From positions 1 through 40,057 of the forward strand of contig JAFQJD010000013.1 of NCBI GenBank assembly GCA_017415105.1: a stretch of DNA of 40,057 nucleotides. The letters run 5' to 3'. The position numbers and the translations under genes are program-made. The notes under the pieces were generated by a model. That model had not been told where the DNA came from and did not search any database. It was given only the letters and a program-made list of their open reading frames with translations. Source of the DNA: Clostridia bacterium (lineage in GTDB: Bacteria > Bacillota > Clostridia > UBA1381). Shown one piece after another: positions 1-40,057 of the stretch; the stretch's first letter is position 1; every line of letters begins with the position of its first letter.

Positions 1-102
1 AAGGTTATTGATGAGGCTGTACATTACTTTAACTATATAAAACCTTTACGAAAACTAAAAAGAAAACCGCCTGTTCAATACAGACTTGAACAGGCAGCTT
101 AA
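1..102 (+). CDS. IS3-family transposase OrfB, C-terminal end (partial)
   Basis: The window opens inside a reading frame of 33 residues ending in TAA at 100-102. Its tail reads YFNYIKPLRKLKRKPPVQYR, which matches the usual C-terminus of IS3-family (IS150-like) DDE integrases: a tyrosine-rich YxNxxRxxxKLxxxSPxxYR pattern just before the stop. The rest of the gene lies upstream of the window, so intactness cannot be judged. It is followed at once by what looks like the right end of the element. The family assignment rests on a short tail. Confidence 0.7.
   Translation, partial: KVIDEAVHYFNYIKPLRKLKRKPPVQYRLEQAA
69..95. terminator. hairpin at the end of the transposase gene
   Basis: A perfect 10-bp stem pairs 69-78 with 86-95 across a 7-nt loop, inside the last codons of the transposase. 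A short T-rich run follows after about 20 nt. It may terminate transcription or block read-through into the element; the T tract is not immediately adjacent. Confidence 0.4.
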
Positions 103-116
103 ATTATTCTTTTTTG

Positions 117-153
117 TGTCTACAAAGTATTGACTACTTCAACAGGCACTTCA
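117..153. mobile_element. probable right inverted-repeat end of the IS3-type element
   Basis: Fifteen bases after the transposase stop there is a non-coding stretch ending in CA. Read from the outside inwards it begins TGAAGTGCC, with TAGACA about 30 bases further in. This is the form expected of an IS3-family terminal repeat with TG...CA ends. The left end is outside the window, so the exact boundary is inferred. Confidence 0.45.
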
Positions 154-161
154 TTTTTTGA

Positions 162-1094
162 TTATTTCTCATCCTTGAAGCTGAACTCAAGATACGATTT
201 ATACTCTTCAAACGGTTTCAAAGTTACAAACGCATTGTTATCTATAAGACTCTCACCGCCGTAGTTGGTTGTTCTCGGCTCAAGACCTACAACGTATTCG
301 CTTTCGCCCATCATTTTCCAGATAAGGAAATCAGGCATAGTGTCTCTCTTGTATGTAATATAAGCACCCATTTCACCGTTGGTGATACCCACAGTCTGTA
401 CATCGCCGTCTAAATCAACACCGATACATTCTTCTTCAATACCGTGAACGGGAGCTGTGATATCAGCGATTTCAGCCGGAACATTTGTAATCTTTGCACC
501 GTCTGTTACTAACGGATAACCAAAGTTACAGTGATATGCAACTGCAAAATCCTCATCACCAAAGCCTTCGTTTACAAAAGTATCTTCAAGTGTAAATGTG
601 TCAGAGAAAAGCTTTGTTTTAATAGTTCTTTTCATAACAAGGTTTTCCCCGAAAACTATTGACTGTCTTACGTGACCTGAAATTTCAATAACGTAATCGT
701 CGCCAACCCAGTCTGCGAACACGCTTACTTTCTCGGCAGGTGTGTGTGCGATTCTGTCGTGAAGACCGTAATCACCAACGGGACCACCGATGTTTTTAAG
801 ACCGCAGGTTGTAACAAGACCGCCATAGAAGCCTCTTAACCAGCTCTTTTCGTCTTTGTCATAAAAGCGTGAATCTGTGATACCTGTTTTTGAAAACCAC
901 GCAACGGCTTTTTCTTTGTAGAACGCCTGTGCGATATCCATACCACGGTCGGGAAGGATGGTAAAACGGATAACACCTGTATTTACCTCGATTGCACGGA
1001 CGCCCTTTGCTTTTCCGTCATTAAAGATAAAATCACGTACACCGCCTATCTGCTCAACAGAGCCGACACGTTTTAAAAGTTCTGTTTTATTCAT
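162..1094 (-). CDS. DUF4432 / aldose-1-epimerase-like protein
   Basis: The protein has 310 residues and resembles the DUF4432 group of the galactose-mutarotase fold. Typical features are an early GGVRDF segment, LPDRGMDI, the FYGGLVTTCGL stretch, LHDRIAH, and a C-terminal LEPRTTNYGG. Members bind aldoses or aldose derivatives and are found beside sugar-catabolic genes; the exact substrate is unknown. I start at the ATG at 1094 because a strong AAGGAGG lies just upstream. The frame stays open for 34 more codons, but these look non-coding and carry no ribosome site. The gene diverges from an AraC regulator and plausibly serves sugar use together with the operon at 3-8 kb. Confidence 0.82.
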   Translation of the reverse strand: MNKTELLKRVGSVEQIGGVRDFIFNDGKAKGVRAIEVNTGVIRFTILPDRGMDIAQAFYKEKAVAWFSKTGITDSRFYDKDEKSWLRGFYGGLVTTCGLKNIGGPVGDYGLHDRIAHTPAEKVSVFADWVGDDYVIEISGHVRQSIVFGENLVMKRTIKTKLFSDTFTLEDTFVNEGFGDEDFAVAYHCNFGYPLVTDGAKITNVPAEIADITAPVHGIEEECIGVDLDGDVQTVGITNGEMGAYITYKRDTMPDFLIWKMMGESEYVVGLEPRTTNYGGESLIDNNAFVTLKPFEEYKSYLEFSFKDEK

Positions 1095-1121
1095 AAAAAC
1101 AACCTCCTTATAATTTTTTAT

Positions 1122-1150
1122 TTGACTTTTTATATATTTTATTATAAAAT
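1122..1150 (+). promoter_or_regulatory. promoter of the AraC gene at 1215
   Basis: TTGACT (1122-1127), a 17-nt spacer and TAAAAT (1145-1150) face the AraC gene. Confidence 0.55.
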
Positions 1151-1169
1151 AATAATCAGAAAATGTCTT
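1141..1169 (-). promoter_or_regulatory. promoter of the DUF4432 gene
   Basis: On the minus strand AAGACA (1169-1164) is separated by 17 nt from TATAAT (1146-1141). It overlaps the opposite promoter, so the two divergent genes are probably co-controlled. Confidence 0.5.
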
Positions 1170-1181
1170 TAGCACATTTTT

Positions 1182-1195
1182 TGATAAATTTATCA
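1182..1195. promoter_or_regulatory. candidate operator palindrome
   Basis: TGATAAATTTATCA is a perfect 14-bp palindrome in the divergent intergenic region, between the inferred start of AraC transcription and its ribosome site. Symmetric sites of this kind are more typical of dimeric repressors than of AraC proteins, which usually bind direct repeats. The binding protein is unknown. Confidence 0.35.
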
Positions 1196-1214
1196 TTTTT
1201 TCCGAGGATTAGAT

Positions 1215-2096
1215 ATGTTTCCGTTAACACAGGTAAAAAACGATATCGAGCTTGATGGGTTTCACAGTATATACTATTTTGAGTTCGGCAAGGATTATTA
1301 TCATTTACCCGAAAACCACGATTACTGGGAAATGGTGTACGTGGATAAGGGCGAAATAATTGCATTGTCTGACGGTAAAAGCAGTAAGCTTTGTGAAGGT
1401 CAGGCAATTTTCCATAAGCCGGGTGAAATGCACGCTCACACGTCAAACGGTGAGGTAGCAAACAATATGCTTGTGGTTTCATTTTCGTGCAACAGTGAGT
1501 GTATGACGTATTTTGAAAATAAGTCGTTTGCACTTGATAAAACATTGAAAACACTGCTTTCACTCTTTTTAAAAGAGGCAGAAAATGCTCTTGGCAAAAT
1601 ATCGAATAACTATTATGACAAAACACCGCTTGACTTTTCAAACGGCAAATTCGGCTCAGCACAGCTTGTGAAATTCCATTTTACAGAGTTTCTGATAAAG
1701 CTGTTAAGAGGCAAAGCTGATATGAGTTCAAATATCTCAGATACACGTCAGGTATCACAGGACACATTAGCTGAAATGATTGTTGCATATATGAAAAATA
1801 ATATATATTCACAAATCACCTTGAATGATATATGTGATAACTTCTTTTTAAGAAAATCACAGATAAGTATCATCTTTAAAGAATACACCGGTAAAAGTCC
1901 TATGCGTTATTATGCCGATTTAAAAGTAGGCGAGGCTAAAAAGCTTTTGCGTGAGGATATTTTGTCTGTCAGTGAAATATCCGAAAAACTTAATTATTCC
2001 GGAATACACAACTTCTCACGTGCATTTAAAGAAGTCACAGGATTTTCACCGATGGGCTATAAAAAAAGTATACTGTCTTATACAAAAACGGAGTAA
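1215..2096 (+). CDS. AraC-family transcriptional regulator
   Basis: The protein has 293 residues. The N-terminal half is a cupin-like AraC sensor domain: HDYWEMVYVDKGEI is followed by a HKPGEMHAH segment that fits the usual HxPxxxH signature. Two helix-turn-helix motifs occupy about residues 190-290, ending in the classic SEISEKLNYSGIHNFSRAF and FSPMGYKK signature. A GAGGA ribosome site precedes the ATG. It diverges from the DUF4432 epimerase-like gene, whose promoter overlaps its own, and is likely to control it in response to a sugar. The effector is unknown. Confidence 0.88.
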   Translation: MFPLTQVKNDIELDGFHSIYYFEFGKDYYHLPENHDYWEMVYVDKGEIIALSDGKSSKLCEGQAIFHKPGEMHAHTSNGEVANNMLVVSFSCNSECMTYFENKSFALDKTLKTLLSLFLKEAENALGKISNNYYDKTPLDFSNGKFGSAQLVKFHFTEFLIKLLRGKADMSSNISDTRQVSQDTLAEMIVAYMKNNIYSQITLNDICDNFFLRKSQISIIFKEYTGKSPMRYYADLKVGEAKKLLREDILSVSEISEKLNYSGIHNFSRAFKEVTGFSPMGYKKSILSYTKTE

Positions 2097-2114
2097 CAGT
2101 GAATTACTCCGTTT
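2086..2114. terminator. bidirectional terminator between convergent AraC genes
   Basis: An 11-bp perfect stem (2086-2096 with 2104-2114) lies at the end of both convergent genes, with T-rich flanks on both strands. Confidence 0.75.
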
Positions 2115-2116
2115 AA

Positions 2117-2878
2117 TTATTCTATATAATTATAGACATACTTTGACGGGGAAACTCCCGTTATTTTTTTGAATTCCACAGAGAAATATTTATAATCGTC
2201 AAAACCGCACATTTCTGATATTTCTGTGAGTGAATAGTAGCCGGAGATAATAAGTGATGTGGCGTGTTTTATTCGTCGGGATATTATGTATTTTTTCGGA
2301 GATGTACCGAATTCACGATTGAACAGTTTTCTGAAATAAGTATCGCTTATCATTGATTGTTGTGCTGCTTTGTGGAGCGAGAAGTCGTGTTTCAAATAAT
2401 TTTCCTTTATATATTTAACTGAAGGGTATATTTTGGATTTTACGTTATCAGTAGGCAGATTATCACGGTAGAGCTCTGCAAAAATTCTGTTCAGAACAGA
2501 CGATGAGTTGTGTTTATAAGATATATCCTTTTTTCTCCATACTTCAAGAATTTCTGAAAACAGCGAACGGTATTTATCATAGTCCTCGGGTTGAAAAAAC
2601 TCCACTTCCTTTGAGTAATAGTTAAAAGCTTTAAAGTGAACAACAATCATTTTATCTTTACGTGCAGTTCTTTTATAACTGGTATCTGTAGGAAAGAAAG
2701 CGATAGAATTGTTGCAGAATTCAATCTGTTTTCCGTTATTCTCTATCACGGTATCCGCCTCTATTCTGAAGGATAACGCATCAAAATTTCGATTTGAATT
2801 TAAAGACTTTATATTAACCTGATCAAGATAGAGAACGTCAATAATTTCAAATACGATTAGATCTTGTTCAAAAATCAC
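2117..2878 (-). CDS. AraC-family transcriptional regulator of the GH10 operon
   Basis: I choose a GTG start at 2878, giving 253 residues, because GGGGG lies at the right distance and a promoter sits just before it. The open frame upstream reads as non-coding. The N-terminal domain is a variant cupin-like sensor. The C-terminal ~100 residues carry two helix-turn-helix motifs, with AAQQSMISDTYFRKLFNREF and SEMCGFDDYKYFSVEFKKIT followed by GVSPSKY. The gene diverges from the five-gene sugar operon beginning at 3018 and is its most likely activator. Confidence 0.85.
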   Translation of the reverse strand: MIFEQDLIVFEIIDVLYLDQVNIKSLNSNRNFDALSFRIEADTVIENNGKQIEFCNNSIAFFPTDTSYKRTARKDKMIVVHFKAFNYYSKEVEFFQPEDYDKYRSLFSEILEVWRKKDISYKHNSSSVLNRIFAELYRDNLPTDNVKSKIYPSVKYIKENYLKHDFSLHKAAQQSMISDTYFRKLFNREFGTSPKKYIISRRIKHATSLIISGYYSLTEISEMCGFDDYKYFSVEFKKITGVSPSKYVYNYIE

Positions 2879-2903
2879 GATAAAAACCCCCTTTATCAAG
2901 CAT

Positions 2904-2932
2904 ATTTTAACATAACTGTTTCGAAAATTCAA
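2904..2932 (-). promoter_or_regulatory. promoter of the AraC gene at 2878
   Basis: On the minus strand TTGAAT (2932-2927) and TAAAAT (2909-2904) are spaced by 17 nt, just ahead of the GGGGG ribosome site. Confidence 0.6.
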
Positions 2933-2953
2933 CCTTTTTAAATGTTTTTTTAG

Positions 2954-2982
2954 TGTACAGACATTTTTTTTAGTAGTATAAT
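2954..2982 (+). promoter_or_regulatory. promoter of the GH10 sugar operon
   Basis: TGTACA (2954-2959), a 17-nt spacer and a perfect TATAAT (2977-2982) precede the operon. The weak -35 box fits a promoter that needs an AraC activator. Only 21 nt separate it from the -35 box of the divergent regulator gene. Confidence 0.65.
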
Positions 2983-3017
2983 GTGCATATAAAATCAAAT
3001 TTTGGAGGTAGACTTTG

Positions 3018-4337
3018 ATGAATGAAAGAAGAAAAATTTTTGAAAAGTTTGAGGAGCAGAGAGAATTCTGGGAGGACAGAGTGAATCACGGCATCGAGCA
3101 GTATCGTAAAGGATATGCAGGTATAACTGTCAAGGATAAGGACGGACAGGTAATCCCCGATGCAAAAATCAAGCTCACACAGAAAACACACGAATTCAAA
3201 TTCGGTGCTAACCTTTTTATGCTTGATGAGCTTGAAACTGATGAGAAGAATGAGAAGTACAAAAAGTATTTTGCAGATACTTTCAATATGGCAACACTTC
3301 CGTTTTATTGGGATGCAACAGAACCTGAAAAAGGCAAAACAAGATATGAAAAGGACAGTGTTCCGATGTATCGCAGACCACCTATTGATTTATGTATAGA
3401 GTTCTGTGAAGAACACGGTATAGAACCTCGTGAGCATGCACTTGCGTATGACAATCTTTTTCCGGAATGGCTGAAAGATGCAAGTGTTGCCGAAGTAAAG
3501 CTTGCTCTTGAAGAAAGATACAAGCAGATTTCGGAGCGTTACAAGGATAAAATACCTACTATTGAGGTAACAAATGAAATGGAATGGCGCAATCCAAAAA
3601 CTAAATTTTATGATGAAGCGGACTACATTGAATGGTGCTTTAAACTTGCTGAAAAATATTTTCCCGCTAATCAACTTGCGATTAACGAATATGCAGGAGC
3701 ATGGAGAGAAGCAGCGAGAACAAGAGACCGCTACTATGCATATACGGAAGCTGCTATACTTAAAGGTGTGAGGATAGATGCAATTGGTCTACAGTATCAT
3801 ATGTTTGAAGAGAAAGAGGACGAGTATGAGGCCACTCGATTGTATTACTCGCCGGAACAGCTTTACAAAATTATGGATTTGTATGCAAACTTTGGCAAAC
3901 CGTTACAGATTACTGAAATAACAATTCCTGCATATTCAAATGACCCCGAGGATGAGGCGATTCAGGCAGAAATGCTTGAACTTCTATATTCGATATGGTT
4001 CTCACACCCGAATATGGAGCAGATTATATACTGGAATCTTGTTGATGGATATGCAGCATTTGCTCCGCAAGGAGACATGACTGCAGGTGAAAACTATTAC
4101 TATGGCGGACTTATCCGTTTTGATATGACACCAAAGCCTGCATACTATGCGATCAAGAACCTTATAGAAAAGAAATGGCATACGGAAGCAGAAGTTGTTA
4201 CAAACAAGAACGGCAAAGCCACTTTTAAGGGCTTTTATGGTGAGTATGATGCCGAGATTACAGTCAACGGCAAGGTTATAACAAAAACAATAAATCTTAA
4301 GAAAAAAGGTAAAAATGAGTTTGTTTTGGAGGTGTAA
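3018..4337 (+). CDS. glycoside hydrolase family 10 protein (xylanase-like), cytoplasmic
   Basis: The protein has about 439 residues. The GH10 barrel is recognised by the acid/base site VTNEMEW (Glu187) and the nucleophile site ITEITIPA (Glu300), 113 residues apart. Known GH10 enzymes cleave beta-1,4-xylan or xylo-oligosaccharides with retention of configuration. There is no signal peptide, so it probably acts on imported oligosaccharides. A beta-rich segment (about 30-60) precedes the barrel and a small beta segment follows it. ATG at 3018 sits 9 nt after GGAGG; a TTG immediately before it is also possible. It is the first gene of a five-gene operon with sugar-acid enzymes. The true substrate could differ from xylan. 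Confidence 0.85.
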   Translation: MNERRKIFEKFEEQREFWEDRVNHGIEQYRKGYAGITVKDKDGQVIPDAKIKLTQKTHEFKFGANLFMLDELETDEKNEKYKKYFADTFNMATLPFYWDATEPEKGKTRYEKDSVPMYRRPPIDLCIEFCEEHGIEPREHALAYDNLFPEWLKDASVAEVKLALEERYKQISERYKDKIPTIEVTNEMEWRNPKTKFYDEADYIEWCFKLAEKYFPANQLAINEYAGAWREAARTRDRYYAYTEAAILKGVRIDAIGLQYHMFEEKEDEYEATRLYYSPEQLYKIMDLYANFGKPLQITEITIPAYSNDPEDEAIQAEMLELLYSIWFSHPNMEQIIYWNLVDGYAAFAPQGDMTAGENYYYGGLIRFDMTPKPAYYAIKNLIEKKWHTEAEVVTNKNGKATFKGFYGEYDAEITVNGKVITKTINLKKKGKNEFVLEV

Positions 4338-4341
4338 AAAG

Positions 4342-5706
4342 ATGTCAATTAAAGAAATGATATTAGAAAACGTAAATACACATTCAAATCCGTCTGAACT
4401 GAAAATTACGGATATAAGAGTAGCAAATATCAACGGTGCACCAAAGCACTGTCCCTTGATTAAGGTCTATACAAATCAGGGACTCATAGGCTATGGCGAA
4501 GTGCGTGATGCATCAAGTGCTACATATGCACTGATGCTAAAGTCAAGACTTGTAGGTGAAAACCCTTGCAATGTCGATAAGCTATTCAGAAGGATAAAAC
4601 AATTTGGTGGTCATTCCAGACAAGGTGGTGGCGTATCTGGTCTTGAAATAGCACTTTGGGATTTGGCTGGTAAAGCATGGGGAGTGCCATTATGGCAAAT
4701 GCTCGGCGGCAAGTTTCGAGATAAAGTAAGAATGTACTGTGACACAGATGTAGACGGTAAGCATACAGGAACAGATATGGGTCATGCTCTAAAGAAGCGT
4801 ATGGAACAAGGCTTTACATTCTTAAAGATGGATTTGGGAATTGAACACCTTCTGGATGAACCGGGATGCCTTAATGCACCGATAGGCTTTTTGGATGATA
4901 TAAAGAAATACTCAATGAAGGCAATTATGCATCAGGGTGGTTCAATTGATATGGATATGATGCTTGGTAAGAACTATGAAACCTTTACTATTCCGCATCA
5001 TGCAACAGGTATTCATTTAACTCAAAAAGGAATGGATGTACTTGAAAACTACGTAAAAGAAGTTCGTGATGTAATAGGCTATGAAGTTCCTTTGGCTATA
5101 GATCATTTCGGACATATAGCTATTGAGGACTGTATAATGTTTGCAAGACGTCTTGAAAAGTATAATATCGCTTGGATAGAGGATATTGCACCATGGCATT
5201 ATACAAAGCACTATGAAAAGATTGCACATGCTTGTAATGTACCCATCTGTACCGGTGAGGATATCTATCTTGCTGAAAACTTTGAGCCTCTTATGCAGTG
5301 TGGCGGAGTTTCAGTTGTACACCCTGATATGCTTACTGTTGGCGGTGCATTGGAAATGAAAAAGCTTGGAAATATGTGCGATAAATATGGTGTTGCAATG
5401 GCAATACATATGGCAGAAAGCCCAATTGCGTGCATGGCTGCTATTCATGCAGCTGCAGCTGTTCAGAATTGTCTTGCTGTAGAATTTCATTCAGTTGATA
5501 TTCCATGGTGGAATGATTTGGCAATTGGAATTGACAATCCTTTATTTAAAGATGGATTTGTAAATGTTCCAAATAAACCGGGACTTGGAATAGATGAGCT
5601 GAATGAAGAGCTCATAGCAGAGCATATGCACGAAAAATACCCCGGTCAGTGGGAGCCTACAACAGAATGGGATAACGAATGGGCAAACGACAGGGAGTGG
5701 AGCTAA
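4342..5706 (+). CDS. enolase-superfamily sugar-acid dehydratase (mandelate racemase/muconate lactonizing type)
   Basis: The protein has 454 residues with a capping domain followed by a TIM barrel. Expected metal ligands are Asp254 (AIDHFGH), Glu280 (WIEDIAPW) and Glu306 (TGEDIY), at the even 26-residue spacing seen in many sugar-acid dehydratases. Lys162 (LKMDLG) and His356 (AIHMAES) are candidate catalytic residues. Such enzymes remove water from aldonic acids to give 2-keto-3-deoxy acids. The ATG at 4342 follows GGAGGTG, four bases after the GH10 stop. The following gene overlaps its stop by one base, so translational coupling is likely. The specific acid cannot be read from the sequence. 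Confidence 0.85.
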   Translation: MSIKEMILENVNTHSNPSELKITDIRVANINGAPKHCPLIKVYTNQGLIGYGEVRDASSATYALMLKSRLVGENPCNVDKLFRRIKQFGGHSRQGGGVSGLEIALWDLAGKAWGVPLWQMLGGKFRDKVRMYCDTDVDGKHTGTDMGHALKKRMEQGFTFLKMDLGIEHLLDEPGCLNAPIGFLDDIKKYSMKAIMHQGGSIDMDMMLGKNYETFTIPHHATGIHLTQKGMDVLENYVKEVRDVIGYEVPLAIDHFGHIAIEDCIMFARRLEKYNIAWIEDIAPWHYTKHYEKIAHACNVPICTGEDIYLAENFEPLMQCGGVSVVHPDMLTVGGALEMKKLGNMCDKYGVAMAIHMAESPIACMAAIHAAAAVQNCLAVEFHSVDIPWWNDLAIGIDNPLFKDGFVNVPNKPGLGIDELNEELIAEHMHEKYPGQWEPTTEWDNEWANDREWS

Positions 5707-6389
5707 TGTTGAAAATTAAATGGATAGGTCAGAACGGATATATTCTTAATGACGGAAAAACTACCATCTGCATTGACCCGTATTTATCGGATGTTGTAAA
5801 CCGTGTTGCAAACAGACCGCGGATGGTAGAAGCACCGTTTAAGCCGGAGGAATTAAAATGTGAGATGGTTATATGTACACATAACCATCTTGACCATGTA
5901 GATATTGATGCAATTCCGTTTATGGACAAAAAAATGATGTTTTTAGCACCGTCCGATGCGGAAAGTACACTTAAAGATTGTGGTGTTACAAAATACCAAT
6001 CGTTTGATGAGGGCGACTCAATAACCATAGGTGATTTTGAACTAAACGCCGTATTTTCAGACCATACTGTTCCGGCAGTAGGGGTAGTTATAAAGCATAG
6101 CGGAATTACTATGTATTTTACCGGTGATACAGAATATAACGAAAAGCTTAAGGAAGTTAAATGTGATATGCTTTTCGTGTGCATTAACGGCAAGCTTGGC
6201 AATATGGATGTAAACGAAGCAATAAGACTTACTAATGAAATAAATCCAAAAGTTGGCATACCTACTCATTACGGTATGTTTGAGAGCAACACGGAAAATC
6301 CCGATAAATACACATTAAATGTTGATAACGGCTTTGAAATGGAATATAACAGGGAGTACAGCATTTCTGAGGTGATGAGTAATGTTTGA
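5706..6389 (+). CDS. UlaG-like metallo-beta-lactamase-fold hydrolase
   Basis: The protein has 227 residues. The metal-binding motif THNHLDHVD (residues 58-66) is followed by SDHTVP, the FTGDTEYN aspartate and the PTHYGMF histidine, giving a complete two-metal site. It resembles UlaG-type lactonases and related COG2220 hydrolases. In this operon a sugar lactonase role is the simplest inference, but other ester or phosphodiester substrates are possible. The ATG overlaps the previous stop as TAATG, and the end overlaps the next gene by 8 bases. Confidence 0.8.
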   Translation: MLKIKWIGQNGYILNDGKTTICIDPYLSDVVNRVANRPRMVEAPFKPEELKCEMVICTHNHLDHVDIDAIPFMDKKMMFLAPSDAESTLKDCGVTKYQSFDEGDSITIGDFELNAVFSDHTVPAVGVVIKHSGITMYFTGDTEYNEKLKEVKCDMLFVCINGKLGNMDVNEAIRLTNEINPKVGIPTHYGMFESNTENPDKYTLNVDNGFEMEYNREYSISEVMSNV

Positions 6390-7110
6390 TTTAACAGGAA
6401 AAACAGCTCTTGTCACCGGCTCAACGCAGGGTATCGGATTTGCGATTGCAAAGACTCTTGCAGAGCATGGAGCAAAAGTATTTGTGGCTGGTGCAGAGGA
6501 TAGGCAAAAATGTATTGATGCTTCAGAAAAAATCCTGAATTCCGTGCCGGTTACAGCAAATCTTCTAAATCCCGAAAGTATAGACAGTTTATATGAACAA
6601 ACAGGAGAGGTTGATATACTCGTCTTAAATGCGTCAATTCAGTATAAAAGGAAGTGGGACGAGTTTTCCTCAGAGGAATATGATGAGCAGATGGGCTGTA
6701 ATGTAAAGAGCAGTTACTTTCTTATAAGGAAGTATGCAGAGGGTATGAAAAGGAAAAAATGGGGACGAATCGTGACAATCGGAAGTGTAAATCAGTATAA
6801 CCAGCATCCCGAACTATCGCTTTATGCTATGACAAAGGCGGCTCAAATGAAGATGACAGAAAACCTTGCACCAATTCTTGCACCGTTTGGGATAACGATT
6901 AACAATGTAGCACCGGGTGCAATCAACACACCAAGAAATGAAAATGCACTTGCGGATGACAGATTCAGAACGGCAGTTGAATCAAAAATCCCTTGCGGAT
7001 TTATAGGCACACCTGAAGATGTGAGCCCTGCTGTGTTGCTTTTAGCATCTGATGAGGGCAGATACATAACGGGTGCAGAAATAAAAGTAGATGGCGGAAT
7101 GAGCTTGTAA
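6382..7110 (+). CDS. SDR-family NAD(P)-dependent oxidoreductase
   Basis: The protein has 242 residues, the classical short-chain dehydrogenase length. TGSTQGIG (12-19) is the dinucleotide loop, an NAS segment near residue 85 matches NAG, and the catalytic set is Ser135, Tyr148 and Lys152 in SLYAMTK. The C-terminal GAEIKVDGGMSL is typical. It probably oxidises a sugar or reduces a keto acid in the operon's pathway. It overlaps the preceding gene by 8 bases, so the two are probably translated together. Confidence 0.88.
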   Translation: MFDLTGKTALVTGSTQGIGFAIAKTLAEHGAKVFVAGAEDRQKCIDASEKILNSVPVTANLLNPESIDSLYEQTGEVDILVLNASIQYKRKWDEFSSEEYDEQMGCNVKSSYFLIRKYAEGMKRKKWGRIVTIGSVNQYNQHPELSLYAMTKAAQMKMTENLAPILAPFGITINNVAPGAINTPRNENALADDRFRTAVESKIPCGFIGTPEDVSPAVLLLASDEGRYITGAEIKVDGGMSL

Positions 7111-7126
7111 GAAAGGGATAAATAAA

Positions 7127-8035
7127 ATGAATTTTAACGTAAGAGAAGAAGTAATAGCATTAACACCTCAGTGGAAAGGTGAAAGACTTCCCGATGGAAG
7201 ACCGAAAGTAGATGAGAAATACTTAAAAGCATTAAAGACACTGACACTTGAAGAGGTTTGGAAGCCAATATTTGTAAAGGGCTATGAAAGCCAGTTTGAG
7301 GGCAGACTTCATACACTGCACGATGATGGACGAAAACTCATCGGGCGTGCTGTAACGGCTACATACTGTCCGTTCCGCCCTGACCTTGACGAAGTCACAA
7401 AAGATATAGGAAGATCAGAGAACAGAACAGGTACATATAATCAGTGGGTAATAGACAGCCTGGGTGAATACGATGTTCCGGTAATAGATATGTATGATAA
7501 GATTTACAAAGGAACTTTCTTGGGCGGAAACCTCACTACTGCGATAAAAAACAAAACAAAGAACGAAAACGGCGGTGCAGTAATCTGGGGTGGTGTGCGT
7601 GACACAGAGCAGATGAAAAAGATAGAGGACACGCAGGTATATTATAGAGGCATTGACCCGACACCTATCCGCGATTTTATAATGACCGGATTTAATACCG
7701 TAACAAGAATCGGCAGTGCTGTATGCTTGCCGGGTGACGTCGTATTTGGTGCCGGCGGCGGAGTGCTTTTTATACCGAGCCATCTGGTGGAAGAGGTTGT
7801 CGGAGGTGCGGCAAAGACACAGGTTAAGGATCTGTTCGGATTTGAAATGATAACACTCAATAAGTTCACAACGGCACAGATAGACAAAAATACATGGACA
7901 AAGGATATGCTTGACTTATTGATGGAGTTCATCGAAACTGACGATAGAGCAGCGGAATACAGGGGACTTGACTGGTCATTGGAATACGACCTTGCAATAA
8001 ACGGAGATCCTAACGATACACAGTCGGCACTGTAA
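7127..8035 (+). CDS. RraA-like / HMG-CHA-type aldolase family protein
   Basis: The protein has 302 residues, longer than the usual 160-220 of RraA-like proteins because of an N-terminal extension. The family signature is GGAVIWGGVRD (Arg158, Asp159), where Arg and Asp serve substrate and divalent-metal binding in class II pyruvate aldolases of this fold. GDVVFGAGGGVLFIP is also typical. Relatives cleave 4-hydroxy-2-oxo acids to pyruvate plus an oxo acid or aldehyde; others inhibit RNase E or have unknown roles. As last gene of the sugar-acid operon, an aldolase or decarboxylase step on a keto-deoxy acid is most likely. The ribosome site is AAAGGGAT. Confidence 0.78.
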   Translation: MNFNVREEVIALTPQWKGERLPDGRPKVDEKYLKALKTLTLEEVWKPIFVKGYESQFEGRLHTLHDDGRKLIGRAVTATYCPFRPDLDEVTKDIGRSENRTGTYNQWVIDSLGEYDVPVIDMYDKIYKGTFLGGNLTTAIKNKTKNENGGAVIWGGVRDTEQMKKIEDTQVYYRGIDPTPIRDFIMTGFNTVTRIGSAVCLPGDVVFGAGGGVLFIPSHLVEEVVGGAAKTQVKDLFGFEMITLNKFTTAQIDKNTWTKDMLDLLMEFIETDDRAAEYRGLDWSLEYDLAINGDPNDTQSAL

Positions 8036-8041
8036 TGAAAA

Positions 8042-8072
8042 AACAGCAGTATGCAAATGCACTACTGCTGTT
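8042..8072. terminator. bidirectional terminator after the sugar operon
   Basis: A perfect 10-bp stem (8042-8051 with 8063-8072) lies between the convergent RraA-like and scfB genes, with a T-rich tail on the plus strand and A-rich bases upstream. Confidence 0.8.
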
Positions 8073-8081
8073 TGTTTTCTT

Positions 8082-9452
8082 TTAACTTAACTTTTTGGCT
8101 GCCTCAATTGCTATAGCACACTCGACACGTTTCTTTTCAAATTCACACGCAAGCTCGTATGGTTTATTGATATCACCATTGAAGTTTTGTGCATTTGCAC
8201 TGCAGCCGCCGCTGCAATAGAATTTTGCAAAACAGTTTTTGCACTTATCTTTTGTGTATATGTTTGACTTTTCAAAGTAGTCACGTATTTCGGTATTGAG
8301 TTTGCCGTCATAGACGTTACCCATAAGGAAATCATGGTTACCTACAAACTGATGGCAGGGGTAGAGGTCGCCGTTTGCGGCAACTGCCAGGTATTCATGG
8401 CCTGCACCACAGCCGGAAAGACGCTTTATTGCACAAGGTCCCTGGTCAAGGTCCACCATAAAGTGGAAGAAGTTGAACCAGTTTCCGTTTTTCCAACGCT
8501 TTAAGTATTCCTCTGCAAGCTTTTCATATTCTGCAAAGACTTCGGGAATATCAGCTTCAGAGAGTGCATAATCCTCGCTATCCGGTGCAACAACCGGCTC
8601 AACACTTGTCTGCTTGAAGCCGAGGTCAGCAAGATGGATTACGTCCTCTGCAAAGTCTTTGTTAAAAGCAGTGAAAGTACCACGCACATAGTAGTTATCC
8701 TGATTACGGCTTTCTGCCATGTCTATGAACTTTGGAAGAATACTCTCATATGTACCCGAACCGTCAACACGTGTACGCATACGGTCATTGACTTCTTTTC
8801 TGCCATCTATACTCAGTACTACGTTTGATATATTCCTGTTTATATATTCTTTCTTTTCATCATCAAGAAGAACACCGTTGGTTGTTATTGTGAAACGGAA
8901 ATTCTTACCGTGCTTTTCGCCCTGTTCTTTGGCATACTCGGTGATTTCCTTTACAACCCCGAAATTCATTAACGGCTCACCGCCGAAATAGTCAAGCTCG
9001 ATGTTTTTTCTGTTACCGCTGTTTGCGATAACAAAATCAATTGCTTTTTTACCGGTCTCGGCACTCATAATGCCACGTTCGCCGTTATATTCGCCCGTAC
9101 CTGCAAAGCAATATTTACAACGTAGGTTGCAGTCGTGGGCAATATGAAGGCATAACGCCTTTACAACACTCTGCTTGTTCCAGTTTTTTGCAAATTCCTC
9201 GTAGCAGTCATCGCAGAAAAGCTGACCGTTTCTGAAAAGCTCGCAAATATCAAGATAGCTGTCTTTGATTTCATCTGACGGGTATTTCTTTGCCAACTCG
9301 TCGTGGATAAACTGCGGACATTCTTTTTCGGGTACAAACGGCTCTAAAAGATAGTCAAGCATATCGTAAAGACAGTCATCAACAACGTGGACTGCACCTG
9401 AGTATATATCAAGAACAATGTTCATATCGAACATTTTATATTTATGTATCAT
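8082..9452 (-). CDS. scfB: radical SAM/SPASM maturase of the SCIFF ranthipeptide
   Basis: The protein has 456 residues. The radical SAM cluster motif is CNLRCKYC (Cys108, 112, 115), followed by FGGEP. The C-terminal SPASM region has many cysteines, including GCGAGHEYLAVAANGDLYPC and CKNCFAKFYCSGGC. An N-terminal peptide-binding (RRE-like) region is expected. Known relatives install thioether links between cysteines and other residues of the SCIFF peptide. The precursor gene lies directly upstream on the same strand, which makes the assignment firm. The ATG has an AAAGGAT ribosome site. The biological role of the mature peptide is unsettled. Confidence 0.93.
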   Translation of the reverse strand: MIHKYKMFDMNIVLDIYSGAVHVVDDCLYDMLDYLLEPFVPEKECPQFIHDELAKKYPSDEIKDSYLDICELFRNGQLFCDDCYEEFAKNWNKQSVVKALCLHIAHDCNLRCKYCFAGTGEYNGERGIMSAETGKKAIDFVIANSGNRKNIELDYFGGEPLMNFGVVKEITEYAKEQGEKHGKNFRFTITTNGVLLDDEKKEYINRNISNVVLSIDGRKEVNDRMRTRVDGSGTYESILPKFIDMAESRNQDNYYVRGTFTAFNKDFAEDVIHLADLGFKQTSVEPVVAPDSEDYALSEADIPEVFAEYEKLAEEYLKRWKNGNWFNFFHFMVDLDQGPCAIKRLSGCGAGHEYLAVAANGDLYPCHQFVGNHDFLMGNVYDGKLNTEIRDYFEKSNIYTKDKCKNCFAKFYCSGGCSANAQNFNGDINKPYELACEFEKKRVECAIAIEAAKKLS

Positions 9453-9494
9453 TTAACTGTTATCCTTTCGTATAATTTAATAACTAAAACAATA

Positions 9495-9519
9495 CGCTTG
9501 ACGCACTGAGCGTCAAGCG
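9495..9519 (-). terminator. attenuator-like hairpin between scfA and scfB
   Basis: A perfect 9-bp stem (9495-9503 with 9511-9519) with a 7-nt loop lies between the peptide gene and its maturase. On the minus strand a modest T-rich run follows. It probably lowers maturase expression relative to peptide or protects the peptide mRNA 3' end. Confidence 0.6.
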
Positions 9520-9532
9520 AATGTCCGTTTAG

Positions 9533-9676
9533 TTATTCAGCGTGCTCACACTTCTGATTAGCAACTGTGCAGGAAGTCTTACAAGCTGACTGGCATGATG
9601 TCTGGCACTCGCCGCATCCGCCCTTAACAGCTGATTCCTTAAGGTTAGCCTTATTCAAGGTCTTAACGTGTTTCAT
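9533..9676 (-). CDS. scfA: SCIFF ranthipeptide precursor (six cysteines in forty-five)
   Basis: This 47-residue peptide starts at ATG 9676 after GGAGG. The leader begins MKHVKTLNKANLKES and the core has six cysteines at 21, 24, 28, 32, 36 and 43, with GGCGEC and CQSACKTSC spacing. This is the SCIFF family found nearly universally in Clostridia, the substrate of the adjacent radical SAM maturase. Mature members carry thioether cross-links and have been linked to signalling in clostridia; function here is not visible. The gene falls below common ORF length cut-offs and is easily missed. Confidence 0.96.
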   Translation of the reverse strand: MKHVKTLNKANLKESAVKGGCGECQTSCQSACKTSCTVANQKCEHAE

Positions 9677-9721
9677 TGTATTTACCTCCTCTTAGATAGT
9701 AAAGCATACTGCTATAATGCC

Positions 9722-9727
9722 ATTATA
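9722..9727 (-). promoter_or_regulatory. -10 box of scfA
   Basis: TATAAT on the minus strand lies 46-51 nt upstream of the scfA start. No good -35 box is visible at 17 nt, only a T-rich hexamer. Confidence 0.4.
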
Positions 9728-9793
9728 ACACATAATTATGAAAAAATAAAGTCTTTTTTGAAAAAAATTCACATTTGCGAAAAAAGTTGTTAA

Positions 9794-9822
9794 TTGACAA
9801 AAAAAGTAACCTATGGTATAAT
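9794..9822 (+). promoter_or_regulatory. consensus promoter of the gene at 9850
   Basis: A perfect TTGACA (9794-9799) and a perfect TATAAT (9817-9822) are spaced by 17 nt, followed by GGGAGGAG. Confidence 0.85.
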
Positions 9823-9849
9823 TAAAGTATAGTTTGGGAGGAGTGCACG

Positions 9850-11091
9850 ATGAAGAGAATAATAGCTTTAATAAGTGCATTTTTTATGCTTTTTATGCCC
9901 TCTGCCGGTGCGATTTATTCGGGTGCACAGATATATGGCAGTATGGAGCAGGTATTTGGATGGATAGATGAGAAAGTATCACCGCTTGGTGATACTGATT
10001 CTGTTGCCGCAGATTACTATGTAATGGCAAAAAAGCGTTCCGGAGACGTTTTTGATTATAACAAGTATGTGAAGATTACAAATTCCAAGACACCTGTAAC
10101 GGTGCAGGACGCACAACGTATTGTAATGGCAAACACTGCCGCAGGCGGAAGGATGCCTGTGAAGTTTGTTGCAGACTGTACATACAATTGCGAATTTGTC
10201 CGTGCATCTGATATTGCAGGTGCGATTACGGCACTTTTAAGCGGCGAATATAAAATTGAATCTCAAAAGACCGACATAAACAGACTTGCTGTCGGTCTGC
10301 TTTCGATGCAGAATACTGACGGAAGCTTTGACGGTAATGTATTATCAACTGCAAAAAGCATAATTGCTCTGTCTTTTATTTCGGGTAACTGTTATGTTGC
10401 AAAAGGTACCCAAATGGGTGAAAAATACCGTTATGATGTCAACGCATCAATTCTTCGTGGTGTAAACTATCTTCAGAACAGCAAAAACGAAGATTTCGGA
10501 TTTGGAAGTGTTATGAACACGGCATTTGTTGTTATGGCACTTGATTGTGCGGGTGTAGATGCAGATAATGATCCCGGATTCTCTGACGGGGTATCCTCGA
10601 CATTTTCTGCTCTTATGTCATACCGTAATGAGGATGGCAGTTTTGGTACACATCCTGACGATACCGCTATAGCATCGTGTGCACTTGTAAGCCATCTGCG
10701 TGCTATGCAGGGTAATTCTGCGTTTTTTGCGTTACGTACAGAGGATATGCCATATAACCCGAATGACTATATTGAGGATATAAACCATTCAGGTGAGGGT
10801 TTGAAAATTGAAACTCAGGAAGAAATTGTTGTTTCGGATAACGATGCAAAACTGGAAGCTGACACAACAGAAAAACCGTATGAGCTTACAGCACCTGTTG
10901 CAGCAGAAACCGAGCCTTACAGTGCTGAACGTAAATCATCAAAGCTTCTGGCAGTTGTTGTTATAGTACTGTCGGTTATTGTGGTTGCGGCACTTGTTAC
11001 AGGCTTTGTTGTATATGTTGTATATGCAAGACCACGGAAAACATATCATACCAAAAAATCAGATGATGAAGATGACTGTATACTCAAATAA
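9850..11091 (+). CDS. secreted, C-terminally anchored protein with prenyltransferase/squalene-oxidase-type repeats
   Basis: The protein has 413 residues. MKRIIALISAFFMLFMPSAG is a signal peptide with likely cleavage after Ala21. The middle part has alpha/alpha-toroid repeats with QNTDGSFD and RNEDGSFG, the G-x-F/W repeats of the terpenoid-cyclase/prenyltransferase fold. An acidic, low-complexity linker (about 305-365) leads to one membrane helix (about 366-393) and a charged cytoplasmic tail. The catalytic aspartate motif of real cyclases is not apparent, so a binding or surface role is more likely than terpene chemistry. It has its own consensus promoter and diverges from scfA; any functional link to SCIFF is unproven. 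Confidence 0.72.
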   Translation: MKRIIALISAFFMLFMPSAGAIYSGAQIYGSMEQVFGWIDEKVSPLGDTDSVAADYYVMAKKRSGDVFDYNKYVKITNSKTPVTVQDAQRIVMANTAAGGRMPVKFVADCTYNCEFVRASDIAGAITALLSGEYKIESQKTDINRLAVGLLSMQNTDGSFDGNVLSTAKSIIALSFISGNCYVAKGTQMGEKYRYDVNASILRGVNYLQNSKNEDFGFGSVMNTAFVVMALDCAGVDADNDPGFSDGVSSTFSALMSYRNEDGSFGTHPDDTAIASCALVSHLRAMQGNSAFFALRTEDMPYNPNDYIEDINHSGEGLKIETQEEIVVSDNDAKLEADTTEKPYELTAPVAAETEPYSAERKSSKLLAVVVIVLSVIVVAALVTGFVVYVVYARPRKTYHTKKSDDEDDCILK

Positions 11092-11135
11092 CCTGACAAT
11101 TAACATTTAACGCAATAAAGAAGGAGGTTTTTCGT

Positions 11136-14100
11136 TTGAGTAAACTTCATATGGGAATAGATGTCGGTTCAACTACTGTTAAGATAGTTGTGCTTGACGA
11201 TGACAAAAATATAAAATATTCTGAATACAGACGTCACTATTCGGACATCAAAAGTACTGTCCTCGCACTTTTCGATGAGGTAAAGAAAACGGTCGGTGCG
11301 AGTGAATTCAGTGTTGTAATAACAGGTTCGGGTGGTTTATTGCTTTCGGAGATGCTCGGACTTGAATTTGTTCAGGAGGTAATTGCAAATAAAACTGCAA
11401 TTGAGACCTTTTTACCGGACACTGACGTTGTAATTGAGCTTGGCGGTGAGGATGCAAAGATTTTGTATCTCACGGGCGGACTTGAACAGCGAATGAACGG
11501 AACTTGTGCCGGAGGTACGGGTTCGTTTATTGACCAGATGAGCATACTTTTAAAAACTGATGCTGACGGGCTTAACGACCTTGCAAAGAAGCATACTACA
11601 ATATATCCTATTGCGGCACGGTGTGGTGTATTTGCAAAATCTGATGTTCAGCCACTCTTAAACGAAGGTGCGGCACGTGAGGACGTTGCAGCATCTGTTT
11701 TGCAGGCGGTTGTAACACAGACGATTTCAGGTCTTGCACAGGGCAGACCGATAAAGGGCAATATCGTATTTCTTGGCGGACCTCTGCATTTTCTTACACA
11801 GCTTCGTGTACAGTTTGAAGAAACTTTAAAAGAGAACACAACATCATTTAATACGCCTGATAATGCACAGCTTTTTGTTGCAATCGGTGCGGCACTTACC
11901 AATACTGACGGTGAGGCAGCGACAGTTGATGCACTGACCGAGCGACTTAAAAACTCACACGGTGTTGATGCTGAAATAACTCGTATGCCAAAGCTTTTTG
12001 AAACAGAAGAGGATAAAAAAGAGTTTTTTGAACGCCACGAGAAAGATACTGCCATAAGAGGTGATATATCTCTTGCAAAGGGTCCGGTATTTCTCGGACT
12101 TGATGTTGGGTCAACCACTATTAAGTGTGCTGTTATTAACGAAAACGACGAAATCATATATTCATATTACGGTAAAAATGAGGGCAGTCCTATAACTTGC
12201 GGTATAAACATTATGCGTGAGCTTTATGAGAAGCTTCCAAAGGGTGCATACATAGCAAACGGCTGTACAACAGGTTACGGTGAGCAGCTATTAAAAACCG
12301 CTTTCAGAATTGATGAGGGCGAGATTGAAACAATCGCACACTATAAAGCGGCAAACCACTTCAGACCGGGCGTTGATTTCATAATCGACATCGGCGGTCA
12401 GGATATGAAATGTATGAAGATTAAAAACGGCGTAATAGATTCTATTATGCTTAATGAGGCATGCTCATCAGGATGTGGCTCGTTTATACAGACATTTGCA
12501 GAATCTCTGGGTTATGACTCAATATCATTTGCGGAGGAAGCATTGACAGCCGAAAACCCTGTTGACCTTGGCACACGTTGTACAGTATTTATGAACTCAC
12601 GTGTGAAGCAGGCACAAAAAGAGGGTGCGACGGTCGGTGATATAAGTGCGGGACTTTCGTATTCTGTTGTGCGTAACGCACTTTACAAGGTTATAAAGCT
12701 TCGTGATCCGTCACTTATGGGTGAGAAGATAGTTGTTCAGGGCGGAACATTCAACAACAACTCGATTCTGCGATGTTTCGAGCTTTTAACGAAGAAGAAT
12801 GTAACACGGCCTGATATTGCCGGAATAATGGGAGCATTCGGCTCTGCACTTATCGCAAAAGAACGATGGGCAGGCGGTGAATGTGATATTATAACACGTG
12901 ATGAGCTTGATACGTTCAGGTTTACAACAACACTTACACGTTGTGAGAAATGTAATAATCACTGCCAGCTCACAGTAACCGATTTTGGCGACGGAAGCAA
13001 GTTTATTTCCGGCAACCGATGTGAGAGAGGTGCCGGCGAGGAATCCAAGAAAAAGGATATACCAAACCTTTACGATTACAAATATAAACGTGCATTCAGA
13101 TACAAGGGATTAAAGGCAGACGAGGCACCGCGTGGCGTTATTGCAATGCCGAGGGTTCTCAATATGTACGAGAACTATCCGTTGTGGTTTACTTTCTTTA
13201 CTGAGCTTGGCTTTTCAGTGAAGCTTTCAGGAAGAAGTACACACGCAATGTATGAAAAGGGTATTGATTCGATACCGTCAGAGAGTGCGTGCTATCCTGC
13301 AAAGCTTGTACACGGTCATATTGAGGATTTGCTTGAGAAAGGCTATAAAACAATATTCTATCCGTGTATTCCGTATGAGCAGATAGAATACAGTGCTGCA
13401 GGTAATCACTTCAACTGCCCGATGGTAACTTCATACCCTGAGGTCATATATAAGAATATGGACGCACTGCGTGAGGGTGATATAAAGTTCTTGTATCCTT
13501 TTATAAACCTTGCAGACCGTCCGTCTTTTAACAGACAGATGGCAAAAGCTCTTGTTGATTTTGATATTCCGTTTAAGGATATAAAATCAGCAGCTGATAA
13601 GGCATTTAGTGAGCTTAAAAGCTACAAAAACGATATACGCAAAAAGGGCGAAGAAACCTTAAAATGGCTTGATGAAAACAACAAACGTGGAATTGTACTT
13701 GCAGGCAGACCGTACCATATCGACCCTGAAATCAATCACGGTATTCCGGATATGATAAACAGCCTTGGTTTTGCAGTTCTTACAGAGGACAGTGTTGCAC
13801 ACCTCGGTGAGCTTGAGCGTGACATTCGTGTTGTTGACCAGTGGGCATACCATACAAGACTTTATGAGGCGGCATCAGAGGTTATAAAGAATGACCGTCT
13901 TGAGTTAATACAGCTTAATTCATTTGGATGCGGTCTTGATGCTGTTACAACCGATCAGGTTATGGAGATATTGCAGTCACATGAGCGTATTTATACAACA
14001 CTCAAAATAGATGAGGTTTCAAATCTTGGTACTGCACGAATAAGAGTACGTTCTCTTAAAGCGGCGGTAAAGGAACGTGATATCAACAACTTCGTTCCGC

Positions 14101-15443
14101 AAAAGGTTGAGGATTATACAATAAACCGTGTTCAGTTCACTGAAAAGGAGAAGAAAAACCACACTATTATATTCCCACAGATGAGCCCGACGCATTTCGG
14201 ACTGTTTGAGGCGGTATTCCGTGCGAATGGATATAATGCAGTTGTTCTTGAGCACGCAACACCGGAGGACGTTGAGGCAGGACTGAAAAGCGTAAATAAC
14301 GATGCATGCTATCCGTCAATTCTTGTTACAGGTCAGCTTGTTAACGCATTTATATCCGGCAGATGTGATCCGGATAACACATCGGTTATGATAACACAGA
14401 CCGGTGGCGGTTGCCGTGCTACAAACTATATCGCATTTTTACGTAAGGCTCTTAAGGAAGCAGGATATTCGCAAGTACCTGTAATATCACTTAACATTTC
14501 GGGGCTTGAAGGTAATCCGGGATTTAAGATAACGCCGAAGCTTGTCGATGGTGTTCTTAAGGCGTGCACGTGGGGAGATTTGCTCCTTTCGGTGTCGCAG
14601 CGAATACGTCCATATGAAATCAACGAGGGCGAAACCAACGAGGTATATAACCGTTGGCAGGCAAGACTGCATAACGATATCGTAAACAATAATGCAAAAA
14701 ATCTCAAATTAAAACGTGTTATAGAGGAAATAATCGCTGATTTTGATGCAATTCCGATAGACGAAACGGTAAAGAAACCTAAAGTCGGAGTAGTGGGTGA
14801 AATACTTGTAAAATTCCATCCTGATGCAAATAACGATGTTGTTGGAGTAATAGAATCTGAGGGTGGCGAGGCGGTTATGCCGGGACTTGCTGACTTCTTC
14901 TTGTATTGTCTTTATAACAATAACTTTAAGCACGATAATCTCGGTACAAAAGCATCAACCGCACGTCTTTGCAATCTTGCAATATGGGGAGTTGAAAGCT
15001 ACAGAAAGCATGCTAAAAAGCTTATGTCGGAAAATCCGAAATTCGCATCCCGTGCACCGGGGCACATCGCAGAAATTGCCGAGGAGGCTAAAAAGGTACT
15101 TCAGCTCGGTCACTGTACCGGTGAGGGTTGGTTCTTAACGGGTGAGATGATAGAGCTTATAAATTCGGGTGTTCCCAATATCGTATGTGTACAGCCGTTT
15201 GCGTGTCTGCCAAACCACGTAACCGGTAAGGGTATGATAAAGGAGTTACGCCGTCTGTATCCGCAGTCAAATGTCGTTGCAATCGACTATGACCCGGGTG
15301 CAAGTGAGGTTAATCAGCTCAACCGTATCAAGCTTATGATGGCAGTTGCGTTTGAGAATATCAAAAAGGAAGAAATGTTTGATACAATTCTGCATAAAAA
15401 ACGACGCACAGAGCTTAAGGCACCTGAAAAGCAAGAGGTATAA
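11136..15443 (+). CDS. giant acyl-CoA dehydratase activase / DUF2229 protein with two ASKHA domains
   Basis: The protein has 1435 residues. Two BadF/HgdC-type ATPase domains are fused: [16 protein letters not shown] at the N-terminus and [15 protein letters not shown] near residue 320. Each has an iron-sulphur cysteine site, [11 protein letters not shown] near 124 and [11 protein letters not shown] near 443. A DUF2229 region (about 655-870) and a region resembling 2-hydroxyacyl-CoA dehydratase subunits (about 980-1410) follow. Known short relatives use ATP to pass an electron to 2-hydroxyacyl-CoA dehydratases; the substrate of the giant fusions is not settled. It starts with TTG at 11136, 8 nt after AAGGAGGT. 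It stands alone, following the anchored protein gene by 44 nt. Confidence 0.88.
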
Positions 15444-15449
15444 AAGGAT

Positions 15450-15478
15450 ACAAGCCTGACCGTTACGGTCAGGCTTGT
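15450..15478. terminator. strong hairpin after the activase gene
   Basis: A perfect 13-bp stem (15450-15462 with 15466-15478) with a 3-nt loop lies 6 nt after the stop. No T run follows on the plus strand. On the minus strand a moderately T-rich stretch follows, so it may also act as a back-up terminator for the RNA transcribed from 15680. Confidence 0.65.
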
Positions 15479-15521
15479 ATGGGTTAAGTTGCGTGGTTGC
15501 TCGCGCTTCGAGCAGTGCATT
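15479..15521. other. non-coding spacer with a small hairpin
   Basis: No reading frame is credible here. A 6-bp stem, TGCTCG (15498-15503) with CGAGCA (15509-15514), is the only structure I see. It lies between the activase terminator and the terminator of the minus-strand RNA. Confidence 0.4.
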
Positions 15522-15680
15522 AAAAAAGTGCATCAGCACGGGCCGATGCACGAAAAATGCATTGCCCTTTTGATACCACTCAAACTGAACAACACAAACA
15601 GTGCTCTCCATATGGGCATGCATTTTTGCCAAAATAAATAGAGAGACTGTTTTGTCTATATATTCAGTTCGAGTGGTACC
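15522..15680 (-). ncRNA. candidate structured small RNA of about 156 nt, family unknown
   Basis: A perfect minus-strand promoter is followed by a long hairpin, then an intrinsic terminator. The first stem pairs 15663-15680 with 15572-15589 over 18 bp. A second, slightly bulged stem pairs 15641-15655 with 15594-15608. A short apical stem (15627-15630 with 15615-15618) closes the structure. The terminator stem is 15542-15551 with 15528-15537, followed by six U at 15527-15522. Each A-C mismatch in these stems on the plus strand is a G-U pair on the minus strand, which argues that the minus strand is the functional RNA. It has no credible ORF. The long imperfect hairpin recalls 6S RNA, but it is short and I could not match a family. 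Confidence 0.72.
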
Positions 15681-15683
15681 CAC

Positions 15684-15712
15684 ATTATACCACATATTAT
15701 CTCAATTGTCAA
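15684..15712 (-). promoter_or_regulatory. consensus promoter of the candidate small RNA
   Basis: On the minus strand perfect TTGACA (15712-15707) and TATAAT (15689-15684) are spaced by 17 nt. The predicted start at about 15677 falls within the first bases of the long stem. Confidence 0.8.
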
Positions 15713-15734
15713 ATAATTATTTTTTCAAAAACTC

Positions 15735-15763
15735 TTGACAATTAAATTATGGTGTGGTATAGT
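15735..15763 (+). promoter_or_regulatory. promoter of the trpB operon
   Basis: TTGACA (15735-15740), 17 nt, TATAGT (15758-15763). It lies 22 nt from the -35 box of the opposite RNA promoter. Confidence 0.8.
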
Positions 15764-15784
15764 ATATTCAACTAAAAACCATTG

Positions 15785-16028
15785 AAGCAGAAAAAAATCA
15801 GACACGGACTTTAAGAGCGAGCGGATTACGGTGTGAGTTCCGCAAAGGACACCTGAATAATATGGACTGCTGAGGGCGGTGTTAAATGCACCGACGGCTG
15901 ATTCACGTTAAGAGTCGGAGATATAGAGGTATCTCGCAGAGGGGCAGTCAAATGCCTGAAACAAGGTGGCACCACGGATATATGTATATTCGTCCTTGAC
16001 AGAAGTTTTACTGTCAGGGATTTTTTTA
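15785..16028 (+). promoter_or_regulatory. T-box leader, predicted tryptophan-specific
   Basis: The conserved T-box AAGGTGGCACCACGG is at 15963-15977. The intrinsic terminator pairs 15993-16002 with 16011-16020 and has a seven-T tail. The candidate specifier codon TGG at 15863-15865 is followed by A. This placement equals that of TTC-A in the Phe T-box upstream of pheS (19733-19736), and Trp fits the downstream trpB. Uncharged tRNA-Trp should stabilise the antiterminator and let transcription reach trpB. Confidence 0.88.
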
Positions 16029-16041
16029 TGAGGTGATACAG

Positions 16042-16083
16042 ATGTTATTAACAAAACGATGGCGTAGCAATAATATAGACTAA
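16042..16083 (+). CDS. Trp-containing leader peptide behind the T-box
   Basis: A 13-codon frame encodes MLLTKRWRSNNID, with one tryptophan codon (16060-16062). It is preceded by GAGGTGAT, an excellent ribosome site at proper distance. It lies after the T-box terminator and 34 nt before trpB. The combination suggests a second regulatory layer sensing tryptophan during translation, or coupling of trpB translation. There is no direct proof of translation. Confidence 0.6.
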   Translation: MLLTKRWRSNNID

Positions 16084-16117
16084 TAAGCAAATTATAAATA
16101 AATGGAGGAAATAAAAA

Positions 16118-17335
16118 ATGGAGTATAATGGAATAAATTTTGATACATATTTTAAAAACTATCCGGACGAAAACGGATTTTTCGGCAAATACGGCGGTGC
16201 GTATATCACTGAGGATTTGAAAAAGGCAATGGAGGAGATTACAGAAGCATATTTCACAATCTGTAAATCTTCAAAGTTTATAAGCGAACTTCGCAGAATA
16301 CGCAGAGATTTTCAGGGCAGACCGACGCCTATTTCACATCTTGAGCGTTTGTCAGAGTCGCTTGGCAATGTTCAGCTTTATGTTAAACGTGAGGACTTAA
16401 ACCATACAGGTGCACATAAGCTTAATCACTGCATGGGTGAGGCACTTCTTGCAAAGTATATGGGCAAGAAAAAGGTAATTGCAGAAACAGGTGCAGGTCA
16501 GCACGGTGTTGCATTGGCGACAGCTGCTGCATATTTCGGTCTTGAATGTGATATTTATATGGGTACTGTTGATATTGCAAAGCAGGCTCCCAACGTCGCA
16601 AGAATGAAGATACTCGGTGCAAATGTAGTTGAGGTAAAAGAAGGTCTGCAGACACTTAAAGAAGCGGTAGATGCTGCATTTGCGGCATATGCCCGTGACT
16701 ATAAGGACAGTATCTACTGTATCGGTTCAGTGCTTGGTCCGCATCCGTTCCCGATGATGGTAAGAGATTTCCAGAGCGTTGTAGGAATTGAGGCTCGTGA
16801 GCAGTTTATGGATATGACGGGTGAACTACCTGACGCTGTTGTTGCGTGCGTTGGCGGCGGTTCAAATGCGATGGGTATGTTCTCAGGCTTCTTGAATGAC
16901 CCTGTTGATATTTACGGTGTTGAACCCTTGGGACGCGGTGAAAAGCTTGGTGACCATGCGGCAAGCCTTAAGTACGGAACAGAGGGCATTATGCACGGCT
17001 TTAACAGTATTATGCTTAAAGACGAAAATGGTGAGCCGGCACCGGTTTACTCGGTTGCAAGCGGTCTTGACTATCCATCATCAGGTCCGGAGCACGCATT
17101 TTTGCACGATCTGGGCAGAGTTAAATATGATGTTGTATCAGACGATGAAACAATTGATGCATTCTTTACTTTATCACGTCTTGAGGGAATTATTCCGGCA
17201 ATTGAGAGCTCGCACGCAGTTGCGTATGCAATGAAGCTTGCAAAGGAAATGGGCAAGGGCTCAATTCTTATAAACCTTTCGGGCAGAGGCGACAAGGATA
17301 TGGACTACATTATAGAAAAATACGGTATAAGATAA
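16118..17335 (+). CDS. trpB: tryptophan synthase beta chain, without an adjacent alpha chain
   Basis: The protein has 405 residues, the normal TrpB1 length. The PLP lysine is Lys101 in [12 protein letters not shown], the catalytic glutamate is Glu123 in AETGAGQHG, and the phosphate loop GGGSNAMG is near residue 247. TrpB condenses indole with serine to make tryptophan. No trpA or other trp gene is near, so it may salvage indole, which is common in gut communities, or partner with a TrpA encoded elsewhere. GGAGG precedes the ATG. The gene is under the Trp T-box and leader ORF, and an AEC transporter follows 23 nt downstream. Confidence 0.95.
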
Positions 17336-17358
17336 CCGACAGCAGAGAGGTAAAAACT

Positions 17359-18273
17359 ATGGGAATAGTATTTGAACAGGTTCTGATACTGTTTATATTT
17401 GTAACAATCGGATTTGTACTCGGCAGAACAAAGCTTGTAAACTCGGAACATTCGCAGATGCTTTCAAAGCTTTTGGTATATGTATTTTTGCCTTGTAACA
17501 ACATAAAAGCTTTTTCTTCAAATTGCACACCGAAGTATTTGAGTGAAAACTATGTACTTGTCATAATCGGTTTTATTGTACTTTTCATACTGATGCTTGT
17601 TATCCATTTCCTTGCAAAACCGCTCACAAAAAACAAGTATGACAGATATGTATATGAATATTCAATGATAATGCCGAACTACGGATTTATGGGTTATGCA
17701 TTGGCTGAAAGCTTTTTCGGTGAAGTGGGACTTTTAAACTTCATTATGTTTTCACTGGCATTTGCGGTATATATCTATACCATAGCCTTTACAAAGCTTA
17801 CAAAAAGCGGGTTTGCACCCAAAAAGCTTGTGACAAATCCTGCTCTTGTGTCTATTGCAATTGGCTTGGTTCTTGGCTTGACACAGTTACCGATACCGTC
17901 GGTTATTCAGTCGGTATTAAGCAAGGGAAGCGTCTGTATGGCACCGGTGAGTATGGTGCTTGCAGGACTTGTTATCTCGGAATTCAATCTTAAAGAAATA
18001 GTTAAGAGGTGGGAGATATATCCGGTTACGTTTGTCAGATTACTTGGTGTTCCCATTCTTGCAGGAATAATTCTTAAGCTTTTAGGTGCTAACGAAACGA
18101 TTTTACAGACGGTTGTGCTTTTTGCAGCACTTCCGTGTGGAATGAACACAATTGTGTTCCCGAAGCTTGTAAACGAGGATTGTCGTGCAGGAGCAGGTCT
18201 TGCACTTGTTTCGACGGTGCTTGCATGTGCAACAATTCCTGTGGTTATGTCGTACATATTTAATCTTGTATAA
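17359..18273 (+). CDS. AEC-family transporter
   Basis: The protein has 304 residues with about ten hydrophobic membrane segments in two halves. It is a member of the auxin-efflux-carrier family, which carries organic acids, amino acids or related metabolites in bacteria. Typical segments are VTIGFVLGRTKLVN at the start, IMPNYGFMGYALAESFFG and LPCGMNTIVFPK near the end. It follows trpB by 23 nt with a GAGAGG ribosome site and shares its T-box control, so transport of tryptophan, indole or a precursor is a reasonable inference. Confidence 0.85.
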   Translation: MGIVFEQVLILFIFVTIGFVLGRTKLVNSEHSQMLSKLLVYVFLPCNNIKAFSSNCTPKYLSENYVLVIIGFIVLFILMLVIHFLAKPLTKNKYDRYVYEYSMIMPNYGFMGYALAESFFGEVGLLNFIMFSLAFAVYIYTIAFTKLTKSGFAPKKLVTNPALVSIAIGLVLGLTQLPIPSVIQSVLSKGSVCMAPVSMVLAGLVISEFNLKEIVKRWEIYPVTFVRLLGVPILAGIILKLLGANETILQTVVLFAALPCGMNTIVFPKLVNEDCRAGAGLALVSTVLACATIPVVMSYIFNLV

Positions 18274-18296
18274 AAAGACGATTTAATCGTCTTTTT
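18272..18296 (+). terminator. terminator of the trpB operon
   Basis: An 11-bp stem (18272-18282 with 18286-18296) with a 3-nt loop and a T tract directly follows the transporter stop. Confidence 0.88.
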
Positions 18297-18300
18297 TTGC

Positions 18301-18329
18301 TTGACAAAAGGTTAGATTTATGATAGAAT
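18301..18329 (+). promoter_or_regulatory. promoter of dinB
   Basis: TTGACA (18301-18306), 17 nt, TAGAAT (18324-18329). Confidence 0.8.
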
Positions 18330-18334
18330 AATAT

Positions 18335-18348
18335 CAAACGTATGTTCG
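18335..18348. promoter_or_regulatory. LexA (DinR) box
   Basis: The reverse strand reads CGAACATACGTTTG, which fits every position of the B. subtilis SOS consensus CGAACRNRYGTTYG. It lies just after the -10 box of dinB, where bound LexA would block transcription. Confidence 0.88.
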
Positions 18349-18369
18349 ATATGAAAAGAGGCGGATTTT

Positions 18370-19587
18370 ATGGACAGGACAATACTGCACGTTGATGCGA
18401 ACAGTTTTTTTGCATCGGTTGAGTGTGCACTTGATCCGACAATTAAAGATAAGCCGGTTGCGGTTGTTGGTGATGCAGAATCACGACGTGGCATTATTCT
18501 TGCGGCAAACTATATAGCGAAAAAGCAATACGGAATAAAAACAGCAGAGCCGATATGGCAGGCGGAACGAAAATGTCCTGACCTTGTAAAAAAGCCGTCA
18601 AATATGCGTATGTACAGAGTGTATTCCCGTAAGATGCGTGAAATTCTTTTGTCGTACAGTGATTATGTAGAACCGTTCGGATGTGATGAGGCATGGGTTG
18701 AGTTGCGTGGCACTATGCGAGGGCATGGGTTTGAGATAGCCGAACAAATACGTGAGCGTGTAAAGAATGAACTTGGGATAACAGTTTCTATCGGTGTATC
18801 ATTCAATAAAGTATTTGCAAAACTTGGCTCGGACTTAAAAAAGCCCGATGCGGTATCTGAAATAACACGTGAGAATTACAAAGATATTGTATGGAAGCTA
18901 CCGGTTGAGAGCCTGCTTTTTGTCGGTGGAAAAACAAAGGATGTCTTGAACCGTCGTGCTGTATATACTGTGGGCGACCTTGCAAATTCTGATCCGAATC
19001 TTATTTCTGCGTGGCTGGGCAAGAACGGATATCAGCTTTATATGTATGCAAACGGCAGTGATACATCGCCTGTGGCACTGTATGAGGAGGAATCTGAAGA
19101 AAAATCAGTCAGTGCAAGTACAACCTGCTCACGTGATCTTGTGACACGTGATGATGTTATAACTGTATTTACAGAGCTTGCAGAGGAAATAGCCGAAAGA
19201 TTGAGATATAAAAATTATAAGGCATCTGAAATAATAATCCGTGTACGTGATACCAATCTCAAATGGACGTCACACGGCGGAAAAATTGATGTGCCCACCG
19301 ATATTGCACGTGAGATTGTTCAGCACGCAATGGAGTTTTTTGATGCAAAATACACAGGCTTTGCACCGATACACAGTATCGGGATAAGTGCCGGCGGGTT
19401 TGATGAGGGAAACACCTGTATGCAGATGGATATATGGGGCGAGAGCGAGAAACGTGAAAAGCTTGAAAAACTTGAAAGGGTTGGCGATGCACTTAAGGGC
19501 AAGTTTTCAAAGCAGGTTTTGTTCAATGCAAGAAATCTTTATGAGAGTGAGCTTACAACACGCCGACGACATAAAAAAATTGATTAA
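18370..19587 (+). CDS. dinB: DNA polymerase IV (Y-family, translesion)
   Basis: The protein has 405 residues. ILHVDANSFFASVE carries the first catalytic aspartate (Asp9), GCDEAW the second acidic pair (Asp106, Glu107), and SIGVSFNKVFAKLGSDLKKP is the Y-family signature. A thumb and little-finger domain follow. It copies damaged DNA with low fidelity. GCDEAW replaces the more usual SIDEAY, a mild divergence. A LexA box overlaps the start of transcription, so it should be SOS-induced. It is a single-gene unit between two T-box operons. Confidence 0.94.
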   Translation: MDRTILHVDANSFFASVECALDPTIKDKPVAVVGDAESRRGIILAANYIAKKQYGIKTAEPIWQAERKCPDLVKKPSNMRMYRVYSRKMREILLSYSDYVEPFGCDEAWVELRGTMRGHGFEIAEQIRERVKNELGITVSIGVSFNKVFAKLGSDLKKPDAVSEITRENYKDIVWKLPVESLLFVGGKTKDVLNRRAVYTVGDLANSDPNLISAWLGKNGYQLYMYANGSDTSPVALYEEESEEKSVSASTTCSRDLVTRDDVITVFTELAEEIAERLRYKNYKASEIIIRVRDTNLKWTSHGGKIDVPTDIAREIVQHAMEFFDAKYTGFAPIHSIGISAGGFDEGNTCMQMDIWGESEKREKLEKLERVGDALKGKFSKQVLFNARNLYESELTTRRRHKKID

Positions 19588-19594
19588 ATAGGTG

Positions 19595-19623
19595 TTGACA
19601 AACGCAATTTAATGTGGTAAAAT
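19595..19623 (+). promoter_or_regulatory. promoter of the pheST operon
   Basis: TTGACA (19595-19600), 17 nt, TAAAAT (19618-19623). Confidence 0.82.
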
Positions 19624-19639
19624 ATATCCAATTGAATAA

Positions 19640-19892
19640 AAGACTGTGAAAAGACAAAGTAGGTAATAATACACCAGAAGAGAGTAACGGTTATTGAGCT
19701 GTGAGCCGTTGCGGCAAGGTTATTACTGAAATTTCATCTTGGAGTCGCACAGGTTAAATCCAAAGAGGAGAGTAGCTTGTGACGGGTTACGCCGTTATAC
19801 GTCAAATGAGTGCCGGTTTATGCCGGAAAACGGGTGGTACCGCGGAGAATGTCAAGCTTCGTCCCAATAGGGACGGGGCTTTTATTATTTTC
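19640..19892 (+). promoter_or_regulatory. T-box leader, phenylalanine-specific
   Basis: The conserved T-box AACGGGTGGTACCGCGG is at 19829-19845. The terminator stem 19856-19865 with 19870-19879 is followed by a T-rich tail. The specifier TTC at 19733-19735 is followed by A, matching Phe and the downstream pheST. Low charged tRNA-Phe should raise synthetase expression. Confidence 0.93.
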
Positions 19893-19910
19893 AGAAAGGA
19901 AGTTTAGAAA

Positions 19911-20930
19911 ATGAAAGAACAGTTACAAGCAATCAAGGCTTCGGTTGAAGCGGCATTAAACGATGCATCAACTCTTGAGGCACTTGAAGAAATCCGTATT
20001 AAGTATATGGGAAAAAAGGGTGAGCTTACAGCAGTACTTAAGGGTATGGGTAAGCTTACGCCGGAGGAGCGTCCGATTATCGGTGCACTTGCAAACGAGA
20101 TAAGACAGAATCTCGAAAGCGAAATCGACAGCAAGAAAACAGCAATTGAGGCAAAACTTGAAGAGGAAAAGCTTAAGTCAGAGGTTATAGACGTTACCAT
20201 GCCCGGTAACCACAAGGGCACAGGTAAGTTGCATCCGATGACACAGGTTATGAACAGCCTTAAAGAAATATTTATGGGCATGGGCTTCTCTGTTGCAGAA
20301 GGACCTGAGGTTGAGTATGACTACTATAACTTTGAGGCATTAAATATCCCGAAAAACCATCCGGCACGTGATACACAGGACACATTCTATATTGAGGATA
20401 ACATAGTTTTGAGAACACAGACATCACCGATGCAGGTGCGTGTTATGGAAAAAACAAAACCGCCGATAAGAATTATTGCACCGGGCAGAGTTTACAGAAG
20501 TGATACGCAGGATGCGACACATTCACCTGTATTCCATCAGATAGAGGGACTTGTTGTTGATAAGAACATAACAATGGCAGACCTTAAGGGAACGCTTGAG
20601 CGATTTGTTAAAGAGCTTTACGGCGAAGAAACAAGAGTACGTTTCAGACCTCACCACTTCCCGTTCACAGAACCGTCAGCTGAAATGGACTACAGTTGCT
20701 TTAACTGTGGCGGTAAAGGCTGTAGTGTCTGCAAGGGCGAGGGCTGGATTGAGATTCTGGGCTGTGGTATGGTACACCCCAAAGTACTTGAAAACTGCGG
20801 TATTGACCCCGAGGAATACACAGGCTTTGCATTTGGTATCGGACTTGAAAGAATTGCAATGGGTAAGTTTAATATAAATGACTTAAGATTATTCTTTGAG
20901 AACGATATGAGATTTTTAGAGCAGTTCTAA
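19911..20930 (+). CDS. pheS: phenylalanyl-tRNA synthetase alpha subunit
   Basis: The protein has 339 residues. An N-terminal coiled-coil tRNA-binding arm (about 1-90) precedes the class II catalytic core. Core motifs include [35 protein letters not shown] and the motif 3 segment [12 protein letters not shown]. The four-cysteine insert [17 protein letters not shown] is usual in Firmicutes PheS. It forms the (alpha-beta)2 enzyme with PheT encoded 20 nt downstream. Controlled by the Phe T-box. Confidence 0.97.
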
Positions 20931-20950
20931 GATAGAGGAGGAAACGAAAA

Positions 20951-23335
20951 ATGGATTTACCTATGAGCTGGCTTGGTGACTATACCGATATAACAGGTGT
21001 AACACCGAAAGAGTATTCAGATAAAATGACAATGTCAGGTTCTAAGGTTGAAGGTGTAGAAAACCTTGGTGCTGAAATTGATAAAGTAGTAGTGGGAAAG
21101 GTTTTAGAATGTGAGGACCATCCCGATAGTGACCATCTGCACGTGTGTATGGTAGATGTTGGTGAGGATGAGCCGATACAGATTGTGTGCGGTGCACCAA
21201 ACGTTGCACAAGGTCAGAAAGTGCCTGTTGCACTCAACGGCTCGACACTTCCGGGCGGAATGAAAATTAAAAAGGGTAAGCTTCGTGGTGTTATGTCAAA
21301 CGGTATGATATGCTCACACGATGAGCTTGGAATAGAACCGTCACGTCTTGGCTATGAGCCGGAGTATGGAATACTTGTACTTGATGAGGATGCCCAAATC
21401 GGCAGTGATGTGAAGGATTTATTCGGACTTAACGAAAATGTAGTTGAGTTTGAAATCACATCAAACAGACCCGATTGTTTCTCAATAATAGGTCTTGCAC
21501 GTGAGACTGCGGCTACATTCAAGAAACCGTTTAATGTCCCCGAACCGAAAGTGACAGAGGTAGGCGGTGACATAAATGATATGCTTTCAGTCACAATAGA
21601 TGATCCTGACAAGTGTAAGCGTTACTGTGCAAGAGCAGTTAAGAACGTCAAAATCGGACCGTCGCCGAAATGGATGCGTGAGCGTCTTGAGGCGTGCGGT
21701 GTAAGAGCTATAAACAATATCGTTGACATAACAAACTATGTCCTTTTGGAATACGGTCAGCCTATGCACGCATTTGATATTCGTGACATAGCAGGAGCAA
21801 AGATAATAGTACGTCGTGCAAATGACGGTGAGGTTATAAAGACACTTGACGAAGAGGACAGAACTCTTACCAATGACGATTTGGTTATTGCCGATAATGA
21901 ACGTGCAATTGCTATTGCAGGTGTTATGGGCGGTTTCAATTCAGAAATCAAGGACGATACAACAACGGTTGTATTTGAGTCTGCAATGTTTGATGCAGCA
22001 TCAGTCCGCCTTACGGCACAGCGTGTAGGATTAAGAACAGAGGCATCATCACGTTATGAAAAGGGACTTGATTACACGAACACTGTTCCGGCAATTGAAC
22101 GTGCGTGTCAGCTTGTAGAGGAGCTTGGCTGCGGTGAAAATATCAGCGGTATGATTGATGTTATGGGTAATGTAGAGTCACCTGTTTCAATCAAATTCCG
22201 TCCTGAAAAGATAAATTCATTCCTTGGCACTGACGTATCAGAAAAGGAAATGCTTGAAATCTTTGAAAGACTTGGTATAAAAGCAGATACAGATAATATG
22301 ATGCTTTATCCGCCGTCATGGCGTCCGGACCTCTTGGCAGAAGCAGATATTGCTGAGGAGGTTGCACGTTTCTACGGCTATGATATAATCCCGACAACAC
22401 TTATGACCGGTGCTACAACCTGCGGTATAAAGACACCCGAGCAGAAGCTTGAGAGTGAGATAAGCACAATACTTACATCGCAGGGAATGTATGAGATTTA
22501 CACATACAACTTCCAGAGCCCGTCAGTGCTTGATAAGCTGAATGTTCCGGCAGATTCCCCGTTAAGAAACCAGGTTAAGATTTCGAATCCGCTTGGTGAG
22601 GATACATCAGTAATGCGTACAACAATGGCAGGAAGTATGCTTGATACTCTTTCACGAAACTACAACTACCGTACAAAGAGTGCGAAGCTCTTTGAGCTTG
22701 GCAGAGTGTATATCCCGAATGAAAAGGGACAGCTCCCCGATGAGCCAAGAACTCTTATGATGGGTATGTACGGCGGTGTTGATTTCTACGACATCAAGGG
22801 AGTATGCGAAGAAATGTTTAGTGAGCTTCATATAGAAAATGTCGAATATGAAAGACTTACAGATAATCCTGTTTATCATCCGGGCAGAAGTGCTGTTATA
22901 AAGGTGGGCGATAAAACACTTGGTGTTATCGGTGAGGTACATCCGGCAGTGTTGAGAAACTTTGAAATCGGCATAAAGGCATATATGGGTGAACTTGACT
23001 TTATGGCAATATTTAACGCTGCAAACCGTGACGTTAAATACACTCCGCTTACAAAGTTCCCGGCAGTAACACGTGACTTCTCAATAGTGGTTGATGCTAT
23101 GACACCGGTTGCCGATATTGAAAAGGTAATGAAAAAGGCAGGCGGAAAGCTCCTTACAAAGCTTGAGCTTAATGATGTATATACAGGATCACAGATACCT
23201 GAGGGTAAAAAGAGTGTAATGTACAAGGCAGAGTTTAAAGCACCAGACAGAAGTCTTACAGGCGAGGAAGCAGATAACCTCCACGCAAAGATTGTCAAGA
23301 ACCTCGGCAATGAGCTTGGTGCAGAGTTGAGATAA
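20951..23335 (+). CDS. pheT: phenylalanyl-tRNA synthetase beta subunit
   Basis: The protein has 794 residues, the usual bacterial length. An EMAP-like tRNA-binding domain (about 40-150) with HPDSDHLHVC is followed by the B3/4 editing domain, the B5 domain, a degenerate catalytic core and the C-terminal anticodon-binding FDX-ACB domain (FPAVTRDFSIVVD). It edits misacylated Tyr-tRNA-Phe and completes the synthetase. GAGGAGG precedes the ATG. Confidence 0.97.
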   Translation: MDLPMSWLGDYTDITGVTPKEYSDKMTMSGSKVEGVENLGAEIDKVVVGKVLECEDHPDSDHLHVCMVDVGEDEPIQIVCGAPNVAQGQKVPVALNGSTLPGGMKIKKGKLRGVMSNGMICSHDELGIEPSRLGYEPEYGILVLDEDAQIGSDVKDLFGLNENVVEFEITSNRPDCFSIIGLARETAATFKKPFNVPEPKVTEVGGDINDMLSVTIDDPDKCKRYCARAVKNVKIGPSPKWMRERLEACGVRAINNIVDITNYVLLEYGQPMHAFDIRDIAGAKIIVRRANDGEVIKTLDEEDRTLTNDDLVIADNERAIAIAGVMGGFNSEIKDDTTTVVFESAMFDAASVRLTAQRVGLRTEASSRYEKGLDYTNTVPAIERACQLVEELGCGENISGMIDVMGNVESPVSIKFRPEKINSFLGTDVSEKEMLEIFERLGIKADTDNMMLYPPSWRPDLLAEADIAEEVARFYGYDIIPTTLMTGATTCGIKTPEQKLESEISTILTSQGMYEIYTYNFQSPSVLDKLNVPADSPLRNQVKISNPLGEDTSVMRTTMAGSMLDTLSRNYNYRTKSAKLFELGRVYIPNEKGQLPDEPRTLMMGMYGGVDFYDIKGVCEEMFSELHIENVEYERLTDNPVYHPGRSAVIKVGDKTLGVIGEVHPAVLRNFEIGIKAYMGELDFMAIFNAANRDVKYTPLTKFPAVTRDFSIVVDAMTPVADIEKVMKKAGGKLLTKLELNDVYTGSQIPEGKKSVMYKAEFKAPDRSLTGEEADNLHAKIVKNLGNELGAELR

Positions 23336-23336
23336 A

Positions 23337-24065
23337 ATGGTACAGTATCAGGATTTTGCCTATATTTATGACCGTCTGATGCACGAAGACATCGACTATG
23401 ATAAATGGTGCGATTATATAGAAAATCTTTTCACACTCCACGGCGTATCACCTGATACGCTGTGCGAGCTTGCGTGCGGTACAGGGAATATGACCTGCCG
23501 TATGGAAAGGCGAGGGTATGAAATAACAGCATCTGATATAAGTTCGGATATGCTCTCTATTGCATCGGAGAAGCTTGAGGATACAGAGCTTGTGTGCTCT
23601 GATATGTCAAAGCTTGAATTATCGGGGAAATATGACGCATTTTTATGTATGATAGACGGGCTTAATTATGTTATAACGCCTAAAGCAGTTATAAACACGT
23701 TTAAAAACGTAAAAAAGCATCTTAATGACGACGGTGTGTTCGTGTTCGATGTAAGCTCGCTCTATAAGCTCAAAAATATACTCGGAAACGAAACATTTAT
23801 CCATTCTGATTATGATGTTTTCTATTCGTGGCAGAACAGATTTATCGAAAAATATAACTTTTCAGATATGCTTTTGAACTTTTTCGTCCGCAACGGTGAT
23901 ATGTATGAAAGGTTTGAAGAACGTCATCTTCAGCGTGGCTGGGGCGAGGATGAACTCACAAAAATGCTTAAAATTGCAGGGTTTACGGAAATATCTGTAT
24001 ATAATGAGCTGACCTTTGATAAACCGTCACCTGAGTGTGAACGTATTGTGTTTGTATGTAAGTAA
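23337..24065 (+). CDS. class I SAM-dependent methyltransferase (YqeM-like)
   Basis: The protein has 242 residues. The SAM-binding motif LCELACGTGN spans about residues 42-51, followed by an acidic residue in SDISSDML and by SDMSKLEL. It resembles the YqeM group of putative methyltransferases; the substrate is not known. It starts one base after the pheT stop and is probably co-transcribed and translationally coupled with it, although no functional link to tRNA charging is shown. Confidence 0.8.
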   Translation: MVQYQDFAYIYDRLMHEDIDYDKWCDYIENLFTLHGVSPDTLCELACGTGNMTCRMERRGYEITASDISSDMLSIASEKLEDTELVCSDMSKLELSGKYDAFLCMIDGLNYVITPKAVINTFKNVKKHLNDDGVFVFDVSSLYKLKNILGNETFIHSDYDVFYSWQNRFIEKYNFSDMLLNFFVRNGDMYERFEERHLQRGWGEDELTKMLKIAGFTEISVYNELTFDKPSPECERIVFVCK

Positions 24066-24116
24066 TGAAAATTTCCATAAAATGATTAATTATTTGTGAA
24101 CATTGTTTGTAATTAC

Positions 24117-24145
24117 TTGACATAAAGTCTAATTTATAGTATAAT
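24117..24145 (+). promoter_or_regulatory. consensus promoter of the small gene at 24211
   Basis: Perfect TTGACA (24117-24122) and TATAAT (24140-24145) boxes are spaced by 17 nt. Confidence 0.85.
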
Positions 24146-24210
24146 TGAATAAACTATAAATCAGGAAGAAATTATGCAAGTAACAAAAAATCATGAATGG
24201 AGGTTATTTT

Positions 24211-24384
24211 ATGGACAGACTTACAAGAAGAACGGACAGCGGTAAGGTTTTATTGAACAGACACTCATTTCCGGAATATGCGGAAGAAACACTCCAGAGA
24301 GAGATTTCGGCGTTTCCGCCGTTTATGCAGGTGATAGAACGCTTATGTGAGTATGAGGATGTACATCATTCAGAGCTCGATTAG
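24211..24384 (+). CDS. small protein of unknown function (57 aa)
   Basis: The start at 24211 follows TGGAGG at 8 nt. The 57-residue product begins MDRLTRRTDSGKVL and ends in IERLCEYEDVHHSELD. The layout faintly recalls small phage or mobile-element proteins that begin MxRLTxR and end in a LxxYEDTGLxPEE segment, but the similarity is too weak for a family call. No membrane or signal segment is visible. It has its own consensus promoter and a strong terminator, so it is a real, separately transcribed and possibly abundant unit. Confidence 0.7.
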   Translation: MDRLTRRTDSGKVLLNRHSFPEYAEETLQREISAFPPFMQVIERLCEYEDVHHSELD

Positions 24385-24392
24385 AGAAATTT

Positions 24393-24424
24393 ATATTGCA
24401 GGCAACAGCCTGCAATATTTTTTT
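24393..24424 (+). terminator. terminator of the small gene
   Basis: An 11-bp perfect stem (24393-24403 with 24408-24418) with a 4-nt loop runs into a long T tract. Confidence 0.92.
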
Positions 24425-24434
24425 GGCTGTACTA

Positions 24435-24463
24435 TTGACATAGGACTATATTTGTGCTAAACT
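24435..24463 (+). promoter_or_regulatory. promoter of the rib operon
   Basis: TTGACA (24435-24440), 17 nt, TAAACT (24458-24463), 20 nt before the riboswitch. Confidence 0.75.
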
Positions 24464-24483
24464 TATTATATAATTAAATAATT

Positions 24484-24623
24484 CTTCGGGGTAGTGTGAA
24501 AATCACAACCGACGGTGATTGAACAATTGTTCATAAGTCCGTGAGCCTTTTGGGGTTGATTTGGTGCAAATCCAAAACCGACGGTAAGCATAGAAAATAT
24601 GCAAAGTCCGGATGGGAGAAGAA
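24484..24623 (+). promoter_or_regulatory. FMN riboswitch (RFN element)
   Basis: The hallmark segments are all present: CTTCGGGG at the start, two ACCGACGGT copies, AAGTCCGTGAGCC, GATTTGGTGCAAATCCAAAA and AGTCCGGATGGGAGAAG at the end. Bound FMN should turn off the riboflavin operon that follows. Confidence 0.97.
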
Positions 24624-24641
24624 ACAGGTTTTTGTTTTCGT

Positions 24642-24671
24642 ATGCACCCCGAGTATGAGGTGTATTTTTTT
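24642..24671 (+). terminator. riboswitch expression hairpin (terminator that also covers the ribosome site)
   Basis: A 7-bp stem pairs 24642-24648 with 24659-24665, followed by seven T ending next to the ribD ATG. The 3' arm overlaps the GAGGTG ribosome site of ribD, so the same hairpin could block both transcription and translation. Confidence 0.65.
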
Positions 24672-25751
24672 ATGGATATAAAATATATGCAAAAAGCTAT
24701 AGAGCTTGCAAAGCTTGGCGAAGGCTTTACAAACCCAAATCCGCTTGTGGGTGCAGTTATTGTAAAAGACGGACGTATTATTGGTGAGGGCTATCACGAG
24801 CGTTATGGCGGATTTCACGCAGAGCGTAATGCAATAAAGAACGCAACTGAACCGACAGACGGTGCAGATATGTATGTCACACTTGAGCCGTGCTCACACC
24901 ACGGCAAACAACCGCCGTGCTGTGAGGCTGTAGTTGAAGCAGGTATAAAGAATGTATATATCGGCTCTCAAGACCCGAATCCGTTGGTATCGGGGAAAGG
25001 TATTGGGTATCTTAAATCGCACGGTGTCAGTGTTATAACTGATGTTTTAAAAGACGAATGTGATGCAATAAACAAAATATTCTTTCACTATATAACAACA
25101 AAAAGACCGTATGTTATAATGAAAACAGCAATGTCAATTGACGGAAAATGTGCATCATATACAGGCGACTCAAAATGGATTTCAAACGAACTTTCAAGAG
25201 AGGACACCCACAGAACACGCAAACGTGTAGCAGGCATAATGGTTGGTATAAACACCGTTATGGCAGATAATCCCATGCTGAACTGCCGTCTTGATAATCC
25301 TAAAAATCCGGTACGCATAATATGTGACAGCAAGCTACGGATACCACTTGATTGTAAGATAGTAAAAACAGCAAATGATATACCGACATATATTGCAACG
25401 GTTTCAACTGATACACAAAAAATCCAAAAACTCGAAACCCTTGGTGTAAAAATAATCAGAACATCGGGCAAACGAGTGAAGCTCAATGAGCTTATGTGTG
25501 AGCTTGGAGGACTTGGTATTGACAGTGTACTTGTCGAGGGTGGTGCAGAGCTTCACGCATCATTTTTGGAAGCCGGACTTGTGAATAAGCTTGAGATTTA
25601 CATTGCACCTAAAATAATCGGCGGAAAAGATGCAAAAACGGTTGTTGGCGGCAATGGCGTTGAGCTTGTAAGTGATGCATATATGTTTAAAAATCCGAAG
25701 ATAACAATGTTCGGTGATGATATAAAGATAGAATACGAAAAAGGGGAATGA
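24672..25751 (+). CDS. ribD: bifunctional riboflavin deaminase/reductase
   Basis: The protein has 359 residues. The N-terminal deaminase has the zinc site HAE (49-51) and PCSHHGKQPPC (73-83). The C-terminal half is the 5-amino-6-ribosylamino-uracil reductase, with MKTAMSIDGKCA and DSVLVEGGAELHASFL. It performs the second and third steps of riboflavin synthesis. I start at 24672 because family members begin with a short run before the deaminase helix; the open frame 20 codons upstream lies within the riboswitch and terminator. Confidence 0.96.
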   Translation: MDIKYMQKAIELAKLGEGFTNPNPLVGAVIVKDGRIIGEGYHERYGGFHAERNAIKNATEPTDGADMYVTLEPCSHHGKQPPCCEAVVEAGIKNVYIGSQDPNPLVSGKGIGYLKSHGVSVITDVLKDECDAINKIFFHYITTKRPYVIMKTAMSIDGKCASYTGDSKWISNELSREDTHRTRKRVAGIMVGINTVMADNPMLNCRLDNPKNPVRIICDSKLRIPLDCKIVKTANDIPTYIATVSTDTQKIQKLETLGVKIIRTSGKRVKLNELMCELGGLGIDSVLVEGGAELHASFLEAGLVNKLEIYIAPKIIGGKDAKTVVGGNGVELVSDAYMFKNPKITMFGDDIKIEYEKGE

Positions 25752-25752
25752 A

Positions 25753-26385
25753 ATGTTTACCGGTATCATAGAAGAGAAGGGCAGAATTGAACATATAATC
25801 CATGGGGCAAAGTCCTGTTCTCTTGAAATAGAAGCTAAAAAGATTTTTGACGATTTAAAGCTTGGCGACAGTGTTGCCGTAAACGGTGTGTGTCTTACCG
25901 TTACAAGTATAAAACCACCGTATTTTACGGCAGATGTAATGCCTGAAACCTTGCGACGCACGGGGCTTGGTACTATTGCAAAGAACGGTGAGGTAAACCT
26001 TGAAAGGGCAATGCAGCTTGGGGGGCGGTTTGGCGGACATATCGTAACAGGGCATATAGACGGAACAGGAACTGTGATAAACAAGGTTACAGAGGATAAT
26101 GCCGTTCTTGTCACAATATCGGCAGACCAAAACATTATGCAGTATATTGTAGAAAAAGGCTCAATAACTCTTGACGGAATAAGTCTTACCGTTGCAAGTG
26201 TCGCAACTGACAGATTTACTGTGTCTATTATTCCGCATACTGCAAAGGAAACAACAATCATTAACGGAAAAGTCGGCGATATGATAAATATTGAATGTGA
26301 TATAATCGGGAAATATGTAAAGCAGTTTAATTCAAAACAAGGTTCAGGTATCACAATGGACTTTTTAAGAGAAAACGGATTTTAA
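25753..26385 (+). CDS. ribE: riboflavin synthase, alpha subunit
   Basis: The protein has 210 residues with the duplicated lumazine-binding barrel: MFTGIIEEKG at the start and GGHIVTGHIDGTG opening the second domain near residue 96. It makes riboflavin from two 6,7-dimethyl-8-ribityllumazine molecules. It follows ribD by one base. Confidence 0.96.
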   Translation: MFTGIIEEKGRIEHIIHGAKSCSLEIEAKKIFDDLKLGDSVAVNGVCLTVTSIKPPYFTADVMPETLRRTGLGTIAKNGEVNLERAMQLGGRFGGHIVTGHIDGTGTVINKVTEDNAVLVTISADQNIMQYIVEKGSITLDGISLTVASVATDRFTVSIIPHTAKETTIINGKVGDMINIECDIIGKYVKQFNSKQGSGITMDFLRENGF

Positions 26386-26397
26386 GGAGGCAACAAC

Positions 26398-27594
26398 GTG
26401 AAATTTGATACAATTGAGCAGGCACTCGAAGATTTAAGAAACGGTAAGGTAATTCTCTGTACAGACGATGAAAACCGTGAGAACGAGGGCGACTTAATCT
26501 GTGCTGCAGAATTTGCAACAACAGAGAATGTCAATTTTATGGCAAGCGACGCAAAGGGACTTATATGTATGCCGATGAGCCGTGAATATATAGAAAAGCT
26601 TGGCTTAAGACCGATGGTTGCAAATAACACAGACAACCACGAAACGGCATTCACAGAGTCTATTGACCATATAGAAACAACCACCGGAATAAGTGCCAAG
26701 GAGCGTGGATTAACTGCACGAATGACTGTGACAGATGATGCAAAACCGTCTGATTTCAGAAGACCGGGCCATATGTTTCCGCTTGAGGCAAAGCCGGGTG
26801 GTGTATTTGAAAGAAACGGACACACCGAAGCAACTGTTGACCTTTGCCGTCTTGCAGGATTAAAGGAAGTTGGACTTTGCTGCGAAATAATGCGAGAGGA
26901 TGGCACAATGATGCGTGGCGAGGAGCTTACAGAGCTTGCAAAGAAGCATAATCTCACATTTATATGTATCAAAGACCTGCAATCATACAGACGTAAGCAC
27001 GAAACATTTATGAAACGTGAAGCATCGGCAAAGCTGCCGACAAAATACGGTGAGTTTGAAATTTGCGGCTACACAAACGAAATCACCGGAAAATCGCATA
27101 TCGCAATAGTTAAGGGTGATGTGTCGGGAGACGAACCTGTGCTGTGCCGTGTTCATTCTGAGTGTATGACGGGTGATGTTTTCGGTTCGTGCCGTTGCGA
27201 TTGCGGTGAACAGCTTGCAGAGGCTATGAAAGCAATTGAAAAAGAGGGCAGAGGCGTTATAGTATATCTCCGTCAGGAGGGCAGAGGCATAGGGCTTATA
27301 AATAAGATTAAGGCGTATACATTGCAGGAAAACGGCTTTGATACCGTTGAGGCAAATGTTGAGCTTGGCTTTGCACCCGATTTAAGAGATTACAGCGAGG
27401 GTGCACAGATTTTACGAGACCTTGGAGTTTCAAAGCTCAGAATTATGACAAATAACCCCGAAAAGATAACTGACTTATCAGATTACGGGTTAGAAATAGT
27501 TGAGCGTGTACCGATAAAGATACCCGCAAAAAAAGAAAATGAGTTCTATCTCAAAACAAAACAGCACAAAATGGGACATTTATTCAAATATTAA
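26398..27594 (+). CDS. ribBA: 3,4-dihydroxy-2-butanone-4-phosphate synthase / GTP cyclohydrolase II
   Basis: The protein has 398 residues. The N-terminal DHBP synthase has [11 protein letters not shown] (23-33) and RPGHMFPL. The C-terminal GTP cyclohydrolase II (about 205-398) has the zinc cysteines in [20 protein letters not shown]. It supplies both precursors of riboflavin. The start codon is GTG, 6 nt after AAGGAGGC. Confidence 0.97.
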
Positions 27595-27608
27595 AGGAGG
27601 AAGAGAAA

Positions 27609-28073
27609 ATGAATGTACTTGAAGGAAAATTTAACGGTGAAGGATTGAAAATTGCTTTGGTGGCATCAAGATTTAATGAGTTTATAACATCAAAGCTTAT
27701 AGGCGGTGCAGAGGACTGCTTAAAGCGTCACGGTGTTGCGGACAATGATATTACACTCGTGTGGGTGCCAGGAGCGTTTGAGATTCCTGTTATGGCGAAG
27801 AAAATGGCAGAGTCTGGTAAGTATGATGCAGTTATTTGTCTTGGTGCTGTTATACGCGGTGCGACATATCATTATGAAATGGTATGCAACGAGGCTGCAA
27901 AGGGTATCGCTCAGGCATCAATGGCAACAGGCGTTCCTGTACTGTTTGGTGTAATTACAACCGATACAATCGAGCAGGCAATCGAACGTGCAGGTACAAA
28001 GGCAGGTAACAAGGGTTATGACTGTGCAATGTCTGCAATTGAAATGGCAAACGCATTTAAGCAGTTAGGTTAA
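27609..28073 (+). CDS. ribH: 6,7-dimethyl-8-ribityllumazine synthase
   Basis: The protein has 154 residues, the usual length, with [12 protein letters not shown] (79-90) containing the catalytic His88 and a C-terminal [20 protein letters not shown]. It forms lumazine from the products of RibA/RibD and RibB. AAAGGAGGAAG precedes the start. Confidence 0.97.
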
Positions 28074-28077
28074 TGAT

Positions 28078-28377
28078 ATGAATAAAAAAATTTTGAATCT
28101 GATAAATACCACAGCAGGTCAGCTTATATTCGCACTCCTTGCGGGGCTTGGATATTTTATGCTCATATCCGGCTGGGTAATCGACTTTTCAAAAGGCAGC
28201 TGGCTTATACTTATGTACGTTGCTCCTTTGGTTATATGCGGTGCGGCACTTGTTATAATTAAACTCATAAAACAGGCAAGAGAAGCAGAAAACGAAAAAA
28301 CAATTTTAAAAATTTTCTGGCTTCATATATGTGTAATTTTGCTTGGTATAGTATTTGTGGTAACAAGATTTGTATAA
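28078..28377 (+). CDS. small membrane protein at the end of the rib operon
   Basis: The protein has 99 residues with three hydrophobic helices (about 14-32, 40-62 and 79-97) and a charged stretch between the second and third. I do not recognise a family. It starts 4 nt after ribH, so it is co-transcribed and under the FMN riboswitch. It is not one of the known riboflavin carriers by size or pattern; a role in flavin transport or membrane supply would be pure guesswork. Confidence 0.68.
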   Translation: MNKKILNLINTTAGQLIFALLAGLGYFMLISGWVIDFSKGSWLILMYVAPLVICGAALVIIKLIKQAREAENEKTILKIFWLHICVILLGIVFVVTRFV

Positions 28378-28380
28378 TTT

Positions 28381-28411
28381 AAAGCAGTCATTGAATTGCA
28401 ATGACTGCTTT
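28381..28411. terminator. bidirectional terminator between rib operon and murC
   Basis: A perfect 13-bp stem (28381-28393 with 28399-28411) lies between the convergent genes. Confidence 0.85.
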
Positions 28412-28415
28412 TGAC

Positions 28416-29795
28416 TTATTTAAAAAGATTATTGCTTATCTCTGTAACATCACCGGCACCCATTGTGAATATAATATCACCCGGCTGTGCGGTTTCTTTT
28501 ATATAGCTTTCTATATCCTCGAATTTGTCAATATACTTTGCATCAATGCCACGCATCTTTATTTCGTCCGCAAGCTTATCGGGGTCTGTTACGCCATCGT
28601 AAACCTCACGTGCGGCATAGATATGAGTTAAAATTAACTCATCCGCATCATCGAACGCTGTAACAAAATCGTTCCATAAAGTGCGTGTGCGTGAATACGT
28701 ATGTGGCTGGAACACACAGCGGATACGTTTTGGCTCAAAAGACTTCGCAGCTTTTAATGTAAGTTTAATTTCTGTCGGATGATGTGCATAATCATCAATA
28801 ATTACAGCATCGTTTATAAGTCCTTTTTTCTCAAATCTGCGATGCGTACCGCGGAATGTTTCCACACCCTTTGCGGCAACCGTAGCATCAAGCCCTAAAA
28901 GCTCGCATACTGCAATCGTTGCGAGTGAATTTAATATATTATGGTCACCCGTTACATTCAGAGATGCGTGTGTAAGGAACTCACCTTTCTTATAAATATC
29001 AAATGACGGATAACCTGCGTGATAAACTATGTTTTGTGCATAGTAGTCGTTTGTGTCGCTCATACCGTAGGTAACTATATCAAGGTCTGAAGAGTCAAGT
29101 GCAATTTTAATATTTTCGTCCTCGCCGTATGCAACAACCGAGCCAACTCCGCGTGTGAGTTCTGCATAGCTTCTGAAGCTCTCACGTATCATTTCGATAC
29201 CGGTGAAGAAATCAAGGTGATCCTCTTCAATGTTCGTAATAAGTGCAATAGTGGGGTAGAACTTTAAAAAGCTGTTTGTATATTCACAAGCCTCTGTAAC
29301 AAACATATCCGACTTGCCGCAACGGATGTTACCGCCTATAAGGTCAAGCTCGCCGCCGACTGATATAGTCGGGTCTGTGTCGGCATAAATCAAAGCGTGT
29401 GCAAGCATTGATGTGGTTGTCGTTTTTCCGTGTGTTCCTGCAACGCCTACGGCGTTTTTGTACTTCTTCATAAGTGCACCCAAAAACTCTGCACGGTCAA
29501 TAAGCTGAATGTTGTTTTCAACTGCCGCTTTCATTTCGGGATTATCCATTTTAACTGCTGCCGTATGCACTATAAGGTCGGCACCCTCGATATTCTTTGC
29601 ATCGTGTCCTTCATAAATAACAGCACCTTCTGCTTCAAGCTTATCGGTTATATTTGTTTTTGTGCGGTCACTTCCGGTAACTTTATAGCCGTCTGCAACT
29701 GCAATGTGAGCAAGCCCGCTCATGCTTATACCGCCAATACCGATAAAGTGAATATGTGCATTTATCTTAAGATTGTTTATTTCAAAACTTTGCAT
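28416..29795 (-). CDS. murC: UDP-N-acetylmuramate--L-alanine ligase
   Basis: The protein has 459 residues. IHFIGIGGISMSGLA is the N-terminal Rossmann loop and GVAGTHGKTTTT (117-128) the ATP-binding loop. IDDYAHHPTEI and FQPHTYSRT are further Mur-ligase signatures. It adds the first amino acid of the peptidoglycan peptide in the cytoplasm. It is a single gene facing the rib operon, with GGAAGG upstream of the ATG. Confidence 0.97.
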   Translation of the reverse strand: MQSFEINNLKINAHIHFIGIGGISMSGLAHIAVADGYKVTGSDRTKTNITDKLEAEGAVIYEGHDAKNIEGADLIVHTAAVKMDNPEMKAAVENNIQLIDRAEFLGALMKKYKNAVGVAGTHGKTTTTSMLAHALIYADTDPTISVGGELDLIGGNIRCGKSDMFVTEACEYTNSFLKFYPTIALITNIEEDHLDFFTGIEMIRESFRSYAELTRGVGSVVAYGEDENIKIALDSSDLDIVTYGMSDTNDYYAQNIVYHAGYPSFDIYKKGEFLTHASLNVTGDHNILNSLATIAVCELLGLDATVAAKGVETFRGTHRRFEKKGLINDAVIIDDYAHHPTEIKLTLKAAKSFEPKRIRCVFQPHTYSRTRTLWNDFVTAFDDADELILTHIYAAREVYDGVTDPDKLADEIKMRGIDAKYIDKFEDIESYIKETAQPGDIIFTMGAGDVTEISNNLFK

Positions 29796-29842
29796 AATTT
29801 TATCCTTCCAAAAAGAAAAACCAAAAACTTTACCACCTATCT

Positions 29843-29848
29843 ATTATA
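29843..29848 (-). promoter_or_regulatory. -10 box of murC
   Basis: TATAAT on the minus strand lies about 50 nt before murC. The -35 region is A/T-rich with no clear hexamer. Confidence 0.45.
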
Positions 29849-29951
29849 TACCAAATCAACAAAAACTTAAACTGTTTTTGTGCAAGTTTTACATTCTTGA
29901 CAAAAAAATGGTAAAAAATAAAAAAAAATTGAAATAATTACACAAAAAAGC

Positions 29952-29980
29952 TTGACAAACCCCAAAAATTAGGGTAAAAT
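29952..29980 (+). promoter_or_regulatory. promoter of spoVG
   Basis: TTGACA (29952-29957), 17 nt, TAAAAT (29975-29980). Confidence 0.82.
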
Positions 29981-29982
29981 GT

Positions 29983-30089
29983 TATGGTAAGTAACTATGT
30001 ATACCATAGTAAATCCCGTATGGGATATGACATCACTGGAAAGACTACAAGCACAAATTATTACCTTGTAAGGGAAGGTGGTGAAAATC
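29983..30089 (+). promoter_or_regulatory. structured 5' leader of spoVG
   Basis: This leader of about 100 nt holds three inverted repeats: ACTATG (29994-29999) with CATAGT (30005-30010), ATCCC (30013-30017) with GGGAT (30022-30026), and ACCTT (30062-30066) with AAGGT (30075-30079). The last covers the AAGGTGG ribosome site. The element matches no family that I recognise. Confidence 0.45.
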
Positions 30090-30374
30090 TTGGAGATTAC
30101 GGACATCAGAGTTAAGAAAATTCTGACTGAGAGCTCTGCTGAGAGTAAAATGAAAGCGGTAGTATCTGTAACTTTCGACGACGCATTTGTGGTACACGAC
30201 ATTAAAATCATCGAAGGACAAGAAAAACTGTTTACGGCGATGCCTAGCAGAAAGACACAGGATGGTGAATTCAAAGATATAGCACATCCGATAAACAGAG
30301 AGATGCGTGTCAAGCTCGAAGAAGCAATTCTTGCTGAATATCGGAACGTATTAGAGCAGTCTGTTGAAGAATAA
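30090..30374 (+). CDS. spoVG: septation regulator SpoVG
   Basis: The protein has 94 residues from a TTG start. Family proteins begin MEITDVR, matching the TTG GAG ATT here, and AAGGTGG lies 8 nt ahead; GTG codons at 30078 or 30081 are alternatives. [30 protein letters not shown] and the C-terminal helix are conserved SpoVG features. SpoVG is a small nucleic-acid-binding regulator affecting septation, sporulation and surface traits. Monocistronic with its own promoter and terminator. Confidence 0.93.
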
Positions 30375-30422
30375 TAACGAAATAATATTATCCGGACTGA
30401 ATAATCAAGATTTCCAAACATA

Positions 30423-30450
30423 AAAACCGTCTCAAAACGACGGTTTTTTT
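30423..30450 (+). terminator. terminator of spoVG
   Basis: A 9-bp stem (30423-30431 with 30439-30447) runs into a T tract. Confidence 0.85.
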
Positions 30451-30461
30451 ACGTTAAACTA

Positions 30462-30490
30462 TTGTATTTCTCGGAATGTTATGGTATAAT
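30462..30490 (+). promoter_or_regulatory. promoter of the pan operon
   Basis: TTGTAT (30462-30467), 17 nt, perfect TATAAT (30485-30490). Confidence 0.7.
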
Positions 30491-30513
30491 CATATAGTGT
30501 AAGTTAAATTGGA

Positions 30514-30542
30514 GTGCCGTTACCTTTTTTAGGAACGGACAC
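30514..30542 (+). promoter_or_regulatory. pan-motif hairpin with two bulged adenosines
   Basis: In the 5' leader of panB a hairpin pairs 30514-30516 with 30540-30542, 30517-30521 with 30534-30538, and 30523-30524 with 30532-30533. A30522 and A30539 are left as single bulges. The published pan RNA motif is a simple stem with two conserved bulged adenosines in leaders of panB/panC/panD operons, and both place and shape match. Its ligand or mechanism is not known to me. Confidence 0.75.
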
Positions 30543-30575
30543 TGAATATTTATGATTTTACGGAAGGAGACAACT

Positions 30576-31421
30576 ATGAAAACGACAGTAGCTGATTTTG
30601 CATCAATGAAAAGAAACGGCGAGAAAATCACAATGGTCACAGGCTATGATTATTCGACCGCAAAGCTTATTGATTCTTCGGGAATAAACTCTATTCTCGT
30701 AGGCGACTCGTTAGGAATGGTAATGCTTGGTTATCCCGATACAATATCGGTAACCATGGAGGATATGATTCACCACGCACAGGCTGTGGTAAGAGGAACG
30801 GAGAACGCATTAGTGGTATGCGATATGCCGTTTATGTCATATCAGACGTCGGTGTATGACGCAGTAGTAAACGCCGGCAGACTTATGAAAGAGGGCAGAG
30901 CAGGAGCAGTTAAGCTTGAGGGCGGCAAAGAATTTGACCAACACGTAAAGGCTATAGTGAATGCATCAATCCCTGTATGCGGTCATATCGGAATGACACC
31001 GCAGAGTGTAAATGTTTTTGGTGGCTTTAAGGTACAGGGAAAAACTCTTGAAGCGGCGAAAAAGCTCATTGAGGATGCATTGGCACTTGAAGAGGCAGGA
31101 GCATTTGCGATTGTGCTTGAGTGTGTGCCTGAAAAGCTTGCAGAATATATATCAGAGCTCGTATCAATTCCCACGATAGGAATAGGTGCGGGTGCAGGCT
31201 GTGATGGACAAGTTCTTGTATATCAGGATATGATGGGAATGTACAGTGATTTCACACCGAAATTTGTAAAGCAGTATGCCCAGACAGGAAATGTAATGCG
31301 TGAAGCGTTTAAAAAATACAGTGAAGAAGTAAAGTCGGGAGCATTCCCGACGGAGGAACATTCGTTCAGGATAGATGAAGATATAATGCAGAAGATAAAG
31401 GCTTGGAGGGATGATGTATGA
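30576..31421 (+). CDS. panB: 3-methyl-2-oxobutanoate hydroxymethyltransferase
   Basis: The protein has 281 residues. [34 protein letters not shown] and VKLEGG are typical; Asp in VGDS and the following conserved acids bind the metal and ketoisovalerate. It makes ketopantoate, the first committed step of pantothenate synthesis. I start at 30576, 8 nt after GGAAGGAG, rather than 8 codons upstream. Its last codons overlap panC by four bases. Confidence 0.96.
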
Positions 31422-32275
31422 TACCTGTTGTAAAGACCGTAGAAGAAGTCCGCAGATATGTTAAATCCGCAAAAAAAGAGGGTAAAACAATAGGCTTTGT
31501 GCCGACAATGGGATTTTTACACGAGGGACATAAATCACTTATAGTTCGTGCCGCGAAAGAAAATGATTTTGTAGTGGTATCAGATTTTGTAAACCCCACA
31601 CAGTTCGGACCGAATGAGGACTTTGAGGCGTATCCGAGGGATATAGAGCAGGATGCCAAACTATGTAAAGAAGCAGGTGCAGATATTATATTTAACCCCG
31701 AAGCTCCGGAAATGTATGATAATGCACTCACAACCGTTACAGTTGATAAGATAACAAAGGTGCTTTGCGGTGCATCACGTCCGGGACATTTTGCAGGTGT
31801 TGCAACTGTTGTTTCAAAGCTATTTAATATCGTAGCACCTGACCGTGCATATTTTGGTGAAAAAGATGCACAGCAGTTAATGGTAATACGAAAGATGGTT
31901 AAAGACCTTAACTTTGATATAGAAATAGTTGGTTGTCCGATAATCCGTGAGGAGGACGGGCTTGCAAAAAGTTCACGAAACACATACCTTAACTGTGAAG
32001 AACGCAAGGCGGCACTGTGTCTGTCACGTGCATTAAATATTGGCAAAAAAATGATAGAGGATGGCGAAAAATCAGCTGTTGCTGTTAAAAACGCAATTAT
32101 AGCTGAAATCGAAAAAGAACCGCTTTCAAAAATTGACTATGTAGAAATAGTTGACCTTGACACTTTAGACCCAGCAGAACGTACAGATACAGGAATACTC
32201 ACAGCAATAGCTGTATATATAGGCAAAACAAGACTTATTGACAACTTCATAATAGAGAAGGTGGATAACAAATGA
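31418..32275 (+). CDS. panC: pantothenate synthetase
   Basis: The protein has 285 residues. [15 protein letters not shown] carries the HIGH-like HEGH (35-38), [14 protein letters not shown] follows, and GLAKSSRN stands in for KMSKS. It joins pantoate and beta-alanine with ATP. It starts inside panB and ends inside panD in ATGA overlaps, so the three are translationally coupled. Confidence 0.97.
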
Positions 32276-32658
32276 CACTTACAATGCTTAAATCAAAAAT
32301 TCACCGTGCAACGGTAACTGAGGCAAACCTTGACTATGTCGGAAGTATAACTATTGATTCAGAACTTTTAGAAGCTTCAGGAATACTCGAATATGAAAAA
32401 GTAGCTGTAGTGGATATAACAAACGGTGCACGCCTTGAGACATATACAATAGCCGGCGAGCCGGGTTCGGGCATAATATGCCTTAACGGTGCGGCGGCAA
32501 AACTTATAGAAAAAGGCGATATGGTAATAATAATGGCATATGCGGATATGACGCCGGAGGAAGCAAAGGAATGTAAACCGACTGTTGTATTTGTAGACAA
32601 TAAAAACAAAATCAAATCAATAAAGTGCTATGAAAAGCATGGGCTTTTGGAGGACTAA
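32272..32658 (+). CDS. panD: aspartate 1-decarboxylase proenzyme
   Basis: The protein has 128 residues. DYVGSITID contains the self-cleavage site Gly24-Ser25; the serine becomes the catalytic pyruvoyl group. This numbering equals the classic one when the ATG at 32272 is used. It makes beta-alanine for PanC. Confidence 0.97.
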
Positions 32659-32661
32659 TCA

Positions 32662-33936
32662 ATGAACAGAATACCCATTACTTTGCTTACAGGATATCTT
32701 GGTGCAGGAAAAACAACGCTTATGAACCACATCCTTTCTAATCAGGAGGGATATAAAGCAGCTGTAATCGTAAACGATATAGGAGAGGTGAATATCGACT
32801 CATCGCTTATTCAGAAAGGCGGAGTTGTTACAGAGGAGGACAGCAGTCTTGTGCCACTTACAAACGGATGTATATGCTGTACGTTAAAAACTGACCTGAT
32901 GCAGCAGATTATTGACCTTGTAAAGAGTCAGAAGTTTGACTATATTCTGATTGAGGCAAGTGGTATTTGTGAGCCGATGCCGATAGTTCAGACAATAGCA
33001 ATGATGGATGGCACAGTGCCGGACAGTGAAATTCCGCCGATTGTACGTCTTGACGGTGTTGTAACGGTAGTAGACGCACTGCGGCTTCGTGATGAATTTG
33101 CAAGCGGAGAACGTCTCATGGAGGATACTGATGAGGACGATATCGAAAACCTGCTTGTTGAGCAGATTGAATTCTGTTCAACGGTAATTATAAATAAGAT
33201 TGACGAAATAGATGCAACTGACCTTAAAAAAGTACGTGCAGTTGTAAGAGCACTTCAGCCAAAGGCAAAGCTTATAGAAACAAACTTTGCAAAGGTTGAT
33301 ATTGCTGATATACTTGACACAAATCAGTTTGACTATGATAAAACATTCTCCTCTGCAGGCTGGATAGCCGAGTTTGAGAAAGAGGACGAAGAGCATCATC
33401 ACGAGGATGAGCATGAGTGTCACTGTCACGAGCATGATGAAGAACATGAGTGCCATTGCCACGAGGAAGGTCACGAGTGCCATTGTCACGACCACGACCA
33501 TCATGAGCATGGACACCACCATCATCATCACCATGGACCGCATTGTCACTGCGGTGAGTGTGATGATGAGGAATACGGTATAGGCTCGTTTGTATATACA
33601 CGCCGCCGTCCGTTTAAACTCGCAAAGCTTCGCTCATGGTTATCTGATAACTTCCCGACAAACGTAATTCGTTGTAAGGGTATTATATGGATAGACGTTG
33701 ATAATGATATGTCATTCGTACTTGAACAGGCAGGAAGACAGATAAATATGTCAGAAAACGGACGTTGGTTTGCATCAGCTCCGAAAAAACAGCTTGAAGA
33801 ATTTGTTAAACGTGATCCGTCCATTATGAAAAACTGGGACGATGAGGTTGGCGACAGAATGATAAAGCTTGTATTTATCGGTAAAAAGCTTGACCGTGAA
33901 TTTATCGAGGGCGAGCTTGATAAACTGTTAGGCTGA
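32662..33936 (+). CDS. CobW/COG0523 G3E GTPase with a His/Cys-rich metal-binding insert
   Basis: The protein has 424 residues. Walker A is [10 protein letters not shown] (11-20), the COG0523 metal site is CICC (70-73), and the NKID base-recognition motif is near 172. Between the GTPase core and the CobW C-terminal domain lies an insert (about 244-302) with three near-repeats of HECHCH, a run of seven His and HCHCGEC. Such proteins deliver zinc or other metals to client enzymes. It starts 3 nt after panD, clearly within the pantothenate operon, which is unusual and hints at a metal-dependent Pan enzyme such as PanB as client. That link is inference. Confidence 0.92.
33415..33555 (+). repeat. 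tandem His/Cys-coding repeats inside the GTPase gene
   Basis: Near-identical units of about 27-33 nt coding HECHCH plus acidic residues occur three times, followed by a CAY-rich run. They probably arose by slippage and may vary in number between strains. Confidence 0.7.
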
Positions 33937-34647
33937 TTAACTACGTAGAAAAATGATATAAAAAACTACGCATGCCAATGCTAAAGTAATTATAATTACA
34001 ACAACCGGCAGATACTTTGAAAAATCAACAGATTGTTTGGGTTCTTCGGGATAAATAAGTGAATTAAGTGTTGTAAAATCATCGTCCATTTCTATGGAGA
34101 TAACATAGTATCCTTCTTTATCCTGACCAATCCGCATTGAACTGTACTCAAGTGTCGGTTCACTGTTACCTTCACGGTAGTAATCGGTAAATATGACGTA
34201 GAGACTTCCGTCTGAAAGCGGTATTATCCGTTGTATCTTATCAACATCGGTTGCAAAATATCCGGTATAACCGCCGCTGAAATAGTAATATCCGTTATTC
34301 TCGCAGTAACCGAGTGTTGCAAGTTTATCAGGACCTGGCTCTGGTGCATCAATACGGAAAGTTTGGTATACGGCATCTTTAACAAAATCAGTATGACACA
34401 TTTTAAGCTTGTCTGATTGAGTTGCAAATGGCTCTGTATCGGTTATTATTTCAAAGTTACGGTAAGTATATAAAACACGACGCATAAGCTCGTCTTTATC
34501 GCAGCTTTCGGCAGTGTAGTCACCAATATCAACGCAAGCTTTGATGAGCTTTATAAGTTTCGGATTTTCTTCATGGCTTGCATATGCACTTGTAAAAAAG
34601 CATTGCAGAAAAGCATAGATTATAACGGCAGTTTTTATAGTTATCAC
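33937..34647 (-). CDS. signal-peptide protein with C-terminal membrane anchor, unknown function
   Basis: The domain is not recognised. The likely secreted part begins after a signal peptide, KTAVIIYAFLQCFFTSAYA. An extracytoplasmic region of about 175 residues rich in Tyr, Asp and Thr follows, with several beta-type strands, then one membrane helix (VVVIIITLALACVVFYIIF) and a short RS tail. The open frame runs to 34752 but would overlap the divergent hpt start. I place the start at GTG 34647, yet a perfect GGAGGTGAT lies just ahead of an ATA codon at 34638, which may be the true start. The gene is convergent with the pan operon. Confidence 0.65.
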   Translation of the reverse strand: MITIKTAVIIYAFLQCFFTSAYASHEENPKLIKLIKACVDIGDYTAESCDKDELMRRVLYTYRNFEIITDTEPFATQSDKLKMCHTDFVKDAVYQTFRIDAPEPGPDKLATLGYCENNGYYYFSGGYTGYFATDVDKIQRIIPLSDGSLYVIFTDYYREGNSEPTLEYSSMRIGQDKEGYYVISIEMDDDFTTLNSLIYPEEPKQSVDFSKYLPVVVIIITLALACVVFYIIFLRS

Positions 34648-34735
34648 CTCCGGATTAGTTTTCCCGAATTTGTGGTATATATAGAAAAAGCCGGTTGTAA
34701 ATATATGGAAAAAACAAAAGAAAGAGGTAAAAGAT

Positions 34736-35272
34736 ATGCATAACGATATCAAAGAAATCCTGTTTACAAAACAGGAAATTGACCTTATGGTTCATAGAAT
34801 TGCATCGCAGATTAACGAGGAATTTGAGGGTGAGGAGCTGATAGCTGTTGTTATCCTTAAAGGCAGTATGATGTTTGCAGCAGACCTTGTACGCTGTCTT
34901 ACTGTAAATGTAAAGCTTGATTTTCTGCAGGCTTCAAGCTATGGAAGCGGTACGCAGTCAAGCGGAGTAATAAACATAAAAAAGGATATTGATTCGGACA
35001 TCAGCGGGAAAAATGTGCTGTTAATTGAAGATATAATCGACAGCGGTAACACACTTTCTCTCCTTAAAAAAGAGATGCAGAGCCGGGGAGCAAAAACAGT
35101 TAAAATTGCATCACTTCTTTCAAAGCCTGACCGTCGTGTTGTAAATGTTGAGGTAGAGTATATAGGAACAGAGATTCCTGATGAGTTTGTAGTGGGCTAT
35201 GGCCTTGATATGGACGAAAAATACAGACAGATGGACTATATAGGCATCTTAAAGCCTGAGGTCTATATGTGA
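34736..35272 (+). CDS. hpt: hypoxanthine phosphoribosyltransferase
   Basis: The protein has 178 residues. The PRPP-binding motif is VLLIEDIIDSGNTL, preceded by VVILKGSMMFAADL and followed by DEFVVGYGLDMDEKYR, all typical of HPRT. It salvages hypoxanthine and guanine to nucleotides. GAGG precedes the ATG. No terminator is obvious before lysS, whose own promoter lies 50 nt later. Confidence 0.96.
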   Translation: MHNDIKEILFTKQEIDLMVHRIASQINEEFEGEELIAVVILKGSMMFAADLVRCLTVNVKLDFLQASSYGSGTQSSGVINIKKDIDSDISGKNVLLIEDIIDSGNTLSLLKKEMQSRGAKTVKIASLLSKPDRRVVNVEVEYIGTEIPDEFVVGYGLDMDEKYRQMDYIGILKPEVYM

Positions 35273-35298
35273 TAATCGCATAAATTTTATCAAATCTA

Positions 35299-35327
35299 TT
35301 GTAAAACAAGGAAAAGTATAGTATAAT
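35299..35327 (+). promoter_or_regulatory. promoter of lysS
   Basis: TTGTAA (35299-35304), 17 nt, TATAAT (35322-35327). Confidence 0.65.
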
Positions 35328-35356
35328 TTACATATTGAATTTTTAGGAGGATAATA

Positions 35357-36841
35357 ATGGAACAGCAGGATAGTTCAAGATTAAAGCAGATTTTAAAAAA
35401 TCGCCGTGATAAGCTACAGGAGTATGTTGATGCGGGAATGGACCCGTTTGAAATCACAAAATTTGACCGTAGTGCGAATGCGGCAGAGGTTAAAGATAAA
35501 TTTGACGAGTTTGAGGGTAAAGTTGTAACACTTGCAGGCCGTCTTATGTCAAAACGCCGTATGGGTAAGGTTGGCTTTGGTGATATTGCAGACCGTGAGG
35601 GACGTATACAGATTTTTGCAAAGCAGGATATATTGGGCGAGGAAAATTATGACCGTTTTAAAAAGCTTGATATAGGCGATATAATCGGTGCAACAGGCGA
35701 GGTGTTCAAGACAGAAACCGGCGAGATTTCGGTTCGTGTTTCAGAAATCACTTTGCTTTCAAAGTCATTGCAGCCGTTGCCGGAGAAATTCCACGGTATG
35801 ACAGACACTGATATGCGTTACAGACAGCGTTATGTTGACCTCATAATGAATGCCGAGGTTAAGGACACTATGATAAAGCGTTCAAAGATAATTTCAACAA
35901 TAAGAAAGTATCTTGATGCCCAGGGCTTTTTAGAGGTTGAAACACCAATGCTCGTGTCAAACGCAGGCGGTGCTGCAGCACGTCCGTTTGAAACACACTT
36001 TAATGCACTGGACGAGGATTTAAAATTAAGAATTTCACTTGAGCTGTATCTCAAACGTCTTATTGTAGGCGGACTTGAGCGTGTATATGAAATTGGCAGA
36101 GTGTTCCGTAACGAGGGACTTGACACACGTCATAACCCGGAATTTACACTTATGGAGCTCTATCAGGCATATACTGACTACCACGGTATGATGGATTTAA
36201 CGGAGAACCTTTACCGCCACGTTGCACAGGAGGTTCTTGGCACAACAAAGATTGTATACAATGGCATTGAGATGGATTTAGGAAAGCCGTTTGAGAGAAT
36301 AACAATGGTTGATGCTGTTAAGAAGTATGCAGGTGTTGACTTTAACGAGATAACAACACTTGAAGAAGCTCAGAAGGTTGCAAAAGAGCATCATGTTGAA
36401 TTTGAAAAGCACCATAAGAAGGGTGATATACTGAATTTGTTCTTTGAAGAATTTGCAGAGGAGCATATGATTCAGCCGACATTTGTAATGGACCATCCGA
36501 TTGAGATTTCACCGCTTACAAAGAAAAAGCCGGGCAACCCCGACTATGTTGAGCGTTTTGAGTTCTTTATGAACGGCTGGGAAATGGCAAATGCATATTC
36601 AGAGCTTAATGACCCGATTGACCAGAGAGAGCGTTTTAAGGCACAGGAAGAACTCCTTGCACAGGGTGATGACGAAGCAAATACAACTGATGAGGACTTT
36701 ATGAACGCATTGGAGGTAGGTATGCCTCCGACGGGCGGTATCGGCTTTGGTATCGACCGTATGTGTATGCTTTTAACAGACTCAGCAGCAATACGTGACG
36801 TATTATTGTTCCCAACAATGAAGTCAATCGCCGACAAATAA
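35357..36841 (+). CDS. lysS: lysyl-tRNA synthetase, class II
   Basis: The protein has 494 residues. An N-terminal OB-fold anticodon-binding domain (about 60-165) precedes the class II core with motif 2 ([20 protein letters not shown]) and motif 3 ([14 protein letters not shown]). It charges tRNA-Lys. AGGAGG lies 7 nt before the ATG. Unlike pheST it lacks a T-box leader. Confidence 0.97.
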
Positions 36842-36864
36842 GTTTGCAAAAGCAGGCATAAATC

Positions 36865-36899
36865 AAAGAATCAAGTTAGAAATAAACTTGATTCTTTTT
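36865..36899 (+). terminator. terminator of lysS
   Basis: A perfect 13-bp stem (36865-36877 with 36885-36897) with a 7-nt loop ends in a T tract. Confidence 0.9.
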
Positions 36900-36926
36900 C
36901 TACGTTATTGTAAAGGAGGAAACAAG

Positions 36927-38798
36927 ATGAAAAATTACAATGTAAGGGTTTTTGCTGAAAATGAACTCGTAAAATATCTTGAAAAACTTAATATAAATGC
37001 AGAAATAGAACTTGGTCTTTTTGATGAGTTTGGAGTTGACCTTGAAGTAAATGACACATATTTCGATGATGCTATTGTAATATGTGTAAAGGGCAGGAAA
37101 GGCTATATAGCCGGTTCAAATGAGAGAAGTATTTTAATAGGAGTTTACAGACTCTTTTACGAGTGGGGAGTGCGTTTTGTAAGACCTGGCAAGAACGGTA
37201 CATCATATCCCCAAAAGTGCAATGCAGAGGATGTGAAAGTACGTGAATGTGCTTCAAAGCGACACCGCACGATGTGTATTGAAGGTGCTGTAACAATCGA
37301 AAATGTCAAGGATATGATAGATTGGTTGCCTAAGGTAGGATTTAACGGATATTATATTCAGTTCTCTGACCCATATGTGTTTTTTGAAAGATGGTTCAGC
37401 CATACTGCAAACGACTACAGAGAGCCTGAAGAGTTTGATGAAAGCATAATAGACGAGTATTATGATATTATGGTTTCAGAACTCAAAAAGCGTGGTCTTC
37501 TCATAAACACAATGGGACATGGCTGGACATGCATTCCATTCGGTGTTTCTGACAAGGGATGGTATAGACAGGATGTGACCTCATTTCCTCAGAAGTATAA
37601 GGATATATGCGCACTTGTAAACGGAAAACGTCAAGTGTGGGACAATGTACCGCTTAAAACGCAACTCTGTTACAGCAACCCGTATGTCAAAAACACAATT
37701 GCCAGAGGTATTATGGATTATATACATACACATCCATTTGCAGATGTTGTTCATTTCGCGTTGGGTGACTGTTATAATAACACCTGCGAGTGCCCGGAGT
37801 GCACAAAGGGAGTTTATACAGACTACTATGTAGAGATATTAAACGAGATTACTGATCAGCTTGTAAAAGAAGGGCTTAAAACAAAAATCGCACCTATAAT
37901 ATATCTTAATACAATGTATCCTCCGGAAAATGTCGTGATAAGAAATCAGGAAAATGTGTTGCTTGATTTTGCACCGATAACCAGAAACTTTTACGAACCA
38001 TTTCCGAAAGAGTATAAGATAAAAGAAATACCAAAGTATGAGACAAACGGTTTTAAAATAATGAGATCACTTGATGAGAATCTTGCATATCTTTATAACT
38101 GGAAGAAAGTCTATCCAGGGGACTGCGTTGATTTTGACTATCATCTTATGTGGGATCATATCCTTGATGCAGGTGGCGAAGCTATCTCGAAGTTGATATG
38201 CGAAGATATAAAAAGGCAGGGATTGTTGGGATTTTCGGGATTTATCAGTTGTCAGCTTCAGCGAAACACATTCCCGACATCTCTTGCGATGACAGTTATG
38301 GCAAAAACCTTGTGGAACGCTAATACCGACTTTGAAGAGGTGAAACGTGATCTTTATGCGGCAACCTTCGGAAAGAATTCCGTTGATGTGCTGTGTAACT
38401 ATTTTGAAACACTATCACTTGGTTTTGATATAGGTGCAATTCAGGGGCAGAAAAAGATTGATCACAAAGAGTTCCGTAATAAAGTAGAAAAAGCAGTAAC
38501 TTTGATGGAAAGCTTTGGCGATATTATTTCAGAAAACAAAGAAAAAGGTAATGAATGTCAAAAGGCATCGTGGGGATATCTTGAACATCATCGTAACGCA
38601 TATATTCCTATTGGCAAGGAGATTATAGCGAAACTTGACGGTAACGAAGATGAGGCAAAAAAGCAATTTGACATTGCAATAGAATACGTTATGACACATG
38701 AAGATGAAATTCAGCCGGTACTTGATACAATGTTTTTTAACGAGATTGGAAAAGAACGTATTACTGTCACAGAAGAAGTTATATTCAGCGATACCTGA
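36927..38798 (+). CDS. DUF4838 / alpha-glucuronidase-like protein
   Basis: The protein has 623 residues and no signal peptide. The N-terminal part with AGSNERSILIGVYRLFYEWG and VRFVRPG resembles the beta-alpha domain before GH67/GH20-like barrels. The middle is a TIM-barrel-like region with KVGFNGYYIQF and FALGDCYNNTCECPECTKG, the Cys-x-Cys-x2-Cys cluster seen in DUF4838 proteins. A helical C-terminal part follows. It may remove glucuronate or a related decoration from hemicellulose fragments, which would suit the GH10 enzyme at 3 kb. The ATG at 36927 has AAAGGAGG. No promoter is visible between it and the lysS terminator. Confidence 0.7.
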   Translation: MKNYNVRVFAENELVKYLEKLNINAEIELGLFDEFGVDLEVNDTYFDDAIVICVKGRKGYIAGSNERSILIGVYRLFYEWGVRFVRPGKNGTSYPQKCNAEDVKVRECASKRHRTMCIEGAVTIENVKDMIDWLPKVGFNGYYIQFSDPYVFFERWFSHTANDYREPEEFDESIIDEYYDIMVSELKKRGLLINTMGHGWTCIPFGVSDKGWYRQDVTSFPQKYKDICALVNGKRQVWDNVPLKTQLCYSNPYVKNTIARGIMDYIHTHPFADVVHFALGDCYNNTCECPECTKGVYTDYYVEILNEITDQLVKEGLKTKIAPIIYLNTMYPPENVVIRNQENVLLDFAPITRNFYEPFPKEYKIKEIPKYETNGFKIMRSLDENLAYLYNWKKVYPGDCVDFDYHLMWDHILDAGGEAISKLICEDIKRQGLLGFSGFISCQLQRNTFPTSLAMTVMAKTLWNANTDFEEVKRDLYAATFGKNSVDVLCNYFETLSLGFDIGAIQGQKKIDHKEFRNKVEKAVTLMESFGDIISENKEKGNECQKASWGYLEHHRNAYIPIGKEIIAKLDGNEDEAKKQFDIAIEYVMTHEDEIQPVLDTMFFNEIGKERITVTEEVIFSDT

Positions 38799-38839
38799 TA
38801 AAATAAAATTTGAATAAATCTTTAATATCCACTTGAAAT

Positions 38840-38886
38840 AAAAAGCATCCATATGGTATTTTTATTGTATCATAAGGGTGCTTTTT
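38840..38886 (+). terminator. terminator after the DUF4838-like gene
   Basis: An 11-bp stem with one G-U pair (38840-38850 with 38876-38886) has a 25-nt loop and a T-rich 3' arm. Confidence 0.65.
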
Positions 38887-38922
38887 GTGTGCATTAACTG
38901 AAAACAGAGTGGAATTTGTCAA

Positions 38923-38951
38923 TTGATTTTTTTGTGCGAAGATAGTATAAT
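38923..38951 (+). promoter_or_regulatory. promoter of the GLUG protein gene
   Basis: TTGATT (38923-38928), 17 nt, TATAAT (38946-38951). A 104-nt leader with a small hairpin, TATCA/TGATA around 39006-39025, follows. Confidence 0.65.
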
Positions 38952-39055
38952 TTTAATAGAAACGTATGGTTATATAAATTTTGGAATATCATTTTGCGGG
39001 TGCGGTATCATTCGGGAAAGTGATATTAACTGTAGAAAAGAAAGGAGAAGAAAAA

Positions 39056-40057
39056 ATGAAAAAAGTATTTAGTGTACTGATTGCTTTGGCAATGCTCATC
39101 TCGACTGCTGTTGTTCCTATGTCAGTATCAGCTGATGAATCGGTATGGGGAGGCTCTACAGATATTGATTCGACATGGGAGGGTGAAGGTACAGAGGAAA
39201 GTCCGTATCTGATTACATCAGCAGCAGAGCTTGCGGGTCTTGCAAAGACAGTTTATGATGCAATTTCGACTACAAGTGGTGCGGTTGACACGGGTACTAC
39301 AGGAATGAGCAATATGTACAGTGGTACATATTTCAAGCTTACAACCGATATTAATCTTAATAATAAAGAATGGACACCAATCGGAAGATTTGGTATGAGA
39401 TTCAACGGTAATTTCGATGGTAACGGTCATATTGTTAAGAATCTGAATATCACCACTACTCATTATGCAATGGGCTTGTTTGGTGCGACCGGAACAAATT
39501 CTTCGATTTCAGATATCGGTGTAGAAAACGTAAATATTGTTTGGAAAAACGGTTCAGCTGCAGACTATAATGCAAGCGGTGATGCTACCTTACATCCTAA
39601 CAACAGAAATCGAGGTGAGGCAGCTGGCGGGCTGATTGGTATTGCAGGTGGCGGAACGGTTTCTGAGAGTTATGTAAGAACAGTAACAATAAACGGCAGT
39701 GGTAATGCGGTTGAGTACGGTGTTGGCGGATTGATAGGTTTTTGCTACGGAACAGAGACAACTAAAAATACTGTCACTGTAACGAACTGCTATGCTGTAA
39801 ATCTCAATCTTACAACTAACCGACTGGTTTCAGCATTTATTGGTGCAAGTTCGAGGGATACCACTGCTGCCGGTTGTAATATAGTTCTTACGAATTGTTA
39901 TACTGGCGGAACTGTCTCGATGGATTGCGGAACAAGTGGTACTGTAACAAACTTCCTGAGCGGAAAATATGCAAATGAGACTATAACAAATTGTTATACA
40001 ATAGTTTCAGCCGATGTTATTACAACAGGGGAAAGCTCATTTGCAACTGTTTCTGAT
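39056..40057 (+). CDS. secreted GLUG-repeat protein, N-terminal part (cut by window end)
   Basis: An open frame of 334 codons runs off the window, so no stop is present. It starts after AAAGGAGAAG. MKKVFSVLIALAMLISTAVV and what follows form a signal peptide, with cleavage near Ala26. The mature part starts with GTEESPYLITSAAELAGLA, then FKLTTDINLNNKEWTPIG and FNGNFDGNGHIVKNL, the usual lead into GLUG repeats. GGLIG occurs at 191-195 and 224-228. Such beta-helical repeats are common in surface adhesins and polysaccharide-binding proteins of gut bacteria. The C-terminus (anchor or further domains) is outside the window. Confidence 0.85.
   Translation, partial: MKKVFSVLIALAMLISTAVVPMSVSADESVWGGSTDIDSTWEGEGTEESPYLITSAAELAGLAKTVYDAISTTSGAVDTGTTGMSNMYSGTYFKLTTDINLNNKEWTPIGRFGMRFNGNFDGNGHIVKNLNITTTHYAMGLFGATGTNSSISDIGVENVNIVWKNGSAADYNASGDATLHPNNRNRGEAAGGLIGIAGGGTVSESYVRTVTINGSGNAVEYGVGGLIGFCYGTETTKNTVTVTNCYAVNLNLTTNRLVSAFIGASSRDTTAAGCNIVLTNCYTGGTVSMDCGTSGTVTNFLSGKYANETITNCYTIVSADVITTGESSFATVSD

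Follow-up and report, generated by a model that had tools for sequence, protein, structure and literature searches.

The stretch of DNA analysed here (the window; 40,057 nucleotides of contig JAFQJD010000013.1 from a Clostridia bacterium) contains on the minus strand one member of a large multicopy family of structured RNAs of the Clostridia that falls outside the known families. We consider it reasonably probable that this family of about 160-nt RNAs is new and consists of pseudoknot-gated intrinsic terminators, of which the copy in the window is a stand-alone one. Comparison of the copies shows a unit with a promoter at a fixed distance in most copies, a long hairpin, a pseudoknot between two strands (S2a and S2b) and an intrinsic terminator (T1) placed directly after S2b.

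All features of the window copy are on the minus strand. The promoter (15684-15712) has the -35 hexamer TTGACA at 15707-15712, a 17-nt spacer and TATAAT at 15684-15689, the latter within the extended -10 sequence TGTGGTATAAT at 15684-15694. The fold gives a hairpin in two parts: an outer stem, formed by S1a (15663-15680) and S1b (15572-15589) and also supported by covariation in relatives, and an inner stem with its 5' strand at 15641-15656 and its 3' strand at 15593-15609. Between the stems, on the 5' side, lies an A/U-rich stretch of conserved columns (15658-15662), which reads AAUA in relatives and which we propose as a hinge. The apical loop contains a U-rich segment (15629-15640), matching a U run before S2a across the family, and then S2a, AAAAAUGCAUGCCC, at 15614-15627, which pairs with S2b, GGGCAAUGCAUUUUU, at 15553-15567. 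S2b is followed by the T1 stem-loop (15528-15551, from the fold and covariation) and its U6 tract (15522-15527). Behind T1 come a tail, AAUGCACUGCUC, at 15510-15521, predicted to pair with S2b across T1 when transcription reads through, a 3' box of the kind carried by many stand-alone copies, GCAACCACGCAAC, at 15488-15500, identified by alignment of four copies from the same genome, and a second hairpin, T2, at 15450-15478 (ACAAGCCUGACC..GGUCAGGCUUGU), identified by its exact stem pattern beside four own-genome copies. T2 is followed by a convergent gene, and the copy is not in the position of a gene leader; it is of the stand-alone type.

A preliminary description of this locus had reported the promoter, the long hairpin and the terminator with six U, and reading the sequence places all of these where it did. 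Likewise, the three plus-strand A-C mismatches from which it argued for a minus-strand RNA (15582/15670, 15573/15679, 15535/15544) are present and become G-U pairs on the minus strand. The selection for pairing that it suspected, and for which it proposed an alignment of relatives as a check, is supported by the covariation described below. Absent from it were the pseudoknot and the extension of the unit past T1 to T2. The minus strand of 15500-15700 folds with -83.9 kcal/mol as compared to -49.6 +/- 4.1 kcal/mol in 200 dinucleotide shuffles (z -8.3), none of which was as good. A minus-strand reading frame of 142 amino acids (15267-15695) overlaps the RNA; since the relatives are conserved by structure, this frame is probably accidental.

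Several other elements were observed nearby. An inverted repeat, TTGTCAA..TTGACAA, at 15706-15741 overlaps the -35 hexamer of the RNA, recurs in two of the own-genome copies and is a possible operator. A T-box leader on the plus strand (15773-16000; 77.9 bits, under the Rfam cut-off of 93) precedes a gene at 16118, which we take from its sequence to be tryptophan synthase beta-like. The promoters of this T-box and of the RNA point away from each other, and TGTGGTATA is present in both. The window also contains, both above cut-offs and on the plus strand, a second T-box (19637-19869), followed by a gene that is presumably phenylalanyl-tRNA synthetase alpha-like, and an FMN riboswitch (24478-24627).

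To survey relatives, we ran blastn with the window RNA on 61 genomes. One full-length relative (86%) was found within the genus, in genome G015 and beside the same T-box, and a nearly full-length one (69%) in genome G047, along with many partial matches. Of 30 places written out, 24 were accepted as members and 19 of these were aligned, the five omitted being divergent or long. With a covariance model that we built, the RNA was detected in 75 of the 95 genomes sampled from the order (E <= 0.01), at up to 25 copies per genome, and in 77 of 291 genomes of the class, representing 49 of 181 genera (E <= 1e-4). Copy numbers at the class level are lower bounds because no more than 9 candidates in each genome were scored. 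In a sample of 299 genomes from the phylum (E <= 1e-6) the sole positive was the window's own genome. Seven copies were counted there at E <= 1.3e-6; relaxing the threshold to E <= 0.05 gave nine matches, the last of which overlaps another copy on the opposite strand. Where the preliminary description had seen one isolated RNA, there is one of seven copies.

An exact pattern search of genome contigs yielded 92 stretches, 80 of which were taken as loci, and the covariance model confirmed 79 of the 80. The confirmed loci are labelled Clostridia, Oscillospiraceae, Ruminococcaceae, Ruminococcus, Monoglobus or Bacillota; the only archaeal locus among the 80 failed the confirmation. Judging from record titles, many of the named matches originate in animal-gut samples. 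No match was found to plasmids and phages by blastn with the window copy, or to viral contigs with three exact patterns, searches that diverged copies could escape. In two families of the order, a copy is located directly behind a gene that we take to be alcohol dehydrogenase AdhE-like (L089 3935-4093, L095 4788-5198), in differing orientations, and at another locus a c-di-GMP-I riboswitch (L283 31-134, minus strand) is less than 1 kb from a leader copy.

No Rfam 15 family reached its gathering score on the RNA itself, whether in the window, at 20 loci of relatives or at 16 class-level loci, in agreement with the earlier designation of the RNA as unassigned. Matches of the window RNA to miRNA families were weak and far under the cut-offs, and in this region the T-box model (RF00230) matched only the plus-strand neighbour at 15773-16000. 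The RNA was not recognised in word searches of PMC8040213, PMC2864571, PMC11109978, PMC8632094 and PMC6429828. That the family has not been described is a statement about Rfam and the literature searched, exclusive of supplementary lists such as the 3161 candidates of PMC8040213.

The anatomy is supported by covariation of the outer stem, the S2a:S2b pseudoknot and the terminator in the 19 aligned relatives. Counting these helices and excluding the inner stem, 95.5% of the cells were paired as compared to 87.4% in shuffled alignments and 34-49% in controls in which the strands were slid, and double changes occurred in 19 of 35 pairs, as compared to 9.3 after shuffling. S2 was examined separately in 91 copies found in the class but not in the order, which were aligned by a model without the S2 helix. 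Here, 94.0% of the cells pair, versus 90.8% in shuffles (0/500) and 39-69% in slid versions, with 62 double-change cells versus 23.5 (0/500), 8 pairs with double changes versus 5.1 (3/500) and 18 further pair types versus 15.8 (40/500). The S2a strand in the loop, AAAAAUGCAUGCUC, pairs with the S2b strand, GAGCnAUGCAUUUUU.

The stems could be parsed in 168 of 175 distinct copies, with the inter-stem loop picked as the most 5'-heavy one, and measured 15.4 +/- 2.7 bp (outer) and 19.0 +/- 3.0 bp (inner), about 34 bp in total, with the consensus AAUA between them. We dropped the idea that equal stem lengths are a sign of folding back, as the two lengths showed no positive correlation (r -0.33). 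The linker between the hairpin and S2b is mostly 5-9 nt and most often 7 nt long. A straight hairpin of about 34 bp is too long to be spanned by such a linker, so that the pseudoknot needs a sharp bend, for which the AAUA stretch is the proposed site, or S2 is intermolecular; a dimer would produce the same covariation. A run of at least four U within 26 nt before S2a is present in 173 of the 175 copies, as compared to 60% in shuffles, and might allow a U.A-U triple helix.

The 175 distinct copies derive from 185 rows, namely 99 of 103 hits of one model search (the four weakest omitted) and 86 of 91 hits of the class-level search (the five weakest omitted). The promoter motif TRTGNTANNNT was found in 140 of the 185 rows, starting 13-14 nt before the RNA in 138, and 115 of the 140 also have a -35 element with at least 4 of 6 matches at 16-18 nt. 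In most copies the promoter belongs to the unit.

T1 follows directly after S2b and its 5' strand resembles S2a, so that S2b is able to pair with either. For the window copy, the calculated energies are -19.2 kcal/mol for S2, -14.0 kcal/mol for the antiterminator hairpin formed by S2b and the T1 5' strand, and -15.4 kcal/mol for T1; a terminator and an antiterminator that exclude each other are present here as pairing potential. To quantify coevolution of S2b with the T1 5' strand, we compared the pairing energies within copies with those obtained when strands were permuted among copies. The diverged set started from 65 of 71 model hits and four own-genome paralogues. Of these 69, two dropped out because they had no U4 run and two because they were cut wrongly at contig ends; the remaining 65 include a few that are visibly mis-parsed (e.g. 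L346, L351, L300, L319). In this set the mean for own strands was -7.99 kcal/mol as compared to -6.09 +/- 0.23 kcal/mol for permuted strands (minimum of 2000 permutations, -6.91), whereas the control pairing of S2b with the T1 3' strand was weaker than permuted (-4.89 versus -5.40). After thinning of 240 copies to 89 dissimilar ones, z was -6.9 for S2b with the T1 5' strand, as compared to +1.5 for S2b with the T1 3' strand and -0.3 for S2a with the T1 5' strand; S2a with the T1 3' strand gave -3.8, as expected if the T1 5' strand resembles S2a. Shuffles and permutations leave the relatedness of the copies in place, and thinning merely reduces it.

In the conserved set the second pairing is only suggested: antiterminator pairing was 88.5% versus 84.6% in shuffles (0/500), with double changes in 5 pairs versus 4.5 (263/500), while a slide by 2 still gave 65-75% and the own and swapped energies were just -7.41 and -6.62. 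On visual inspection, the four diverged own-genome paralogues seem to preserve both pairings in altered sequence (6-10 bp), with scripted antiterminator energies of only -4.3 to -8.1 kcal/mol. In the antiterminator-energy tests of the conserved, diverged and thinned sets, the S2a strand was selected for pairing best with the S2b in the same copy, so that the S2 score is inflated in these tests; the test of 91 copies, which is column-based, is free of this bias. Taken together, covariation, coevolution in the diverged copies and energies argue that S2b has two mutually exclusive partners, S2a in the pseudoknot and the T1 5' strand in the antiterminator.

We scored a copy as a leader if a start codon with a motif resembling a ribosome-binding site was located 10-45 nt behind T1 and opened a reading frame of at least 40 amino acids, a rule that was coded slightly differently in two sets and has a background of about 6%. 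Leaders by this rule are 77 of the 175 distinct copies, while the other 98, the window copy included, have no such gene start. At the class level a gene start follows T1 in 43 of 86 copies, in 34 of the 43 at a distance of 15-23 nt, as compared to 225 of 4000 randomly drawn positions and 126 of 1923 T6 runs. Among leader proteins of at least 150 amino acids, 36 of 47 look secreted or membrane-bound versus 102 of 472 other frames at the same loci; the signal-peptide rule is a crude script, the proteins include mutual relatives and the comparison frames start at the first methionine.

The genes behind the copies encode secreted repeat proteins, lipoproteins, and small, zinc-ribbon or weakly MazE-like proteins. 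Ten of the proteins (some as the first 80 residues only) share no Pfam family; one passes the zinc-ribbon cut-off and another that of the copper-amine-oxidase N-terminal domain, and one each is weakly MazE-like and weakly HTH-like. Small proteins of about 60-83 amino acids, belonging to two families (MNIKVELLKNYI.. and ..GIVLTPGNMGKDC..), are repeatedly encoded directly behind the RNA in different genomes (L208, L229, L232, L327; and L231, L242, L248, L152), and one member of each had no Pfam family above cut-off. Tandem copies before one gene also occur, each with its own promoter and terminator; at L217, L237, L247 and L281 a second copy is followed by the gene, and at L233, L256, L270 and L276 visual inspection shows, behind T1, the promoter and 5' strand of another copy.

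The 3' box, in variants selected after inspection of these tails, is present in 41 of 96 stand-alone copies versus 2 of 77 leader copies, and 2 of the 41 boxes are the 5' strand of the next tandem copy. A second hairpin has a similar distribution (40 of 96 versus 2 of 77). The exact stem pattern of T2 occurs four times in the genome, always at a distance of about 50 nt to a copy, and from promoter to T2 the four own-genome copies are 40-85% identical, as compared to 13-42% in the flanks. Two ideas about the box were abandoned. If leader copies and their genes formed a repeat-flanked mobile cassette, the box should recur behind the genes, and a search there found it generally absent; pairing with the S1b of the same copy is not supported, because in the four own-genome copies the box hardly varies and the stems do.

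We suggest the following scheme. When the pseudoknot forms, S2b would be occupied, T1 would fold and transcription would stop; when S2a is kept off S2b, the latter would take the 5' strand of T1 as an antiterminator and the polymerase would read on. In leader copies, read-through would enter the gene, often one for a secreted protein. In stand-alone copies it would enter the 3' box and T2, and as these come next, the likely products are an RNA of about 156 nt and, on read-through, one of about 230 nt, which probably act in trans or as sponges. Since S2a and S2b are common to the paralogues, the S2 strands of a stand-alone RNA could also be available to leader RNAs; that the stand-alone RNAs are trans-acting regulators of the leader copies, opening or closing many terminators at once, is a speculative extension to which we assign a low probability. 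The energy of the antiterminator does not differ between leader and stand-alone copies (p 0.35); a stronger antiterminator in leaders was not found. S2, in turn, is stronger in stand-alone copies (-15.4 versus -14.2 in leaders, p 6e-5), which the switch leaves unexplained, as a copy without a gene would need no switch.

These same observations bear on other explanations. The foremost is a class of ligand-binding riboswitches, possible though clearly behind the gated terminator in our judgement, in which the aptamer would consist of the hairpin with its pseudoknot, perhaps including a U.A-U triple helix, and the stand-alone copies would be orphan sensors. The conserved letters (AAUA, the nearly universal U run, AAAAAUGCAU and UUUUUC), the terminator platform and the tandem copies with separate promoters would all suit a sensor; against it, the genes behind the copies have no evident metabolic theme in common, many of the conserved letters sit in helices and no ligand suggests itself. 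Somewhat less likely again is that every copy serves first of all as a small RNA acting in trans or as a protein sponge, stabilised by the pseudoknot and with T1 as a plain 3' end; the genes behind would then owe their expression to passive read-through or to starts elsewhere. Such a role would fit the 98 copies without a gene start just behind T1, the conserved promoter, the 25 copies in a single genome, the letters of S2a and S2b, which are more conserved than most stem letters, and the stronger S2 of stand-alone copies. Against it stand the start codons and ribosome sites 10-45 nt past T1 in 77 copies, at 15-23 nt in 34 of 43 at the class level and far above the controls; moreover, a plain small RNA would have no need for the coevolution that diverged copies show between S2b and the T1 5' strand.

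Two further readings carry little weight. A DNA-level repeat of the MITE or REP type, with inverted repeats that mimic RNA structure, might be suspected from the dispersal of the copies, from the drop in identity outside the unit in the four own-genome copies and from a T2 stem pattern found solely beside copies of the RNA. We regard it as improbable, since outside T2 the own-genome copies are only 40-71% alike, a strong divergence where recent, near-identical dispersed copies would be expected of such elements, and since compensatory changes are seen across the family, the promoter, U run and terminator keep fixed distances and the G015 copy is located at the same place beside the T-box. A 6S-like role through imitation of an open promoter, 6S-like action being what the preliminary description had thought conceivable, is very hard to uphold: the long interrupted duplex speaks for it, but the genome has a 6S RNA elsewhere (C15:9593-9791; 51.7 bits versus a cut-off of 46.4), the RNA discussed here is multicopy, and in the covariance-model test RF00013 had no match at 15400-16120 up to E 10.

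Given its distribution, the RNA would be a common regulatory RNA of the Clostridia that has no Rfam family. It would tie secreted and surface proteins, which are important for meeting host and diet, to an RNA switch. Should stand-alone copies also act on the leaders, an RNA-only network would set which surface proteins a cell makes. The predicted switch has just three strands, which makes it directly testable.

Among known systems, the preQ1, fluoride and ZTP riboswitches attenuate transcription and contain a pseudoknot. The family resembles them in that a pseudoknot is tied to an intrinsic terminator in an mRNA leader position, and differs in having no known ligand, in that over half of its copies have no gene just behind them, in carrying its own promoter at a conserved place and in that S2b has two apparently coevolving partners. 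T-box leaders (RF00230) likewise choose between a terminator and an antiterminator, and one of them lies divergently beside the window copy, but cmscan reports no T-box on the window RNA itself. With 6S RNA (RF00013) it shares a long interrupted hairpin and a similar length, while 6S RNA has a separate gene in the same genome and a model that does not match the window RNA. Gut-1 RNA (RF01706) is similar in occurring in gut bacteria without an assigned function, and in PMC2864571 it is given as human gut only; it differs in sequence (UGAAAU-linked hairpins) and has a separate position. Gut-1 matches within 600 nt of two copies (L205 1741-1817, above cut-off; L208 3364-3432, below it) proved to be separate RNAs. 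Finally, LhrC of Listeria is described in PMC4132741 as a family of small RNAs with several copies per genome; the family of the window shares this presence of several copies in one genome, and differs in having no Rfam match and in that many of its members look like mRNA leaders.
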